Source of the DNA: Siccirubricoccus phaeus
GTDB taxonomy: Bacteria; Pseudomonadota; Alphaproteobacteria; Acetobacterales; Acetobacteraceae
Assembly (NCBI RefSeq): GCF_008360935.1
Contig: NZ_SRXO01000008.1
Span: 62,001 to 126,000, forward strand
Reading direction: 5' to 3'
DNA length: 64,000 bases
In this document: piece by piece, positions 1 through 64,000 of the stretch
Numbering within the stretch: the first letter of the stretch is position 1
Layout of the letters: each line of letters starts with the position of its first letter
The notes under the pieces: model-generated
Told to the model about the DNA's origin: nothing
What the model saw: only the letters and a program-made list of their open reading frames with translations
Database searches by the model: none
Translations under genes and position numbers: made by a program

Positions 1-1
1 G

Positions 2-235
2 GGAAGCGAGGCCGGTGTCGTCACGGGCAGCATCGGCGTGGCCGCGGTGGTGCCCGGAGCAAAGGCCGCGCCCGAGATTTCCGCCCTCCTCGGCACGGCC
101 GACGCGGCGCTGTACGAGGCGAAGCGGGAGGGGCGCAACCGTGTGGCGTGCATGCCGGTGCCGGATGCGTCCGAGGCAGGCCTGGACTCCCACCCTGCAT
201 CGCCGCGCGTCCCTCCCGACAGCAAGGCCCTGTAG
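2..235 (+). CDS. C-terminal end of a GGDEF (diguanylate cyclase-type) protein, partial
   Basis: The reading frame is open from the first bases of the window and stops at 233-235. The visible part contains the classical end of a GGDEF domain: a VTGSIGVA strand, then a segment LLGTADAALYEAKREGRNRV, matching the family's conserved A-D-xA-LY-AK-GRN-RV ending. About 25 residues without recognisable features follow. GGDEF domains make cyclic di-GMP from two GTP; the GGDEF catalytic loop and any sensor domain lie upstream of the window, so activity cannot be judged. The short tail after the domain suggests GGDEF is the last domain of the protein. Confidence 0.85.
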   Translation, partial: GSEAGVVTGSIGVAAVVPGAKAAPEISALLGTADAALYEAKREGRNRVACMPVPDASEAGLDSHPASPRVPPDSKAL

Positions 236-581
236 AACACCCGGACTTGCCGCAGGGGCCGGGGCGGCCTGCCTTCGCTGCAGGCCGGGGAAGGAGGCCG
301 GCGTGGCCGCGCCGCCAGCCCCTGGCCCCTGCAGCACGGCCGGTTCGACGCGCTGGAACGAAGCCTGAATCGCCGCCCCCAGGCCGCCAACAGATTCTGA
401 TCGGAATCAACCGCCTGGCCCGAGTCGCACGAACGAATCGCCACCCCGCGACTCGGGAGACCGCCAACCCCCTGACCCACAAGGGTTTGTGGCTGAAGGC
501 AGCGCGGCCTACCAGGCCGTTCCCGCTCCGATCCCGCATCCCGCCCGAGTCGCAATCGCGCCCGGCGCGTGCGTCGCTGGG
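236..581. other. Gene-free stretch with two inverted repeats
   Basis: No convincing gene is visible here. Two hairpin-forming sequences are present. A 10-bp perfect inverted repeat (arms 419-428 and 448-457, cccgagtcgc / gcgactcggg) and a short one around 394-407 (gattc-tgatcg-gaatc). The region separates the convergent ends of the GGDEF gene and the SdhAF4-like gene, so the hairpins may terminate transcription, but neither has a T-run. Confidence 0.5.
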
Positions 582-905
582 TCAGAAATCCGAGACCCGG
601 CCCTTGCGTTCCCAGTCGCCGTAGCGGGTCGGCTCCGGCCCGGTAGGGCCGCCGATTTCCTTCGCCCGCATTTCCTTCACCCGCACCGGCGGATCGCTCG
701 GCGGGTCCCCGGCCGGTGGCAGCCTGGGGTCGCCGGGCAGCGGCACGTCCTGCCCGGGCGGGTCGTCGATCGGCGGCTCCGGCAGATCCGGCCCAGGTGG
801 GGGCGGCGGCACCGGCGGCACCGGCGGCGGCGGCCCGGCGGGGGGCAGCGGATCGGACAGTCGGGCGGGGTGCGGCACGGCACCCCCTTGTCGAGTCTCG
901 GTCAT
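582..905 (-). CDS. DUF1674 / succinate dehydrogenase assembly factor 4-like protein with proline-rich insert
   Basis: 107 residues. The last ~25 residues carry the hallmark of the DUF1674/SdhAF4 family: an EIGGP[12 protein letters not shown] segment followed by KGR-SDF at the extreme C-terminus. In mitochondria and alphaproteobacteria this family helps mature the flavoprotein subunit of succinate dehydrogenase. The middle of this copy is unusual, with a very proline-rich stretch (roughly residues 20-75) in place of the usual short charged linker, making it longer than the typical 60-80 residue family member. The start at 905 gives MTETRQ. It is divergent from htpX, an arrangement common in alphaproteobacteria, which supports the call. 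Confidence 0.8.
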
Positions 906-1026
906 GCTTCTCATCTGGGGCATCGGGGCCGGCTTGGCCACCAGGCTTCAGGTTCAAGGGCTGCGCCACCCGCCCGGCCAGGGCGGGGGTGGAACAGCCA
1001 CAACGCGGCTTCCGGGGGTCGGGATC

Positions 1027-1983
1027 ATGGGCGGCTATCTGCGGACGGCGATTCTCCTGGCGGGGCTCACCGCCCTCTTTCTTGCCATCGGCTATGCGAT
1101 GGGCGGGCGGCAGGGGATGGTCATCGCCTTCCTCCTCGCCTGCGGCACCAATCTCTGGGCCTGGTGGAACAGCGACCGCGTCGTGCTCTCCATGCACAAT
1201 GCGGAGCCGCTGGCGCCGGAGAGCGCCCCGCGCCTCTACCGCCTGGTGCAGGGGCTGGTGCAGCGCGCCGGCCTGCCCATGCCGGCGCTCTACGTAATCC
1301 ATGAGGACCAGCCCAACGCCTTCGCCACCGGCCGCAACCCGGAGAATGCCGCGGTCGCCGTCAATACCGGCCTGCTGAACCTGATGAGCGAGGAGGAGGT
1401 GGCCGGCGTGGTGGCGCATGAGCTGGCGCATATCAGGCATCGCGACACGCTGCTGATGACCATCACCGCGACGCTCGCCGGCGCCATCGGCATGCTGGCG
1501 CAATTCGGCTTCCTGTTCGGCGGCCGGCGGGAGGATGGCGGGCGCAACCCCTTCGGCCCGATCGGCGCGATCCTGCTGATGATCGTCGGGCCCATCGCCG
1601 CCATGCTGGTGCAGATGGCGATCAGCCGCGCCCGGGAATATGAGGCGGACCGGCTGGGCGCCGAGATCTGCGGCGACCCGCGCTGGCTGGCGAGCGCGCT
1701 GCAGAAGCTGGAGCGCTACAAGCAGGGCATCGTGAACCCAACGGCGGAGGCGCATCCGGCGAGCGCGCATCTGTTCATCATCAACCCGTTGTCCGGCATC
1801 CGGCTGGACAGCCTGTTCACCACCCACCCGCCGACCGAGGAGCGGGTGGCGCGGCTGCTGGCCATGGCGGCGCCGCAGGGCGGCGGTGGCCGGGGCGGTG
1901 GCGGCTGGGGTGCCGCCCCGGCGGCGCCTGTCCGCCAGCCAGGACCGTGGAGCGGCGGAGCGCGGCGCAACCCCTGGGGGTGA
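1027..1983 (+). CDS. htpX: Zinc metalloprotease HtpX
   Basis: 318 residues, M48B family, an inner-membrane protease that degrades misfolded membrane proteins. Two hydrophobic segments lie at residues ~6-45, the HELAH zinc motif at 131-135, two more membrane segments at ~145-165 and ~180-198, and the third zinc ligand lies in REYEAD (about residue 204). The C-terminus ends in a Gly/Pro-rich tail. The frame is open further upstream to 904, but the start at 1027 (MGGYLR) matches family N-termini and has a G-rich ribosome-binding stretch just upstream. It is divergent from the SdhAF4-like gene. Confidence 0.95.
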
Positions 1984-2229
1984 GGCCGGTCCCGAAGACT
2001 CCGCGGGGGGGCGCCCTGCGCGGCTTCCATTGGCCGTCCCAGGCCCCGCCCCCTGGCCCGGCTCTTTGGCCCCGCTCCTGGCCCTGGCCGTGCCGCGCGG
2101 CCCTGGCCTGGGGCGAAATCCCGTGCCGGCCCGCGGCCGGGACCCTTGCTGGGCAGGCGTCGCGGCAGCCTTGACGCAGTGCAGCATGGCGCGCATCTCC
2201 GGCGCATCGCAGCGGGAGACACCAGCCGC

Positions 2230-2613
2230 ATGATCCGTGTCGCCAGCCTTGCCCTTGCCGTCGCCATGCTGGGCGGTTCCGCCCTGCCCGCCGCGGCGCA
2301 GGATGCCGCTGCCGGGCAGCGCGTCTTCAACCAGTGCCGTGCCTGCCACACCGTCGATGCCGGCGGGCGCAACGGCGTCGGGCCCAACCTGCACGGCATC
2401 ATCGGCCGCAAGGCGGCGAGCATCGAGGGCTTCCGCTATTCCGCCGCCATGCGCGCCAAGGCCGAAGGCGGGCTGGAATGGGATGAGGAGACGCTGCGCG
2501 CCTATGTCACCAACCCGAGGGCGGTGGTGCCGGCCGGCTCCATGTCCTATCCCGGGCTGCGCAATGAGCAGCAATTGAACGACCTGCTCGCCTATCTGAA
2601 GGCGAACAGCTAG
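2230..2613 (+). CDS. Periplasmic class I cytochrome c (c2/c550 type)
   Basis: 127 residues. A signal peptide (residues 1-24, ending PAAAQ) is followed by a mono-haem class I cytochrome: haem-binding CRACH at 36-40, the conserved GPNLHG around 51-56, and the axial methionine in GSMSYPG (about residue 105). The C-terminal helix ends LAYLKANS. It is expected to carry electrons in the periplasm between respiratory complexes. The start at 2230 (MIRVAS) gives a clean signal peptide; frames extending upstream have no plausible N-terminus. The TAG stop is also the first triplet of a dispersed palindromic repeat, so the gene ends exactly where the repeat begins. Confidence 0.93.
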   Translation: MIRVASLALAVAMLGGSALPAAAQDAAAGQRVFNQCRACHTVDAGGRNGVGPNLHGIIGRKAASIEGFRYSAAMRAKAEGGLEWDEETLRAYVTNPRAVVPAGSMSYPGLRNEQQLNDLLAYLKANS

Positions 2614-2730
2614 TGTCTTGTCCGCTGCGTTCGCTGATTTCCAGCGAACGCAGCGGACAAGCAGGCCACTGAGAACAAAAGCCAGTGGCCCGAGAACGAA
2701 GTCCGCGGGACTGCGGAATCGGGACGCTAG
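2611..2730 (+). repeat. Dispersed repeat, family B (TAGTGTC...GGACAAGCAGGCCACT), copy 1
   Basis: It starts on the cytochrome stop codon. It contains a perfect 20-bp inverted repeat (arms 2617-2636 and 2642-2661, 5-nt loop) followed by the motif gcaggccactgagaacaaaa. A second, inverted copy of the whole ~120 bp is at 6721-6842 and a shorter one at 45621-45681. The hairpin can also serve as terminator for the cytochrome gene. Confidence 0.85.
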
Positions 2731-2865
2731 AGCGGTTTCACCTCGCCTGCGCTCGGCGAACCCGCTCTAGCCCCTTGTTCGGTCGCATTTTCCGAGTCGT
2801 CCGGCGATTCCGCCGGACTTGAAAATGCTCTAGAGCGGTTTCACCTCGTCTGCGCTCGGCCCCGC
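2728..2865. repeat. Dispersed palindromic repeat, family A (TAGAGCGGTTTCACC...), composite
   Basis: This is a mosaic of modules. The palindrome 2728-2770 starts tagagcgg and ends ccgctctag. It is followed by a module with ttgttcggtcgcattttc and tccggcgattccgccgga (about 2776-2825), and then a second, truncated tagagcgg module from 2831. The same modules, in other combinations, recur at 23477-23520, 45518-45625, 50560-50670 and 52068-52160. Confidence 0.8.
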
Positions 2866-2919
2866 GGCGCGGCGCGCCAGCGCGTGCCGGTCGCCGCTGC
2901 CCCTGGCGACCAGCCGCCC

Positions 2920-3984
2920 TCAGATATTGATGCCGATGATGTTCTCCGGCCGCGCCGGCACCTCGCCCAGCTCCACCCGCTTCACGATCTCCGTCAGCGC
3001 GGCATTGGCCGGGGCGGGGAGACCAGCCTTCTTCCCCTCCGCTGCGATGAAGCCGTTGATGAAGTCGATTTCCGTCTTGCGGCCCTTCGCCATGTCCTGG
3101 GCCATGGAAGGCCGCTGCAGATCGCTGCGCTGCGCCTTGCGGCCATTCTCCACCAGCGTCGCCTCGGCGGTTTCCAGCGCCGTCAGGTCACCCTCGCCGG
3201 CGGCCGCCAGCAGCGCGGGATCCATGGCCTGGATCTTCTCCAGGCTGTAGCCCAGCGCCTGGCCGATGCGCACTGCCTCCGCCCCGATGCGCAGCGCGAA
3301 GCGGCGGATCTGCGGGTGCTGGTCGCATTGATTGCCGGAAAGCCCGGTGGCGGCGCTGGTCGGGTTGCGCATGGCGTTGACGCAAAGCTTCGACCAGCGC
3401 TCGCCCCAGAGATTGGTCGTCGCCTTCACGCTGTCGATGCCGGCGATCATGTCGCGCAGCGCCTCCAGCCGCGGGGTGATGCGGCCATGCACCTCCCCCA
3501 CCGCGAAGACGATGCGCCCGCTGCCGCCGCGGCCGACGGTGCGGCGGATCTTCCCCGCCTCGTACAGATCGACCGAGATGGTCGCCGCGATCATGCTTAG
3601 CGTGCGGCCCCAGCCGACGGCGCTCGCGATCCGTTCCTCGTTGATGCAATTCTGCAGCGAGACGACGAAGCCGCCCTCCGCCAGATAGGGCGCGACGAGA
3701 TGCGCGGCCCAGACCGTGTCGTAGGACTTCACGCTGACGAAGGCGATGTCGATCGGGCGGTGGCGGAAGGCGGATTGCACTTCCGTCAGATGCAGGGCCG
3801 GGACCTGTACCGTCACATTCTCCTCCGGCTCCAGCCCGGAGAGGGCGAGGCCATGGGCGCGGATCGCCTCCACATGCTCCGGCCAGGGGTCGATGAGGGT
3901 GACATCCTGGCCCAGCCGGGCGAGGTGGCCGCCGACATAGCCGCCCACCGCGCCGGCGCCGATGAAGGCAATTCTTGGCCGCAT
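2920..3984 (-). CDS. 2-dehydropantoate 2-reductase (ketopantoate reductase) family protein
   Basis: 354 residues. An N-terminal Rossmann fold carries the NADP-binding GAGAVGG at residues 9-15, followed by the ApbA/PanE C-terminal helical domain with the signature KLCVNAMRNP and a GDLTALE...RPSMAQDMAKGRKTEIDFINGF segment that contains the conserved S-M-QD...G-TEID-NG motif. The family reduces ketopantoate to pantoate with NADPH for coenzyme A synthesis, but many paralogues act on other 2-keto acids, so PanE itself is not certain. The start at 3984 has a good GGAGG upstream. The frame stays open a further ~690 bp upstream, but that part is an antisense shadow of the next gene. Confidence 0.85.
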   Translation of the reverse strand: MRPRIAFIGAGAVGGYVGGHLARLGQDVTLIDPWPEHVEAIRAHGLALSGLEPEENVTVQVPALHLTEVQSAFRHRPIDIAFVSVKSYDTVWAAHLVAPYLAEGGFVVSLQNCINEERIASAVGWGRTLSMIAATISVDLYEAGKIRRTVGRGGSGRIVFAVGEVHGRITPRLEALRDMIAGIDSVKATTNLWGERWSKLCVNAMRNPTSAATGLSGNQCDQHPQIRRFALRIGAEAVRIGQALGYSLEKIQAMDPALLAAAGEGDLTALETAEATLVENGRKAQRSDLQRPSMAQDMAKGRKTEIDFINGFIAAEGKKAGLPAPANAALTEIVKRVELGEVPARPENIIGINI

Positions 3985-4028
3985 GGTCCCGTTCCTCCGC
4001 AAGAGGGGGAAGCCTAGCGCGGCCGGGC

Positions 4029-4463
4029 TCAGTCGAGGAAGGCGGGGCGCGGCGCCGGATCGAAGGCGAGGCCCGCTTCGCGCAGGGAGGCTTCCAGCGC
4101 CGCCCGCGGCATGCGGGCATGGCGGACCAGCAGATGCAGGTAAAGGCCGAGGAAGAGCGGCCCATGCCCGTCGCTGGCGCCCTCCACCGTGCTGCTCATG
4201 GCATGCGCCAATTCGTGCAGCAGGATCCAGGTGGGGAGTTCGGGCGGCGCCTCGATGGCGGTGCGGCTGGCGCGTGCCACGGTGCTGCGCGCCTGGCGCG
4301 GGAGGGGCCGCACCCGTGGTGGGAAGCGCAGCCCTTCGGCGGTCCAGACGTGATCGACCAGCGCCTGCAATTGCCCGAAGGGCACGCGGGAGACGTCGCG
4401 CGGCGCCACCTCCGCATCCTCCCAGGCGTAGAGCCGCCGCGCCGCCACGTCGCCGCGGCTCAT
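4029..4463 (-). CDS. Small putative zinc metallopeptidase (HExxH...H)
   Basis: 144 residues, not recognised as a named family with certainty. A central helix carries HELAH at 83-87 and a further histidine 13 residues on (GHGPLFL, H100), the pattern of SprT-like or TIGR04338-like minimal metallohydrolases. No signal peptide is evident, so it is probably cytoplasmic. It lies 44 bp upstream of the ketopantoate reductase-like gene on the same strand and could be cotranscribed with it. The start at 4463 (MSRGDV) is chosen because sequence further upstream is repetitive and low-complexity. Confidence 0.65.
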   Translation of the reverse strand: MSRGDVAARRLYAWEDAEVAPRDVSRVPFGQLQALVDHVWTAEGLRFPPRVRPLPRQARSTVARASRTAIEAPPELPTWILLHELAHAMSSTVEGASDGHGPLFLGLYLHLLVRHARMPRAALEASLREAGLAFDPAPRPAFLD

Positions 4464-4605
4464 CGCGCCCTGCCTCGCCGGCACATGGAACTGCCTGCGA
4501 CGGTGACTGGGGCTCCGCGAAGCTTGCCTCGCAGGGTGAGGGCGAGGGCAACCATCGCCCCGGGCCATGGAGCTGGAAGGCTGGCAAGGGTTTCGCCGCG
4601 CGTCG

Positions 4606-4740
4606 TGCAGACGGCGCGCCGCCAGCGTGAGGTGCGGACAGCAGGCCCCCGGCGCGCCGTGCGGACAGCACACCGCCAGCGCAACCTGCGGGCAGCCCGT
4701 CCCCGGCATGATGTGCGAGCCGCGCGCCGCTGGCGTGGCG
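4606..4740. repeat. 27-bp-period tandem repeat, five degenerate units
   Basis: Units start at 4606, 4633, 4660, 4687 and 4714, each beginning tgc(g/a)g or similar (for example tgcggacagc at 4633 and 4660). The period is exactly 27 bp, so all reading frames remain open and show 9-residue repeating peptides, which explains several spurious long frames here. It lies in the 393-bp gap between the metallopeptidase start and the DUF2786 stop. A second 27-bp array with a different consensus is at 14749-14910. Confidence 0.8.
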
Positions 4741-4856
4741 CGCGGCGCGGCTTCGCCGCCGCCTCGGTGCTCTTCAGCCCCATGGCGTTGGCTCCGGGTG
4801 CGTTCGACGGTGTCGAACGCATCATGGGGCGCGTCGGCGTGAGGTAGGGAGGGGCG

Positions 4857-5609
4857 TCACTTCCGCGGCAGGCTCCTGGTCCCGGCGCCCGCGCCCACCG
4901 GCCGCCCCAGCCCGACGCGCCCGCCCGCCGCCGCGCCCTTGCCATAGGCGCCGCGATCCCGAACCGTCGCCGTGCTGTACACGGTGCGCAGCCGCACGCC
5001 GAGGCCACGGAACCCCTCCTCCACCTTCTTCTCCTTGGCCAGCACCAGCGCGGTCGAAGCACTCGCCGCCGCCGGCCCCGCCGCGTCGCGCCGTGCCTCG
5101 GCCGCTGCCTCCCGCTCCGCCACCATCGCTTCCAGCCGCTTCGCGATCCGGTCGGCGAAGCCGTAGCGGAAGCTGCGCAGCCGGGTCTGCGGCGTGGCGC
5201 GGCTGCGGGCGTAATCGGCGCTGGCGCGGAACTGCCCTTCCTCCCAGGCCAGCGCGCCGCCGATGACGCGCAGCAGGTACTCCGCCATCTGCACATCCGG
5301 CTCCAGACCGAACAGCACGAAATCTGCCCGCCCATCGGTCCAGCCGCGGCATTCGCAGAAGCGCAGCAGCGCCGGATACAGCCAGCGCAGCGCCAGGCGT
5401 TGCGGCCCGGCGAAATCCAGCCGGCGCTGCACGCATTCCTCCGCGCGCAGCTCCACCTCGCTCATCGAAAGCCCATAGACCTCCAGCAGCTCCCCCACCT
5501 TGGCGGCGGCAGCCAGGGCCTCGGCCTCGGAACAGCCGCGCTCCACGGTCTTCGCGGCCAGGGCCCGGATGCGGGCTTTCACCTTGGCGAGTTCGCTCTG
5601 CTGATCCAT
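4857..5609 (-). CDS. DUF2786 domain-containing protein
   Basis: 250 residues. The N-terminal ~45 residues (KVKARIRALAAKTVERGCSEAEALAAAAKVGELL) match the DUF2786 helix pair, in which a short K-I--LL-KT--NGCTE-EA--A--KA--L pattern is conserved. A middle domain (about 75-200) is typical of these proteins, and the tail is Gly/Arg-rich. The function is unknown; family members often occur in phages and mobile elements and have been suggested to bind DNA. The start at 5609 (MDQQSEL) avoids an unrelated upstream extension. Confidence 0.75.
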   Translation of the reverse strand: MDQQSELAKVKARIRALAAKTVERGCSEAEALAAAAKVGELLEVYGLSMSEVELRAEECVQRRLDFAGPQRLALRWLYPALLRFCECRGWTDGRADFVLFGLEPDVQMAEYLLRVIGGALAWEEGQFRASADYARSRATPQTRLRSFRYGFADRIAKRLEAMVAEREAAAEARRDAAGPAAASASTALVLAKEKKVEEGFRGLGVRLRTVYSTATVRDRGAYGKGAAAGGRVGLGRPVGAGAGTRSLPRK

Positions 5610-5690
5610 GGGCGCTAGGTGCCGGCGGCGCCCGCCCGGGGTCAAGCCCGCCGGATGGCGGGCGCGGCGCGGCCCCGGGCCGCAGGCCGT

Positions 5691-6647
5691 TCAGTCCAGC
5701 GTCACCCCGGCCGCCTGCACCACCGGGCGCCACAGGGCGAATTCCGCATCCCAGAATTGCGCCAGCCCCTCCGGGTCGCTGCCCACGGCGTCGATGCCGT
5801 TCTCTGCCAGGCGCTGCGCGACCGCGGGCGAGCGCACCGCCGCCCGCAACCCCTCCGCCAGCCGCGCCACCGCCGGCGCCGGCGTGGCGGCGGGGGCGAA
5901 ACAGCCGAACCAATTGAGGATGCGGTAGCCCGGCAGCCCCGCCTCCTCCGCCGTCTGCACCGCCGGCAGCGAGGGATGCCGCGCCGCGCCCGTCACCGCC
6001 AGGCCACGCAGCGCCCCGCTCGCCACATGCGGGTGCAGGGAGGCGAAGCCCTCGATGAGGACGTCCACCGTGCCGGCGATGAGGTCCGGAATCACCAGCC
6101 CCGCCCCGCGATAGGGCACATGCTCCGCCCGCCCGCCGGCGCGCATCGCCAGCAGATGCGCCGAGAGATGGTTGATGGAACCCGGCCCGGCCGAGCCATA
6201 GGTCAGCGGCCGCGGGCTTTCGCGCAGCAGCGTCAGCAGGTCCCCAAGGGTGTGCGCCGGCACATGCGGCCCCGCCACGACCAGCATGGGCATGGTGCCG
6301 ATGAGGGAGACGGGCGCCAGGGCCCGCCGCGTCTCGAAGCGCAGCCCCGGCCGCAGCAGCGCATTCAGCACGGCGGAGCTGACGGTGAAGAAGCCCAACG
6401 TGTTGCCGTCCGGCGCCGCATTCACCGTGGCTTCCGTGCCGATGACCGTGCCGCCGCCGCCGCGATTCTCGATGACCACCGGCCGCCCGAGCGCTTCCCC
6501 GAGGCTCGGCGCGATCAGCCGCGCCGCGACATCCGTGGCGCCGCCCGGGGCAAAGGGCACGATGACCCGCAACGGGACAGGCTGGGCCCGCGCCGCCGGC
6601 GCGGCGAGCAGCCCGGCCAGCGTCGCGCGGCGGCTGACATGCGGCAT
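5691..6647 (-). CDS. Bug-family (TctC-like) periplasmic solute-binding protein
   Basis: 318 residues. A signal peptide (RRATLAGLLAAPAARAQ) is followed by the Bug/TctC fold: VIVPFAPGGATDVAARL near the start, VIENRGGGGTVIG around residue 60, and the HVPYRGAG ligand-loop motif near the middle. These proteins deliver carboxylates or other small organic molecules to tripartite tricarboxylate transporters. No tctA or tctB genes lie nearby, so it is an orphan binding protein, as is usual where this family has expanded. The substrate cannot be read from sequence. Confidence 0.9.
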   Translation of the reverse strand: MPHVSRRATLAGLLAAPAARAQPVPLRVIVPFAPGGATDVAARLIAPSLGEALGRPVVIENRGGGGTVIGTEATVNAAPDGNTLGFFTVSSAVLNALLRPGLRFETRRALAPVSLIGTMPMLVVAGPHVPAHTLGDLLTLLRESPRPLTYGSAGPGSINHLSAHLLAMRAGGRAEHVPYRGAGLVIPDLIAGTVDVLIEGFASLHPHVASGALRGLAVTGAARHPSLPAVQTAEEAGLPGYRILNWFGCFAPAATPAPAVARLAEGLRAAVRSPAVAQRLAENGIDAVGSDPEGLAQFWDAEFALWRPVVQAAGVTLD

Positions 6648-6720
6648 GACGTTTCCCCGGAAACCCTGCCGCCACTCTCCCGCCCGAGCCCTGCCCCTGT
6701 CCAGCCGCCCCGCCCCGTCC

Positions 6721-6842
6721 TAGTCTCCTGGGTCCGAAGTCCTGCGGGCTTCGGACCCAGGACGCCAGCTCTTGTTTTCAGTGGCCTGCTTGTCCGCGCC
6801 GTTCGCTGGAAATCCGGCGCGCTTCGCGGGCAGGACACCAGG
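6721..6842 (-). repeat. Dispersed repeat, family B, copy 2 (inverted orientation)
   Basis: Read on the minus strand it runs parallel to the copy at 2611-2730: TGGTGTCCTG, a TTTCCAGCGAAC stem side, then GGACAAGCAGGCCACTG and AACAAGAGC. It adds a second strong hairpin at 6725-6763 (tcctgggtccgaag / cttcggacccagga). It sits between the divergent Bug gene and VOC gene, so it occupies their promoter region. Confidence 0.8.
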
Positions 6843-6876
6843 CTGCGCCCGGAGCAAAGCCAGGAGGAAACGAGCC

Positions 6877-7260
6877 ATGCCCAAGATCCGCTTCGACCAC
6901 ATCCATCTGCGCAGCCCGAACCCGGAAGCGACCGCCGCCTGGTTCGCCGACACCCTGGGCGCGGAAATCCTCCGCTCCGCCCCCGGCGGCAAGCCGCGCA
7001 TCGACCTGAAGCTGGGCGGCCAGGACATCTTCATCGCCGAGGCCGATGCGGCGGTGGCGGCGGCGCCCTCCTCGCCCTATCAGGGCCTCGACCATATCGG
7101 CTTGTTCGTCGAAGGGCTGGACGAGGCGGCGGCGGAGCTGAAGGCGAAGGGCGTGACCTTCACCATGGAGCCGAAGCAGGCCCGCCCCGGCGTCCGCATC
7201 TGCTTCATCCGCGGGCCGGAGAACATCTCCATCGAGCTGCTGGAGCGGACGCCGGCCTGA
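6877..7260 (+). CDS. VOC-family (glyoxalase/bleomycin resistance-like) protein
   Basis: 127 residues with a single vicinal-oxygen-chelate fold: FDHIHLRSPNPEATAAWF at the N-terminus, GLDHIGLFVEG in the middle and a C-terminal FIRGPENISIELLE strand. The potential metal ligands are H8, H75 and the glutamate near the C-terminus (ELLE). The VOC fold covers lyases, dioxygenases and binding proteins, so the reaction is unknown. The start at 6877 has a strong aggagg at 6862-6867. Confidence 0.88.
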   Translation: MPKIRFDHIHLRSPNPEATAAWFADTLGAEILRSAPGGKPRIDLKLGGQDIFIAEADAAVAAAPSSPYQGLDHIGLFVEGLDEAAAELKAKGVTFTMEPKQARPGVRICFIRGPENISIELLERTPA

Positions 7261-7479
7261 GCAGGGGCTTTGCCCGTTGGCGGCAGTCCCGCCAACCCCC
7301 CACCAGGGGCGCTGCCCCTGGACCCCGCCGGAGGTGGACCACCCTCCGACCTCGATGGGAGTTCTGCGGTTCAGCCTGCCGAGGCAGACCGGGGTCCGGG
7401 GCCAGGTCCTGGCCCCGGCGGGAGCGCGGAGGGCAAAGCCCTCTGCCGGGGGGGGCGGGAACAGCGCCCTCGATCGGCG

Positions 7480-8403
7480 CTACGCCTCGTTCCGCCGGCT
7501 CGCCACCAGCTCCGTGCCGGACCAGCCCTCGGTGATCTTCGCCAGCTCCGAGATGTCGCCCTTGGCGAGGCCGCCGGACATGGCGAGGCCATAGAGCATC
7601 TGCGCCGCCCGGCTGGTCGGCATCACCAGCCCCAGCGCCTCCGCCTCCTGCAAGGCCAGGCGCATGTCCTTCGCCATCAGCTCCATACGGAAGCCGAAAT
7701 CGAAGCGGCGGGACAGCACCGGCCCCTCGGCAAAGCGCTCCGTGGCGAAGCTGCGGCCGGAGCTCTTGTTGATGACGCCGACCATCAGCTCCGGGTCCAG
7801 CCCGGCCTTGGCGCCCATGGCGAAGGCCTCGCAGGCCGCGGCCCAGGTGGCGGCGGCCAGCAGGTTGTTCACCAGCTTCAGCGTCTGGCCCAGCCCGACC
7901 TGCGGCCCGACGAAGACGGTGTTGCTGCCGATCGCCTCCAGCACCGGCCGCACCGCATCGAAGGCCGCCCGGTCGCCGGCCGCCATGACGGAGAGCGTGC
8001 CTGCCTCCGCCCCCGCCACGCCGCCCGAGACCGGCGCGTCCAGCGCCGTCACCCCGCGCGGCGCCAGGCCCTCAGCGACCGCCACAGCCACCTGTGCCCC
8101 GGTGGTGGAGAGATCGACATAGGTGCGCAGCGCCGCGCCCTCCGCCAGCCCGCCCGGGGCCAGCGCCACCTTCTGCACCACATCCGGCGTCGGCAGGCTG
8201 ACCAGCACGGTCGCCGCCTCCGCCGCGACGGCGGCGGGGGAGGGGCGGGCGCTGGCGCCGGCGGACACCGCGGCGGCCACCGCCACCGGATTCACGTCAT
8301 GCACCAGCACCTGATGCCCGGCGCCGAGCAGCCGGCGGACCATCGGCGCCCCCATGGCGCCGAGGCCAATGAAGCCGAGGGGGGCAGTCATCGGCGCGCT
8401 CAT
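7480..8403 (-). CDS. NAD(P)-dependent beta-hydroxyacid dehydrogenase (3-hydroxyisobutyrate dehydrogenase / tartronate semialdehyde reductase family)
   Basis: 307 residues. The FIGLGAMGAPM nucleotide-binding loop lies at 11-21, the substrate-binding DAPVSGG at 122-128, and the catalytic lysine in GQTLKLVNN at about K176, followed by the all-helical C-terminal domain. The family oxidises 3-hydroxyisobutyrate or reduces tartronate semialdehyde and related compounds; the substrate is not decidable. Its start overlaps the stop of the upstream binding-protein gene by 4 bp, so the two are translationally coupled and the transported solute may feed this enzyme. Confidence 0.9.
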   Translation of the reverse strand: MSAPMTAPLGFIGLGAMGAPMVRRLLGAGHQVLVHDVNPVAVAAAVSAGASARPSPAAVAAEAATVLVSLPTPDVVQKVALAPGGLAEGAALRTYVDLSTTGAQVAVAVAEGLAPRGVTALDAPVSGGVAGAEAGTLSVMAAGDRAAFDAVRPVLEAIGSNTVFVGPQVGLGQTLKLVNNLLAAATWAAACEAFAMGAKAGLDPELMVGVINKSSGRSFATERFAEGPVLSRRFDFGFRMELMAKDMRLALQEAEALGLVMPTSRAAQMLYGLAMSGGLAKGDISELAKITEGWSGTELVASRRNEA

Positions 8404-9629
8404 GGCCGCACCAGCGGGCAGCCGCCCTCGTTCAGCGGGCGGAAGGCCTGCTCGCCCGGGATGGTGGCCAGGATGCGGTAGAGATCCCAGGGGCTGGAGG
8501 AGTCCGCCGGCTTCTTCACCTCCATCAGATGCACGTCATGCACGTGCCGGCCATCCGCGCGCACCCGGCCGCCATGGGCGAAGACGTCGTCCACCGGCAG
8601 TTCCCGCATCTTCGCCGCGACCGCCATCGCCTCATCCGTGCCGGCGGCCTCGATGGCTTTCAGCCAGTGGCGCACGCCGGAATAGACGCCAGCCTGGTAC
8701 TGCGTCGGCATCCGGCCCTGGTGGCGTTCGGCGAAGCGGCGGGCGAAGGCGCGGGTCTCCTCGTTCTGGTCCCAGTACCAGCCATCCACCAGGACGACGC
8801 CCTGCGCCGTCTGCAGGCCCAGCGCCTTCACATCGGTGATGTTGACGAAGAAGCCGACGAGGCGCTGGCCCTGCCGGGTGAGCCCGAACTCACCCGCCTG
8901 CTTGATCGCGTTCACGGTATCCGCGCCGCCATTGGCGAGGGCGACGACCTGCGCGCGAGAGGCTTGCGCCTGCAGCAGGAAGGAGGAGAAGTCCGGCGTG
9001 TTCAGCGGGTGGCGCGCCCGGCCGAGCACCCGGCCGCCCTCCGCGGTCACCACCGCCTCGGAGCCGCGCTCATTGGCGTAGCCGCCCTCGTAATCGACGG
9101 TCAGGTAGTACCAGCTCCGGCCGCCTTGCTGCATGACGGCGCGGGTGATGCCGGAGGACAGGGCATAGCTGTCCAGCACCCAGTGGAAGCCGACCGGCGA
9201 GCATTGCCGGCCGGTGAGTTCGGTGGTGACGGCGGAGGTGTTGATGATGATGCGGTTGCGTTCCCGCCCCACCTGCTGCACGGCCAGCGCGACGGCACTG
9301 TTCGGCATGTCGATGACCATGTCCACGCGGTCCGTGTCCACCCAGCGGCGGGCCAGGGCGGCGCCGACATCCGGCTTGTTCTGGTGGTCGCCGCCCACCA
9401 CCTCGATCGGCTTGCCGAGGGCGCGGCCGCCATTGTGGTCCTCCGCCGCCATGCGCGCCGCGATGACGGAGCCGGGGCCGGCGAAATCCGCATAGGGGCC
9501 GGAGATGTCGGTGAGCACGCCGACGCGCACCACGTCATCCGAAACCTGGGCGCCGGCAACCTGGACACCGGCGGCAAGGGGCGCAAGGCACAGGGCAAGC
9601 GCGCAGGCCGCGCCGCGAAGCAGGGACAT
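8400..9629 (-). CDS. Branched-chain amino acid-type ABC transporter substrate-binding protein
   Basis: 409 residues. The signal peptide (residues 1-28, ending AGAQ) is followed by a type I periplasmic binding fold of the LivJ/Peripla_BP_6 kind: VRVGVLTDISGPYADFAGPGS at the N-terminus, a VVGGDHQNKPDVG segment, and a C-terminal DVHLMEVKKP segment typical of this family. These bind amino acids, amides or aromatic acids for ABC uptake. No permease or ATPase genes are adjacent. It forms a two-gene operon with the overlapping dehydrogenase gene downstream. Confidence 0.9.
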   Translation of the reverse strand: MSLLRGAACALALCLAPLAAGVQVAGAQVSDDVVRVGVLTDISGPYADFAGPGSVIAARMAAEDHNGGRALGKPIEVVGGDHQNKPDVGAALARRWVDTDRVDMVIDMPNSAVALAVQQVGRERNRIIINTSAVTTELTGRQCSPVGFHWVLDSYALSSGITRAVMQQGGRSWYYLTVDYEGGYANERGSEAVVTAEGGRVLGRARHPLNTPDFSSFLLQAQASRAQVVALANGGADTVNAIKQAGEFGLTRQGQRLVGFFVNITDVKALGLQTAQGVVLVDGWYWDQNEETRAFARRFAERHQGRMPTQYQAGVYSGVRHWLKAIEAAGTDEAMAVAAKMRELPVDDVFAHGGRVRADGRHVHDVHLMEVKKPADSSSPWDLYRILATIPGEQAFRPLNEGGCPLVRP

Positions 9630-9829
9630 CCATTTCCTCCGTCGGTTGCGCCTTCCGGCGCTTGGCGGAAGATGCTACACCATCGCGCCCCGGATGCCAG
9701 CCCGGCCCCGCTTCGCCGGTCCGGCGCTGCCTGTTCTGGTTCCTTGCCCGGCGCTGCGTCGCCGGCCCGGCCCGGCCTGCCCTGCCTCAGCCTTCCGGCC
9801 CGCTCCGCGTTTCCTCACGCGGCCCGGCG

Positions 9830-10696
9830 TCAGGAAATCTGCAGCTCCTGCAGTACCGCCTCCAGCTCCTGGAAGCTCGGCATGGCATGGGTGGGCACGG
9901 TCTTGCGCCCGGCCTCCACCGCCACCTGCGGCGCATTGCCATGCAGGTGGGAGACGATGACGGCGCGGATCACCTCGTAATACAGGGCCTCCTCCTCCAC
10001 CACGCCCTTCAGCCGCGCGGCCATCGGCCCCATCATGCCATAGGCGAGGAGGATGCCGAGGAAGGTGCCGACCAGCGCGCCGCCGATCATCCCGCCGAGC
10101 ACCACGGGCGGCTGGTCGATGGAGGCCATGGTCTTGATGACGCCGAGCACCGCCGCGACGATGCCGAGCGCCGGCAGCGCATCCGCGATGGCCTGCATGG
10201 CATGGGAGGCGTGCAGCTCCTCATTCGTCCGCTTCTTCAGCTCCCGCGCCATGATGTCCTCGATCTGGTGCGGGTCGTCGGCATTCATGCCGACCATGCG
10301 GAGATAGTCGCAGATCATCGCGCAGGCGGTCTTGTCCGCGGCGATGCCCGGGAATTTCTGGAAGGCGGCGCTTTCCTCCGGCTTCTCGATATGCGGCTCC
10401 AGCGCCATGGCGCCCTTGGACTGCGCCAGGCGGACGAACCAGTAGAGCAGGGCGAGCAGGTCCGTGTATTCGTGCTTGTGGAATTTGCAGCCCTTCACGA
10501 TCTTTCCGAAGCCGCCCAGCACATGCTTGATGTCGTGCGGGCTGTTGGACATGACGAAGGCGCCGATCGCCGCCCCGCCGATGGTGATCATCTCATGCGG
10601 CAGGGAGTGCAGGATGACGTCGAATTTGCCGCCGGCGATGACATAGCCGCCGAAGACGCAGGCGAGCAGGAAGACGAGGCCGCCGATCGTGGTCAT
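9830..10696 (-). CDS. motA: Flagellar motor stator protein MotA
   Basis: 288 residues. The N-terminus MTTIGGLVFLLACVFGGYVIAGG and a second membrane helix precede a cytoplasmic domain (residues ~50-165), followed by two more helices with the conserved ALPALGIVAAVLGVI and GGALVGTFLGILLAYG segments. With MotB it forms the proton-driven stator that turns the flagellar rotor. The start overlaps the motB stop by 4 bp (ATGA), which indicates coupled translation in a motB-motA order, the reverse of the enteric arrangement. No other flagellar genes are in the window. Confidence 0.95.
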   Translation of the reverse strand: MTTIGGLVFLLACVFGGYVIAGGKFDVILHSLPHEMITIGGAAIGAFVMSNSPHDIKHVLGGFGKIVKGCKFHKHEYTDLLALLYWFVRLAQSKGAMALEPHIEKPEESAAFQKFPGIAADKTACAMICDYLRMVGMNADDPHQIEDIMARELKKRTNEELHASHAMQAIADALPALGIVAAVLGVIKTMASIDQPPVVLGGMIGGALVGTFLGILLAYGMMGPMAARLKGVVEEEALYYEVIRAVIVSHLHGNAPQVAVEAGRKTVPTHAMPSFQELEAVLQELQIS

Positions 10697-11799
10697 GGGG
10701 TTCCCGGAGCCGCGGCGGAAGGTGGAGCAAGGGGCGGCGCGGCGCGCAGCAGGGTGATGGCCACGCGGCGATTGGCCGCGGCATTGGGCTGGTCGGGCAG
10801 CAGCGGGTCGCGGTCGGCATTGCCGGTGACGCTGCGCAGCCGCGCTTCGCCGATGCCGCTTTCCACCAGGATGCGGCGCACCGCATTGGCGCGCTCGGCG
10901 GAGAGTTCCCAATTGCTGCGTTCGCCGCCGCGGAAGGGGGTGGAATCGGTGTGGCCGGCAATGGCCAGGGCATTGGGCAGCCGGGCGGCGATCTGCGCCA
11001 CGCGCTGGATCAGCGCCCGCGCCCGGTCGTTCGGCGTGGCGCCGCCCACCGGGAACATCGGCTGGCGGTCGGCATCGAGGAGCTGGATGCGCAGCCCCTC
11101 CGGCACCTGGTCGATGCGGAGCTGGCGGGCGAGCTCGGCCAAAGCGGGGTCGTCGCGGACGGCGGCGCGCAGCTCCTCGGCGGCCTGCTCGAAGGCGGCG
11201 GCCTCGCGCCGCGCGGCCTCGGCGCGGAATTCGGCATCGGTGATGCCGTCCGGCCGGCTGCCGCCGAGATTGCCATCCGTGGTGCCGGGGGTCTGGAGAG
11301 CGCCCTGCAGGGCGCCTTGCGGCGTGCCCATCGGCGGCGCGGCGCCGGGCGGCGCGGTGCTGGCCTGGTTGGGGCCGAGGCCGGCCTCGCCGGGGATGGG
11401 GTGGTCGGTCGGGGCGCCGGGGCCGGATTGCGGCGCCTGCTCCGCCTCCTCCTCCTCATCCAGGTCGACGCGGGCGGGGGAGGGGCCGCGCTCCACCCGC
11501 AGCAGGGTGGTGCTGCTGGACATCTCCCCGGGCGCGTTCGGCGTGGCGCCGCCGAAGGGGGCGCCGGAGCCGGTGGCGTTGCGGCCAAGGACGTTGGTGG
11601 GGGAGAAATAGTCGGCGAGGCCGCGGCGCTGCTCCTCCGAGGTGGCGTTGAGCAGCCACATCAGCAGGAAGAAGGCCATCATGGCGGTGACGAAATCGGC
11701 ATAGGCCACCTTCCACGCGCCGCCATGATGCGCGTGGCCGCCTTCCTCATATTTCCGGACCACGATGGTGGCGCCGTCCCGCTTGCCTCTGCCCGCCAT
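10693..11799 (-). CDS. motB: Flagellar motor protein MotB
   Basis: About 368 residues. A cytoplasmic lead with HAHHGGAWKVAYADFVTAMM is followed by one membrane helix containing the proton-carrying aspartate (YADF). A long Pro/Ala/Glu-rich linker (about residues 90-190) leads to an OmpA-like peptidoglycan-binding domain (IAGHTDSTPF and ANRRVAITLL). The start at 11799 (MAGRGKRDG) resembles usual MotB N-termini and has AGGAG 12 nt upstream; an alternative start at 11826 adds nine residues. The linker is longer than in enteric MotB, as often seen in alphaproteobacteria. Confidence 0.93.
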   Translation of the reverse strand: MAGRGKRDGATIVVRKYEEGGHAHHGGAWKVAYADFVTAMMAFFLLMWLLNATSEEQRRGLADYFSPTNVLGRNATGSGAPFGGATPNAPGEMSSSTTLLRVERGPSPARVDLDEEEEAEQAPQSGPGAPTDHPIPGEAGLGPNQASTAPPGAAPPMGTPQGALQGALQTPGTTDGNLGGSRPDGITDAEFRAEAARREAAAFEQAAEELRAAVRDDPALAELARQLRIDQVPEGLRIQLLDADRQPMFPVGGATPNDRARALIQRVAQIAARLPNALAIAGHTDSTPFRGGERSNWELSAERANAVRRILVESGIGEARLRSVTGNADRDPLLPDQPNAAANRRVAITLLRAAPPLAPPSAAAPGTP

Positions 11800-12116
11800 G
11801 TCCCGGCCATGCTCCTGCGCGGGCATCTTGCCGGGCGGGGCTTAAGAGACCGTTTGAGGCCGGCGGCGGGCCGGCGCGCCACCGGCCCACCGCCCCCGGC
11901 GCCCGGCGATGCCCGCCCCGGGGCATGCGGGCCGCTGCCGGCATGGGCAGGCTGCCCTTGGAATGGGCAGGGCGGCGGCGGGGCAGGGCCCAATCCCCCC
12001 CGGAGGGCCCCGCCAGGGGGTGGCACGACCCTTGCGAAACCCCTGGCGGGTCCGCCGGGAGGCGTGGGCCTTCGTCATCACACGGCACAAGCCAGGTCTC
12101 CGGGAGACGCCTTGCC

Positions 12117-13733
12117 ATGACCCTCAGGCGTGCAATCTTTGCTGCCTGCATCGCCAGCCTGCCCCTGCTCGCCGCCGGCCCCGCCGCGGCGCAGGGCACC
12201 ATCCGCATCGGCATGACCGCGGCGGACATCCCGCTGACCCATGGCCAGCCCGATCAGGGTTTCGAGGGCAACCGCTTCACCGGCATCCCGCTTTACGACG
12301 CGCTGACGCATTGGGATCTGTCCGCGGCCGACAAGCCTTCCACCGTCATCCCCGGCCTTGCCACGGAGTGGGCGGTGGATGAGGCGGACAAGACGCGCTG
12401 GGTGTTCAGGCTACGCCCCGGCGTCACCTTCCATGACGGCTCGCCCTTCAACGCCGATGCGGTGGTGTGGAATGTCCGGAAGGTGCTGGACCGCGAGGCG
12501 CCGCACTACGATCCGCGCCAGGTGGGGCTGACGGCCACGCGCATGCCGGCGCTGCGCCGGGCGGAGAAGGTCGACGAGCTCACCGTCGCGCTTTTTACGA
12601 GCGAGCCGGACAGCCTGCTGCCGATCAACCTGACCAACCTCTTCATGGCTTCCCCCACGCAATGGGAGAAGCTGCGCGCCGCGGCGCCGAACGCCGAGGC
12701 CGCCTGGAACGCCTTCGCCGCCAACCCCGCCGGCACCGGGCCCTTCCGCCTGGTGCGCTTCGTCCCGCGGGAGCGGGTGGAGATGGTGCGGAACGAGAAT
12801 TACTGGGGCGAGAAGGCCAAGGCCGAGCGCATCGTCCTGCTGCCGATCCCGGAGGCGAATGCGCGCACCGCCGCGCTGCTCTCCGGCCAGGTGGACTGGA
12901 TCGAGGCGCCGGCGCCGGATGCCGTGCCGCAGCTCCGCGCGCGCAACATGGTGATCACCCAGAATTTGCAGCCGCATGTCTGGCCCTGGCAGCCCTGCTT
13001 CGTCCAGGGCAGCCCGCTGGCCGATGTGCGGGTGCGACGGGCGCTGAACCTGGCGATCGACCGGGAGGGGCTGAAGCAGCTCCTCGGCGGCTTCATGGTG
13101 GCCCCGGTGGGCACCGTGGCGCCGGGCCATCCCTGGTGGGGCAACCCCGGCTTCCAGATCCGCACGGACAAGGCGGAGGCGCGGCGGCTGCTGGCCGAGG
13201 CCGGCTACGGCCCGAACCGGCGGCTGGCGCTGAAGGTGCAGATCAGCGCCAGCGGCTCCGGCCAGATGCAGCCGCTGCCGATGAACGAATTCCTGCAGCA
13301 GGATTTGAAGGAGGTCGGCATCGACGTCGAATTCGACGTGGTGGACTGGAACACCCTCTTCACCAATTGGCGCCAGGGCTGCACTGCGCCTTCGGCCCGG
13401 GGCGCGCACGCCACCAACGTCTCCTTCGCCGCCATGGACCCCTTCTTCGCCATGGTGCGGTTCTGGGACAGCCGGATGGCGCCGCCGACGAGCAATAATT
13501 GGGGCTTCTTCGACGACCCGAAATTCGACGCCATGATCCGCGAGGCGCGCAACACCTTCGACCCGGCGGCACGCGACGCGGCGCTGGCCCGGCTGCATGC
13601 CGCAGGGGTGGATGAGGCGCTGTTCATCTGGATCGCCCATGACGTGGCGCCGCGTGCCATGGCGCCGCGCATCCGCGGCTTCGTCCAGCCGCAGAGCTGG
13701 TTCGTCGATCTTCGCCTGCCCTATGTGCAGTAA
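12117..13733 (+). CDS. Peptide/nickel-type ABC transporter substrate-binding protein (SBP_bac_5)
   Basis: 538 residues. The signal peptide ends AAAQG at residue ~26. The cluster C binding fold is shown by LATEWAVDEADKTRWVFRLRPGVTFHDGSPFNADAVVWN and GTGPFRLV...VRNENYWG, and by the VRRALNLAIDREGL segment. The family carries peptides, opines or other compounds to DppBC-type permeases. The start at 12117 gives a proper signal peptide, and an upstream extension lacks one. It is the first gene of a three-gene operon with two permeases. Confidence 0.92.
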   Translation: MTLRRAIFAACIASLPLLAAGPAAAQGTIRIGMTAADIPLTHGQPDQGFEGNRFTGIPLYDALTHWDLSAADKPSTVIPGLATEWAVDEADKTRWVFRLRPGVTFHDGSPFNADAVVWNVRKVLDREAPHYDPRQVGLTATRMPALRRAEKVDELTVALFTSEPDSLLPINLTNLFMASPTQWEKLRAAAPNAEAAWNAFAANPAGTGPFRLVRFVPRERVEMVRNENYWGEKAKAERIVLLPIPEANARTAALLSGQVDWIEAPAPDAVPQLRARNMVITQNLQPHVWPWQPCFVQGSPLADVRVRRALNLAIDREGLKQLLGGFMVAPVGTVAPGHPWWGNPGFQIRTDKAEARRLLAEAGYGPNRRLALKVQISASGSGQMQPLPMNEFLQQDLKEVGIDVEFDVVDWNTLFTNWRQGCTAPSARGAHATNVSFAAMDPFFAMVRFWDSRMAPPTSNNWGFFDDPKFDAMIREARNTFDPAARDAALARLHAAGVDEALFIWIAHDVAPRAMAPRIRGFVQPQSWFVDLRLPYVQ

Positions 13734-13780
13734 CGCCTGCGGGGCGGGCCGGCGGCCCGCCCCATTCGAGGAATGACCGC

Positions 13781-14734
13781 ATGATTCTCTACCTGCTCCG
13801 CCGCGTGCTCTACGCCATCCCGATCGCCCTCGCGGTCGGGTTCGTCTGCTTCATGCTGGTGCAGATCGCGCCGGGCGACCCGATCAACGCCATCGTCCCG
13901 CCGGATGCGCCGGCGGATGTGGTGGAGCAGGTGAAGAAGGATTACGGCCTGGACAAGCCGCTGCCGGCGCAATTCGGGCTGTGGCTGTACAAGGTGGTGC
14001 AGGGCGATCTCGGCCGGTCGCTGGCCACCGGAAGGCCGGTCTGGTCGGATCTTTCGACCGCCATCGGCAATACGCTGATGCTGGCCTTCTGCGCCTCGAC
14101 GCTCGGCTTCCTGCTGGGCTGCATCCTGGGGGGGCTGGCGGGAACCTTCCGCGGCTCGGTGCTCGATCGCGGCGCGGTGGGGCTGGCCGTCGCCGGCGTG
14201 TCCGTGCCGCATTACTGGCTGGGCATGGTGATGGTCGTCATCTTCTCCGTGCAGCTCAATTGGCTGCCGGCGATGGGGGCGGGGCCCGGCGGTTCCTCCG
14301 ACTGGGCCTGGGACTGGGACCATGTGAAGCACCTGGTGCTGCCGATGGTCACGCTTTCCGTCATCCCCATGGGCATCGTGACGCGCACGGTGCGCGGCCT
14401 GGTCGCCGAGATCATGAACCAGGAATTCATCACCGCGCTGCGCGGCAAGGGCATGACCCGCGGTGCCATCTTCCTGCATGTGGTGAAGAATGCCGCGCCG
14501 AACGCGCTGGCTGTGATGGGGCTGCAGCTCGGCTACCTGATGGGCGGCTCCATCCTGGTGGAGACGGTGTTCTCCTGGCCCGGCACCGGGCTGCTGCTGA
14601 ACAGCGCCATCTTCCAGCGGGACCTGCCGGTGCTGCAGGGGACCATCCTGGTGCTGGCCATGTTCTTCGTGGCGCTGAACCTGATAGTCGACCTGATGCA
14701 GACGGCGCTCGATCCGCGGATCAAGCGGGCATGA
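13781..14734 (+). CDS. Peptide-type ABC transporter permease (DppB family)
   Basis: 317 residues with six predicted membrane helices. The DppB signature N-terminus MILYLLRRVLYAIPIALAV and APGDP are present, as is the EAA-loop QEFITALRGKGM...FLHVVKNAAPNAL that contacts the ATPase. The end is DPRIKRA. It follows the binding-protein gene by 47 bp. A 27-bp-period tandem array begins just after the stop codon and separates it from the second permease. Confidence 0.93.
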   Translation: MILYLLRRVLYAIPIALAVGFVCFMLVQIAPGDPINAIVPPDAPADVVEQVKKDYGLDKPLPAQFGLWLYKVVQGDLGRSLATGRPVWSDLSTAIGNTLMLAFCASTLGFLLGCILGGLAGTFRGSVLDRGAVGLAVAGVSVPHYWLGMVMVVIFSVQLNWLPAMGAGPGGSSDWAWDWDHVKHLVLPMVTLSVIPMGIVTRTVRGLVAEIMNQEFITALRGKGMTRGAIFLHVVKNAAPNALAVMGLQLGYLMGGSILVETVFSWPGTGLLLNSAIFQRDLPVLQGTILVLAMFFVALNLIVDLMQTALDPRIKRA

Positions 14735-14748
14735 TCCGCGGAACCATC

Positions 14749-14910
14749 TGCGCATGTTGCCGCGCTCTTCCGTCCGTGCGCAGCGCTGCGTGGCTACCAT
14801 CCGCGCGCATTGCCGCGCGGCTTCCACCCGCGCGCGTTGCCGCGTGGCTACCATCCGCGCGCGTTGCCGCGTGGCTACCATCCGCGCGCGTTGCCGCGCG
14901 ACGTCTCAAG
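14749..14910. repeat. 27-bp-period tandem repeat, six units, between two permease genes
   Basis: Units start at 14749, 14776, 14803, 14830, 14857 and 14884; the 14830 and 14857 units match perfectly (gcgcgcgttgccgcgtggct plus accatcc). The array is flanked by a 10-bp direct repeat, tcaagcgggc, at 14721-14730 (end of the first permease gene) and 14906-14915. It lies inside an operon without breaking either gene. Confidence 0.9.
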
Positions 14911-14932
14911 CGGGCCTGAGGAGGGAATACCC

Positions 14933-15844
14933 ATGAGCACCGCCACCACCCCCTCCGCCGCCGAGGCCGAGCTCGCCGTCCAGGCACGCCAGGCCCAGGC
15001 GAAATCCGACGGCTACTGGGCCGGCGTGTGGAAGCGCGTGCGACGGGACCCGGTGACGATCCTCTGCGCCAGCATCCTGCTGCTGATGCTGTTGGCCATC
15101 GTCTTCGCCCCGCTGCTGGCGCCGCACGACCCCTACCAGGGCAGCATGATCCGAAGGCTGCGCGCCATCGGCACGCCGAACTACCCGCTGGGTACGGACG
15201 AGCTGGGGCGCGATATCCTGACGCGCCTGCTCTATGGCGGGCGGCTCTCCTGGTTCATGGGCATCACGCCGGTGGTCTTCGCCTTCATCATCGGCACCAC
15301 CCTGGGCGTCACCGCCGGCTATGTGGGCGGCAAGGTGAACATGGCCATCATGCGCGTCACCGACGTGTTCTACGCCTTCCCCTCCGTGCTGCTGGCCGTC
15401 GCCATTTCCGGCGCGCTCGGCGCCGGCATCTTCAACGCCATCCTGGCGCTGACCCTGGTCTTCATCCCGCAGATCATCCGGGTGGCGGAGAGCGTGACCC
15501 AGGGCGTGCGCAGCCTGGATTTCGTGGATGCCGCGCGGGCCTCCGGCGCCTCCGGCTTCACCATCGTCCGCGTGCATGTGCTGGGGAATGTGCTGGGGCC
15601 GATCTTCGTCTATGCCACCTCGCTGATCTCGGTCTGCATGATCATCGCCTCCGGCCTCAGCTTCCTCGGCCTCGGTACCAAGCCGCCGGAGCCGGAATGG
15701 GGGCTGATGCTGAACACGCTGCGCACCGCGATCTATGTGCAGCCCTGGGTGGCGGTGCTGCCGGGCGCCTGCATCTTCGTCACCTCCATCTGCTTCAACC
15801 TGCTGGCCGATGGGTTGCGCCAGGCGATGGACGTGAAGGGGTGA
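14933..15844 (+). CDS. Peptide-type ABC transporter permease (DppC family)
   Basis: 303 residues. An N-terminal cytoplasmic helix precedes six membrane segments. DppC hallmarks are present: APHDPYQ, YPLGTDELGRDILTRLLYGGR, the EAA-loop VDAARASGASGFTIVRVHVLGNVL, and SFLGLGTKPPEPEWG. It pairs with the upstream DppB-type permease. No ATP-binding subunits follow; the next gene is on the opposite strand, so the operon depends on ATPases encoded elsewhere. The start at 14933 has gaggaggg upstream. Confidence 0.93.
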   Translation: MSTATTPSAAEAELAVQARQAQAKSDGYWAGVWKRVRRDPVTILCASILLLMLLAIVFAPLLAPHDPYQGSMIRRLRAIGTPNYPLGTDELGRDILTRLLYGGRLSWFMGITPVVFAFIIGTTLGVTAGYVGGKVNMAIMRVTDVFYAFPSVLLAVAISGALGAGIFNAILALTLVFIPQIIRVAESVTQGVRSLDFVDAARASGASGFTIVRVHVLGNVLGPIFVYATSLISVCMIIASGLSFLGLGTKPPEPEWGLMLNTLRTAIYVQPWVAVLPGACIFVTSICFNLLADGLRQAMDVKG

Positions 15845-15942
15845 TGCGGCCGGCCCCACGGGTCTGAAAGGTGTCGAGGGGTCCGGGGAGGCTTTCGCCT
15901 CCCCGGTGGAGGTTCGGGGGCAAAGCCCCCGATCTTCCTTCG

Positions 15943-17763
15943 TCAGTTCCTCGCCGGTTCCGCCCCCTCGCCCTCCGCCCGCTCCCGCGCCGGCCGGCGG
16001 GCCAGGGCGAAGGCCAGGCCGACCAGACCGAGATGCGAGAAGGCCTGGGGGAAATTCCCCACCTGCCGCTCGGCCCGCGCGTCGTATTCCTCCGCCAGCA
16101 GCCCGACATCATTGGCCAGGCCCACCAGCCGGTCCAGCACCGCATGCGCTTCCGTCCATCGGCCCTGCAGCGCGTAGACCTCGCCCAGCCAGGCGGTGCA
16201 GGCCAGGAAGGTGCCCTCCCGCTGCGGCGGCAGGCCTTCCACCCGCGGGTCCGGGCGGTAGCGCAGCACCAGCCCGTCCTCCAGCAACTCCTCCTCGATG
16301 GCGCGGACGGTGCCCTGGATGCGCGGGTCGTCGGCCGGCAGGAAGCCGACCAGGGGCATGCGCAGCAGCGCGGCATCCAGGGCAGGGCTGCCATAGCTCT
16401 GGATGAAGCTGCCGCGCTTCGCGTCGAAGCCCTGGGCGCAGACCTCCGCATGCACCTCCTCCCGCAGCGCGCGCCAGGCGGCGATCGGCCCTTCCAGCCC
16501 GTATTCCTCGGCCGCCCGCACCGCGCGGTCGAAGGCGACCCAGACCATGACCTTGGAGTGGACGAAGTGCCGGCGCGGGCCGCGCACCTCCCAGATGCCC
16601 TCATCCGGCTCCCGCCAGATCTGCGCCAGGTGGTCCAGCATCGCCCGGGTCATCGCCCAGGTCTGGCCATTGCCCTGCAGCCCGACATGGCGGGCAGCGT
16701 AGAAGGCATCCACCACCTCGCCATAGACGTCGAGCTGGAGCTGGTTGCTGGCGGCATTGCCGATGCGCACCGGGGCGGCGCCCTCATAGCCCGGCAGCCA
16801 GGGCAGGATCATCTCCGGCGTCCGCCGCTGGCCGTCCAGGCCGTAGAGCGGGCGGACCTGCTCCGCCGTGCCGGCGACGGCGCGCAGCAGCCAGCGGCGC
16901 CAGGCCTCCGCCTCCCCCAGATGCCCGGCGCGGACCAAAGCGTGCAGGGTCAGCGCCGCGTCGCGCAGCCAGCACAGGCGGTAATCCCAGTTCCGCTCGC
17001 CGCCCAGCGTCTCGGGCAGGGAGGTGGTGGGGGCGGCGACGATGCCGCCGGTCGGCGCATAGGTCAGCGCCTTCAGGGTGAGGAGGGAGCGGCGCAGCAT
17101 CTCCGGATGCGGGCTTTCCTCTGCGATCCGGCAGCCGGCCAGCCAGTCCCGCCAATGGTGCTCGGTGGCGGAAAGGGCGGCGGCGGCCTCCACCGGCGGG
17201 CCGGGCGGCTTGTGGGATTCGGTCCAGACCAGGTGGAAGGGCACCGCCTCCCCCGCCGTGACGGTGAATTCGGCATAGGTCCGGCAATTCTCGCCGCGCA
17301 GCGGGACGGGGGTGCGCAGCGCCACCTGGTCCGGGCCGCAGACGGCCAGCAGCGTGCCATCCGCCGCGCGATGCACCCAGGGGATGAGGGAGCCGTAATC
17401 GAAGCGCAGCACCAGCTCCATCGCCATGGCGACGCGGCCGCGGCGGCCTTCCACCAGCCGTACCAGGTCGGCGGCGCCGTTCCGCACCGGCATGCCGTCG
17501 ATGAGGGCCACGCAGCCCTCCGCGGTCTCGAATTCCGTCTCCAGCACCAGGGTGCCGGGGCGGTAGCGGCGGCGTGTGGCGAGGATCTCGTCCTGCGGGG
17601 CGATGCGCCATCGGCCGTGCTCCGGCCCGCCGAGCAGGGCGGCGAAACAGGCGGCGCTGTCGAAACGGGGCAGGCAGAGCCAGTCGATGGAGCCGTCCTT
17701 GCCGATGAGCGCGGCAGTGTGGCCATCGGCGATCAGGGCGTAGTCCTCGATGGGCAGGGGCAT
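15943..17763 (-). CDS. Glycoside hydrolase family 15 protein (glucoamylase/trehalase-like)
   Basis: 606 residues. An N-terminal beta-sandwich (IEDYALIADGHTAALIGKDGSIDWLCLPRFDS) is followed by an (alpha/alpha)6 barrel with GGERNWDYRLCWLRDAALTLHAL, the conserved W-Y-WxRD segment, and a second catalytic-site region EGTFLACTAWLGEVYAL. Bacterial enzymes of this layout hydrolyse trehalose or maltosaccharides; which is not decidable. No signal peptide is seen, so it is cytoplasmic. It lies downstream of the ScfR-type regulator on the same strand but a repeat element separates them. Confidence 0.9.
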   Translation of the reverse strand: MPLPIEDYALIADGHTAALIGKDGSIDWLCLPRFDSAACFAALLGGPEHGRWRIAPQDEILATRRRYRPGTLVLETEFETAEGCVALIDGMPVRNGAADLVRLVEGRRGRVAMAMELVLRFDYGSLIPWVHRAADGTLLAVCGPDQVALRTPVPLRGENCRTYAEFTVTAGEAVPFHLVWTESHKPPGPPVEAAAALSATEHHWRDWLAGCRIAEESPHPEMLRRSLLTLKALTYAPTGGIVAAPTTSLPETLGGERNWDYRLCWLRDAALTLHALVRAGHLGEAEAWRRWLLRAVAGTAEQVRPLYGLDGQRRTPEMILPWLPGYEGAAPVRIGNAASNQLQLDVYGEVVDAFYAARHVGLQGNGQTWAMTRAMLDHLAQIWREPDEGIWEVRGPRRHFVHSKVMVWVAFDRAVRAAEEYGLEGPIAAWRALREEVHAEVCAQGFDAKRGSFIQSYGSPALDAALLRMPLVGFLPADDPRIQGTVRAIEEELLEDGLVLRYRPDPRVEGLPPQREGTFLACTAWLGEVYALQGRWTEAHAVLDRLVGLANDVGLLAEEYDARAERQVGNFPQAFSHLGLVGLAFALARRPARERAEGEGAEPARN

Positions 17764-17847
17764 GCGGGCCTCGTGCGGTGTCGGGTGCCTGGACTCGTTG
17801 GAGGCGCTTCGGTTCCGTTGAGAGGGGCTGCCCCTCTCGAACTCTCC

Positions 17848-17970
17848 CCGCCAAAGGCCGAAGGGCCTTTGGAAACCATGACTCTAGGCGCGACGGCCGA
17901 GACGCAAAACTCAAGGGTTCCAAGGGCCCTTCGGCCCTTGGCGGGCGGGGGTTCGGGGGAGAGGCGCGCC
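17848..17970. repeat. GC-rich multi-hairpin repeat (family C)
   Basis: It contains ccaaaggccgaagggcctttgg and gggttccaagggcccttcggcccttgg, each a strong hairpin. Similar sequences are at 30870-31002 and 39390-39463. Here the repeat overlaps the 3' end of the upstream regulator gene and supplies its last ~15 codons and stop. Confidence 0.8.
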
Positions 17971-19383
17971 TTGCGGCGCGACGCCTTCCCTCGCCACCTC
18001 GAATCTCCAGGGAGCTGCGCTGGTCACCAGCGGGTCCAGCGCCAGCCGGTGTTCCAGCGGCGGAAAGGCCCGGCTGCGGCACTCCGCCCGGTCGCAGAGC
18101 CGGCAGGACAGCCCGATGCCGACCGTCGCCCCCGCCAGGTCCAGCCCCTCCGCATAGACCAGCTCCGCGGCGCGGGAGAGGTCGCAGCCGATCGCCACCA
18201 CATGCACCGCCGGCGGCTCCCCCCAGCGCGAAGCCGGCGCCTGCACGCTGCGCGCCAGGCAGAGGAAGCCGGCGCCGTCCGGCAGCTGTGCCACCTGCAC
18301 CCGCAGCGTGCCGGGCGTGGCGAAGGCGTGATGCACGATCCATTTCGGGCAGGAGCCGCCGAAGCGGGCGAAGGGGAAGCCGGCGGCGGAGAAGCGCTTG
18401 TCCACATTCCCCGCCGGATCGACGCGCAGGAAGAAGAAGGGGATGCCTCGGGCCCCCTCGCGCTGCAGCGTCGTCAGCCGATGGCATGCCTGCTCGAAGG
18501 AAACCCCGAAGCGTGCCGCCAGCGCTTCCAGATCATGCCGCAATTCCTGCGCCGCGGCCAGGAAGGGGGCGTAGGGCATCAGCAGCGCGCCGGCGGCGTA
18601 ATTCAGCAGCCCGATGCGGATGAGCTGCGCCGCTTCGGGGCTGCTCGGCTCGAACCCCGCCATGGCCGCCTGCACCGCTTCCCCCGCCTCCAGCAGCAGC
18701 AACTGGAAGGCGAGCTGGAAGCCGCGGCTTTCCCGCGGCAGCGCCTCGGAAAGCTCCAGGCGCCGCCCCGCCGGGTCGTAGCGCCGCAGCGTGCCGCCGA
18801 GCGGGCCGACCGTCACCACCAGCCCGTGCCGTTCGCGCAGCCGCTGCGCCACGGCGTGGTTCATCTCGGCCGGCGCGGTGACGCCCATCGCCGTCGCCAG
18901 CGCCTCCGCCGCCGCTTCCAGCCCGGGGAAATGGTTGGCGTGGTCGTGGAAGAAGTCGCGGGCCTCCTCATTGGGCAGCAGCAGGCGGCGGCCGGTGGGC
19001 AGGGCGATCCCGCCACTGTCCTCCCGCGCCACGCGCCAGGCGCGATACAAGGCGAGCATGGCACGCGCCGCCTGGGGCGCGCCGCCGGCGAGCGTCGCCA
19101 GCTCCGCCTCCGGCACCTCCTCGAGGCCGAGCAGCGGGTCGGTCAGCACCTCCCGCAGCCCGGTTTCCAGCGCCTTCTCCTGCCTGCCGGAGAGGGTGGC
19201 GAGATCGACCTGCAGCGCCTCGGTCAGCTTGATGAGCAGGCTGGCGGTGACGGCGCGCTGGTCGTGCTCGATCAGGTTGAGATAGCTGGCGGAGATGCCG
19301 AGGCGGCTCGCCAGGGCCTGCTGCGTCTGCCCCCGTTCCTGCCGCAGCCGGCGCAGGGTGCGGCCGATCAGCGCCCGGGCCAT
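17911..19383 (-). CDS. ScfR/RamB-type transcriptional regulator (XRE HTH + ImmA/IrrE-like + DUF2083)
   Basis: 490 residues. The XRE helix-turn-helix covers residues ~8-62 (LRRLRQERGQTQQALASRLGISASYLNLIEHDQR). An IrrE-like middle domain lies around 150-260; its usual HExxH is not evident (MNHAVAQRLRERHG and FQLAFQLLL stand in its place). A C-terminal DUF2083 domain carries the cysteine motif IGLSCRLCDRAEC and RAFPP. In this family the C-terminal domain senses acyl-CoA-type signals and controls acetate/short-chain fatty acid genes. It is divergent from isocitrate lyase, which fits control of the glyoxylate shunt. Its last residues (PRTPARQGPKGPWNP) are encoded by a dispersed repeat. Confidence 0.9.
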   Translation of the reverse strand: MARALIGRTLRRLRQERGQTQQALASRLGISASYLNLIEHDQRAVTASLLIKLTEALQVDLATLSGRQEKALETGLREVLTDPLLGLEEVPEAELATLAGGAPQAARAMLALYRAWRVAREDSGGIALPTGRRLLLPNEEARDFFHDHANHFPGLEAAAEALATAMGVTAPAEMNHAVAQRLRERHGLVVTVGPLGGTLRRYDPAGRRLELSEALPRESRGFQLAFQLLLLEAGEAVQAAMAGFEPSSPEAAQLIRIGLLNYAAGALLMPYAPFLAAAQELRHDLEALAARFGVSFEQACHRLTTLQREGARGIPFFFLRVDPAGNVDKRFSAAGFPFARFGGSCPKWIVHHAFATPGTLRVQVAQLPDGAGFLCLARSVQAPASRWGEPPAVHVVAIGCDLSRAAELVYAEGLDLAGATVGIGLSCRLCDRAECRSRAFPPLEHRLALDPLVTSAAPWRFEVAREGVAPQGAPLPRTPARQGPKGPWNP

Positions 19384-19533
19384 TCTTTACATCCTTTACA
19401 AGTTTGCTGTGGCGCTGGTGAAAAGCGCCACTGGTTTGCCGTGGCTTCTCGGCATGCCATGCTGAACTTCGGCAGTGCAATGTGAATTATTCACTCGACC
19501 GGCGGCGATCGCCGGATCGTTTGGAGGATCCGC
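19384..19533. promoter_or_regulatory. Divergent control region between the ScfR-type gene and aceA
   Basis: This 150-bp region is less GC-rich than its surroundings. It contains tttacatcctttacaag directly upstream of the regulator, two related copies of agtttgct/ggtttgcc (about 19401 and 19432), and a hairpin sequence gtggcgctggtgaaaagcgccac (about 19410-19432). RamB-type regulators bind TTTGC-containing sites, so the repeats are candidate operators. A good ribosome-binding site (tggagga) precedes aceA. Confidence 0.5.
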
Positions 19534-20868
19534 ATGCACCCCACCCCAACCCCCGTCCTGGCCCCGGATGGCAGCCATGGCGGCAAGCGGCCGGAGCCCG
19601 GCCGCTTCGACGGCATCCGCCGCGACTACACCCCGGCCGATGTCGCCCGCCTCTCCGGCAGCTTCCGCATCCAGCACACCCTGGCCGATATGGGCGCGCG
19701 CCGGCTGTGGCAGCTCCTGCACAGCGAGCCCTATGTGAACACGCTGGGCGCGCTGACCGGCATGCAGGCGCTGCAGCAGGTGAAGGCGGGGCTCAAGGCC
19801 ATCTACCTCTCCGGCTGGCAGGTGGCGGCCGATGCCAACAGCGCCGCCGCCATGTACCCGGACCAGTCGCTCTACCCGGTCGATTCCGTCCCCACCGTGG
19901 TCCGGCGCATCAACAACGCGCTGCGCCGCGCCGACCAGATCGCGGTGCAGGAGGGCCCAAATGGGAAGAATGGGGGGGACCAGACCCACTACATGGCGCC
20001 GATCATCGCCGATGCCGAGGCCGGCTTCGGCGGCGCGCTGAATGCCTATGAGCTGATGCGGGCGATGATCGAGGCCGGCGCCGCCGGCGTGCATTTCGAG
20101 GACCAGCTCGCCTCGGAGAAGAAATGCGGCCATCTCGGCGGCAAGGTGCTGGTGCCGATCAGCCAGCATATCCGCACCCTGAACGCCGCCCGCCTGGCGG
20201 CCGATGTGGAGGGCGTGCCGACCGTGCTGCTCTGCCGCACCGATGCCGAGAGCGCCCAGCTCCTGACGAGCGATGTGGATGAGCGCGACCGGCCCTTCAT
20301 CACCGGCGAGCGGACGCCGGAGGGCTTCTTCCGGATCAAGCCGGGGGTGGGCAAGCAATACGCCATCGCCCGCGGCCTCGCCTATGCGCCCTATGCCGAT
20401 CTGCTGTGGTGGGAGACGAGCGAGCCGGACCTGCAGGATGCCCGCGACTTCGCCGAGGCCATCCACCGCGAATTCCCCGGCAAGCTGCTGGCCTATAATT
20501 GCTCGCCCAGCTTCAATTGGCAGCGGAAGATGGGCGTGGAGGCGGCCTCCCGCTTCCAGCGCGAGCTGGGCGCCATGGGGTACAAATTCCAGTTCGTGAC
20601 CCTGGCCGGCTTCCACAGCCTGAACCTCTCCATGTTCAGGCTGGCGCGCGGCTACGCCGAGCGCGGCATGGGCGCCTATTCGGAGCTGCAGCAGGCGGAA
20701 TTCGCGGCGGAGGCCGAGGGCTTCACCGCGGTGCGGCACCAGCGGGAGGTGGGCGTCGGCTATTTCGACGCGGTGGCGACGGCGGCCGGCGGCGGCCACT
20801 CCTCCACCACCGCCCTGGCCTCCAGCACCGAGGCCGCGCAGTTCCACGACCATGCGCCGGCAGAATGA
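19534..20868 (+). CDS. aceA: Isocitrate lyase
   Basis: 444 residues, cytoplasmic. It cleaves isocitrate to glyoxylate and succinate in the glyoxylate shunt. Clear motifs are [12 protein letters not shown], the [12 protein letters not shown] metal-binding strand, [15 protein letters not shown] with the catalytic cysteine, [10 protein letters not shown] and [10 protein letters not shown]. The length matches the bacterial enzyme. It is divergent from a ScfR/RamB-type regulator that probably controls it, and is followed after 14 bp by a small gene. No malate synthase gene is in the window. Confidence 0.97.
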
Positions 20869-20882
20869 GGAGGAAAATCCCC

Positions 20883-21089
20883 ATGTCGCACGAGCAGTAT
20901 GATGACGGGCTGGTGCATCCCCATCGCTGGGCGCGTGAGCCGATGCCCAAGCGGCCCGGCCCGGTGACGCGCCAGGCGGAACTCGCCGAGGCCATGGACC
21001 AGCACCCGGAGGAGGCGGAAGGCTTCGACGAGGGGCTGGTGCACGGCCATGACTGGGCCTCCGCCGAACGGAGCCGGATGGCGGGGTGA
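20883..21089 (+). CDS. Small hypothetical protein with a duplicated DxGLVHxHxWA motif
   Basis: 68 residues. It begins 14 bp after aceA with an excellent ribosome-binding site (gaggagg), so it is almost certainly cotranscribed. Two halves repeat the motif: YDDGLVHPHRWARE at 6-19 and FDEGLVHGHDWASAE at 48-62. The histidines and acidic residues could bind metal, but no family is recognised. It is soluble, with no signal peptide. Its position suggests a role linked to the glyoxylate shunt, which is an inference from context only. Confidence 0.8.
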   Translation: MSHEQYDDGLVHPHRWAREPMPKRPGPVTRQAELAEAMDQHPEEAEGFDEGLVHGHDWASAERSRMAG

Positions 21090-21203
21090 CGGGGGCTTTC
21101 GCCCCCAAGAACCCCAGCAGGGCGATGCTCCCGTTGGCGGCAGTGCCGCCAACCCCCGCCGGGGCCAGGACCTGGCCCCGGTCCGAGTTTCAGACCCGAG
21201 GGT

Positions 21204-21836
21204 TCAGCCGAACAGCCCTGCCGCCAGGTTTATCGCCGTCGCCAGGATGACCATGTTGAACAGGAAGGATACCAGCGCATGCGCCAGGGCAAGCTGGCGC
21301 ATGAGCTGGCTGCAGATCTGCACGTCGGAGGTCTGGAAGGTCATCCCGATGGTGAAGGCGAAATAGAGGAAATCGGAGAAGCTCGGCGCCTCGCCGCCGG
21401 GGAATTCCAGCCCGCCGCTCACCTGCCAGTACTCATGCGCGTAGCGCACGGTGAAGACCAGGTGCACGAAGACCCAGGACAGGCCGATGACGAAGAGGCC
21501 GGTCGCGACATCCCGGGACGAGGCCGCGTCGCTGCCGGCCGCCAGATGCCAGGCGACGGCGACCAGCGAGGCCAGGGCGGCGGCGAGGCTGGCCGCCAGC
21601 ACCATGCCCTCGCCCTCATCCAGCTCCTCCGCCCGGCGGCGCAGCATCTCGGGCGTCGAGTGCCGCATGAGCTGCACGGTGGCGAGGATCCAGACCGCGA
21701 CGCCAAGGCACCAGCCGGCCAGCATCGCCTCCGGCACCGGCAGCAGGGCGGCAGCCCAGAGCACGAGGCCGCACAGCGCCGCGAGCCCGGCGCAGGAGAC
21801 CAGCACCTTGCGGTGATGCAGCAGGCCGAGGCGCAT
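21204..21836 (-). CDS. DUF1345 integral membrane protein
   Basis: 210 residues, with about five hydrophobic segments. The family signature FVHLVFTVRYAHEYW and GLEFPGGEAPSFSDFLYFAFTIGMTFQTSDV is complete, ending VSFLFNMVILATAINLAAGL. The function is unknown; family members are inner-membrane proteins. It is convergent with the small gene after aceA; the gap contains a hairpin-rich element (gttggcggcagtgccgccaac, ggggccaggacctggcccc). Confidence 0.9.
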   Translation of the reverse strand: MRLGLLHHRKVLVSCAGLAALCGLVLWAAALLPVPEAMLAGWCLGVAVWILATVQLMRHSTPEMLRRRAEELDEGEGMVLAASLAAALASLVAVAWHLAAGSDAASSRDVATGLFVIGLSWVFVHLVFTVRYAHEYWQVSGGLEFPGGEAPSFSDFLYFAFTIGMTFQTSDVQICSQLMRQLALAHALVSFLFNMVILATAINLAAGLFG

Positions 21837-22043
21837 CAGCCCGCCGCCGCCGGGCTGCTGGTAGGCCGGAGGATGCCCCGGCAGGCCAAGCTTTCCATCC
21901 GTTCATCTCCCGGCCGGCGGTACGCTTCGTCACGCGGCAACCCGTTGTCATATCGGGGGTCGACCCCTTAGGGTGGCATCATGGCCGGGACAGGCCAATG
22001 CAAACAGGCGGCGGGAAGGCCCGCCGTACAAGGGAGACGAGGA

Positions 22044-23417
22044 ATGTCTGAGAAGGGAAACGCCCCAGGTGCGCCCACCCGGCGGCAAACGCTGCGGGCG
22101 GGGGCCGGGGTGCTGGCCGGGGGCGTGCTGGCCGCCCCCATGGTGCATGCGCAGGGCACCGGCGGCACGCTGCGCTGCGCCTTCTGGGACCACTGGGTGC
22201 CCGGCGGCAATGAGGCGCTGAAGCAGCTCTGCGGCCAGTGGGGCGAGCGCAACCGGGTGAGCGTCCATCTGGACTTCATCAACACCACCGGCAACCAGCT
22301 CCAGCTCACCGCCGCCGCCCAGGCGCAGTCCCGCAACGGGCATGACGTCATCTCCCTCAGCCCATGGGATGTCGGCGCCTATGCCGACCAGTTGGAGCCG
22401 GTGGACGACGTGATCCAGCGGCTGATCGGCAAATACGGCCCGATCAACCCGGTGGCCGAATTCCTCGCCAAGCATGGCGGCAAGTGGCGCGGCGTCCCCG
22501 CCACCTCCGGCACCCAGAACAAGCCCGCCTGCGTGCGCTACGACCTGATGGAGCAGCATGCCGGCATCGATGTCCGCGCCATGTGGCCGGCCGAGCCGAA
22601 GAAGGGCCCGACCGCCGATAATTGGACCTGGGACACCTTCCTGACCGCCGCCGAGAAATGCCACGCCGCCGGCGTGCCCTTCGGCCTGCCCATGGGCCAG
22701 TTCACCGATGCGGTGGACTGGGTCGGCGCCCTCTACCTTTCCTACGGCGCGGCGGTGACGGATGCGGACGGCAAGCCGACGGTGCGCGGCAATGCGAAGC
22801 TGAAGACCGTCATCGAATATGCGGTTCGGCTATCCAAATTCCTGCCCAACGATGTCTGGGCCTGGGATGACGCCTCGAACAACCGGGCGCTGATCTCCGG
22901 CCGCTCCGCCCTGGTGTTCAACCCGCCCTCCGCCTGGGCGGTGGCGAAGCGGGACGCGCCTGCGGTCGCGGAGAAATGCTGGACCATCCCGATGCCGCGC
23001 GGGCCGGAGGGGCGGTTCCTCGCCTATCTCCCCTGGACCTCCGGCATCTGGAGCTTCGGCCGCAACAAGGCGGCGGCGAAGGCGATGCTGGAATTCCTCA
23101 CCGAGCGGGACAGCGCCGAGCTGACCACCAACACCAGCGGCGGCTACGACATCCCGCCCTTCGCCAGCATGAGCGACTTCAAGGTGTGGGCGACGGAAGG
23201 CCCGCCGGTCGGCACCAATTTCAACTACCCGCTGAAGCCGCACCATGAGGCGAAGGCGAGCATCGCCTTCAGCCCGGCGCCGGCGGAGCTGGCCAGCCAG
23301 ATGTACATCCAGGCGCTGAACACCAAGGTCATCGCCCGGGTCGCCCAGGGCGGGGAGACGGTGGACCAGGCCATGGGCTGGCTGGAGCGCGAGATCAACA
23401 ACATGCGCCGCGGCTAG
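22044..23417 (+). CDS. Sugar-type ABC transporter substrate-binding protein
   Basis: 457 residues. A twin-arginine-like signal peptide (TRRQTLRAGAGVLAGG...APMVHAQ) precedes a type I/II extracellular solute-binding fold (SBP_bac_1) with RCAFWDHWVPGGNEALKQL at the N-terminus and LISGRSALVFNPPSAW in the middle. It is the first gene of an importer operon with two permeases and an ATPase. The start at 22044 (MSEKGN) follows gggagacgagga. The TAG stop coincides with the first bases of a palindromic repeat that fills the gap to the permeases. Confidence 0.92.
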   Translation: MSEKGNAPGAPTRRQTLRAGAGVLAGGVLAAPMVHAQGTGGTLRCAFWDHWVPGGNEALKQLCGQWGERNRVSVHLDFINTTGNQLQLTAAAQAQSRNGHDVISLSPWDVGAYADQLEPVDDVIQRLIGKYGPINPVAEFLAKHGGKWRGVPATSGTQNKPACVRYDLMEQHAGIDVRAMWPAEPKKGPTADNWTWDTFLTAAEKCHAAGVPFGLPMGQFTDAVDWVGALYLSYGAAVTDADGKPTVRGNAKLKTVIEYAVRLSKFLPNDVWAWDDASNNRALISGRSALVFNPPSAWAVAKRDAPAVAEKCWTIPMPRGPEGRFLAYLPWTSGIWSFGRNKAAAKAMLEFLTERDSAELTTNTSGGYDIPPFASMSDFKVWATEGPPVGTNFNYPLKPHHEAKASIAFSPAPAELASQMYIQALNTKVIARVAQGGETVDQAMGWLEREINNMRRG

Positions 23418-23520
23418 AGCAGATCGCCGGAGGGCGGCATCGCCCGGAGGCGTGAATCTGCTCTACAATCCATGGGCTAGAGCGGTTTCGCGCTGCACAG
23501 TCAGCGTGAAACCGCTCTAG
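23415..23520. repeat. Dispersed palindromic repeats, family A variants
   Basis: There are two adjacent palindromes. The first, 23416-23465, runs from agagcagat to atctgctct, with an internal gccggagggcggcatcgcccgg hairpin. The second, 23477-23520, starts ctagagcggtttcgcgctg and ends cgtgaaaccgctctag. The first begins on the stop codon of the binding-protein gene. Inside the operon they could act as RNA-stabilising or attenuating structures. Confidence 0.85.
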
Positions 23521-23725
23521 AGCGTCGGTCTGGGCCGGGCGTCGGGCGTGCCTCACGCCGCCTTTTCTTGTCTGCCCGCGGGGTTTCGCGCTTTCGGTGG
23601 CGGGACCGCGGCGATGGCCGTCCGGGAAGGGGCCGGGGCTGCGCCGCCCCGGCCGCCGGAACGGCCGGAATAACAGGGGCCGCCCGCCGCGAGGCGGAAA
23701 GGACCCAGCAGGGAGTATTGCGTCT

Positions 23726-24670
23726 ATGGCCTCTGACGCGTCCGCTGTTCTTGGCCCTGCCCGCGCTTCGGCGCCGGCGGGGTCGGGCTCTTCGCTACGT
23801 CGCTTCGCCCGAAGGCGCTCGACCGTCGCCTTCCTGATGACCCTGCCATTGATTGCGGTGATCGCCGGGCTGGTCGCCTGGCCGGCCAGCTACGCCATCT
23901 ACCTGGCGACGCTGAACCGGCGCATGACCGCCTTCATCGGCCTCGACAACTTCGACATCCTGCTCGACAACGAGACCTTCCGGATGGTGATCTGGCAAAG
24001 CTGCTTCTTTGCCGTCACCGCGGTGCTGCTGAAGGCGCTGATCGGCTTCTGGCTGGCGCATATGCTGCACCACATCCCCACCAAGGGGCAGCGCAAATGG
24101 CGCGGCATGCTGCTGGTGCCCTGGGTGATCCCGCCGGCGCTCTCGACCCTCGGCTGGTGGTGGATGTTCGAGCCTTCCTACTCCTCCATCAACTGGCTGC
24201 TGAACGCCGTCGGCGGCCCCTCCATCCCCTGGCTGGGCGAGCCCTGGTGGGCGCGGATTTCCGTCGTCATCGTCAATGTCTGGTATGGCGCGCCCTTCTT
24301 CATGATCATGTATCTGGCGGCGCTGAAATCCGTGCCCGACCAGCTTTACGAGGCGGCGGCGATCGACGGCGCCACCGGCTGGCAGGGGCTGATCCATGTG
24401 ACGCTGCCGATGATGCGGAACATCATCAGCATCACCGTGCTGTTCAGCCTGATCGTCACCTTCGCCAATTACGACATCGTCCGGGTGCTGACCAATGGCG
24501 GGCCGCGCGACCTGACGCATGTGTTCGCCAGCTACGCCTTCCAGGTGGGCGTGCTGTCCGGGAACATCCCGCGCGGCGCCGCCGTCAGCCTGTTCATGTT
24601 CCCGCTGCTGGCCGTGGTCGCCTTCTTCGTCCTGCGCGGGGTCAATCGCCGGCAGAGGGAGATGGCGTGA
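23726..24670 (+). CDS. Sugar-type ABC transporter permease (UgpA/MalF-like)
   Basis: 314 residues with six membrane helices. The first is LPLIAVIAGLVAWPASYAIYLATLN; the EAA-loop DQLYEAAAIDGATGWQGLIHVTLPMM marks an MalF/UgpA-type permease. It starts at 23726 (MASDAS), 308 bp after the binding-protein gene, and its stop overlaps the next start by one base (TGATG), so the two permeases are coupled. Confidence 0.93.
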   Translation: MASDASAVLGPARASAPAGSGSSLRRFARRRSTVAFLMTLPLIAVIAGLVAWPASYAIYLATLNRRMTAFIGLDNFDILLDNETFRMVIWQSCFFAVTAVLLKALIGFWLAHMLHHIPTKGQRKWRGMLLVPWVIPPALSTLGWWWMFEPSYSSINWLLNAVGGPSIPWLGEPWWARISVVIVNVWYGAPFFMIMYLAALKSVPDQLYEAAAIDGATGWQGLIHVTLPMMRNIISITVLFSLIVTFANYDIVRVLTNGGPRDLTHVFASYAFQVGVLSGNIPRGAAVSLFMFPLLAVVAFFVLRGVNRRQREMA

Positions 24671-25572
24671 TGTCGGCCACCGCGGCACGTCCTTCCGCTG
24701 CCCTGCCCGGCCTCGGCCGGAAGATCGGCAGCCTGCGGCGGGAGCGGCGCTGGGCGCTGGTCACCGCCTACATCTCCCTCGTCATCGCGGCGATCTTCAT
24801 GCTGGGGCCGCCGCTCTACATGCTGCTCACCAGCCTGAAGACCAGCGCGGAGATCGCCGACCTCAGCCGCAGCCCCTGGTCGATCTCCACCGTCACCCTC
24901 TCGAATTACGCCGCCATCCTCGGCGACCCGATGTTCCGCGGCTTCTTCTACAACTCCATCATCGTCACCGTGCTGGTGGTGGCGATCACCATGGTGATTT
25001 CCGTGCTGGCGGCCTTCGCGCTCGCGCGGATGCGCTTCTTCGGCAGCCAGGTGCTGGCGACCGGCGTGTTCCTGACCTACCTGGTGCCGGACACGCTGCT
25101 GTTCATCCCGCTCTACCAGATCGTCGGCGGGCTCGGGCTGCTGAACTCCATTTGGGGGCTGGTGCTGGTCTACCCGACCCTGACCGTGCCCTTCTGCACC
25201 TGGATCATGATCGGCTACTTCGCCTCCATCCCGAAGGAGCTGGACGAGGCGGCGCTGATCGACGGCGCGGGCTGGATGCAGATGCTGACGAAGATCTTCA
25301 TCCCCGTGGCGCTGCCCGGCATCATCGCGGCGACGATCTTCGCCTTCACCGTCTCCTGGGCGGCCTTCGTCTATCCCACCGCCTTCATCACCCAGCCGGA
25401 TTCCATGCCGCTGACCATCGGCGTGGTGAGCCAGCTCATCCGCGGCGACACCTTCGCCTGGGGGCAGTTGATGGCCGGCGCGCTGCTGGCGGCGCTGCCG
25501 CCGGTGATCGTCTATGCCTTCCTCATGGACTACTACATCGCCGGCCTGACCGCCGGCGCCACCAAGGGATAA
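24670..25572 (+). CDS. Sugar-type ABC transporter permease (UgpE/MalG-like)
   Basis: 300 residues with six membrane helices. The pattern is MalG-like: [29 protein letters not shown]-like [24 protein letters not shown], and the EAA-loop [29 protein letters not shown]. It pairs with the preceding permease, with a one-base overlap of stop and start, to form the membrane channel of the importer. Confidence 0.93.
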
Positions 25573-25651
25573 CGGGTCCGGCCGGACGCCGCCGTGCCGC
25601 GAGGCGTGGCGGTTCGCCGGACCGGGGGGCTTCCATCACGGGGGTACGTCT

Positions 25652-26755
<1,104 letters not shown>

Positions 26756-26857
26756 CCGCCTGGCTTGGCCGCGCCGGGGGGCCGTGGCGGGCGCCCCGGC
26801 AAACGCGGGTTGACCGCGCCCGGCCGTTTCGATATCGGCGCATGCGAGGAGGCCCGC

Positions 26858-27700
26858 ATGCTGCAAGTGACCCCCCGCTGGCGGCGGGGCCGATTCCATG
26901 GCCTCAAGGCAAGGCTGGCCTACCCGCTCTTCCTGCTGCTCAACCGCCCGCGCTTCGCCGGGTTCGGCCGCCTCGCCTATGATTTCGCGCTGCGCTGCAA
27001 CGGCCTCGCCATCAACTTCCCCGGCCCGGGCGGGCTCTCGCGGGCGGAGGATGCCTTTCTCCGCCGCCTCGCGCCGCAGCTCCGCGATGGCGTCATCTTC
27101 GATGTCGGCGCCAATGAGGGCGCCTATGCGCGCCGCCTGGCCGCGCTGCTGCCGCAGGCAAGGATCCTGGCCTTCGAGCCGCATCCGCGCACCGCGGCAA
27201 GGCTGCGCGGCCGCGTGCCGGCGAATGTCGAGGTGGTGGAGCAGGCGGTGGGTGCTGCCGCCGGCTCCGTCGTGCTGCATGATTTCGCCGGGGAGGATGG
27301 CTCGACCCAGGCGAGCCTCGATCCCGGTGCCATCCGCCTCTATGGCGGCGAGCCGACGCGCTTCGAGGTGGCCTGCACGACGATCGACGACATCCTCGCG
27401 GCGCGCGGAATCGAACGGGTGGCCTTCCTCAAGGTGGATACCGAGGGCTACGACCTGGCCGTGCTGAAGGGGGCGGCGCGGGCGCTGGCGGAGCGGAGGA
27501 TCGGCGTGATCCAGTTCGAATTCATCGGCGCCAATATCGTCACCGGCGCAACGATGCGGCAATTCTTCGAGGTGCTGGAAGGCTACGACATCGGCCGCCT
27601 CTGCCTGAACGGGGAGGTGCTGCCGCTGCCGGCCTACAGCGTGCGGCGCTGCGAGATTTTCGTCTCCCAGAACCTTGTCGCCCGGGCCCGGCCGCGGTAG
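26858..27700 (+). CDS. FkbM-family SAM-dependent methyltransferase
   Basis: 280 residues. The methyltransferase core runs from VIFDVGANEGAYARRLA (motif I, about residue 72) through AFEPHPRTAARL and VEQAVGAAAGSVVLHDF, to the FkbM signature TTIDDILAARGIERVAFLKVDTEGYDLAVLKGA. The family O-methylates polysaccharides, polyketides or other acceptors; the acceptor is unknown. The start at 26858 has gaggagg upstream. It follows the ABC operon by 102 bp, and a functional link is not obvious. Confidence 0.9.
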   Translation: MLQVTPRWRRGRFHGLKARLAYPLFLLLNRPRFAGFGRLAYDFALRCNGLAINFPGPGGLSRAEDAFLRRLAPQLRDGVIFDVGANEGAYARRLAALLPQARILAFEPHPRTAARLRGRVPANVEVVEQAVGAAAGSVVLHDFAGEDGSTQASLDPGAIRLYGGEPTRFEVACTTIDDILAARGIERVAFLKVDTEGYDLAVLKGAARALAERRIGVIQFEFIGANIVTGATMRQFFEVLEGYDIGRLCLNGEVLPLPAYSVRRCEIFVSQNLVARARPR

Positions 27701-27729
27701 CGGGAAGCAACAGCCCGCGGAGTCCTGCC

Positions 27730-28815
27730 TTGCCCGCCGAAGCCCCGGTCGTCATTGCGGCCGACACGCTCGAAGCCCTCGTCGCTTCCATCTTCCGCGC
27801 CAATGGCTGCGAAGCGGCGGAGGCGGGGCGCATCGCCCATCATCTGCTGGGTGCCAATCTGGCGGGGCATGACAGCCATGGCGTGGTCCGCGTGCCCCGC
27901 TATGTCGAATGGCAGCAGGCCGGTTATGTGGTGGCGGGCCAGCAGGCCGAGATCGTCATGGATGGCGGCGCCTTCGCCCTGCTGGACGCGCATTACGGCT
28001 TCGGCCAGACCGTCGCGCCCCAGGCCACGGCGCTGGGTATCGAGCGCGCGCAACAGCACGGCACGGCGGTGATCGCGCTGCGCAATGCCGGCCATGTCGG
28101 GCGCATCGGCGCTTACTCCGAGCAGGCCCTGGCGGCCGGCCTCATCTCCATCCATTTCGTCAATGTCGCCGGCAGCGTGCTGGTGGCGCCCTTCGGCGGT
28201 ACCGAACGGCGCTTCTCCACCGCGCCCTTCTCCATCGGCATCCCGACCGACCCGCCGGTGGTGCTGGATTTCGCCACCTCCCTGGTCGCCGAGGGCAAGG
28301 TGCTGGTCGCCTCCAATGGCGGCAAACCACTGCCTGAGGGATCCTTGATCGAGCCGGATGGCCGCCTTTCCAGCGATCCGCACACCCTCTACGGCGAATA
28401 CGAGCAGGTGGGGCCGCGCAGCCCGGCGAATGGCCTCGGCGCCATCCGCGCCTTCGGCGAGCACAAGGGCAGCGGCCTCGCTTTGATGTGCGAGCTGCTG
28501 GCGGGCGCCTTCACCGGCGGCGGCTGCTCCGGGCCCATCGCGGCGCGCGGGCGCATCGCCAATGGCATGCTTTCCATCTACATCTCGCCGCAGCATTTCG
28601 GCACGGAGGCGGCGTTCAGGCAGGCGGCGCAAGATTACGTCGCCTGGGTGAAATCCTGCCGCCCCGCCACGCCGGGCGAGGAGGTGCTGGCCCCCGGGGA
28701 GAAGGAGGCGAAGCTGCGCGCCGAGCGCCTGGCGAACGGCGTGCCGCTGCAGCCGGATACCTGGGAGAGCATCGTCCGCTGCGCCCGCAGCCTGGGCGTG
28801 ACGGTGCCGAATTAG
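27730..28815 (+). CDS. Ldh-family (malate/L-lactate/ureidoglycolate type) NAD(P)-dependent oxidoreductase
   Basis: 361 residues. The Ldh_2 fold is clear: HDSHGVVRVPRYVEW with the substrate histidine around residue 47, GFGQTVAPQA, NAGHVGRIGAYSEQAL with the second conserved histidine, and APFGGTERRFSTAPFSIGIP. The family reduces 2-keto acids such as oxaloacetate or oxidises lactate or ureidoglycolate. The apparent start is TTG at 27730 with gcggag upstream; no better ATG or GTG is near the conserved N-terminus. The stop is 1 bp from the next start. Confidence 0.9.
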   Translation: MPAEAPVVIAADTLEALVASIFRANGCEAAEAGRIAHHLLGANLAGHDSHGVVRVPRYVEWQQAGYVVAGQQAEIVMDGGAFALLDAHYGFGQTVAPQATALGIERAQQHGTAVIALRNAGHVGRIGAYSEQALAAGLISIHFVNVAGSVLVAPFGGTERRFSTAPFSIGIPTDPPVVLDFATSLVAEGKVLVASNGGKPLPEGSLIEPDGRLSSDPHTLYGEYEQVGPRSPANGLGAIRAFGEHKGSGLALMCELLAGAFTGGGCSGPIAARGRIANGMLSIYISPQHFGTEAAFRQAAQDYVAWVKSCRPATPGEEVLAPGEKEAKLRAERLANGVPLQPDTWESIVRCARSLGVTVPN

Positions 28816-28816
28816 C

Positions 28817-29554
28817 GTGGGCGAGGAGCCGGCTTCGGCGCGCTACCTCCGCTACCGGGGCTTGCGCGGGCAGATCCTCAGCGCCGCGGCGAAGCGGGTG
28901 CCGCTGGCCAGCATCGCGCAGCAGGCCCGGGCGCTGTCGCTGTGGGACGGCAAGGCGGTGGCGCCGGGGGAGGAGGCGCAGCTTGCCGCCGCCTTCGATC
29001 TCGGCGTGCTGGACCCGCTGGGCGGGCATGGGCGGGGGATCGACCGCGAGGCCAAGGCGGCGCCCCCGGCCGAGGGCAGCGACGCGGCCCGTATGCTGGC
29101 GGCGCTGCAGGACGCGCGCTTCGGCATCTTCCGCCTGATCGGGCCAGAGGCGGCCGGCGGCGCGGCGGTGGAAAGCCTGCCGGATGGCGCGCGCCTGACC
29201 ATCTGGGACAGCTATCTGGCAGAGCGCACGCCGCCTGGCCGCGTCTTCGGCGCGCGCCTCGCCTGGCCGGACCCGGACCTCGCCATGACCTGCGGCGTGC
29301 TGGCGCCGCTGGATGGCTGGGCGCTGCGCCAGCTCCTGGCCGGGGCGGTGCCGGAACGCGGCCCGGTGCAGCCGCGGCAGATCCGCGTCGAGGACCTGGC
29401 CGAGATCGACACCATCCTGGCCGAGCCCCAGGCGCGGGAGGTGCTGGCTGCGCTGCTGGGGAAGCCCGGCTTCGCGGCGCGGCTGTATCGCGCGGCCATC
29501 GACCGCGGGCTCATGGGGCCGGTGCCGGGGCGGATGCCACGGGTGCTGCACTGA
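28817..29554 (+). CDS. Hypothetical protein cotranscribed with the Ldh-family gene
   Basis: 245 residues, start GTG at 28817, a single base after the preceding TAG stop, so coupled translation is likely. No recognised family. The N-terminal region (residues ~8-60) is a helical segment with RYLRYRGLRGQILSAAAKRVPLASIAQQARALSLWDGKAV. The centre has FGIFRLIGPEAAGGAAVESLPDG and LTIWDSYLAERTPPGRVFGARLAWPDPDLAMTCGVL, a beta-rich soluble domain. No signal peptide or membrane helix. The codon use matches its neighbours, so it is a native chromosomal gene. Confidence 0.75.
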   Translation: MGEEPASARYLRYRGLRGQILSAAAKRVPLASIAQQARALSLWDGKAVAPGEEAQLAAAFDLGVLDPLGGHGRGIDREAKAAPPAEGSDAARMLAALQDARFGIFRLIGPEAAGGAAVESLPDGARLTIWDSYLAERTPPGRVFGARLAWPDPDLAMTCGVLAPLDGWALRQLLAGAVPERGPVQPRQIRVEDLAEIDTILAEPQAREVLAALLGKPGFAARLYRAAIDRGLMGPVPGRMPRVLH

Positions 29555-29887
29555 GGGCCTGCCTCGAAAGGGTCGGTGGAGCGTCCCGGCGGGTCTTTGC
29601 CGCCCTGGTGACGTCCATGTCCTGGCCAGGACGAAAAATCCTCGCCGGTCCACCGCCGGGACCCGGTTGAGGCAGGCTCCGAAGACGCGGAGCATGCCGG
29701 GGCGGGGCTCACCGGCCGGCGAGGCGCCCGTCGCAGGCGCCCCCGCGACGGGGGCCTGAGGGAAGCGGGCTGGCACCCCGGATCAGCCCGCTCGCCTTTG
29801 CCCGGGCCGGCCATTCCCTAAGGCTGGTCGACTGACCTAAGCTTCTCCGCAACGGCGCCGCAACGCGCCCGCGACGGGGAGACGTCC
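29555..29887. other. Gene-free stretch with large imperfect inverted repeats
   Basis: The sequence from gcctgcctcgaaagggtc (about 29559) pairs imperfectly with gacccggttgaggcaggc (about 29668), enclosing a ccaggac-type hairpin. A second hairpin at ~29719-29757 has arms gcccgtcgcagg and cgacgggggc. No coding frame is convincing. The arrangement resembles the hairpin-rich elements at other gene ends in the window. Confidence 0.5.
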
Positions 29888-30859
29888 ATGCAACGCAGGC
29901 TCATCCTGGCCACGGCCGGGCTGCTCGCCACGCCCGGCCTGCTGCGCGCCCAGGCCGGGTATCCGCTGGCCAGGCCGGTGCGGATCATCATGCCTTCCAC
30001 CCCCGGCACGCCGCAGGATTTCTACGCCCGCTCGCTTGGCGAGCACTGGTCCCGGGCGCTCGGCGGCACCTTCGTGGTGGAGAACCGGCCCGGCGCCTCC
30101 GGCACCATCGGCCTGGCGCATGTCGCGGCCTCGGCGCCGGATGGCTACACCCTGACCTTCAATTCCAATACCGCCCAGACCATCGCGCCGCAGGTGATGC
30201 GCGACCCGGGCTTCGAGGCGCTGAAGAGCTTCGCGCCCATCATGCTGGCCTACAAATACGGCATGTTCCTGCTGATCACGCCGAGCATCCCGGCGCGCAG
30301 CACGCAGGAATTCCTCGCCTGGGCGCGGGCCAGGCGCACCGGGGTGAACATGGCGAGCGTCGGCCTCGGCAGCGGCGGGCAGTTGATGGGCGAGCGCATC
30401 AAGCTGCGCGGGGGCTTCCCGGCGGAGCCCATCCATTATCGCGGCAGCCCGCCGGCGCTGCTGGCGGTGGCGCAGGGCGAGTGCGACTACATCATGGACA
30501 ATGTCGGCGCCTCCGCCCCGCTCCGGCGGGAGGGGCGGCTGCGCGGCCTGGCACTGACCGGGCGCAACCGGGCGCCGGACAGCCCGGAGATTCCCCTGTT
30601 GTCGGAGGAAGGGCTGCCGGGCTTCGACGAGGAGATCTGGTTCGGCGTCTCCGCCCCCGCGGGCACGCCGCCGCGCATCGTGGCGATGCTGAATGCGGAG
30701 GCCAATCGCTGGCTGGCCTCGGAGGAGATCCAGCGGCGGATGGCAGGGTTCTCGCATCAGCCGATGGGGGGCAGCCCGGAGGATTTCGCCACCTTCGCGG
30801 CGCGGGACATGGAGGTTTGGGCCTCGGTGGTGAAGGAGACGGGGGTGAGGGCCGAGTAG
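29888..30859 (+). CDS. Bug-family (TctC-like) periplasmic solute-binding protein
   Basis: 323 residues. The signal peptide is MQRRLILATAGLLATPGLLRAQ. Bug hallmarks are VRIIMPSTPGTPQDFYARSL, FVVENRPGASGTIG, PDGYTLTFNSN and IHYRGSPPALLAV. The first motif differs from the usual FPPGGxxD in having STPGTPQDF, which may alter the ligand. It has no transporter genes nearby. It is convergent with another Bug gene; a multi-hairpin repeat lies between them. Confidence 0.9.
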   Translation: MQRRLILATAGLLATPGLLRAQAGYPLARPVRIIMPSTPGTPQDFYARSLGEHWSRALGGTFVVENRPGASGTIGLAHVAASAPDGYTLTFNSNTAQTIAPQVMRDPGFEALKSFAPIMLAYKYGMFLLITPSIPARSTQEFLAWARARRTGVNMASVGLGSGGQLMGERIKLRGGFPAEPIHYRGSPPALLAVAQGECDYIMDNVGASAPLRREGRLRGLALTGRNRAPDSPEIPLLSEEGLPGFDEEIWFGVSAPAGTPPRIVAMLNAEANRWLASEEIQRRMAGFSHQPMGGSPEDFATFAARDMEVWASVVKETGVRAE

Positions 30860-30869
30860 CGCAGCCGGT

Positions 30870-31002
30870 CCGCCAAAGGCCGAAGGGCCTTTGGAAACCA
30901 TGAGTTTTGGGCCTCGACCGTCGGGTCCGAGCTCAAGGGTTCCAAGGGCCTTTCGGCCCTTGGTGGGTGGGAGTTTGGGGGAGGGCAAAGCCCTCCCTCA
31001 AC
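30870..31002. repeat. GC-rich multi-hairpin repeat (family C) between convergent genes
   Basis: It carries ccgccaaaggccgaagggcc (30870 on), gggttccaagggcctttcgg and gagggcaaagccctc hairpins in the same order as at 17848-17970. It ends on the stop codon (31003-31005) of the minus-strand Bug gene. It probably terminates both convergent transcripts. Confidence 0.8.
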
Positions 31003-31956
31003 CTATTCGGGCTTGATCCCCGCCTCCCTGATCACCTGCCCCCACCGCTCCTTCTCCCGCTGCACCAGATCGGCCAGCGCCTCCGGCCCGCCCCCCAGCA
31101 CCCGCGCCCCCAGCCCGGCCAGCTTCTGCCCCGCCGCCGGCGTTTCCAGCCAGGCATTCACCGCCCGGTTCAGCGGCAGCACCTGCTCCGCCGGCAGCCG
31201 CGCCGGCCCCAGCAGCCCGAACCACCCCTCGATCTCCGCGCCCGCAAAGCCCAGCTCCTGCAGCGTCGGCAGTTCCGGCGCCAGGGCGGAGCGCGCGGCG
31301 CTGGTCACCGCCAGCCCCCGCACCTCTCCCCGCTGCACCATGCCCAAGGTCAGCGCCAGATTCTCGAACATCAGGTTGATGCGCCCGGCCAGCAGATCCG
31401 CCCGCACCGCGCCGCTGCCGCGGTAGGAGACATGCAGCAGGTCGATCCCCGCCAGCCGCTTCAGCAGCTCCCCCGCCAGATGCTGGCCGGTACCCATGCC
31501 GGTGGAGGCGAAGTTCAACTGCCCCGGCTGCGCCTTGGCCAGCGCCACCAGCTCCGCCACGCTGTGCACGGGCAGGGAGGGATGCACCACCAGCATGTAG
31601 GGCGTCGCCGCCACCGCCGCGATGGCGGCGAAATCCGTCACCGGATCCCAGGAGAGATTCGGGTAGAGCGAGGGCAGCACCGCATGCGCGCTGGAACAGA
31701 GCAGCAGCGTGTTGCCGTCCGGTGCCGCCCGCGCCACCGCCTCGGTCCCCACCATGCCGCTGGCGCCGCCGCGATTCTCCACGATGACGTTGCGCGGCAG
31801 CCGTTCCGCCAGCGCCTCCGCCACCATGCGGCCGACGATGTCCGTGGTGCCGCCGGCGACATAGGGCACCACCACGCGCATCGTCTGCCCTTGCGCCCGG
31901 GCGATGGCGGGCGCCGCGGCCAGCGCCGCCAGCACTCCGCGTCGCGTGGCGCGCAT
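31003..31956 (-). CDS. Bug-family (TctC-like) periplasmic solute-binding protein
   Basis: 317 residues. The signal peptide is RRGVLAALAAAPAIARAQG, then VVVPYVAGGTTDIVGRMVAEAL, VIVENRGGASGMVGTEAVARAAPDGNTLL and HVSYRGSGAVRADLLAGRI, all diagnostic of the family. Its start overlaps the stop of the upstream dioxygenase gene by one base (TGATG), so it is coupled to a TauD-family enzyme; the bound solute may be that enzyme's substrate or a relative of it. Confidence 0.9.
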   Translation of the reverse strand: MRATRRGVLAALAAAPAIARAQGQTMRVVVPYVAGGTTDIVGRMVAEALAERLPRNVIVENRGGASGMVGTEAVARAAPDGNTLLLCSSAHAVLPSLYPNLSWDPVTDFAAIAAVAATPYMLVVHPSLPVHSVAELVALAKAQPGQLNFASTGMGTGQHLAGELLKRLAGIDLLHVSYRGSGAVRADLLAGRINLMFENLALTLGMVQRGEVRGLAVTSAARSALAPELPTLQELGFAGAEIEGWFGLLGPARLPAEQVLPLNRAVNAWLETPAAGQKLAGLGARVLGGGPEALADLVQREKERWGQVIREAGIKPE

Positions 31957-32870
31957 CAGGAGAGGGCCGCGACGGCCTGGATCATCTGCTCCTTGGTCGC
32001 GGCCGGGCCGGCTTCCGCCAGCCGTCCTTCCGCCTCGCCCTCCAGCGAGCAGCGCAGCATCAGCCGCGGCTGGGTCTGGTCGAAATCCGGCAGGGCGACA
32101 TGGCAGGTGCAGCGATTATCCCACAGCACGATGTCGCCCACCTGCCAGCGATGCCGGTAGACGAATTCCGGCGAGGTGGCGTGGGCGTTCAGCAGGTTCA
32201 GCAGCGCCGTGCTTTCATCCTCCGTCAGGCCGAGAATGTGCGACACCCGCTCCCCCGCCAGCAGCGATTTCCTGCCGGTATCCGGATGCACGCGGACCAT
32301 CGGGTGCACCACCGGCGGGTTGCGCGACGTCAGACCCTGGATGATGGCGGGATCGCGCGCCCCGATGCCCTTCACCAGGGAAACGTCGTGCACCGCTTCC
32401 AGCCCTTCCAGGAAGCGCTGCATGGTGGGGCTCAACGTCTCATAGGCCATGGTGAGGTTGGCCCACATGGTGTCGCCGCCCACCGCCGGCTTCTCCTTGC
32501 ACAGCAGCAGCGCGCCCTTGGCCGGCCGCAGCGAGTAGGAGAGGTCGGTATGCCAGTTCCGCCCGGTATTGCGGGTGCCGGAGGGCTTGCCGAGCCGCTT
32601 CTTGTTGGTGACGACCAGGATTTCCGGATGGCCTTCCAGCAGCGTCTCCGGCGCCTGGCTGGCATGCTGGTCCAGCTTGCCGAAATTGGCGGAGAAGGCG
32701 ATGTGCTGCTCCGGCGCCAGGTTCTGGTTCGGGAAGACCAGCACCACATGCTTCAGCCAGGCGTCGTAGAGCCGGCGGCGCGTCAGATCGTCCAGCGGCC
32801 GGGTCAGGTCGAGGCCGGTGACTTCCGCGCCCATGGCATAGCCGAGCGGGGTGATGGCGAGGTCGGCCAT
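31956..32870 (-). CDS. TauD/TfdA-family Fe(II)/2-oxoglutarate-dependent dioxygenase
   Basis: 304 residues. The iron-binding HxD is in NTGRNWHTDLSY (about residue 105-107). The distal histidine is in WDNRCTCHVALPDF, and the 2-oxoglutarate-binding arginine follows in QTQPRLMLRCSLEG. The N-terminus LGYAMGAEVTGLDLTRPL is typical. The family oxidises taurine, aryloxyacetates, alkylsulfates and others with O2 and 2-oxoglutarate. It is coupled with a Bug-type binding protein, which suggests uptake plus oxidation of one compound class. Confidence 0.92.
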   Translation of the reverse strand: MADLAITPLGYAMGAEVTGLDLTRPLDDLTRRRLYDAWLKHVVLVFPNQNLAPEQHIAFSANFGKLDQHASQAPETLLEGHPEILVVTNKKRLGKPSGTRNTGRNWHTDLSYSLRPAKGALLLCKEKPAVGGDTMWANLTMAYETLSPTMQRFLEGLEAVHDVSLVKGIGARDPAIIQGLTSRNPPVVHPMVRVHPDTGRKSLLAGERVSHILGLTEDESTALLNLLNAHATSPEFVYRHRWQVGDIVLWDNRCTCHVALPDFDQTQPRLMLRCSLEGEAEGRLAEAGPAATKEQMIQAVAALS

Positions 32871-33044
32871 TGGTTTCCTCCGGGGATTTTCCCGAAGGCT
32901 AGCCCCCCGCCGGCACCGCCGGCAAGTCGATCGACCAGAGCGGCTTCACGCTGGCCATGCCGGCACGAAGCCGCTCCAGCTTCTTGTTTTGCTGCCTTTC
33001 CCGGGTCGCCAGACGAGTCCGCCTGGCCTGAAATGCCGCGGGCC

Positions 33045-34004
33045 TCAGGCCCCCGCCAGCACCCAGTCGCGGAACAGCGCCAGGTCGATATTCCCGCCGG
33101 AGAGCACCAGGCCGATGCGCTTCCCCGCCATCCGCCCCTTCTCCCGCAGCAGCGCGGCCAGCGGGGCGGCGCCGGCGCCCTCGGCCAGATTGTGCGTATC
33201 CTGCCAATAGGCGCGGATGGCGGCGGCGATCTCGTCCTCGGTCACGCTCACCACCCGGGCGGCGCCGCGGCTGATGATCTCCAGCGCCGCCGCATCCGGC
33301 TCCCGCGTCGCGATGCCGTCCGCCTGCGTCGCCGCGCTGTTCAGCGTGACGCGCCGCCCGGCGGCGAGCGACTTGCCGTAACTGCCCGCCTCGGTGCTTT
33401 CCACGCCGATGATCTCGGTGGTGAGGCCCAGCAGGTCCCGCGCCAGGATGCAGCCGCAAATGCCGCTGCCGAGGCCGATCGGGACGTAGAGCGCATCGAG
33501 CCCTGGCGCGCCGCGGAATAATTCCAGGGCATAGGTGGCGACGCCCAGCACCAGCTCCGGCGCGAAGCTGGGGGCGAAGACCAGGCCTTCCGCCCCTGCC
33601 AGCCGCGCCGCCTCTTGCCGCGCCTCGTCGAAATCCGCGCCGTATTCCAGCAGCCGGGCACCCAGCGCCCGCATGGCGGCATTTTTCTCCACACTGTTGC
33701 CGTGCGGCACCAGGATGGTGACGGGGATGCCCAGCCGGGCGCCAGCGAAGGCCAGGCTCTGGCCGTGATTGCCCCGTGTGGCGCTGATGACGCCCGGCAG
33801 CCCCGGCCGTGCCCGCTGCAGCGTTTCCAGCAGCACCAGCCCGCCCCGCACCTTGAAGGCGCCGGTGGGGGTATGATTCTCGTGCTTCACCCATACCTCG
33901 GCGCCGCAACGGGCGGCCAGCAGGGGCCAGGCGAACTGCGGCGTCGGCGGCATGATCCGGTACAGGCGGCTGGCGGCCGCCTCCAGCGCCAGCAGGTCGA
34001 ACAT
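33045..34004 (-). CDS. PLP-dependent threonine/serine dehydratase-like protein
   Basis: 319 residues, fold type II PLP enzyme. The PLP lysine is K51 in NHTPTGAFKVRGG. SATRGNHGQSLAFAGARLGIPVTILVP and the glycine-rich PIGLGSGICG phosphate loop follow, and near the C-terminus VLSGGNID. It lacks the ACT regulatory domain of biosynthetic IlvA, so it is a catabolic-type threonine/serine dehydratase or a hydroxyamino acid ammonia-lyase/racemase. The start at 34004 (MFDLLALE) is preceded by ggaggaaccg. Confidence 0.9.
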   Translation of the reverse strand: MFDLLALEAAASRLYRIMPPTPQFAWPLLAARCGAEVWVKHENHTPTGAFKVRGGLVLLETLQRARPGLPGVISATRGNHGQSLAFAGARLGIPVTILVPHGNSVEKNAAMRALGARLLEYGADFDEARQEAARLAGAEGLVFAPSFAPELVLGVATYALELFRGAPGLDALYVPIGLGSGICGCILARDLLGLTTEIIGVESTEAGSYGKSLAAGRRVTLNSAATQADGIATREPDAAALEIISRGAARVVSVTEDEIAAAIRAYWQDTHNLAEGAGAAPLAALLREKGRMAGKRIGLVLSGGNIDLALFRDWVLAGA

Positions 34005-34103
34005 CGGGGCGGTTCCTCCGGCAAGATCGGGCGGCAAGATCGGGCGGAAACATCGGGCGGGCCGCGGCGTTGGCCCCGTTCCAGGATAACGGAGCAACCG
34101 GGA

Positions 34104-34646
34104 ATGGCCATCGAGGTCAACAGCGCCGGCTGGACCGGCGAGGCCGGGGGGACCACCCCCACCCTTCAGGTCTGTGGCGAATTCCACGACCCGAAACAGC
34201 TCGACGCCGCCCTCTCCCGGCTGGAGGGCAGCGCCTTCCAGCGGGCCGATCTTTCCGTCCGCGTGCCGGGTCGGGAGGACAGGCGGGCGGAGTCCGAACG
34301 GGAGACGCCGGTGCGGGAGGATGACGCCCGCAACCTGCGCACCCTGGGCAATGGCATCGCCGCGGCGGCGGTGGGCATGGCGGCGGCCGGGCTGGTGGTG
34401 GGCACGGGCGGCGCCGCGCTGCCGGCGGTGGCGGCTGCGGCGGCGGCGGGCGGCGCTACCCTGGCTGCCGGGGAAATGGCCGGCCAGGGCGCCGCCCCGG
34501 GCGGCCATGTGCCGCAGCATGAGGCCGCGGAGCACCAGGGCAGCGTCCTGATGGTGCATGCCGCTTCGCCGGAGAAGGCCGAGAAGGCGGAGGCGCTGCT
34601 GCAGAGCTGCGGCGCCGTCCGAATCTGGCGGGAAGGCGGTGCGTGA
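34104..34646 (+). CDS. Hypothetical protein with a central Gly/Ala-rich hydrophobic stretch
   Basis: 180 residues. An N-terminal region (TLQVCGEFHDPKQLDAALSRLEGSAFQRADLSV) looks like a small alpha/beta fold. A charged segment follows, then a Gly/Ala-rich hydrophobic segment at ~97-140 (GIAAAAVGMAAAGLVVGTGGA...) that could be a membrane hairpin or glycine zipper. The C-terminal region (SVLMVHAASPEKAEKAEALLQSCGAVRIWREGG) resembles the first region. The layout recalls general-stress-protein-like (GsiB/YflT or DUF1269-type) proteins, but I cannot assign a family. It is divergent from the dehydratase gene. Confidence 0.7.
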   Translation: MAIEVNSAGWTGEAGGTTPTLQVCGEFHDPKQLDAALSRLEGSAFQRADLSVRVPGREDRRAESERETPVREDDARNLRTLGNGIAAAAVGMAAAGLVVGTGGAALPAVAAAAAAGGATLAAGEMAGQGAAPGGHVPQHEAAEHQGSVLMVHAASPEKAEKAEALLQSCGAVRIWREGGA

Positions 34647-35034
34647 CGTCGCTTCCGGTTGTCCCGAAAAGGGTTTCTTAAGCTTCCGGTACAGCGCACA
34701 TTACGCCATGTTTCTGTTCGGCGCATCTCGCAGGGGTGGTCCGCACGGCATGCAGTCCTCTCCTGCTGATTTCGCTTCCGATGAACGGGCTGCCTGCACT
34801 AGAAGTGCGCCCCTGGCGCGTCACGGCGCAGCACGGGGGTGTATGCGCCCCGGCGGCACCCTAAATGTGGGTGGCGCCGCGGCGCACCCCCCTTCCCCCT
34901 GGACCCGATCGGCTAACGGGCCCGCTTTCGTGGGTGCGTAGACGTGTCTCCGCCGCGCGGCGCTGGCGAAGCGCCCGAACAAGGATGGAAGGTGTGGCCC
35001 CCCGGCGCCGGCCAGGGCCGCCGAGGAGTGTGGA
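34647..35034. other. Upstream region of the sigma factor gene, gene-free
   Basis: These 388 bp contain no convincing frame. A less GC-rich tract at ~34650-34720 (cgaaaagggtttcttaagc...catgtttctgttc) is where a promoter could lie. A hairpin-forming segment around 34815-34895 (gcgcgtcacggcgcag; ggcggcaccc...gggtggcgcc) follows. No clear -35/-10 pair stands out. Confidence 0.4.
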
Positions 35035-36726
<1,692 letters not shown>

Positions 36727-36946
36727 TATTCCCCATGACGTTGCTGGCGCAACGTCATGGAGGCGCCGGGGTCCCTGTTCTCATGGCACCTTGCACAGCC
36801 TGGCGCGGCGAAGCCGCGCCAGGGCAACAGGCGGCGCTTGTTTCGGCGGGGCGCTGGACGGCCTGAATTCTTGGCGTTCCTTCTTCGGCTTCGGCATGCT
36901 GGCGGGGGAGCCGGCGGGACAGCCGGCCATCGAAGGAGGATCGCCC

Positions 36947-37915
36947 ATGCCGAATGCCGGATTGCGGCGGCGTGCCCTGTTGCTGGCGCCCGCTGTCTCG
37001 CTCGCCATCCCCGCTTTGGCGCAGCCGCGTTATCCGGACCGGCCGATCCGCGTCTATGTCCCCTGGACGCCGGGCGGCGCCACCGACATCCAGATGCGCT
37101 CCGTCTGCGAGATCGCGCAGCGCCATCTCGGCCAGCCGGTGGTCGTGGAGAACAAGCCGGGCGCCAGCGGCACGCTCGGCGCCGTGGCGCTGAAGGATGC
37201 GAAGCCGGACGGCTACACCCTCTCGCAAATGCCCATCGGCGTCTTCCGCATGCCGGCGATGCAGGCGAAGCCGCAATGGGATCCGGTGGCGGATTTCACC
37301 TGGATCGTGCGGCTGGTGGGCTATATGGGCGGCGTGGTGGTGCGGCCCGACGCACCCTGGCAGACCCTGCCGGAGCTGATCGAATATGCCCGCGCCAACC
37401 CCGGCCGGGTGAATTACGGCACGCCCGGCGCCAACACCACGGAAGTGCAGATGCAGAGCCTGGCGAAGCTGGCGCGCATCGAATGGGTGCCGGTGGCCTT
37501 CCGCGGCGCGGCGCCGAACCTGCAGGCGCTGCTGGCGGGCGACATCCACTTCTCCGCCGAGACCTCCGCCTGGGCAGATATGGCGCTGGAGGGAAGGCTG
37601 CGCCCGCTGGCGGTGTGGATGAGCGAGCGGGCGAAGCGCTTCCCGGAGGTGCCGACCTTCCGCGATTGCGGCTATGACGTGCTGGGCGAAAGTACCTATG
37701 GCATCGCCGGCCCGCGCGGCATGGCGCCGGAGGTGGTGCGCATCATCCACGACGCGTTCCGCCTGGCGGTGCATGACCCGCAGCATGCGGCGGTGCTGGC
37801 GCGCTTCGACATGCCGGTGCGCTATCTGGGCAGCGAGGCCTTCGCCGACGAGGCCGTGGTGCTGAAGGAGGAGGCGCGGCGGATCGTGCAGGAGCTGGGC
37901 CTGCGCATCGGCTGA
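36947..37915 (+). CDS. Bug-family (TctC-like) periplasmic solute-binding protein
   Basis: 322 residues. A signal peptide (RRRALLLAPAVSLAIPALAQ), IRVYVPWTPGGATDIQMRSV, VVVENKPGASGTLGAVALKDAKPDGYTL and VAFRGAAPNLQALLAGDI mark the family. The ligand-loop motif reads FRG where most members have YRG. The start at 36947 has a strong gaaggagga. It is the fourth Bug gene in the window and again has no transporter genes nearby. Confidence 0.9.
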   Translation: MPNAGLRRRALLLAPAVSLAIPALAQPRYPDRPIRVYVPWTPGGATDIQMRSVCEIAQRHLGQPVVVENKPGASGTLGAVALKDAKPDGYTLSQMPIGVFRMPAMQAKPQWDPVADFTWIVRLVGYMGGVVVRPDAPWQTLPELIEYARANPGRVNYGTPGANTTEVQMQSLAKLARIEWVPVAFRGAAPNLQALLAGDIHFSAETSAWADMALEGRLRPLAVWMSERAKRFPEVPTFRDCGYDVLGESTYGIAGPRGMAPEVVRIIHDAFRLAVHDPQHAAVLARFDMPVRYLGSEAFADEAVVLKEEARRIVQELGLRIG

Positions 37916-37991
37916 GCCTGCCCCGGAAACGCAGCAGGCCGGCCAGCTTGCGCTGACCGGCCTGACGGCGTGCGGCATGGTCGCCGAGGAT

Positions 37992-38312
37992 TCAGCCCCG
38001 CGGCGCGATGCCCTCCGCCACCATCGGCGCCGGCGCGGCGGGCTCGCCATACACCACCACCGCATTCTCGCCGCCGCCCTGCAGCAGCGCGTTGCGGCCC
38101 GGCGCGGTGACGGTGGCGCTGGCGCTGTACTGCGCATCCGCGCCGCCGCCGGTCATCTGCGCGACGGCGCCGCCGGCGCGGTTCGCCGGCGTGGCGTCAT
38201 AGACCAGCACGGCATCCTCGCCGCCGCCGATGAGGCGCGGGCCGGGCTGCGCCTGCGCGGCACCGAGGGTGCCGAGGGCGATGAGGGAAGCGATCAGGAC
38301 CTTGTGGAACAT
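37992..38312 (-). CDS. Small secreted protein with three GGG-motif repeats (paralogue 1)
   Basis: 106 residues. The signal peptide is MFHKVLIASLIALGTLGAAQAQ. The mature part repeats a short motif: LIGGGEDAVLVYD (about 27-39), MTGGGADAQY (about 53-62) and LLQGGGENAVVVYG (about 76-89). No known family is recognised. The neighbouring upstream gene encodes a paralogue of the same layout. It is probably exported to the periplasm or surface. No cysteine is present, so disulfides are excluded. Confidence 0.75.
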   Translation of the reverse strand: MFHKVLIASLIALGTLGAAQAQPGPRLIGGGEDAVLVYDATPANRAGGAVAQMTGGGADAQYSASATVTAPGRNALLQGGGENAVVVYGEPAAPAPMVAEGIAPRG

Positions 38313-38402
38313 GGTTATCTCCTTTGTGTCGAGTGCCGTGTGAAGGCGGGCGCTGAATGCGCCGGAAGCGCGACGGAGTATGTGAGCGGCGTCACGCGGC
38401 GC

Positions 38403-38702
38403 TCAGCCGCGCCGCCTGGCTGCCGGCACTGCGGCATCGCGCACCAGCGCCGCATCCTCGCCGCCGCCGAGCAGCATGGCCGGGGCGTTGCGCTGCGTGC
38501 GGGCTGCGGCGGCGTGGCCATAGGCGAGGTCCTCGCCGCCGCCCGTCACCTGCGCGACGCCGCCGCCGGCGATGTTGGCGGAAGGCACGTCATAGACGAG
38601 CTGCGCGTTGTCGCCACCGCCGATGAGCAGCGGGCCGGCCGCCTGGGCCGCGCCGAAGGAAGTGGCGAGGAGGGCGGAAGCGAGGATCAGGCTGCGGATC
38701 AT
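38403..38702 (-). CDS. Small secreted protein with three GGG-motif repeats (paralogue 2)
   Basis: 99 residues. The signal peptide is MIRSLILASALLATSFGAAQAA, then LIGGGDNAQLVYD (about 26-38), VTGGGEDLAYGHA (about 52-64) and LLGGGEDAALVRD (about 78-90). The repeat spacing of ~26 residues matches the paralogue 90 bp downstream, so the two arose by tandem duplication. A ggagatccc ribosome-binding sequence precedes the start. The function is unknown. Confidence 0.75.
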   Translation of the reverse strand: MIRSLILASALLATSFGAAQAAGPLLIGGGDNAQLVYDVPSANIAGGGVAQVTGGGEDLAYGHAAAARTQRNAPAMLLGGGEDAALVRDAAVPAARRRG

Positions 38703-38893
38703 GGTGGGATCTCCTGGCGAGGTCGGCCGGGCCATTCGCCCCTGCCGTCGCCCGGAGAATGGGTGGCCGCGCGCGTGCTGCCCAATATTGGCTTCGGATG
38801 ATCCCCATTCGGCGTGCGTATCGCCGCAACCGCCGGATGGCCGCGTGCCGGCGGTCTTCGTCATGCTGCCGCCGGAGAGCGAGGAGTTCGGGC

Positions 38894-39367
38894 ATGGCGG
38901 GTTTTCGGTGCATCGCAATTCCCGGCGCGACGGCGGCGCGGTGGCGGGCCACGGGGCGGGATGATCGTTGCCTGGCGCTGCATCGGCGCGTGGTGGACGG
39001 GCCGGGCTTTCCCTGCCGGCATTGTCTGCGCCTGGGCGAAGCGGGGGAGGAGATGCTGCTGGGCAGCTATGCGCTGCCGCATCCGCTGGGCGTGTACTGG
39101 ACGCCGAGTCCGATCTTCCTGCATGCGCGGGAATGCGAGCGCTTCGCGGCCGAGGAGGTGGTCGCGCCCATCGTGCTGGCCAATCCGCTGGTGTCCGTCC
39201 GCAGCTATGACGAGGCGGAGCTGTGCCTGTATGATCTGGGTGCCGTCGCGCCAGGTGCCGAGGTGGCGCCGCTGCTGGAACGCGCCCTGGCCGACCCGCG
39301 CACGCGCTGGGTGAACATCCACACCGCCCGCCCCGGCTGCCTGCTGACCGCCGTGGAGAAGCTGTGA
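38894..39367 (+). CDS. DUF1203 domain-containing protein
   Basis: 157 residues covering the DUF1203 family: FPCRHCLRLGEAGEEMLLGSYALPHPLGVYWTPSPIFLHARECERF, followed by LVSVRSYDE and a C-terminal WVNIHTARPGCLLTAVEKL. The conserved cysteines and histidine (CRHC; HARxC) could bind a metal. The function is unknown. The start at 38894 (MAGFRC) matches family N-termini. It is convergent with the ABC-F gene, with a hairpin repeat between them. Confidence 0.88.
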   Translation: MAGFRCIAIPGATAARWRATGRDDRCLALHRRVVDGPGFPCRHCLRLGEAGEEMLLGSYALPHPLGVYWTPSPIFLHARECERFAAEEVVAPIVLANPLVSVRSYDEAELCLYDLGAVAPGAEVAPLLERALADPRTRWVNIHTARPGCLLTAVEKL

Positions 39368-39389
39368 CGGGCGTTTCCGCGGGCGGAGC

Positions 39390-39463
39390 CCAGACTCAAG
39401 GGTTCCAAGGGCCTTTCGGCCCTTTGCGGGTGGGGGTTTGGGGAGGGCAGAGCCCTCCCTCAA
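39390..39463. repeat. GC-rich multi-hairpin repeat (family C) between convergent genes
   Basis: It contains actcaagggttccaagggcc, tttcggccctttgcgggtgg and gagggcagagccctccctca, the same order as at 30870-31002. It runs into the TGA stop (39460-39462, minus strand) of the ABC-F gene. The likely role is bidirectional termination. Confidence 0.8.
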
Positions 39464-41319
39464 GCTACCTCGAGCTTCTCCTGCAGCTCTAGCCACTCGT
39501 CCTCCAGCGGCGAGAGCAGCTTCGTGATTTCCGCCCGTCTTTGCGTCGCCCGCGCGACCAGGTCCGTCTTGTTGTTCGCATAGAGCCGCGGGTCGGCCAG
39601 CGCCGCGTCGATGGTCGCCGCTTCCTGCTGCAGCTTCGCCATCTCTGCCTCGATCCGCTTCGCCTTTTCGCGCAGCGGTGCCAGCGCGGCGCGGTTTTCC
39701 GCGCGTTCCCGCCGCTCGCTCGGCTTCGGCGTTGCGGCTTCGCCGCGCGTCGGGCGGCGGCCGGAGAGCAGCGCGCGGTAGTCTTCCAGATCGCCGTCAT
39801 AGGGCGTCACGCGCCCGTCGCCGACCAGCCAGAGCCGCTCCGCCACCAGCTCCACCAGATGCGGGTCGTGGCTGATCAGCACCACCGCGCCCTTGTACTC
39901 CGCCAGCGCCTTCACCAGCGCGTCGCGGGCGTCGATGTCCAGATGGTTGGTCGGCTCGTCGAGGATGAGGAGCTGCGGCGCTTCCCGCGTGCAGAGCGCC
40001 AGCAGCAGCCGCGCCTTTTCCCCGCCGGAGCAGGCGCTGATCTGCGTCTCCGCCCTGTCCGCATCCAGGCCGAAGCGCGCCAATTGCGCGCGGCATTGCG
40101 CCACGGTGGCGCGCGGCAGCGCCGCCTGCATATGGGTCAGCGGCGTGCCGTTCAGGTCCAGCTCCTCCGCCTGATGCTGGGCGAAATAGCCGATCTTCAG
40201 CTTGGGCGCGCGGTGTTCCTTGCCGGCCATCAGCTTCAGCCGCCCGGCGAACAGCTTTGCGAGCGTGGACTTGCCGTTGCCATTGGCGCCCAGCAGCGCG
40301 ATCCGGTCGTCCTGGTCCAGCCGCAGCTCCAGCCCGCGCAGCACCGGGCGGCCGTCATAGCCCACCACGCCGTCGGAGACGGAGAGCACGGGCGGCGGCA
40401 GCTCGGCGGGTTCCGGGAAGGCGAAGCGCGTCGCCGCATCCTCCACCACTGCCTCGATCACCGGCATGCGCTCCAGCGCCTTGATGCGGGATTGCGCCTG
40501 GCGGGCCTTGCTGGCCTTGGCGCGGAAGCGGTCGATGAAGCTCTGGATATGCGCCCGTTCCGCCGCCTGGCGCTCCGCCGCCGCGGCCAATTGCGCCTGG
40601 CGCTCCGTCCGCACCCGGACGAAATTGGCGAAGCCGCCCGGGTAGAGCGTCAGCTTCGCCCGGTCCAGATGCGCGATGGCGTCCACGCAGCGGTCCAGCA
40701 GGCCGCGGTCATGGCTCACCACGATGGCGGCGCCGGCGAAGCGCTGCAGCCAGCCTTCCAACCAGATGGTGGCCTCGAGGTCGAGATGGTTGGTCGGCTC
40801 GTCCAGCAGCAGCACATCCGGTTCCAGGAACAGCACCCGGGCCAGCGCCACGCGCATGCGCCAGCCGCCGGAGAATTCCCGGCTCGGCCGCGCCTGCGCC
40901 GCCGCGTCGAAGCCGAGGCCGGCCAGGATGGTGGCGGCGCGCGCCGGGGCGCTGTCGGCATGGATGGCGATCAGCCGCTCATGGATTTCGGCCAGGCGGT
41001 GTCCCTCGGGCTCGGCGGCGGCCTCCGCCAGCAGGGCGGCGCGTTCGGTATCGGCGGCCAGCACCGTCTCCAGCAGGCTGTCCTCGCCGCCCGGGGCTTC
41101 CTGCGCCACATGGCCCAGGCGGGCGCGCTGGGCCAGGCGGATCTCCCCGCCATCGGGGCTCAGCTCGCCGGTGATGGCCTTCAGCAGGGTGGATTTGCCG
41201 GCGCCGTTGCGGCCGACCAGCCCCACCTTCCGGCCCGGCTCCACGGTCAGGGCGGCGGCGTCCAGCAGGGTGCGGCCGGCGATGCGCAGCGTCAGGTCGC
41301 GGATGACGAGGGCGGTCAT
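39460..41319 (-). CDS. ABC-F family ATP-binding protein (YheS/Uup-like)
   Basis: 619 residues with two ABC domains in one chain and no membrane segment. Domain 1 has Walker A GRNGAGKST, signature FSGGWRMRVALA and LLLDEPTNHLDLEA; a linker of ~80 residues rich in charged helices follows. Domain 2 has GANGNGKST, CSGGEKARLLLA and LILDEPTNHLDIDA. A coiled-coil tail (about 530-619) resembles the DNA/RNA-binding tail of Uup/YheS. ABC-F proteins act on the ribosome and rescue or modulate translation. The start at 41319 (MTALVIRDL) fits family N-termini. Confidence 0.93.
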   Translation of the reverse strand: MTALVIRDLTLRIAGRTLLDAAALTVEPGRKVGLVGRNGAGKSTLLKAITGELSPDGGEIRLAQRARLGHVAQEAPGGEDSLLETVLAADTERAALLAEAAAEPEGHRLAEIHERLIAIHADSAPARAATILAGLGFDAAAQARPSREFSGGWRMRVALARVLFLEPDVLLLDEPTNHLDLEATIWLEGWLQRFAGAAIVVSHDRGLLDRCVDAIAHLDRAKLTLYPGGFANFVRVRTERQAQLAAAAERQAAERAHIQSFIDRFRAKASKARQAQSRIKALERMPVIEAVVEDAATRFAFPEPAELPPPVLSVSDGVVGYDGRPVLRGLELRLDQDDRIALLGANGNGKSTLAKLFAGRLKLMAGKEHRAPKLKIGYFAQHQAEELDLNGTPLTHMQAALPRATVAQCRAQLARFGLDADRAETQISACSGGEKARLLLALCTREAPQLLILDEPTNHLDIDARDALVKALAEYKGAVVLISHDPHLVELVAERLWLVGDGRVTPYDGDLEDYRALLSGRRPTRGEAATPKPSERRERAENRAALAPLREKAKRIEAEMAKLQQEAATIDAALADPRLYANNKTDLVARATQRRAEITKLLSPLEDEWLELQEKLEVA

Positions 41320-41704
41320 GTGCGGTGTTCTAGCGAGCCAGGCCGCCCCGACGAAAGGGCTGGCGGAAAATTGCGGGCAGGGAACAGAATCGCCGCATGC
41401 GGCCCAAGGCTCTCGGCACCGAAGCGGCCTGGCACGCACTGTTGCCCGCTCCGCGACGGTTCCGTCCGGCGGCCCGGCGCGGTCGGCATCCTCTTCGCCC
41501 CGCGCTGGTGGCCCCCCTGCGGCTTGTCTTCCGGGCCGGATCGGCCAGGCTGCTCCCCCGCCCGGCGGCCAGCTCTCCCGGCCGGGCGGGTGAGGGCCGC
41601 GCCGCGGCGCGAATGATCCGGCCGGCGGCCGTCACGGGGCTTGCCTCCCCCGCCGCACTCACCTATCCGGCGCCCACCAGCCGATTCTGCAAAGGACCGC
41701 CGCC
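41320..41704. other. Gene-free divergent region between the ABC-F gene and ndk
   Basis: These 385 bp are GC-rich and carry no convincing frame or conserved hairpin. Only the ndk ribosome-binding neighbourhood (gcaaaggaccgccgcc) is recognisable at its right end. Confidence 0.4.
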
Positions 41705-42127
41705 ATGGCCGTGGAACGCACTCTCTCCATCCTGAAGCCGGATGCCACCCGCCGGAACCTGACCGGCAGGATCAACGCGAAATTCGAGGAAGCCGGGCTG
41801 CGGATCATCGCCCAGAAGCGGCTCCAGCTCTCCGAGGCGCAAGCGGGGGCCTTCTATGCCGTGCACAAGGAACGGCCCTTCTACAAGGATCTGGTGGCCT
41901 TCATGACCTCCGGCCCGGTGGTGGTGCAGGTGCTGGAGGGCGATGACGCGGTGGCGAAGAACCGCGAAATCATGGGCGCCACCAACCCGGCCAATGCGGC
42001 GCCGGGGACGATCCGCAAGGAATTCGCCGAAAGCATCGAGGCGAACAGCGTCCATGGCAGCGACAGCGCGGAGAATGCGGCAACGGAGATCGCGTTCTTC
42101 TTCGCCGGGACCGAGATCGTCGGCTGA
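41705..42127 (+). CDS. ndk: Nucleoside diphosphate kinase
   Basis: 140 residues, full length. It transfers the gamma-phosphate between nucleoside triphosphates and diphosphates through a phosphohistidine. The catalytic histidine lies in NSVHGSDS (about residue 117). Other conserved segments are [11 protein letters not shown] at the N-terminus, [14 protein letters not shown] and [15 protein letters not shown]. Cytoplasmic housekeeping enzyme. It is convergent with the M19 dipeptidase gene; a hairpin (aaggggccggaaggcccttt) lies between. Confidence 0.97.
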
Positions 42128-42212
42128 GGCTCGCGGGGGGCGTCGCGGCAGTCCCGTGGCCCCTCCCCAAACGCCCGTCGCAAGGGGCCGGAAGGCCCTT
42201 TGGACCCGAAGC

Positions 42213-43550
42213 TTATGCCGGCAACACCTCGCCCAGAACCCGGGCGTAATTGCCGCCCAGGACGCCGGCGGCTTCCTCCGCGCTGAAGCCCACTTCCAGC
42301 AGCGCGGCGGCCAGGGTAGGGGTCTCGCGGTAATCGCCGAAACAGGGCGGGGAGAGCAGCCCCAGCATGTCGGTGCCGATGCCGACATGCGCCGCCCCTA
42401 CCACATCGGCTGTCCGGGCCATTCCTTCCGCATAGGCGCGCAGCGTCGGGAAAATCGGGCTGGGCGGCCAGATGCCGATGACGCCACCCGTGCCCGAGAC
42501 CAGCCGCGCATGGTCCCGGGTGATCTGGCGGGAGCGGGGGCCGGGCCGGCTGGTCAGCGAGGTGTGGGACAGCACCACCGGCCTCGCCGCCACCTCCACC
42601 GCCCGCTTGGCGGCCAGGAAACTGGCATGCGCCACATCCACCACCACCCCCAGCCGGTTGCATTCCCGCACCACGGCAGCGCCGAATTCCGTCAGCCCGT
42701 CATGCTCCGGCGGCTCGGTCTGGATGTCGCCCAGCTCGTTCACCCGGTAGTGCAGCAATTGCAGGTGGCGCAGCCCATGGGTGGCGAAGGCGCGCTCCAG
42801 CCCCGCCAGCCGCCCTTCCAGGAAGTCGGCGCCCTCGGCCGCTACCACCACGGCCGGACCGGCACCGGGGGAAAGGGCGGCGGCAAGGCCCGGCCGGTCC
42901 TTCACCACGGCCAGCCCCTGTGCCGCCACCAGCCCGTGGAGCCGGGCGAAGGCCGCCTCGGCATGCGCCGCCAGCTCACCCGGCGCCGGCGGGCGGAAGG
43001 CGGCGATGCGGTTGTCCGGCGTCAAGCGCGTCACCGGCGTATCCGCCACCATGGCCAGCGCCACCAGGCGCATCCGGCCTTCCCGCATCGGCGCCGCCAG
43101 TGGCTCCACCGGCTGCGGGCGGGCGCGGCCGAGGATCACCCGCCCGGCATGGCTGTGGAGATCCGCCGGGGCGGCGCGGGCCAGCAGCGCCTCCACCGCC
43201 GGGCCGGGCGGCGCGGCGGCGGGGGCGGCGCAGCCGGGCAGGGCGGCCACGCAGGCCAGCGGCAGCGCGGCGCCGAGCAGGGAGCGCCGGCGCAGCCAGG
43301 GCCCCGGCGCTTCCGCCAGCCCCAGCAATTCCGCCTGCGCCAGCAGGCCCCGCCAGGGCGCAGCTGCGCGCCACAGCCCGCGGAACCGCAGCCGACCGAC
43401 GGGCGGGGCCAGCGGCGTGGTGCATTCCACCAGCACCGTGCGCGCCGGGTCCGGCCGGCAGCAGGCGCAGCAGGCGGCATCTTCCGTCAGCAGCAGCCGA
43501 TGCGTATCGAGGGGCACCGCCCAGCCGGTGGCGTCCTGGACCTTCTCCAT
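42213..43550 (-). CDS. Peptidase M19 (membrane dipeptidase family) with cysteine-rich N-terminal extension
   Basis: 445 residues. The C-terminal ~330 residues are a renal-dipeptidase-like TIM barrel: DLHSHAG metal motif, VVAAEGADFLEG with the bridging glutamate, VVLSHTSLTSRPGPRS with a metal histidine, and VGIGTDMLGL. The N-terminal ~85 residues are unusual, with CCACC at 27-31 and a further cysteine at 43, and they precede what looks like an internal export/lipoprotein signal (WLRRRSLLGAALPLACVAALPGC, 85-107). The start at 43550 has a perfect ggagg 8 nt upstream, so the extension appears to be translated. An internal start before the signal cannot be excluded. Confidence 0.82.
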   Translation of the reverse strand: MEKVQDATGWAVPLDTHRLLLTEDAACCACCRPDPARTVLVECTTPLAPPVGRLRFRGLWRAAAPWRGLLAQAELLGLAEAPGPWLRRRSLLGAALPLACVAALPGCAAPAAAPPGPAVEALLARAAPADLHSHAGRVILGRARPQPVEPLAAPMREGRMRLVALAMVADTPVTRLTPDNRIAAFRPPAPGELAAHAEAAFARLHGLVAAQGLAVVKDRPGLAAALSPGAGPAVVVAAEGADFLEGRLAGLERAFATHGLRHLQLLHYRVNELGDIQTEPPEHDGLTEFGAAVVRECNRLGVVVDVAHASFLAAKRAVEVAARPVVLSHTSLTSRPGPRSRQITRDHARLVSGTGGVIGIWPPSPIFPTLRAYAEGMARTADVVGAAHVGIGTDMLGLLSPPCFGDYRETPTLAAALLEVGFSAEEAAGVLGGNYARVLGEVLPA

Positions 43551-43683
43551 GCTGCATCCTCCGCCCGGCGGAGGGAGCCTGCAGCGCCCTGGCGGGAAGC
43601 GCAATGATCCGGGCCGGCGGTCTTGCGCGCGGCTTGGCCCGCATGGTGGGGGCGGCGCCCCTGGGCGCCGCCATCGCCCTGCA

Positions 43684-44523
43684 TCACGGGCGCCGGGGCC
43701 CGAAGGTCTCCCGCATGCTGCGCCGGTACTCCTCCTCCGAGGTGCTCCAGCGCAGCCTGGCGAGAAGCTTCGTATCCGCGCCGGCCGGAAAGCGGAGGCG
43801 GAGGCCTTCCTCCGTGGCGGCCGCATGCACCGCCTCGGCCACTTCCGCCTCCGTGCAGAACGCCGTCGGGTAATCGGCGAAGCGGGCGAAGCAGGCCTGC
43901 GCGAAAGCCCCGTACTCAGCGGGGATCAGCCCCTGCATCCGGACGCTGCCATTGGCGCCGAAATTGGTGCTGGGCGCATAGCCGGGCTCGACGAGGCGCG
44001 CCTTGATGTTGAACCCCTCCAGCTCGTAGGCGAGCGATTCCGTGAAGCCCTCCACGGCGCATTTGCTGGCGGCGTAGATGGCGACGAGCGGCATCACCCC
44101 CAACGTGACGCTGGAGGTGACGTTCACGATGACGCCGTGGCCCTGCCGGCGCATCCGGGGGATGATGGCGCGGCAGGCGGCGATGACGCCGAAAGTATTG
44201 GTCTCGAAGATCTCGCGCACCGTGCTGTCCGGCGTGGCCTCGACGATGGAGCCGAGGCCGATCCCGGCATTGTTCACCCACACATCGATGCCGCCGAAGG
44301 CCGCCACGGCAGCCTTGATCGCCGCGGCGATGCTCTGTCCGTCGGTGACGTCGAGCGGCAGCACAAGGAGGCGCTCCGGCGCCTCGCCGAACAGCGACGG
44401 GTCCGGCCGCCGCATGGTGGCGACGACGTTCCAGCCACGCTCGAGAAAAAGCGCCGCGGTCGCCTTGCCGTAGCCCGAGGAGGTGCCGGTGATGAGGATC
44501 GTCCTTGGCATGCGGGTCTCCAT
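43684..44523 (-). CDS. Short-chain dehydrogenase/reductase (SDR) family oxidoreductase
   Basis: 279 residues, classical SDR. The cofactor motif TGTSSGYG is near residue 12, then NNAG (VWVNNAGIGLGS), the catalytic serine in NVTSSVTLG, and YAASK with catalytic tyrosine and lysine. It resembles retinol/steroid-type dehydrogenases (SDR, classical subgroup with long C-terminus). The substrate is unknown. It is divergent from an AraC-type regulator, which probably controls it. The start may be at 44523 or at the internal Met at 44511. Confidence 0.9.
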   Translation of the reverse strand: METRMPRTILITGTSSGYGKATAALFLERGWNVVATMRRPDPSLFGEAPERLLVLPLDVTDGQSIAAAIKAAVAAFGGIDVWVNNAGIGLGSIVEATPDSTVREIFETNTFGVIAACRAIIPRMRRQGHGVIVNVTSSVTLGVMPLVAIYAASKCAVEGFTESLAYELEGFNIKARLVEPGYAPSTNFGANGSVRMQGLIPAEYGAFAQACFARFADYPTAFCTEAEVAEAVHAAATEEGLRLRFPAGADTKLLARLRWSTSEEEYRRSMRETFGPRRP

Positions 44524-44605
44524 CCTTGCGAATGGGCCGACCCTAGCCGCCCTGGGCAGGATGCTACATAATCATTACCCCTTATTGAGTTATGGATCGT
44601 CCAGG

Positions 44606-45520
44606 ATGGATCCGCTCAGCGACGTCATCGCCCTGCTCCGCCCCAGCACGGCGGTCGCCAAGCCCATCACCGGCCGCGGCCGATGGGGGGTCCGCTACGC
44701 CGCTCATGCGGCGCCGGGCTTCACGATCATCCTGCGGGGCGCGTGCTGGATCGCTTTCGAGGGCGAGGCGCCGCGGCAATTCCAGAAGGGGGATTTCCTG
44801 CTTCTGCCCACGACGCCGGCCTTCTCGCTCGCCAGCCATCCGGGGGTCGCGTGCGAGCCGCGGGCGCCGGTGAACGCGCCGGTGCGCCATGGCGAGCAGG
44901 AAGGGGAGCCGGATTTCATCTCCCTGGGCGGGAGCTTCCAGCTGGAGCCGGCGAACGCGCCGCTGCTGCGCGCTTTGCTGCCGGGCTGCATCCATATCCC
45001 CGCCGCCGAGGGGCGGGCGGGACGGCTGGGCCGCCTCATCGGGCTGCTGATGGAGGAATGCGCCTCCGAGGCGCCGGGCAAGGACATGATCCTGCAGCGC
45101 CTGCTCGAAATCCTGCTGGTGGAGGCGCTGCGATGGCGGGGGCCCGATCCGGGCGCCGTTGCGGCCGGCCTGCTCGACGGCATGCGCGACCCGGCCCTGG
45201 CGCGGGCGCTGCGGGCGATGCATGCCGATGTCCGGGCGGGCTGGACGGTCGCGGCGCTGGCCAGGGTGGCGGGCATGTCCCGGTCGGCCTTCGCGGCGCG
45301 CTTCGGCGAGGCGCTCGGCTGCGGGCCGATCGAGTACCTGGGGCGCTGGCGCATGGCGCTGGCGAAGGATGCGCTCATCCGGGGGGAGAAGACGCTGGAG
45401 CGGATCGCAGCGGAGATCGGGTATGAATCCGCGAGCGCCTTCAGCACGGCATTCCGCAAGCGCCTGGGCTGCCCGCCTGGGCAGTTTGCACGCGCCGGCC
45501 GCGCCGCAGCTTCTCCCTAG
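44606..45520 (+). CDS. AraC-family transcriptional regulator (cupin_6-type sensor)
   Basis: 304 residues. An N-terminal cupin sensor of the AraC cupin_6 type (GFTIILRGACWIAFEGEAPRQFQKGDFLLLPTTPAFSLAS) is followed by a C-terminal double helix-turn-helix (WTVAALARVAGMSRSAFAARFGEALGCGPIEYLGRWRMALAKDAL ... IAAEIGYESASAFSTAFRKRLGCPPGQF). It probably regulates the divergent SDR gene 82 bp away; that intergenic region is AT-rich (cataatcattaccccttattgagttatgg) and likely holds both promoters. The TAG stop coincides with the first bases of a dispersed repeat. Confidence 0.9.
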   Translation: MDPLSDVIALLRPSTAVAKPITGRGRWGVRYAAHAAPGFTIILRGACWIAFEGEAPRQFQKGDFLLLPTTPAFSLASHPGVACEPRAPVNAPVRHGEQEGEPDFISLGGSFQLEPANAPLLRALLPGCIHIPAAEGRAGRLGRLIGLLMEECASEAPGKDMILQRLLEILLVEALRWRGPDPGAVAAGLLDGMRDPALARALRAMHADVRAGWTVAALARVAGMSRSAFAARFGEALGCGPIEYLGRWRMALAKDALIRGEKTLERIAAEIGYESASAFSTAFRKRLGCPPGQFARAGRAAASP

Positions 45521-45800
45521 AGCGTGATCGGTTGAGGTCGAATCGACCGAAACGGTGGATCACGCGACCGAACAAAGAGCTAGAGCGGGGCGGGTGAGCG
45601 CAGCTCAACCGATCCCGCTCTAGTGTCCTGCCTGCGAAGTTCGCTGGATTTCAGCGGACTACGTCGACAAGCAGGTCATTGGAGCGCGCTCGGTTGAGGT
45701 TGAAGCAACCGAAACCGCGACTCACGCGACCGGACAGGGGGCTGGAGCGAGGCGCGTGAGCAAAGGCGAGGGCATCACGCTCCAGCGCCCAGGGCCAGAG
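45518..45800. repeat. Composite of dispersed palindromic repeats (families A and B)
   Basis: It begins on the AraC stop codon: tagagcgtgatcggttgagg ... gatcccgctctag (45518-45623). A shortened family B element (45621-45681, tagtgtcctg ... gacaagcaggtcatt) follows, then a third module with gcgctcggttgaggttgaag and ggctggagcgaggcgcgtga up to ~45785. The tagagcgtgatcggttgagg module recurs at 52068. Confidence 0.8.
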
Positions 45801-45809
45801 TTGGAGGGC

Positions 45810-46086
45810 GGAGATTGGCCTGGTTGCGTGGAACCGCACTGGCGCGCTGGGTCGGCCGGCGGCGTCGCGCACAGGCCGATGGTGCGATAGGGCGAAGCGA
45901 AACCGCACCCGCCTGCCGCCTCGGCAGATGGCGGCACGCCGGATGAAATGGTGCGGTTGAGCAGAGCGAAATCGCACCGGCGCGATGGGTTGGTGGGCGG
46001 CATCGCGCAAAAGAAAATGGTGCGGTTGAGCGGAGCGAAATTGCGCCAGCGCGATGGGTTGGCGGGCGGCATCGTGCCAAATGGAG
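45810..46086. repeat. 69-bp tandem repeat, four units, abutting the tRNA-Leu 3' end
   Basis: Units begin at 45810, 45879, 45948 and 46017, giving a strict 69-bp period. Most units start atggtgcgg, which resembles the tRNA-Leu 3' end (TGGTGCGGGTGG on this strand) that follows directly at 46087. Each unit can form two hairpins (ggtgcggtt...aatcgcacc and gcgcgatg...catcgcgc). Since 69 is divisible by three, long spurious frames with 23-residue periodicity arise here. Confidence 0.85.
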
Positions 46087-46172
46087 TGGTGCGGGTGGTC
46101 GGACTCGAACCGACACTCTGTCGCCAGAAACGGATTTTGAGTCCGTCGCGTCTACCATTCCGCCACACCCGC
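46087..46172 (-). tRNA. tRNA-Leu (anticodon CAA)
   Basis: Read on the minus strand it starts GCGGGTGTGGCGGAATGG, has an anticodon stem-loop ACGGA-CTCAAAA-TCCGT with anticodon CAA, a long variable arm (TTCTGGCGACAGAGTGT region), the T-loop GGTTCGAGTCC and an acceptor end CCACCCGC-A-CCA. The CCA is encoded. Class II tRNA length (~86 nt) fits leucine. Confidence 0.93.
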
Positions 46173-46221
46173 GCACCCCCCAGCTAGCACGGCAAAGGCG
46201 GGATGCGAAGCGCCGGGGCCG

Positions 46222-47628
46222 CTACCAGCGCGGGTCGATCGGCGGCCGTGGCCCGTCCCCGCTTTCGATTACCTCGCCGGCGGCGAGGATCAGATCCTCC
46301 CGGAACCTGGCCCCCATCACCTGCACGCCGAGCGGCAACCCGTTCGCTTCCCCCACCGGCACCGCCAGCACCGGCAGGCCGAGCACCGGCAGCCCCACCT
46401 GGGTATGCGCTGCCGCCAGCACCCGCCGCATCCCCTCCACCCCCTGCATGTCGAGATCGACCGGCAGCGCCTGCTCCCCGCCGCCGGGCAGGACGACGAT
46501 GGGGTAATCCTGCAGGAACATGGTCCAGCGGCTCAGCATGGCGTCGCGCTCGGCGATGGCGGCGCGGTACTCGTCGTAGCCCGCCATCGGGTGCAGCTTC
46601 ACCCAGCTCTCCACCGAGACGCGGATGCCGGCATCGCCCTTCTCGGCAATGGCCTCCGCCAGCCCGCCGAACACGTCCCGCACGCCGATGGCATGCCAGA
46701 GCCGGGTCAGCGCCGCGAAGCCCGGATGCTGCGGTTCCTCCACCGCATAGCCGGCTTCTTCCAGCAGCTTCCCGGCGCGGCGCACCGCGTCCTGCAGCGC
46801 GGGCTCGGTCGGCGCGCCATCCGGGGCGGGGACCAGGGCGACCTTGATCGGCCGCGGCGGCGGCGGGCCTTCCAGCGGCGCCGGGACATAGCGGTTGTCC
46901 CGGTAATCCGGCGCCGAAAGCGGTGCGAGGGCGAGGCGTGCATCCCGCACGCTGCGGGTCAGCGGGCCGTTCATCGCCATCATCTGCGCCGAGAAGCTGC
47001 GGCCAAGCGGCGCCGAGGGATTCATCGCCGGCACCCGGCCGAGGCTCGGCCGCAGCCCGACCACGCCGTTGCAGAAGGCCGGCCAGCGGATGGAGCCGGC
47101 GATGTCATTGCCCATCGCGATGGCGCCGAGGCCCGCCGCCGCCGCCGCGCCGGCGCCGCCCGAGGAGCCGCCCGGCGTCCGCCCCTTATCCCAGGGGTTG
47201 TAGGTGGGGCCGTGCAGGTCATTCGCGGTGAAGAGCCGCATGGAGAAGGCCGGCGTGTTGGTCCGGCCGATGATGATGGCGCCGGCCTTGCGGAGGTTGG
47301 CGACGACCGGCCCGTCCTCCTGGGCGATCGCGTCCTTCAGGGCGACGACGCCATTGGTGGTCGGTAGGCCCTTCTGGTCCACATTCACCTTGGTGGTCAC
47401 CGGCACGCCATGCAGCGGGCCAAGCGCCTCGCCCCGCGCGCGCGCCGCATCCGCCGCCGCGGCGGCGGCCAGCGCTTCCTCGCCCAGCACCTGCACCACC
47501 GCGTTCAGCTTCGGGTTCACCGCCGCCAGCCGGGCGAGGGCGGATTGCACCGCCTCCTTCGCCGAGAGCTGGCCGATCCGGATCAGGCGGGCGGTCTCGG
47601 TGGCGTCCAGGGTCCAGGCTTCGGGCAT
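46222..47628 (-). CDS. Amidase signature-family enzyme
   Basis: 468 residues, start at 47628 (MPEAWTLD). The Ser-Ser-Lys triad is visible: lysine K80 in GVPVTTKVNV, serine S155 in GGSSGGAGAAAAAGLGAIAMGNDIAGSIR and the nucleophile serine S179 in that same segment. The family hydrolyses amides; it includes GatA, indoleacetamide hydrolase and many catabolic amidases. No gatB/gatC neighbours are present, so it is a catabolic amidase rather than GatA. It is divergent from an LLM monooxygenase. Confidence 0.92.
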   Translation of the reverse strand: MPEAWTLDATETARLIRIGQLSAKEAVQSALARLAAVNPKLNAVVQVLGEEALAAAAAADAARARGEALGPLHGVPVTTKVNVDQKGLPTTNGVVALKDAIAQEDGPVVANLRKAGAIIIGRTNTPAFSMRLFTANDLHGPTYNPWDKGRTPGGSSGGAGAAAAAGLGAIAMGNDIAGSIRWPAFCNGVVGLRPSLGRVPAMNPSAPLGRSFSAQMMAMNGPLTRSVRDARLALAPLSAPDYRDNRYVPAPLEGPPPPRPIKVALVPAPDGAPTEPALQDAVRRAGKLLEEAGYAVEEPQHPGFAALTRLWHAIGVRDVFGGLAEAIAEKGDAGIRVSVESWVKLHPMAGYDEYRAAIAERDAMLSRWTMFLQDYPIVVLPGGGEQALPVDLDMQGVEGMRRVLAAAHTQVGLPVLGLPVLAVPVGEANGLPLGVQVMGARFREDLILAAGEVIESGDGPRPPIDPRW

Positions 47629-47774
47629 GCGGCGGGTCTTTCGGTAGGAAAGGCGCAGAATGCGGCCAAGGCGGAGCCCCGGCAACCGGCACCGGGCCCG
47701 GCCACGCCCCGTCCGGCGATGGCTTGAACCCCGGCGCGGCGGGGACATCTTTGCCCAAAGCGGAGAATTCCCCG

Positions 47775-49109
47775 ATGGCAAAGCGGCAATTGCGGCTGGG
47801 GGCCTTCATGCGCCCGGTCTCCATCCATACCGGTGCCTGGCGCTACCCCGGCGCCTGGCGGGACACCAATTTCAACTTCCCCCGGCTGCGCTACCTGGCC
47901 CAGGCGCTGGAGCGCGGGAAGTTCGACGCCTTCTTCATGGCCGACCACCTGGCCGTGCTGAACATGCCGGTGGAAGCGCTGAAGCGCAGCCACACGGTGA
48001 CGAGCTTCGAGCCCTTCACCCTGCTCTCGGCACTGGCGGTCAGCACGGAAAGGCTGGGGCTGATCGCCACGGCTTCCACCACCTTCGACGCGCCCTACCA
48101 CATCGCGCGCCGCTTCGCCTCGCTGGACCATCTCAGCGGCGGGCGGGCGGGGTGGAACATCGTCACCACCTCCAACCCCGATTCGGCGCTGAATTTCGGG
48201 TTGGAGGAGCATATGGAGCATGGCGAGCGCTACCGCCGCGCCCGCGAATTCTACGATGTGGTGACCGGACTCTGGGACAGCTTCGCGGAAGATGCCTTCA
48301 TCCGCGACGCCGAGAGCGGCATCTTCTTCGACCCCGAACGGATGCATGTGCTGGACCACCGCGGCGACTACCTTTCGGTGCGCGGGCCGCTGAACATCGC
48401 GCGGCCGGTGCAGGGCTGGCCGGTGATCGTGCAGGCCGGTGCCTCGGATGCCGGGCGGCAGCTCGCGGCGGAAACCGCCGAGGTGATCTTCGGCGCCCAT
48501 GGCACGCTGGCCAGCGCGCAGGAATTCTACGCCGATGTGAAGGGCCGCATGCAGAAGCTCGGCCGCGATCCGGAGCATCTGAAGATCCTGCCCGGCTGCT
48601 TCGTCGTGGTGGGCGACACGCTGGAGGAGGCGAAGCGCACGCGCGCCACGCTGGACAGCCTGGTGCATTACGAAAGCGCCATCGCCTCCCTCTCCATCGC
48701 CCTTGGCACGGATGCGTCGCGCTTCGACCCCGAGGGGCCGCTGCCGGAGATCCCCGAGACCAATGCCAGCAAGAGCGGGCGGGAGCGGGTGATCGCCCTG
48801 GCGCAGCGGGAGGGGCTGAATGTGCGGCAGCTCGCCCAGCGGCTGGGCGGCTATGGCGGGCTCGCCATGGTCGGCACGCCGGCGATGATCGCGGACGAGA
48901 TGCAGACCTGGCTGGAGGAGCGGGGCTCGGACGGCTTCAACGTCATGTTCCCCTACCTGCCGGGCGGGCTGGAGGATTTCGTCGAGAAGGTGGTGCCGGA
49001 GCTGCAGCGGCGCGGCATCTTCCGCCGCGAATATGAGGGGCGGACGCTCAGGGAGAATCTCGGCCTGCCGCGGCCGGAGAACCGCTTCTTCGAGCAGGGA
49101 GCGGGGTGA
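47775..49109 (+). CDS. LLM-class flavin-dependent monooxygenase, NtaA/SnaA/DszA type
   Basis: 444 residues. The N-terminus QLRLGAFMRPVSIHTGAWRYPGAW and FDAFFMADHLAVL, the TASTTFDAPYHIARRFASLDHLSGGRAGWNIVTTSNP segment and a C-terminal DGFNVMFPYLPGGLEDFVEKVVPELQRRGIFR are diagnostic for nitrilotriacetate/dibenzothiophene-sulfone-type monooxygenases, which use reduced FMN and O2. A flavin reductase partner gene is not adjacent. The start at 47775 (MAKRQL) matches family N-termini. It lies divergent from the amidase gene. Confidence 0.92.
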   Translation: MAKRQLRLGAFMRPVSIHTGAWRYPGAWRDTNFNFPRLRYLAQALERGKFDAFFMADHLAVLNMPVEALKRSHTVTSFEPFTLLSALAVSTERLGLIATASTTFDAPYHIARRFASLDHLSGGRAGWNIVTTSNPDSALNFGLEEHMEHGERYRRAREFYDVVTGLWDSFAEDAFIRDAESGIFFDPERMHVLDHRGDYLSVRGPLNIARPVQGWPVIVQAGASDAGRQLAAETAEVIFGAHGTLASAQEFYADVKGRMQKLGRDPEHLKILPGCFVVVGDTLEEAKRTRATLDSLVHYESAIASLSIALGTDASRFDPEGPLPEIPETNASKSGRERVIALAQREGLNVRQLAQRLGGYGGLAMVGTPAMIADEMQTWLEERGSDGFNVMFPYLPGGLEDFVEKVVPELQRRGIFRREYEGRTLRENLGLPRPENRFFEQGAG

Positions 49110-49232
49110 GGAGGCTCCGCCCTCCTCACCTTTCAACCGCGAGGGGACGCGGCCAGCGGTGGAGGCGGCCGCCGGACCCGTATCGGCCTGACCGTGCCTG
49201 GCCGGTTGCAGGCCGGCTGCCGGGGCAGGGCA

Positions 49233-50255
49233 TCAGCGCCACCCCAGTGCCGGCGCGACGTGCTTCAGGATGCTCTCGATGACATGCGCGCAGTACGCCA
49301 CGCCGAGCTGGTTCGGGATGGTCAGCAGCAGCGTGTCCGCTGCGGCGATCGCCTCGTCGGCGCGGAGCTGCTCGACCAGCGCCTCCGGCTCGGCGGCATA
49401 GCTGCGGCCGAAGATGGCGCGGGTCTTCTCGTCGAGGAAGCCGACCTGGTCCTGCTCCTTGCCGCCCCGGCCGAACCAGGCGCGGTCGCGGTCGTCCAGC
49501 AGCGGGAAGATGCTGCGGCTGACTGAGACCCGGGGCGTCCGCGCATGGCCGGCCTCCTGCCACGCCGCATGATAGGCGCGGATCTGCTTCGCCTGCTGGA
49601 TGTGGAAGGGCTCGCCGGTCTCGTCATCCTTCAGGGTGGAGCTTTGCAGGTTCATGCCCTGCTGCGCCACCCAGACCGCGGTGGCGTTGGAGCCGGAGCC
49701 CCACCAGATGCGCTCCCGCAGCCCCTCTGCATGCGGCTCCAGCCGCAGCAGGCCCGGCGGGTTGGGGAACATCGGCCGTGGATTGGGCTGGGCGAAGCCC
49801 TCGCCGCGCAGCAGATCCAGGAACACCTGGGCGTGGCGGCGGCCCATATCGGCATCGGTCTCGCTCTCGGCCGGGACGTAGCCGAAATGCCGCCAGCCAT
49901 CGATCACCTGCTCCGGCGAGCCGCGGCTGAGGCCGAGCTGGAGCCGGCCGCCGCTGATGAGGTCGGCGGCGCCGGCATCCTCGGCCATGTAGAACGGGTT
50001 CTCGTAGCGCATGTCGATGACGGCGGTGCCGAGTTCGATGCGGCTGGTCTTCGCGCCCATGGCGGCCAGCAGCGGGAAGGGGGAGGCGAGCTGGCGGGCG
50101 AAATGGTGGACGCGGACATAGGCGCCGTCCGCGCCCAGCTCCTCCGCTGCGACGGCGAGGTCGATGGATTGCTGCAGCGCCTCGGCGGCGGAGCGGGTGC
50201 CGGAACCGGGCGAGGGCGTCCAGTGGCCAAAGGAAAGGAAGCCGATCTTTTTCAT
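49233..50255 (-). CDS. LLM-class flavin-dependent oxidoreductase (bacterial luciferase-like)
   Basis: 340 residues. It starts KKIGFLSFGHWTPSPGSGTRSAAEALQQSIDLAVAAEELGADGAYVRVHHF, followed by LGTAVIDMRYENPFYMAEDAGAADLISGGRLQLGLSRGSPEQV, the conserved LLM core. It belongs to the alkanal/F420-like luciferase branch with FMN or F420 as cofactor; the substrate is unknown. The start could be 50255 (MKKIGF) or 50264 (MPIMKK). It is convergent with the NtaA-type gene. Confidence 0.9.
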   Translation of the reverse strand: MKKIGFLSFGHWTPSPGSGTRSAAEALQQSIDLAVAAEELGADGAYVRVHHFARQLASPFPLLAAMGAKTSRIELGTAVIDMRYENPFYMAEDAGAADLISGGRLQLGLSRGSPEQVIDGWRHFGYVPAESETDADMGRRHAQVFLDLLRGEGFAQPNPRPMFPNPPGLLRLEPHAEGLRERIWWGSGSNATAVWVAQQGMNLQSSTLKDDETGEPFHIQQAKQIRAYHAAWQEAGHARTPRVSVSRSIFPLLDDRDRAWFGRGGKEQDQVGFLDEKTRAIFGRSYAAEPEALVEQLRADEAIAAADTLLLTIPNQLGVAYCAHVIESILKHVAPALGWR

Positions 50256-50771
50256 GATGGGCATGGTCCAGAGGGGCGGGTGCGCGCCGCCGAGAAGGTT
50301 GGGGCGGCCTCGAGATGCTCGATGCGGCCTGCGTTGCGCGAGAATATGGGGTTTGCCCCGCATCACCTCCATCAGCGAGGTCAATGATGGTCATGCACGG
50401 GCCCTATTCGACCACGGCGCGGCGGATCGCGTTGGGGGTCGCGGCCAGGGCCCGCGACGCGATGTTCGCCTTCAGGGAGCGAACCACATGCGCGGTCTGG
50501 CCAGGATAGGCGTAGCTGCCGATCTCGGCATTCGGCAGGCGATGTCCGCTTGAACGCCCGGAGCATTTTCAAGTCCGGCGGAATCGCCGGACGACCCGGA
50601 AAATGCGACCAGACAAAGGGCTGGAGCGGGTTCGCCGAGCGCAGGCGAGGCGAAACCGCTCCAGCCGCTCGAGCGGCGGCAGGCGCGCGGGGGCTGCGCT
50701 CGGGTCGAAGGCAGCGAAACGGGTGGATGCCCAGCTCCGTGCAGGCCGTCATGCTGACGGTCAGGCCTCCG
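50256..50771. other. Intergenic region with dispersed repeat and possible gene remnant
   Basis: The right part (about 50560-50670) is a family A repeat: gagcattttcaagtccggcg, the tccggcggaatcgccgga hairpin, and tggagcgggttcgccgagcg ... gaaaccgctccag. To its left, minus strand 50404-50541, a short frame ending at a TAG (50404-50406) reads like real protein (RLPNAEIGSYAYPGQTAHVV ... AIRRAVVE) but has no start and is cut off by the repeat; it may be the end of a decayed gene. Confidence 0.5.
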
Positions 50772-51866
50772 TCATGGCCCGATATGCTCGTGCCCGCGCG
50801 GCAGGAGAGGTCGCTCCAGCACCTCGATGACCAATATGCGCAATTCCTCGTTCATCAGCGCGATGCTCGCTTCCAGCAGGTCCAGCATCGCGTCGCGCAT
50901 TTCCAGCTCCTCGGTCGTGTAGATGCCGCCCGGGCCGAACAGCAGCGCGATTCGCTCCTGCTCCAGTTGCGAGCCGGATGGCCCCAGCCGCTCCCCCGCC
51001 CGCCATTCCTCGGCGACCGCCTCGGCCGGCGTGCGGCCTGCCGCGTCACCGGCTGGTCGACGGGTCAGGTATCTCCAGACCGTGCGTGGAAAGAGGTCGG
51101 AGCGGGGTGGACGCTCCCAGATTTCGCGCAGAAGGTTGCGCTCGGTCCGTAACCTGCCGGACGCCTTTCCGAACAGCAGGGTGGTCGCGACCGAAGCTTC
51201 GGCGCTGCCGCCAACGATGCCGGCGATGTCACCGCCGGCCGACGCACCGCCCAGCGAGAGCCCGCCCGACAGAGCCGCCGTTGCCGCGCCGACCAGGATG
51301 CTGGCCAGACCAAGCCGCCTGGACCGTCGGTCCTCCGCTGCCTGCAGTCGCACACGCAGCGCATCCCCCCGTTCGCCTTCGCAATCGATCACGGCGAGCG
51401 TGCTGGAGACATCGACCATGGCCAGGATGATGCGGTCCATGATCGCCTGCCGCAGGCGAAGCGTCTGCATCTCCGCCGCCAGGCCGCGGGCGCGTTCCGT
51501 CTCGACCAGCCGTTCCAGCAGGGGCACTGCGCCGAGGACATCGGCCATCTCGATGGCGCCCCGCGAAAAGCCATGAGCCGTTAATCGCCCGACGGCCAAC
51601 TGAGGTGATGCGGGTGGCGGCGGTGAGGGCTCTGCGTCAAGGGAGTGCCGCATCCGGCTGACCGGAGCGCAGACACGGTCGAAGCCACTCCGCTGCGGCT
51701 CTTCCAGCTCCTGGCCTGACAGCGATGTGCAGCCAGCCAGGAGCGTAAATGCGAGCGTCACCTGCCGGAACCGGGCGGCCGCCCTGTGTCCGACAGCGTT
51801 TGATTGGGGAGCGACCTCTGCGACGGCGATGACGTGGATGTACGCGTTCCTTCCCGAGAGCGCCAT
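50772..51866 (-). CDS. Hypothetical lipoprotein or membrane-anchored protein
   Basis: Up to 364 residues. A lipobox-like segment FRQVTLAFTLLAGCTSLSG (cysteine at about residue 46) suggests export as a lipoprotein; if so, the true start is a GTG a little upstream of it rather than 51866. The mature part has long helices (LLERLVETERARGLAAEMQTLRLRQAIMDRIILAMVDVSSTLAVID), then a Gly/Ala-rich segment that could insert in a membrane (ASILVGAATAALSGGLSLGGASAGGDIAGIVGG), then charged helices. No family is recognised. Its 3' end lies close to repeats, its 5' side to the mobile element. Confidence 0.65.
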   Translation of the reverse strand: MALSGRNAYIHVIAVAEVAPQSNAVGHRAAARFRQVTLAFTLLAGCTSLSGQELEEPQRSGFDRVCAPVSRMRHSLDAEPSPPPPASPQLAVGRLTAHGFSRGAIEMADVLGAVPLLERLVETERARGLAAEMQTLRLRQAIMDRIILAMVDVSSTLAVIDCEGERGDALRVRLQAAEDRRSRRLGLASILVGAATAALSGGLSLGGASAGGDIAGIVGGSAEASVATTLLFGKASGRLRTERNLLREIWERPPRSDLFPRTVWRYLTRRPAGDAAGRTPAEAVAEEWRAGERLGPSGSQLEQERIALLFGPGGIYTTEELEMRDAMLDLLEASIALMNEELRILVIEVLERPLLPRGHEHIGP

Positions 51867-52516
51867 CTTGGCCCAGGCGCATGGAGGCGGCTACGCCGCC
51901 GGAGCCGCGCCTCGAGCAACCTATGGGTTGGCAGGCGCGGCCGGGCGGGGCTCAGGGCATGGGCTGGACGGTAGCCAATGGCAGGACCGGTGCGCCGATC
52001 AAGGTCCGGAGGGAGTGGTCGGACACAGCAGGGGCAGCACTGGCGCGGCGCAGGTTACGCAAGCCGTTAGAGCGTGATCGGTTGAGGTCGAATCGATCGA
52101 AGCCGTGAATCACGCGACCAGACAATAAGCCAGATGGGTGAGCGAAGCTCGGCCGTCCCGCTCTGGGGTCGGGACCAGGCGCGGCCGTCGGGCCGAGGCC
52201 GGGGGCCTCCGGTGATGGACGAGAAGCTGCATGGTGGTCGGCCGCCGATGCTTTGCAGGAAGCGGTCTGCGGGCCAGGTGATCATGCGGTATCGCAGGAG
52301 AGCGGGCGTGGCGATCCGTGCACGAAGCGCGAGAGGACGCGTGTCGGGGGAAGTGGCCGGCGACGCGACGCCTCGGCGAAACCAGGGCAGGCGAACGAGC
52401 CAAGAACCGGAAGGCAGGAGGTGGCGGCAGAGAGGGGCCTCTCCGAGCCAACGGGGCCGATACGCCCGAGCGGGCGTTATCCGTAGCGCCCTGGAGAATG
52501 TAAGCCCTTGAAAAGA
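51867..52516. other. Junction region left of the integrated element; no convincing gene
   Basis: It contains a family A repeat at ~52068-52160 (tagagcgtgatcggttgagg ... cccgctctgg). A short + frame around 51950-52070 (GWTVANGRTGAPIKVRREWS) might be a remnant of a gene but has no support. The remainder is GC-rich chromosome-like sequence up to the tRNA fragment. Confidence 0.45.
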
Positions 52517-52562
52517 TGGTGCTGCCAGAGAGGATTGAACTCTCGACCTCTCCCTTACCAAG
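52517..52562 (-). tRNA. 3' fragment of tRNA-Thr(GGT): attachment-site duplicate (att)
   Basis: On the minus strand the sequence from CCTTGGTAAGG through GAGAGTTCAATCCTCTC and TGGCAGC-A-CCA is the 3' 46 nt of a threonine tRNA: anticodon loop with GGT, variable loop, T-arm and acceptor strand with encoded CCA. The 5' half (acceptor 5' strand, D-arm) is absent; the sequence beyond 52562 is unrelated and AT-rich. This is the signature of an element integrated at a tRNA 3' end, leaving a duplicate of the core at one junction. The element therefore extends to the right. Confidence 0.85.
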
Positions 52563-52815
52563 GTGCTTATTACTCGGTTTGTACTTAAAGCGATGTGACC
52601 TACTACATGTAGGCCGGCTGGCTATTTTTTCGCGCTATTTATTGTTTATTTTTAGCGGTCCAAGTATAGGAAAGGCCACACGATGCAAAATCGTGTGGCC
52701 TACCGAGATTGATAGTAGCGTTATTTCAATAGGTTGATGGTGTTTTGGGGGCTGATCACGAGCCTCAGCCAGGGAAGTATTAGATCATCTCAGCGGCTAA
52801 GCACCCAAACGAAAA

Positions 52816-52845
52816 GACCCTACCGGGGTCGAGTCCGGTAGGGTC
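52816..52845 (-). terminator. Rho-independent terminator for the small-gene operon
   Basis: A perfect 11-bp stem (gaccctaccgg 52816-52826, ccggtagggtc 52835-52845) with an 8-nt loop. On the minus strand it is followed by TTTTCGTTT. It sits 35 bp after the stop of the last small gene. Confidence 0.85.
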
Positions 52846-52880
52846 TCGGGTCGGTCGGGGATTAGGTGTCCTGACGCGGC

Positions 52881-53132
52881 TTAGGGGGCCTTCCCTACGG
52901 CCTCGGAATACTGCTCCCTTATAGAAGAGCCAGGAAGCCCATCGAAGGCGCCAGCGGGCTTCCTGGCGGGCTTTCTGGCGGCCCTCCTGGCGGCTTTCGC
53001 CTCTCGTGCCTTCGCTGCCGCCTCATCAGCCAGAACGAATGCTATGGCGGCTAGGATGACGCCGAGAGCGGCGATCTGGTCCTGGGCAAGCGCCAGGTCG
53101 ATCTGAGCCTGCTCCATGCTGTCAGCGTTCAC
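52881..53132 (-). CDS. Small hypothetical protein, last gene of the element's small-gene operon
   Basis: 83 residues, start GTG at 53132 with a strong gggggagg upstream, overlapping the previous stop by 4 bp. The N-terminal half is helical and hydrophobic (LALAQDQIAALGVILAAIAFVLADEAAA, a possible single membrane segment). The second half is rich in Lys/Arg/Ala (AKAREAKAARRAARKPARKPAG), suggesting a nucleic-acid-facing or membrane-anchored basic tail. No family is recognised. A terminator follows. Confidence 0.7.
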   Translation of the reverse strand: MNADSMEQAQIDLALAQDQIAALGVILAAIAFVLADEAAAKAREAKAARRAARKPARKPAGAFDGLPGSSIREQYSEAVGKAP

Positions 53133-53344
53133 CAGCGCACCTCCCCCAGGTGCCGGGGCGGTCGCTTCGGGAGCTTATACCTCGCCCACCCTGGCAGCTC
53201 TGCTTCTGGTTCTGGCGGCGGCGCGGGCTCGGGCGCGCTGGCGACGATTGGAGCGGGGGACGAGGGGGTTTCCTCCTCGACCTTCTTGCGACGACGCTTC
53301 GGTGGCCTGTCGTCGCCAGGAAGGGTGAACCAATCACTTGCCAT
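53129..53344 (-). CDS. Small hypothetical protein with proline/glutamate-rich centre
   Basis: 71 residues, starting MASDWFTLPGDDRPPKRRRKKVEEE. A basic patch (RPPKRRRKK) is followed by a Pro/Glu-rich linker and a C-terminal PGWARYKLPKRPPRHLGEVRW. The start overlaps the previous gene by 11 bp and the stop overlaps the next start by 4 bp. No known family; probably part of a translationally coupled set in the element. Confidence 0.65.
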   Translation of the reverse strand: MASDWFTLPGDDRPPKRRRKKVEEETPSSPAPIVASAPEPAPPPEPEAELPGWARYKLPKRPPRHLGEVRW

Positions 53345-53486
53345 TGCTGTCGTTCTCGGCCTCAAATTCAGGCTCCGCAGGGGATGGAAGCGGGGCCAAG
53401 GGGCCGAATGGAGCGGAGACCCCTCCGCGTAGGACGCCCTGGAGGACGCTCCGGCAGGACGGTGCAGGCCCCTCATCATTCAGCAT
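53334..53486 (-). CDS. Very small hypothetical protein in overlapping gene chain
   Basis: 50 residues (MLNDEGPAPS ... EFEAENDSNGK). It starts at 53486 inside the end of the preceding gene (11-bp overlap) and ends inside the start of the next (11-bp overlap). Acidic C-terminus, proline-rich centre. The support is mainly positional: it exactly bridges two neighbours in the chain of overlaps. Confidence 0.5.
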   Translation of the reverse strand: MLNDEGPAPSCRSVLQGVLRGGVSAPFGPLAPLPSPAEPEFEAENDSNGK

Positions 53487-53676
53487 CGGCCGGTACCTTC
53501 TGCTGGGCATCGTGGGCCGGCGCAGGCGGAGCCACGGGACGGATGATGGCCTCACGCATGACCGACCCGTCCGGCATGGCGTGCTCGATGACGCCGAATT
53601 CCAGCTCGGTATCGTCTCCGCCCACCCATCCGCGCATCGTACGGCCGTTGGGCATGACTTCGAGGTACTCACGCAT
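53476..53676 (-). CDS. Small hypothetical protein
   Basis: 66 residues, starting MREYLEVMPNGRTMRGWVGGDDTELEFGVIEHAMPDGSVM. The alternating pattern MPNGRTMRGW / MPDGSVMREA suggests a small beta-sheet protein built of two similar hairpins. The start overlaps the upstream gene by 8 bp. No family is recognised. Confidence 0.65.
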   Translation of the reverse strand: MREYLEVMPNGRTMRGWVGGDDTELEFGVIEHAMPDGSVMREAIIRPVAPPAPAHDAQQKVPADAE

Positions 53677-54265
53677 TGCCGGTAGCCCGGAGAATCTGAT
53701 GGGTGCTGCTGGCGACCGCCTTAGAGACATGGGCCGGTGGGTCCTGCTCCAGGCCGTTAGCTGCGGCTCGAAGATGGCTCGCCATGGAGTTGAGAGCCGT
53801 CAGGATGAGCGGCCCACCGCTGGCTTCGCTGAAGATCTCGCGTGTCCGAAGCCGAATGGCGAGTTCACGGGTGCGGATCTCCATGGCTTTGGCGATTGCC
53901 GCTGCGAAGGTGCGGTCGATCTCGGCGGCAATCTCCGCCAGGTCGACCAGTTCGGCGTCGATCTCGACGCGGGCTACCGCCTGCAGCTCCGCCTTTTCGG
54001 CGGCTTCGGCCTCGGCGATCTGGCGCTTCGCCTGTTCGACCGTCTCGACGGTTCGAGCATGCGTGGAGCGTGCAGCGATGAGGATGGATTCAGTCCGCGC
54101 AGGACCATCGAGGTCGCCAGACAGGACGGCGTCTTTGATGGCGGCGTCGTGGCGGGCTTGCGCTTCGAGGACGACGGCGGCGGCGCGATCAGCGGCGCCT
54201 TCAAGTTCGCGCAGACGAGTGCGCAGGGATTCTGAAGTAAAAGTGGACAAGTCTAAATCATTCAT
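53669..54265 (-). CDS. Hypothetical coiled-coil protein, first of the overlapping small genes
   Basis: 198 residues (start MNDLDLSTFTSESLRTRLRELEG at 54265). Nearly all of it is predicted helix, with heptad-like Ala/Glu/Leu/Arg spacing from residue ~12 to ~150 (for example VETVEQAKRQIAEAEAAEKAELQAVARVEIDAEL), so a long coiled coil is likely. No signal peptide or catalytic motif. It heads a five-gene chain in which every stop overlaps the next start. Its ATG overlaps the -35 box of the divergent small-RNA promoter. Confidence 0.7.
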   Translation of the reverse strand: MNDLDLSTFTSESLRTRLRELEGAADRAAAVVLEAQARHDAAIKDAVLSGDLDGPARTESILIAARSTHARTVETVEQAKRQIAEAEAAEKAELQAVARVEIDAELVDLAEIAAEIDRTFAAAIAKAMEIRTRELAIRLRTREIFSEASGGPLILTALNSMASHLRAAANGLEQDPPAHVSKAVASSTHQILRATGNA

Positions 54266-54293
54266 TGCCAAGGGATGCAAGAACCCCTATAAT
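54265..54293 (+). promoter_or_regulatory. Predicted sigma-70 promoter for a small RNA
   Basis: TTGCCA (54265-54270), a 17-bp spacer, and a perfect TATAAT (54288-54293) on the plus strand. The predicted start is near 54300. No coding gene follows; a terminator comes ~85 bp later. Confidence 0.7.
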
Positions 54294-54299
54294 AATGGA

Positions 54300-54387
54300 G
54301 TTCTACGTGAGAAAGCACACTGCCGAAAGGCAGAAGCATAGGCCATACTGAGGGGGAGATCGAGAAATCGATCTCCCCTTCTTTTTT
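54300..54387 (+). ncRNA. Predicted ~88-nt small RNA of the element
   Basis: It is bounded by the promoter at 54265-54293 and a rho-independent terminator: stem ggggagatcg 54353-54362 / cgatctcccc 54369-54378, loop agaaat, then ttctttttt (54379-54387). An internal hairpin with a GNRA tetraloop, ctgcc-GAAA-ggcag, lies at 54320-54333. The region codes for nothing convincing. It is exactly antisense to the leader between the AlpA-like gene and the small-gene operon, so it could act in cis like the immunity RNA of satellite phage P4; that comparison is an inference. Confidence 0.6.
54353..54387 (+). terminator. Rho-independent terminator ending the predicted small RNA
   Basis: A 10-bp perfect stem with a 6-nt loop followed by ttctttttt on the plus strand. 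On the minus strand no T-run follows the stem, so it acts only for plus-strand transcripts. Confidence 0.85.
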
Positions 54388-54390
54388 GGC

Positions 54391-54591
54391 TTAAGGAACC
54401 CTGAGACCAGGGTGGTTGTCGAGATCGGACACTGCGACATAGCGGCGTCCGCGCAGACGGAAAGTCGGGATCTCCTCGCGGATGAGGCGTCGGCGCAAGG
54501 TCCAGTATCCGACATCGATTCGGGCGGAGGCTGCTTTAATGCATACCATCTCGCCAGCGGCGATAGCCGAGTTGAGTTCAGTAGTGGTCAT
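54391..54591 (-). CDS. AlpA/excisionase-like HTH DNA-binding protein
   Basis: 66 residues (start MTTTELNSAIAAGE at 54591). The pattern is that of MerR-like/excisionase winged helices: a recognition segment with YWTLRRRLIREEIPTFRLRGRRYVAVSDLD, where a short HTH is followed by the G(R/K)-x-x-(R/Y)-V wing and a D-L helix. In satellites and prophages such proteins control excision and integrase or replication genes. The promoter immediately upstream would give an essentially leaderless mRNA, and the protein is well placed to regulate itself and the divergent replication gene. Confidence 0.7.
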   Translation of the reverse strand: MTTTELNSAIAAGEMVCIKAASARIDVGYWTLRRRLIREEIPTFRLRGRRYVAVSDLDNHPGLRVP

Positions 54592-54598
54592 GGACAAT

Positions 54599-54627
54599 AG
54601 TATACAACAACCTGCACATTGAAACAA
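54599..54627 (-). promoter_or_regulatory. Predicted leaderless promoter of the AlpA-like gene
   Basis: On the minus strand, TTGTTT (54622-54627), a 17-bp spacer and TATACT (54599-54604). The expected start site is at about 54592, next to the ATG at 54591, so the transcript would have no 5' leader. Confidence 0.6.
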
Positions 54628-54853
54628 GTACTAGCATATCGCACACACGTACTGTAAAATAGTGTCATGTTTTGCGGCTGCTTGCAGACAAGAGATTTTT
54701 TTGTCTCGTGGTATTTCATTGCCCATTCGCCAGCCGTATAATCATGTCGTTACTTGCACTCGTGTGCAGTGACACCTCTGTGCCGATCGACTGTGTTGGC
54801 ACCTTTCTCCGGCAGCCGGTCTTTGCTGCCGCTTCTCACTAGAACATAAAGCT
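54628..54853 (+). promoter_or_regulatory. AT-rich control region upstream of the replication helicase gene
   Basis: A perfect TATAAT at 54737-54742 has a weak -35 (TTTCAT, 54714-54719) at 17 bp. Inverted repeats flank it: gtgtca 54662-54667 / tgacac 54770-54775, agacaa 54686-54691 / ttgtct 54701-54706 and tgcac 54755-54759 / gtgca 54764-54768. In the leader, cggcag 54810-54815 pairs with ctgccg 54826-54831. These are candidate operators or RNA regulatory hairpins. The small RNA's ctgccgaaag could pair with ctttc-(tcc)-ggcag at 54803-54815. Confidence 0.5.
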
Positions 54854-56449
54854 ATGTCTGATATTACCAATACGATGCCCGGTGTTGCGGGCAGCAAGAA
54901 GGATTACCACCTCTTCCAACTGGAAGACTTCGCCAACCACGTCGGAAAGCCGGTCGATACCATCATCGAAGACACTGCCATGCAGTTCTTCTACGATGAC
55001 GACTACTTCGAGAACCGGGCGAAGCGGAGGGAAAAGGCTCGGGAGCTGATCGAGCACTACCTCCTTCCCCTGAACCGCCAGCACGCCCTTATCAACGTCA
55101 GTGGGACCTTCGGCGTAGCGGACTTCCGCAGCCTGACGACGCCGACCTCATACAACCCGAAGATCGAGCGTGCGTGGATTCCACGGTCCATGCCCGAGAT
55201 GAGTAGCCTCACCGATTTCGCAGTGAAGTACGAGAACCAGAGCTGCACGGTCATGGTCAAGGACAAGGACAAGTCCAAGTACGTGCAGCGGAAGGTCACT
55301 GACGTCTGGCGGAAGTGGTCTTACCGCCGTGAGTACATGCGGGGTTTCCTCCTGGCTCCGGACATCGATCAGAAGGATCTTCCCGAGAGCTACAACACCT
55401 GGCGTGGCTGGGGCCTGGACGTGGACCCTCAGGAGCCACCGCATCCGGTGGCCTGGGAGACCCTGCGGAAGCATTTCGAGGAAGCTTACTTCCAGGGCAG
55501 GAAGCGCGAACTCGAATGGTTCTATTCGTGGCTCGCGGACCTGTTCCAGAACCCCATGTCGAAGCCCGGCTCGTCTATCATCCTGCGCGGGAAGAAGGGC
55601 ACCGGCAAGACGCTGCTGGCTGACATCATGAAGAAGCTGATCGGGGCTCAGTACTTCGCCCGCCTCGATAAACCGTCTCAGCTCACTGGACAGTTCAACG
55701 GGCACCTTTTGTCGACTCTCTTGGTGGATGTTGAGGAGGCATTCTTCAGCGGGGACAAGGCTGCGGAAGGTACGATCAAGTCGTGGATCACGTCTGAGGA
55801 CGTCCAGATCCGCCTTATGCGGACTGACGGATTCATGGCCAAGAACTTCTCGCGGTTCATGTTCACGAGCAATGAAAAATGGGTTGTGCCCGTGTCAGAC
55901 GACGAGCGGCGCTTCTTTGTGATCGACGTATCAGACAGGTTCCTCGGAAATGACAAACACTTCGAGCTTCTTTGGACTGAGCTGGAGCATGCTGGCGGAT
56001 TCAGGGAATTCTTCAAATTCCTGCTGACTTGGAAGAAGCCTGACTGGGTCAAGCTGAACCAACCGCCGAAGACTGAGGCGCTGGCCCGCCAGTTTGAGGA
56101 GAGCCTTACCATTCCCGAGCGCTTCTTCTGGAACGCGGTCAAGATGGGCGAAGACTATCCGCTCCCTGAAGGCGGCGAAATCTATCGCAGCCAGATCAAG
56201 CAGCAGTACGCGGAGTGGATGCAGAAGTTCGGGACGAACTGGCAGGCAACCAACGACAAGCTGTTCACCGACCTGTGCGAGAAGTTCTGGGAAGCTGAAG
56301 CTGTAGGCCGGAAGAAGATTGCACGCACCGACAATAAGGGGACGGTCTACCTGCTCCCATCGCTCAACGATCTACGGGCGATCCTCACGGACAAGTTCAG
56401 CCTCCATGACGACGCCTTCGACTGCGACGACGAGGGCGAGGAGGACTGA
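54854..56449 (+). CDS. Phage/plasmid replication helicase (D5/DUF5906-type, SF3-like)
   Basis: 531 residues. The N-terminal ~200 residues have no clear motif. The helicase core has Walker A RGKKGTGKT (245-253), Walker B STLLVDVEEAFF (287-298), a sensor FMFTSNEKW (335-343) and an arginine-containing DERRFFVIDVSD (350-361), the order found in the virus-type helicases of the D5/P4-alpha/DUF5906 group. The C-terminus (~400-531) resembles their winged-helix region. No primase zinc finger or Toprim motif is seen, so it may rely on a host or other primase. The terminator at 56480 and the iterons downstream support a self-replicating element. Confidence 0.82.
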   Translation: MSDITNTMPGVAGSKKDYHLFQLEDFANHVGKPVDTIIEDTAMQFFYDDDYFENRAKRREKARELIEHYLLPLNRQHALINVSGTFGVADFRSLTTPTSYNPKIERAWIPRSMPEMSSLTDFAVKYENQSCTVMVKDKDKSKYVQRKVTDVWRKWSYRREYMRGFLLAPDIDQKDLPESYNTWRGWGLDVDPQEPPHPVAWETLRKHFEEAYFQGRKRELEWFYSWLADLFQNPMSKPGSSIILRGKKGTGKTLLADIMKKLIGAQYFARLDKPSQLTGQFNGHLLSTLLVDVEEAFFSGDKAAEGTIKSWITSEDVQIRLMRTDGFMAKNFSRFMFTSNEKWVVPVSDDERRFFVIDVSDRFLGNDKHFELLWTELEHAGGFREFFKFLLTWKKPDWVKLNQPPKTEALARQFEESLTIPERFFWNAVKMGEDYPLPEGGEIYRSQIKQQYAEWMQKFGTNWQATNDKLFTDLCEKFWEAEAVGRKKIARTDNKGTVYLLPSLNDLRAILTDKFSLHDDAFDCDDEGEED

Positions 56450-56479
56450 CGAGCTGGAGGACAGCTCCGCAATGACGAA

Positions 56480-56510
56480 GGGGGAGGGCACATGCTCTCC
56501 CCCTTTTCGT
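56480..56510 (+). terminator. Rho-independent terminator after the replication helicase gene
   Basis: Stem gggggag 56480-56486 / ctccccc 56497-56503 followed by tttt-cg-ttt. It lies 31 bp after the stop. Confidence 0.75.
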
Positions 56511-56836
56511 TTGGACACCCTGCGAGGGTTTGGACACCCACGGGACAGGCTGTCCGGGGGAGGGTGTCCACGCGAAACCCAGGAAAACCCTGGCTTTGGA
56601 CAGCATGGACACCATAGACACCCTTTTTGGGGGTCACATCCTCCGTAGATTTTTTCCGCCCATTCCGGCGTGAGAGGAGGTGCCTGCGGCTTCTCTGTCC
56701 TTCCTGAATTCATTTTCTCTGAACTAGCTAAAAAGGGTGTCTATGGTGTCCATGCTGTCCAAAGCCAGGAAAAACCTGGGTTTCGCGTGGACACCCTCCC
56801 TCCCACAGGGTGTCCAAACACGGCGGAGGGTGTCCA
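56510..56836. repeat. Iteron array with 70-bp inverted repeat: candidate origin of replication
   Basis: About twelve copies of a 9-11 bp iteron, TTTGGACACCC or its complement GGGTGTCCAAA and one-base variants: 56510, 56529, 56562, 56595, 56606, 56615, then 56735, 56744, 56753, 56788, 56808 and 56828. The middle copies form a near-perfect 70-bp inverted repeat (56559-56628 versus 56730-56799), differing mainly in a ccagggttttcctgg / ccaggaaaaacctgg centre. The 101-bp AT-richer spacer (56629-56729) contains gattttttccgcc and gaattcattttctctgaac. This symmetrical architecture directly after a replicative helicase gene is typical of a helicase-recruiting origin. Confidence 0.75.
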
Positions 56837-57124
56837 CACCTCACGCCCAGCTCCCCACGCCGGCAGTACGCCACATCAGGCGCAGCACCTGTCCCCTTCG
56901 CCGCTGCTTGGGTACCCCCCGCTTTGGGTCCCATTGCGCTTTCTCAACGCTCCGCCGCCGCCAGCATTGCCGATTGCTTTAGGACGCCGGCCTGGTCACT
57001 GCGAAACCGTTGGCGCCACTAACGCCGAAGCGCTGGCAAGCGGGCTTTGTGGCCCGATTCCTCCCGCTTCAACGCTCTGGCCCACTTTAATTCGCTGTAC
57101 CGCCTTTCTCACTGGACCTTGGTC

Positions 57125-57210
57125 GTGTGAGACTTCTCAGCGCGCCTCCAGAACGTCTCACACAAATAGGCCCTGGATTTTTTGGACGGCTCCGCTACAA
57201 CGTCTTAGAC
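57125..57210. promoter_or_regulatory. Inverted repeats upstream of the serine recombinase (possible res site/operator)
   Basis: A perfect 9-bp inverted repeat, gtgtgagac (57125-57133) / gtctcacac (57155-57163), and a palindromic gtcttagac (57202-57210) share a GTCT-AGAC core and lie just before the recombinase start. Resolvases usually bind imperfect palindromes in this position; a related cttagacgtcgg is found after the gene at ~57812. Confidence 0.45.
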
Positions 57211-57237
57211 TTCAGTGAGAATAACGGAGCGCGCAGC

Positions 57238-57792
57238 ATGCTGGTGGGGTACGGACGAACCTCGACTTCCGAGCAACAGGCCGGGCTGGAGGCGCAGGAA
57301 CGCGATCTCCGAGCCGCCGGAGTCGAGAAGCTCTTCACCGAGCAAGTTTCCAGCGTGGCGAAGCGGGCGCAGCTTGAAGTGACACTGGACTTCGTCCGCG
57401 CTGGCGACGTGCTGGTGGTGACGAAGCCCGACCGCCTGGCGCGCTCCACGGTTGACCTGCTGGCCATTGTGGCGCGTCTGGAGGCCAAGGGCGTGGCTCT
57501 ACGCATCCTGTCCATGGGCGGCGCCTCGCTTGATACCAACACCCCCACGGGCCGGCTCATGCTGACGATGCTCGCTGGTATCGCCGAGTTCGAACGCGGC
57601 CTCATGCTGGAGCGTCAGCGGGAGGGCATCGCCACGGCAAAGGCGAAGGGGAAGTACCGAGGCCGGGCGCCCACGGCGCAGCGACAGGCCGACAAGGTGC
57701 GAAGGCTCAAGGCCGAGGATGTGAAGCCGATGGAGATTGCCAAGCGGCTCGGTATCAGCCGCGCCAGCGTGTACCGCATCCTCGAAGCATAA
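57238..57792 (+). CDS. Serine recombinase (resolvase/invertase family)
   Basis: 184 residues. The catalytic domain has GYGRTSTSEQ with nucleophile Ser (S9) and R7, LVVTKPDRLARS, and GRLMLTMLAGIAEFERGLMLERQREGIA, followed by the C-terminal HTH (EDVKPMEIAKRLGISRASVYRILEA). It is a small resolvase-type enzyme, 180-200 residues, acting on a site near its own gene for multimer resolution or DNA inversion, rather than a large phage-type serine integrase. It therefore does not explain integration at the tRNA. The start at 57238 (MLVGYG) is preceded by ggagcgc. Confidence 0.92.
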   Translation: MLVGYGRTSTSEQQAGLEAQERDLRAAGVEKLFTEQVSSVAKRAQLEVTLDFVRAGDVLVVTKPDRLARSTVDLLAIVARLEAKGVALRILSMGGASLDTNTPTGRLMLTMLAGIAEFERGLMLERQREGIATAKAKGKYRGRAPTAQRQADKVRRLKAEDVKPMEIAKRLGISRASVYRILEA

Positions 57793-58525
57793 GATCTGCT
57801 CCGGAAGCATGCTTAGACGTCGGCCTATGCGTAAAGTACATATCTCGCGACGTTACTTCGTCGTTGTGGGATCGGGCGCAGCTCAGGTTACCCTCGCTTG
57901 AATGTTACAGACCTGTGGGGTCTTCGTTCTGGGAGTTTCGCCGGGGCGTCGCCCCCCCGACTTCCACAAACGGAGTTTCCCGAACTATCTCGATCCACAA
58001 GTCAGGCTGGGCGGACGAGGCTTTGTCCAACCCATCGGCAACGCTGGGGCGTTCATCTGAAGAATTTATCTGCATTGCCGCCCTTAATCTAATTACACGG
58101 CGACAAATTATTTAGCCAATAGCGTACAACAGGAGTCAATGTCCGGTCCGTATTATGGGAAAATGTTCCCTATGCTTCTCCGATTCTATCTCGTTTGTAG
58201 AATGGCCCTGCTAAGGTACTTTTACCTTTCTCATTCGGCAGTGCGGTCTTTGACGCTCAAAGTGGCTTCGCGGTGCGCCCTGCACGGGGCGCGCCATGCT
58301 CTGCCCTGTATCGAGACCAGGAGCCTGAGCCGACGCAACCTGAGTTGGTGCTCCCGGCGCACATTGATGGGCTCCAGCAGCGCGAGGCCCCTTCGACGAA
58401 AAAGCTGGAAGGCCGAGCCGCATTTCGGGCATACTTCAGCCAATCGAAATTCAGGTACTTTTTAAAAACGAGTATGGTATCGTAAGTTCGATGGCGCCGT
58501 ACCAGCTATACGCAACAGCAAGGCT
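57793..58525. other. Gene-free AT-richer stretch between the recombinase and the cargo operon
   Basis: No frame has convincing protein character. A short hairpin (cgacg-ttactt-cgtcg) lies at ~57849-57864. A plus-strand frame 58273-58485 (DQEPEPTQPELVLPAHIDGL...) and a minus-strand frame 58231-58443 beginning MAEVCPKCGSAF overlap each other; at most one could be real. The end (about 58452-58490, ggtactttttaaaaacgag...tatggtatcgtaag) is where the promoter of the cargo operon is likely to be; tatggtatcgt resembles an extended -10. Confidence 0.45.
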
Positions 58526-59632
58526 ATGAAGGGTGCCGGGAAGATGATTCCCGTCGAGCGACAATGCTGCATCCGTGAGGTCGGCCTGGCCCGAAACGGG
58601 CAACCGCGCTGGTGGTGCAACGCCCATGGCGGCAATGCCAGTGGTCGTGGTGGCGCTAGGTTGGACGTGTGTCAGCCCGCTGGTACGGACGAGGATCTAG
58701 TAGGATGTCTCGACCTTGACCCAGCCGAATACCCTGGCGGAATTGGAATCTGGGCCGCTCTTGAGCCTGTTCTGAACACCACAGGCCGGTCGGCCCAATC
58801 CGGCATCCATGTACATGCCCGTAAGAGCGCAACGGCAAAGAAGGAAATTGACGGTACGTTTCCAGCGGTGCGCGTGCGCTGTAGCCCCGACCTTTTTGGG
58901 CCTAGGAATGTCTTGATTCGCCGCGCTGCCGCCCTCGGCTACTATTTTGGCCGGCTTCTCGGTCACCGGCTGAAATACCTCACGTGCCCACGTTGCGGCG
59001 AGGGCCATCTGGACTCCGATGAGTTTGCTCTCCGACCGCACCGTCGGCATCTATGCCATGCTTGCGGTCGCCATTTTCATGACTCAGAAGATGCAATTTC
59101 TAATCCGATTGTCCTCGCCCGCAAACAACTGGAGGGCATCGACGCAAACGGTTCGCCGGAAATGGCTACCGAAACGCTAGATGTGCGGCTTTCGGACTAT
59201 CCTGGCGGAGTTCAGATCTGGGCCTCGAACCCTGCCATTCTTTGGACTGGACGGCGGTCGGAGCAGGAGGGCATTCACGTACATTTATTCCCGGGGAAGC
59301 GAGGCGGCCCCGAGCCTGATGAGACCTTTTCCTTGGTGCGTCTCGATGGTGTTTCTATAGATATCGAAATGGTGAGATATTTGATGGCGCAGCAGGCGCT
59401 TCCCCACCTCGTCGGCAAGATCGATGCCTTGGTCTGCTCTAAATGTGGACAGCCGCACCTAGACCGCCACACCAAAGCTCTAATGCCGCATAGCGAGCAC
59501 GAGTGCGAGCATTGCGGCGCGACTTTCAGACCGCCAGGCCGCCGTCGCCTTTCCGTAAGCAACCCGTTAATCTCGGCGTTCGGGCGACTCCTGGGACCCC
59601 AGTCGCCCGCGCCTGACCAGAGGAAGCCATGA
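58526..59632 (+). CDS. Duplicated zinc-ribbon protein, first gene of the cargo operon (unrecognised family)
   Basis: 368 residues made of two homologous halves. Half 1 (about 60-200) and half 2 (about 217-350) share YPGG(I/V)xIWA (69, 225), GIHVH (93, 249) and a treble-clef-like ribbon: CPRC 154-157 with CHAC 177-180, and CSKC 304-307 with CEHC 327-330. The 23-residue spacing within each ribbon is identical and HLD follows the first knuckle of both. A third cysteine cluster lies at the N-terminus (C14, C15, C31, H34). No catalytic motif is visible; a nucleic-acid or protein-binding sensor role is an inference. The start may also be the second Met at 58544. Its stop overlaps the next start by 4 bp. 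Confidence 0.8.
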   Translation: MKGAGKMIPVERQCCIREVGLARNGQPRWWCNAHGGNASGRGGARLDVCQPAGTDEDLVGCLDLDPAEYPGGIGIWAALEPVLNTTGRSAQSGIHVHARKSATAKKEIDGTFPAVRVRCSPDLFGPRNVLIRRAAALGYYFGRLLGHRLKYLTCPRCGEGHLDSDEFALRPHRRHLCHACGRHFHDSEDAISNPIVLARKQLEGIDANGSPEMATETLDVRLSDYPGGVQIWASNPAILWTGRRSEQEGIHVHLFPGKRGGPEPDETFSLVRLDGVSIDIEMVRYLMAQQALPHLVGKIDALVCSKCGQPHLDRHTKALMPHSEHECEHCGATFRPPGRRRLSVSNPLISAFGRLLGPQSPAPDQRKP

Positions 59633-60204
59633 AGGGATACGTCTACATAACGGGTACCGGTGCTGACCCCGCGCTACGCGGCAACCTTAACGACCCTCTG
59701 TTCACGACAATCCCCACGCTTGGCGCATGCATGCCGAACGTCCGGCGTTTCGTCTCAAAGGGCGACTGGATTTTCGTGGTAAGCGGTAAGGTTCCCGGCG
59801 TTCAGCAATATGTCGTCGGCGGCTTACAGGTTGCAGAGAAGATCAACACGCTGGCCGCTTATGAGCGTTTCCCCGAAAATCGGCTTGCGCGCGACGCGGG
59901 CGGCAAGGTGGTGGGCAACATCATTGTGCACGCAGATGGAACACAGCACCCTCTGGACCATCACCCTCTGGACACCTTCGAGAGCCGAATTGAGAACTTC
60001 ATCGTAGGCGGCAATGCTGTCGCGCTAGACACGCCGAATCAGGTCGAAATCGGTCGTGCACAGACGCTTGGCAAGTTGTCGGAGATTTTGGTTCGGCCGA
60101 GAGCGAATCGGGTTATCGATGTTATAGGCCGGTGGTCGAAGCTCGACGAAGTGCAGATTGGTAAGATGCTGGACTGGCTGTCCGGTATTAAGGGAGCGAC
60201 CTAG
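59629..60204 (+). CDS. Putative PUA/EVE-like fold protein, second gene of the cargo operon
   Basis: 191 residues. The start MKGYVYITGTGADPALRGNL overlaps the previous gene by ATGA. The sequence PTLGACMPNVRRFVSKGDWIFVVSGKVPGVQQYVVGGLQVAEKI resembles the first half of EVE/Nmad2-type PUA-like domains, in which a KxGDWI strand and a following G-K turn frame a base-binding pocket. This family comparison is by eye and tentative. The C-terminus (about 130-191) is a helical tail. PUA/EVE domains read modified bases and are common in phage-defence operons. Confidence 0.7.
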   Translation: MKGYVYITGTGADPALRGNLNDPLFTTIPTLGACMPNVRRFVSKGDWIFVVSGKVPGVQQYVVGGLQVAEKINTLAAYERFPENRLARDAGGKVVGNIIVHADGTQHPLDHHPLDTFESRIENFIVGGNAVALDTPNQVEIGRAQTLGKLSEILVRPRANRVIDVIGRWSKLDEVQIGKMLDWLSGIKGAT

Positions 60205-60209
60205 CTGGC

Positions 60210-61352
60210 ATGGATGGGGTGGCGCGCCTACTTCAGTCGCTTGAACTGTCCGCCGAGAATATTGCCGCGGCAACTCGGCTGTCGGTGGAGCGCGTGCAGG
60301 CAATCATAGAGGGGGCACCCGCCGATCTGTCGGAGCTGCGCGCATTGTCGCAAGGCCTGCGCCTTCCCATGCGGGCCTTTGCCTTGGGCCGCCGGACGGC
60401 TGACGGAGAAGGTGAGCTTAGCGTCCTTTTTCGTAGCGCTGCTCAGCGCGGCCCGCGACAGCAGCAGTCGACGGTGGATTTCGTAGCAGGCTTCGTCGAG
60501 GCCGCGATCCGAATCTTGCCGAACCGCGCCCGTCCGCCGGAGTGGCTCGGAGAGATGAGGCCGGTAGAGCAGACCTCCCTGGAGGCTCACCGGCTGGCGG
60601 ACCGCTTTCGGGACGTTTTCCTGCCGACGCAACTTGATGCCCCCCTTACGGATCTGCCAGCTCTGCTTAACGACAAGGCCGAGATCATTGTTGGCGGTCT
60701 GAGGCTGTCACGCTACGAAGGTGCTTCTGTTGTCGTTGGTGGCTACGGGTTTGCCTTTGTGTCGCCCCGATTCCCAGGGCGAATGCTCTTTACTTTGGCG
60801 CACGAGTTGGGGCACATTATCGCCCATCATCGCCAAGGCGAGCCCGCGATCTTTGATAGCTCCACACAGATCGCTGCTTGGAAGCAGCGTTCTATTAATG
60901 AGCGATTTGTGGATACCTTTGCATCAGCGCTTTTACTCCCAACACGCGGTGTGGCGCGGGCGCTGAAGGCCATTCGGACCGCTCTGAACGCCACTTCCGA
61001 TAGCGTCGGAGACATCGAGCTTCTCTACCTCGCGCGCTTCTTCGGCGTCAGTTTCGAGGTTGCTGCCAGACGTTGCGAGCAGCTCAAGCTGCTGCCGCAA
61101 GGCGGCGCTACGGCTCTTGCCGAAGCTTTGAAGAAAGAATTTGGTAGTCCCGAGAAGCGAGCAGATGTGCTCGGCTTGCCACCTCGCCCGGAGATCAGAA
61201 TTCCCAAGGTTTCAGACAGGCTGCTTTTATACGTGGTGGATCGTATTGAAGCAGGGCGGGTGTCAGCCGGATGGGCTGCCGAACGCTTCGGCCTGACGAT
61301 TGGGGATCTGTTTGACGCGCATGGCAGAATAGCTCGTGAACGTCGTCGTTGA
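60210..61352 (+). CDS. HTH-ImmA/IrrE metallopeptidase, third gene of the cargo operon
   Basis: 380 residues. The N-terminal ~58 residues look like an XRE-type helix-turn-helix (LELSAENIAAATRLSVERVQAIIEG). The peptidase domain has HELGH at 198-202 inside MLFTLAHELGHIIAHH and the downstream zinc glutamate in ERFVDTFASALLLP (E231). The C-terminal region (about 320-380) contains a second short HTH-like segment (VSAGWAAERFGLTIGDLFDAHG). ImmA/IrrE enzymes cleave repressors or antitoxins after a stress signal. It starts 5 bp after the previous gene and overlaps the next by 17 bp, so the four genes are one unit. Confidence 0.88.
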   Translation: MDGVARLLQSLELSAENIAAATRLSVERVQAIIEGAPADLSELRALSQGLRLPMRAFALGRRTADGEGELSVLFRSAAQRGPRQQQSTVDFVAGFVEAAIRILPNRARPPEWLGEMRPVEQTSLEAHRLADRFRDVFLPTQLDAPLTDLPALLNDKAEIIVGGLRLSRYEGASVVVGGYGFAFVSPRFPGRMLFTLAHELGHIIAHHRQGEPAIFDSSTQIAAWKQRSINERFVDTFASALLLPTRGVARALKAIRTALNATSDSVGDIELLYLARFFGVSFEVAARRCEQLKLLPQGGATALAEALKKEFGSPEKRADVLGLPPRPEIRIPKVSDRLLLYVVDRIEAGRVSAGWAAERFGLTIGDLFDAHGRIARERRR

Positions 61353-61839
61353 CGCCTGCTCCCTCATCAATCTCTCAAACGCGAGCGCACTTGGATTGGT
61401 GTGCCAACTGCAGCGCTGTCGCTTCTGGATCGCCGCCGGAGCAGCCGGCGAATGTGAGGGAGATTGCGCACGCCAGTTGCTGTCGCTTGTGGCCACAGGC
61501 ACCCTGCACCGTGTTGACGACACTACAATAAGCGCGGCCCGCGTTCTTGAGCTGTTGGCAAGGTATGGCCTTGGGCAGGGAGAAACAGAATCCATAGCCG
61601 CGTGCGAGGAGCATGGCTTCGTATTTTGCTCAGACGACAAGTTGGCTCGGGGCTTGGGAACATCTTTGCTGGGAACGAAGCGCGTCATTGGATGCCTTAG
61701 GCTCCTTCGTTGGTGTGTGGAGGAGCGCATTATCGAGTGCATGGCTGCAATCGATCTGCAGGGCGTGATGCGTGACCGCGGCGGTTTCTTACCAAAAATG
61801 GAGCAAAAGTTCTTTTGTACCGGGATTGCAGGTTGTTAG
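61336..61839 (+). CDS. PIN-domain nuclease, fourth gene of the cargo operon
   Basis: 167 residues, start GTG at 61336 inside the end of the peptidase gene. PIN residues are visible: VVVDACSLINLSNA (D6), YGLGQGETESIAACEEHG (E83, E85) and FVFCSDDKLARG (D100, D101), which form the Mg-binding ribonuclease pocket of VapC-type toxins. The C-terminal ~50 residues (RLLRWCVEERIIECMAAIDLQGVMRDRGGF) extend beyond minimal VapC. No VapB-like antitoxin gene is adjacent; the upstream peptidase/HTH protein is the natural candidate to control it. Confidence 0.85.
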   Translation: MNVVVDACSLINLSNASALGLVCQLQRCRFWIAAGAAGECEGDCARQLLSLVATGTLHRVDDTTISAARVLELLARYGLGQGETESIAACEEHGFVFCSDDKLARGLGTSLLGTKRVIGCLRLLRWCVEERIIECMAAIDLQGVMRDRGGFLPKMEQKFFCTGIAGC

Positions 61840-61883
61840 ATAGACGGCCGGGCTCAGGCAGGTGGGTGACGGGCGATCTCGGT

Positions 61884-64000
61884 CTATCTGAAGTCCCGCG
61901 TCTTCTGACTGATCCTAGGCCTACGTGAACCAGGATCAGGGCGCCGTACCTCATCCGCCCGCCCAAGCGCGCGGTCCAGTCCCGACGACGCGCCGTCGAT
62001 CTCGCCAAGCCGGTCCAACAGGTCCGATCTGTCCACCAAGCGCTCGGCAATGACGTGGATGATTGGCACCTCGGTCGCCTCTTCCGTGCGCTCCACCCTC
62101 CCCTGCACCAGCAGTAGCCTGCCGCCGATCAGCGCGACTCGGTCACGCTCAGCGATCCGGGCATAGACCACCAGGTTCGCGGTGCCGTGCTCGTCCTCCG
62201 TGGTGATGAAGACGATGTTCCCCTCACCCGGCCTTTGTCTCGTGATGACCATGCCGACGTGTTTCACACGTTGGCCTTGCCGCAGGGCGCCAAGGGCGCG
62301 CGTATCGACGCAGCCCATGCCCCCCAGAATGGGCCGCAGCAGCGCAAGGGGATGACGCCCAAGCGTCAGGCCCGACGAGACGTAGTCGCTGACGATGGCC
62401 TCGCCTTCGCGCTCGTGCGGTAGAGTGGCGGAGGGCTCCACCAGCATCGGGACATCGTCTGCCACTTCGAACAATGCCAACTGCTGTCCTTCGACGCCAG
62501 TCGCATCCCAAATCGCTTTCCGCCTGCCTTGCGGGAGGCTCCTGAAGGCATCGGCAGCAGCAAGCGCTTCGATTGCGCGCCGCCCGACACCGGAGCGCAT
62601 CACCACTTCAGCAATCGACGTGTAGGGGACTCCGTTGCCGGCCCGCGGTGCCTCTTCGATGGCCCGCCCGTCCACTTCAGCAAGGCCAGCGACGATGCGC
62701 ATACCGAGGCGAAGCGCTAGCCGATCTTTGCTGCCTTCGTCCAGCTCCAGCGAGTGATCCCACCCGCTAGCGTTCACATCGATGGGGCGGACATCAACCC
62801 CGTGGCGGCGCGCGTCATCGACGATTTGCGCTGGCGCGTAGAAGCCCATCGGCTGCGAATTCAGCAGCGCGCAGGCGAAGATTCCGGGGTGGTGACATTT
62901 GATCCAGCTCGACGCATAGACCAGGTGCGCGAAGCTGGCGGCGTGACTCTCCGGAAAGCCATAGGACCCGAAGCCCTCTATCTGGCTGAAGACACGCTCG
63001 GCGAAATCCGGATCGTAGCCGCGCTTGACCATGCCCTGGACAAGACGCTCCCGGTAGCTGCTGACGCCGCCGGTGTGCTTAAAAGTCGCCATCGCGCGGC
63101 GGAGCTGGTCCGCCTCGTCCGGGGTGAACCGCGCGGCGACGATGGCGACCTTCATCGCCTGCTCTTGGAACAGCGGTACGCCAAGGGTCTTCCCCAACAC
63201 GCGTTCCAACTCGTCCGGAGGACCATGTTCGGGCGAGGGCGAGGGAAATTCGACCACCTCCTTGCCAGCGCGCCGACGAAGATAGGGATGCACCATATCG
63301 CCCTGGATCGGGCCGGGGCGGACAATCGCTACCTGAATCACAAGGTCATAGAATTCCTTGGGGCGTAGCCGAGGCAGCATGTTCATCTGCGCCCGGCTTT
63401 CTACCTGAAAGACGCCGAGGCTGTCGCCGCGGCGGAGCATGGCATAGGTGTCCGGGCACTCCGGCGGCATGTCGGCCAGGCCGAGCGATAGTGCCTTATG
63501 CTCTCGCAGTAGGTCCAGCCCTCGCCGCAGGCAGGACAGCATGCCAAGGCCGAGGACATCGACCTTCAGCATCCCCAGTGCGTCGATATCGTCCTTGTCC
63601 CACTCCAGCGTAGTGCGATCTTCCATCGCCGCGTTGGTGACGACGGCAAGCTCCACCAGCGGCCCGCGCGTGATGACGAAGCCGCCCACATGTGTGGCGA
63701 TGTGGCGCGGGCTGCCTTGCAGCTCCTCCGCCAGCTCCAGTGCCATGGCGAGGCGAGGGTCTTCCGCCGGCCGGAATCCTTCGGCCTCGGCGACGGTGCC
63801 AAGATCGGCGTCGCGATGGCTCCAGCCAAGCTTGGCCAAGCGGCCGGTGATGTCCTCGCTCAGGCCCATGGCTTTGCCGACCTCGCGGATCGCGCTGCGC
63901 CCGCGGTAGCGAATGACGGTGCCGCAAATTGCTGCTCGGTCTCTGCCATAGCGGTTGTAGATGTGCTGGATGACCTCCTCGCGTCGCTCGTGCTCGAAAT
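61884..64000 (-). CDS. dnaE2: Error-prone DNA polymerase DnaE2, C-terminal part
   Basis: About 705 C-terminal residues, open to the window edge; the start lies outside. The first visible segment, EHERREEVIQHIYNRYGRDR, and the IRYRGRSAIREVGKAM, LEWDKDDIDALGMLKVDVLGLGML, RGDSLGVFQVESRAQMNMLPRL, FKHTGGVSSYRERLVQGMVKRGYD and SHAASFAHLVYASSWIKCHHP segments are diagnostic of DnaE2 rather than replicative DnaE. An OB-fold follows (TEDEHGTANLVVYARIAERDR) and the typical C-terminal KTRDFR. DnaE2 works with ImuA and ImuB in SOS mutagenesis; those genes would lie upstream, outside the window. Composition is a little lower in GC than the main chromosome. Confidence 0.95.
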   Translation of the reverse strand, partial: FEHERREEVIQHIYNRYGRDRAAICGTVIRYRGRSAIREVGKAMGLSEDITGRLAKLGWSHRDADLGTVAEAEGFRPAEDPRLAMALELAEELQGSPRHIATHVGGFVITRGPLVELAVVTNAAMEDRTTLEWDKDDIDALGMLKVDVLGLGMLSCLRRGLDLLREHKALSLGLADMPPECPDTYAMLRRGDSLGVFQVESRAQMNMLPRLRPKEFYDLVIQVAIVRPGPIQGDMVHPYLRRRAGKEVVEFPSPSPEHGPPDELERVLGKTLGVPLFQEQAMKVAIVAARFTPDEADQLRRAMATFKHTGGVSSYRERLVQGMVKRGYDPDFAERVFSQIEGFGSYGFPESHAASFAHLVYASSWIKCHHPGIFACALLNSQPMGFYAPAQIVDDARRHGVDVRPIDVNASGWDHSLELDEGSKDRLALRLGMRIVAGLAEVDGRAIEEAPRAGNGVPYTSIAEVVMRSGVGRRAIEALAAADAFRSLPQGRRKAIWDATGVEGQQLALFEVADDVPMLVEPSATLPHEREGEAIVSDYVSSGLTLGRHPLALLRPILGGMGCVDTRALGALRQGQRVKHVGMVITRQRPGEGNIVFITTEDEHGTANLVVYARIAERDRVALIGGRLLLVQGRVERTEEATEVPIIHVIAERLVDRSDLLDRLGEIDGASSGLDRALGRADEVRRPDPGSRRPRISQKTRDFR

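Follow-up and report, generated by a model that had tools for sequence, protein, structure and literature searches.

By what means toxin-antitoxin pairs that carry their own ImmA-type protease sense phage entry is largely an open question, and it is raised by a four-gene operon in the window, the whole 64,000-nucleotide stretch of Siccirubricoccus phaeus DNA analyzed here. The operon, composed of four plus-strand ORFs spanning 58526-61839 (P1-P4, Table 1), was confirmed by ORF calling and a sequence check. Its genes are joined by a 4-bp overlap (P1/P2), a 5-bp gap (P2/P3), and a 17-bp overlap (P3/P4), exactly the layout given in a first-pass annotation of this DNA. Conserved homologues, along with mostly synonymous changes between two close loci (pN 0.06-0.12 vs. 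pS 0.67-0.76, with dS saturated in this comparison), indicate that the genes are real. Because the homologues in loci L024 and L025 align from 58544, P1 may start there rather than at 58526. Comparison among loci revealed no shared operator upstream of P1.

Table 1. Coordinates of the operon, its internal features, and its host element in the window
Feature	Coordinates	Strand	Description
Left 49-bp direct repeat (att)	52515..52563	none	Identical to tRNA-Thr end at C53:129968
DUF5906/VapE-like primase-helicase	54854..56449	+	Pfam 1.8e-21 and 4.2e-7
Small serine recombinase	57127..57792	+	Resolvase 6.5e-40 (Pfam)
P1	58526..59632	+	368 aa; N-terminal Cys/His module, then two copies of one domain, both with a zinc ribbon at the end
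P1 repeat 1	58703..59140	+	Residues 60-205; ribbon CxxCGxxHLDxxxFAxxPHRxHLCxxCG at residues 154-180
P1 repeat 2	59162..59581	+	Residues 213-352; ribbon C304/C307/C327/C330
P2	59629..60204	+	191 aa; Nmad2 domain and C-terminal part without assigned family
P3	60210..61352	+	380 aa; weak N-terminal HTH, ImmA/IrrE (M78) metalloprotease, conserved C-terminal extension
P3 HELGH zinc-protease motif	60801..60815	+	H198/E199/H202
P4	61336..61839	+	167 aa; putative PIN-like nuclease

At least five genomes keep the quartet in one conserved order, its genes overlapping or nearly touching, and their contexts comprise a plasmid, the chromosome, and the tRNA-Thr element. It occurs in this order on Azospirillum argentinense plasmid p3, in Stakelama sediminis, and in another two genomes, and a fifth genome holds the same genes with the order changed. 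Searches with each of the four proteins lead to one site on Azospirillum p3, in every case the sole full-length match among 72,556 plasmids. Across 375 genomes screened for both P1 and P2, P1 occurs in nine and P2 in six, with an overlap of six and P2 never present without P1; the P2 match in G797 is weak and partial, and a P1 match in G272 proved false, reading as an IS1-type transposase ribbon. The P3-P4 pair is conserved in six loci, and this subfamily always accompanies P1 and P2, with no two-gene layout encountered; core genes also exist without P1-P2 at other loci. The first-pass annotation had set beforehand that co-occurrence of at least three of the four genes in distant genomes would support a unit; such co-occurrence was found several times, and sequence comparison supports the operon well as a conserved unit. 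Accessory elements do gather unrelated genes, yet a chance assembly of cargo is extremely unlikely here: order and tight spacing are kept in several unrelated contexts, co-occurrence is strong, and the idea was rejected because homologues of P1 and P2 lie beside the peptidase-PIN pair in other genomes.

P3 matches Peptidase_M78 (Pfam, 1.7e-15), in agreement with its initial assignment as an HTH-ImmA/IrrE controller, and its HTH_3 match reaches an E-value of only 0.037, under the Pfam cut-off. The HExxH residues (Table 1) and E231 are invariant in six P3 homologues. Among PADLOC models, P3 matches capP (5e-17), RmrA models (6e-10 and weaker, weak and of partial length), and PD-Lambda-2_B (0.0067 only), and a PDB search likewise returned CapP (2e-6). 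UPF0175, a known PIN partner, is unsupported as the C-terminal domain of P3. As a separate lead, a distant relative matches UPF0175 at E 0.069. These sequence features point to P3 as a probable antitoxin, or repressor-protease.

P4 has no Pfam hit and reached no Pfam PIN model, and its best PDB match is VapC6 (E 0.24). Over most of its length, P4 matches PADLOC PDC-S70 (1.4e-6), a family of PIN nucleases according to PMC12988326, and it aligns with a PIN-like protein adjoining another HTH-M78 gene (hhalign 89%, E 2e-6). Five acidic residues of the putative active site (D6, E39, E83, D100, and D101) are invariant in six homologues. The PIN-like effector proposed at first sight is supported, and P4 is probably the toxin/effector, a putative nuclease. 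PDC-S70 is listed in PADLOC as a single-gene system, whereas P4 here has three partners, with E-values of only 1e-6 to 6e-10.

The P3-P4 core is of a known kind, well supported as either RosmerTA or COG2856-Xre with PIN. RosmerTA (RmrTA) couples an ImmA-protease-domain antitoxin with varied toxins, includes members with demonstrated defence, and has reported PIN-like partners (PMC10440598). Like RosmerTA, the window contains a mobile HTH-M78 antitoxin-type protein next to a toxin-type gene, with P3 possessing the M78 protease domain (its HTH weak) and P4 overlapping P3. Unlike the operon, RosmerTA has two genes, and a P1/P2 companion is undescribed in the available part of that source; since P1 and P2 are always present in this subfamily, the operon would be a RosmerTA variant rather than a plain member. 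A COG2856-Xre fusion with PIN, presented in the accessible portion of Makarova et al. 2009 (PMC2701414) as a predicted three-component toxin-antitoxin system of mobile loci, is exactly the P3-P4 core, and P1/P2 go unmentioned in that portion. The first-pass view that this is not a named system consequently falls for the protease-antitoxin/PIN core (PMC2701414, PMC10440598) and stands for the new part, P1-P2 as a pair and their association with cores of this type, of which we found no description.

P1 is internally duplicated, its two repeats aligning with an hhalign probability of 99.75% (E 2e-27), as the initial reading of a duplicated zinc-ribbon protein had held. Ahead of the repeats, the N-terminal Cys/His module comprises C14, C31, and H34; both module and ribbon residues are defined by invariance among homologues. 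Profile searches returned no family above a curated cut-off for P1, and a PDB search found no solved relative of P1 or P2. Predicted structures, their alignments limited to 2-3 sequences, are weak for P1 (pLDDT 56; a fold search gave nothing at E <= 1e-3) and unusable for P2 (pLDDT 33).

Residues 24-85 of P2 match Nmad2 (Pfam PF18753, nucleotide modification associated domain 2) at E 2.9e-6 and 27.4 bits, above the gathering cut-off of 26.1, covering only about one-third of the profile. The Azospirillum homologue scores higher (E 7e-8, 32.7 bits), and the Stakelama homologue lies just below the cut-off (22.5 bits). A Pfam search yielded no EVE, ASCH, or PUA profile for P2 at E <= 1; the EVE/PUA identity first suggested is thus not supported by any profile match, and Nmad2 is the sole significant family. 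A literature search on Nmad2 found nothing relevant; DefensePredictor includes an unvalidated nucleotide-modification-associated domain among its predicted defence proteins (PMC13092281).

The membership of P2 in this family fits a reading in which P1-P2, with DUF6378 at some loci, form a pathway that processes or modifies nucleotides or nucleic acids and is guarded by the toxin core, so that loss or inhibition of the pathway would free the toxin. A further protein, P5, is DUF6378 in two loci (1.4e-14) and has matches to phage families that carry nucleotide-enzyme annotations, and at one locus a solo P1 adjoins DUF5131 and PDC-M30A/B. We consider this reading improbable: neither P1 nor P2 showed a catalytic domain, the core unit lacks any methyltransferase, glycosylase, or further modification enzyme, and DUF6378 is absent from most loci.

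In G1116 and G1108, P1 and P2 lie beside another core, a HigB-like toxin (fold weak, E 0.034) upstream of a HigA-peptidase that matches PD-Lambda-2_B at 5e-35, so the toxin core is exchangeable. PD-lambda-2 consists of HigB, HigA-peptidase, and a third component needed for defence, with HigA-peptidase toxic alone and rescued by HigB (PMC9519451); the toxin and antitoxin roles could therefore be reversed in the operon. Both systems combine an HTH-peptidase protein, a toxin, and extra components, and G1116 and G1108 share the HigB and HigA-peptidase core. Unlike PD-lambda-2, the window has a PIN-like toxin, no HigB-like ORF, and two extra components; the third component of PD-lambda-2 is related to a P4-phage antitoxin, not to Nmad2 or a zinc ribbon. 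The recurrence of two accessory proteins with two different toxin cores is a natural repeat of one experiment. Tentatively, P1-P2 may be a portable trigger, a zinc-ribbon/Nmad2 pair that responds to a nucleic-acid or nucleotide signal peculiar to infection; by plugging into unrelated protease-antitoxin/toxin cores, PIN or HigB, it would convert plain toxin-antitoxin pairs into dedicated immune systems.

A 15.5-kb integrated element carries the operon as cargo, with 49-bp repeats marking its limits at a tRNA-Thr gene, confirming the earlier placement; the repeat copy at the tRNA-Thr end lies outside the window, at 67968-68016 on its scale. Same-genus genomes showed no clean empty site, their dnaE2 matches being 69-74% identical with unalignable flanks, and the element itself yielded no known defence gene. 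Known defence neighbours (Drt2, TIR/spbK, AbiE, and PDC-M30) occur in four loci: one of the two HigB/HigA-peptidase loci adjoins a Drt2 reverse transcriptase (4e-133), and neighbourhoods of P1 relatives contain TIR/spbK (3.5e-31), PDC-M30A/B, and AbiEi/AbiEii pairs. The defence or toxin-antitoxin interpretation made at the outset fits these neighbourhoods, and phage defence by the operon is likely from gene content and context. An addiction or maintenance module is a less probable account, in which P3-P4 would kill element-losing cells, P1-P2 would tune P3-P4 expression or stability, and phage defence would be incidental or absent. The tRNA-Thr element and a plasmid-borne relative suit it, as do COG2856-Xre/PIN pairs, classic mobile toxin-antitoxin loci (PMC2701414). 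Addiction, however, needs no two further large conserved proteins, and P1-P2 accompany a different toxin core elsewhere. Moreover, the three solo P1 relatives, all of the long form, sit in defence islands, and in G933 and G1051 the operon occupies a single chromosomal location next to lepA, where it is maintained by purifying selection.

We narrowly favour a four-component toxin-antitoxin-type abortive-infection defence, with P1-P2 as a sensing or control module on interchangeable protease-antitoxin/toxin cores. P4 would be a PIN ribonuclease toxin, and P3, a RosmerTA-type antitoxin combining an HTH with an ImmA/IrrE protease, would repress the operon and keep P4 inactive. The accessory pair P1-P2 would signal to the core when to fire: P1, whose duplicated domain is beta-rich and bears zinc ribbons, is probably a binder of nucleic acid or of another protein, and P2, through Nmad2, probably recognizes or handles an infection-made nucleotide or nucleic-acid signal. 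Upon the signal, P3 would release P4 or else turn its protease on itself or on a partner, and growth would then be halted by the PIN nuclease before the phage spreads. Toxicity, neutralization, phage defence, and P1-P2 sensing are what we infer, and the first-pass roles of sensor and reader of modified nucleic acid would belong here as well. If P1-P2 is a sensor, detection would be separable from killing, and the pair would open a first way into the function of Nmad2 proteins.

P1 and P2 had no match in phage records, and no viral contig was found with the narrow P1, narrow P2, or broad P2 profiles; the broad P1 profile matched two phage contigs, through the ribbon only.

The operon comprises four plus-strand genes encoding a duplicated zinc-ribbon protein (P1), an Nmad2 protein (P2), an HTH-M78 protease (P3) and a PIN-like protein (P4). 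The measured junctions of -4, +5 and -17 bp agree with the 4-bp overlap, 5-bp gap and 17-bp overlap of the first-pass annotation. The P1 start may lie at 58544 instead of 58526, since homologues begin aligning there. The operon has a G+C content of 57-60% versus 69% for the window.

Coordinates of the operon genes (window) and of comparison loci (L)
Feature	Position	Strand	Basis
P1 ORF	58526-59632	+	ORF call
P2 ORF	59629-60204	+	ORF call
P3 ORF	60210-61352	+	ORF call
P4 ORF	61336-61839	+	ORF call
HigB-like/HigA-peptidase (PD-lambda-2-like) core with P2-P1, Drt2 reverse transcriptase alongside	L026:588-5594		
Solo P1-family locus, TIR/spbK and PDC-M30A/B	L050:3339-8045		
Solo P1-family locus, two AbiE pairs	L051:3123-10685		
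Solo P1-family locus, AbiE and DUF5131	L052:1-4605		

P1-P4 almost certainly constitute a conserved unit, borne out by the co-occurrence check that the first-pass annotation had proposed. Among 72,556 plasmid records, each protein has one full-length relative, all four at a single site in Azospirillum argentinense p3 with the gene order of the window. The same ordered quartet is present in Stakelama sediminis, where a DUF6378 gene and then a long P1-like paralogue (P1L) come after it. Two genomes of the Stakelama family (G933 and G1051) carry the quartet among other genes, beside lepA. Another genome, G338, has the order P2-P3-P4-DUF6378-P1L. The trailing DUF6378-P1L genes (L004:8282-9771 in Stakelama; L009:8826-10347 in G338) possibly mark an extended form of the system. 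Across 375 genomes of two groups searched with both profiles, P2 occurs in six and P1 in nine, including 6/6 P2 genomes (hypergeometric 2e-11, uncorrected for relatedness, the counts coming from a genome sample and not being independent). For all four genes of the close pair G933/G1051, pN is 0.06-0.12 versus a pS of 0.67-0.76, suggesting purifying selection, a rough estimate because dS is saturated.

A 49-bp perfect direct repeat at 52515-52563 recurs past the window, at the end of a tRNA-Thr gene (contig coordinate C53:129968) adjoined by a tyrosine integrase; the repeats and integrase therefore define an integrative element of ~15.5 kb, placing the operon as integrated cargo, as first proposed. 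Besides the operon, the element carries genes for a VapE-like primase and a serine recombinase, an SRAP-like ORF, and a dnaE2 that is intact (1113 aa). As a VapE-like primase is present and no capsid gene was seen in the 15.5 kb, the element may be satellite-like. The dnaE2 and SRAP-like ORF (L011:11885-16417; 61884-66416 on the extended window scale) form a translesion polymerase/SOS-associated protease pairing unusual for mobile cargo, and the plasmid relatives closest to this DnaE2 are from Roseomonas, which makes an Acetobacteraceae-like alphaproteobacterium the probable host. The stretch separating the primase from the serine recombinase (56505-56839) has an inverted repeat of 86 bp (88%) together with a GGTGTCCA-type motif in several copies, which may represent iterons or an origin of replication.

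P3 belongs to Peptidase_M78 and has a weak HTH; its nearest solved relative is CapP (2e-6). The earlier assignment of P4 as a PIN nuclease holds in part: P4 matches PADLOC PDC-S70, a PIN nuclease family (PMC12988326), retains the expected acidic residues and resembles a PIN-like protein adjoining a different HTH-M78 gene, while Pfam returned no match, giving the PIN-like prediction good but not complete support. P3-P4 very probably represent a toxin-antitoxin-type core.

P1 begins with a Cys/His stretch, followed by one domain in two copies, each closed by a zinc ribbon. Its halves align to each other at 99.75% probability (E 2e-27), upholding the proposed duplication. Ribbon 1 is near-invariant (CxxCGxxHLDxxxFAxxPHRxHLCxxCG), and the P1 profile search returned no family above a curated cut-off. 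P2, previously read as PUA/EVE-like, matched no EVE or PUA profile; its residues 24-85 instead match Nmad2 slightly over Pfam's cut-off, the Azospirillum homologue more strongly. Structure predictions were weak for P1 and none was usable for P2, because the alignments drew on the window and one further locus alone. Phage-contig proteins (L038:7473-8189 and L037:7467-8171) bear a P1-type ribbon (H-[ILV]-D ... PHRxHLCxxCG), preceded in L038 by a DUF3850 domain (2.3e-15).

The core is exchangeable. P1 and P2 adjoin a HigB-like gene and a HigA-like HTH-M78 gene in genome G1116, next to a Drt2-type reverse transcriptase (4e-133), and the same four genes occur together across a contig break in G1108. 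The HigA-like protein matches PD-Lambda-2_B (5e-35); the toxin is tentatively HigB-like, from a weak profile match (E 0.034), gene order and the known system. Genome G907 and, more distantly, two cyanobacterial plasmids conversely have HTH-M78 and PIN-like pairs that lack P1-P2. P1-P2 are therefore an add-on to a general core. At one such pair (L055:3122-6282), the preceding gene has a borderline QueC match (E 0.00015, just under Pfam's cut-off).

PD-lambda-2 combines HigB, a HigA-peptidase that is the toxic protein when expressed alone, and a third component required for defence and dispensable for neutralisation (PMC9519451). RosmerTA joins an ImmA-protease antitoxin to varied toxins, with PIN-like partners reported (PMC10440598), and a 2009 study predicted COG2856-Xre fusions with PIN or RelE toxins to be three-component toxin-antitoxin systems (PMC2701414). 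DefensePredictor lists an unvalidated nucleotide-modification-associated domain among predicted defence (PMC13092281). No account of the P1-P2 pair was found in a search run largely outside subscription journals.

In the most likely mechanism, P3 would repress the operon and restrain P4, P1-P2 would report infection, and P4 would then cut RNA, stopping growth. P3 restraint and P4 toxicity follow from their families. We infer sensing because P1-P2 stay constant while the toxin changes, because the third PD-lambda-2 component is needed for defence only, and because binding of nucleic acids or nucleotides is plausible for ribbon and Nmad2 proteins; a sensor or trigger role is nevertheless a tentative proposal, somewhat short of an even chance. 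An anti-phage function for the operon is reasonably probable.

Three more P1-family genes lack P2; two are clearly long-form, and the third is truncated at a contig end. They lie near a TIR/spbK protein and PDC-M30A/B (G1148), two AbiEi/AbiEii pairs (G987), and an AbiE pair and DUF5131 (G956), neighbourhoods consistent with a predicted defence role.
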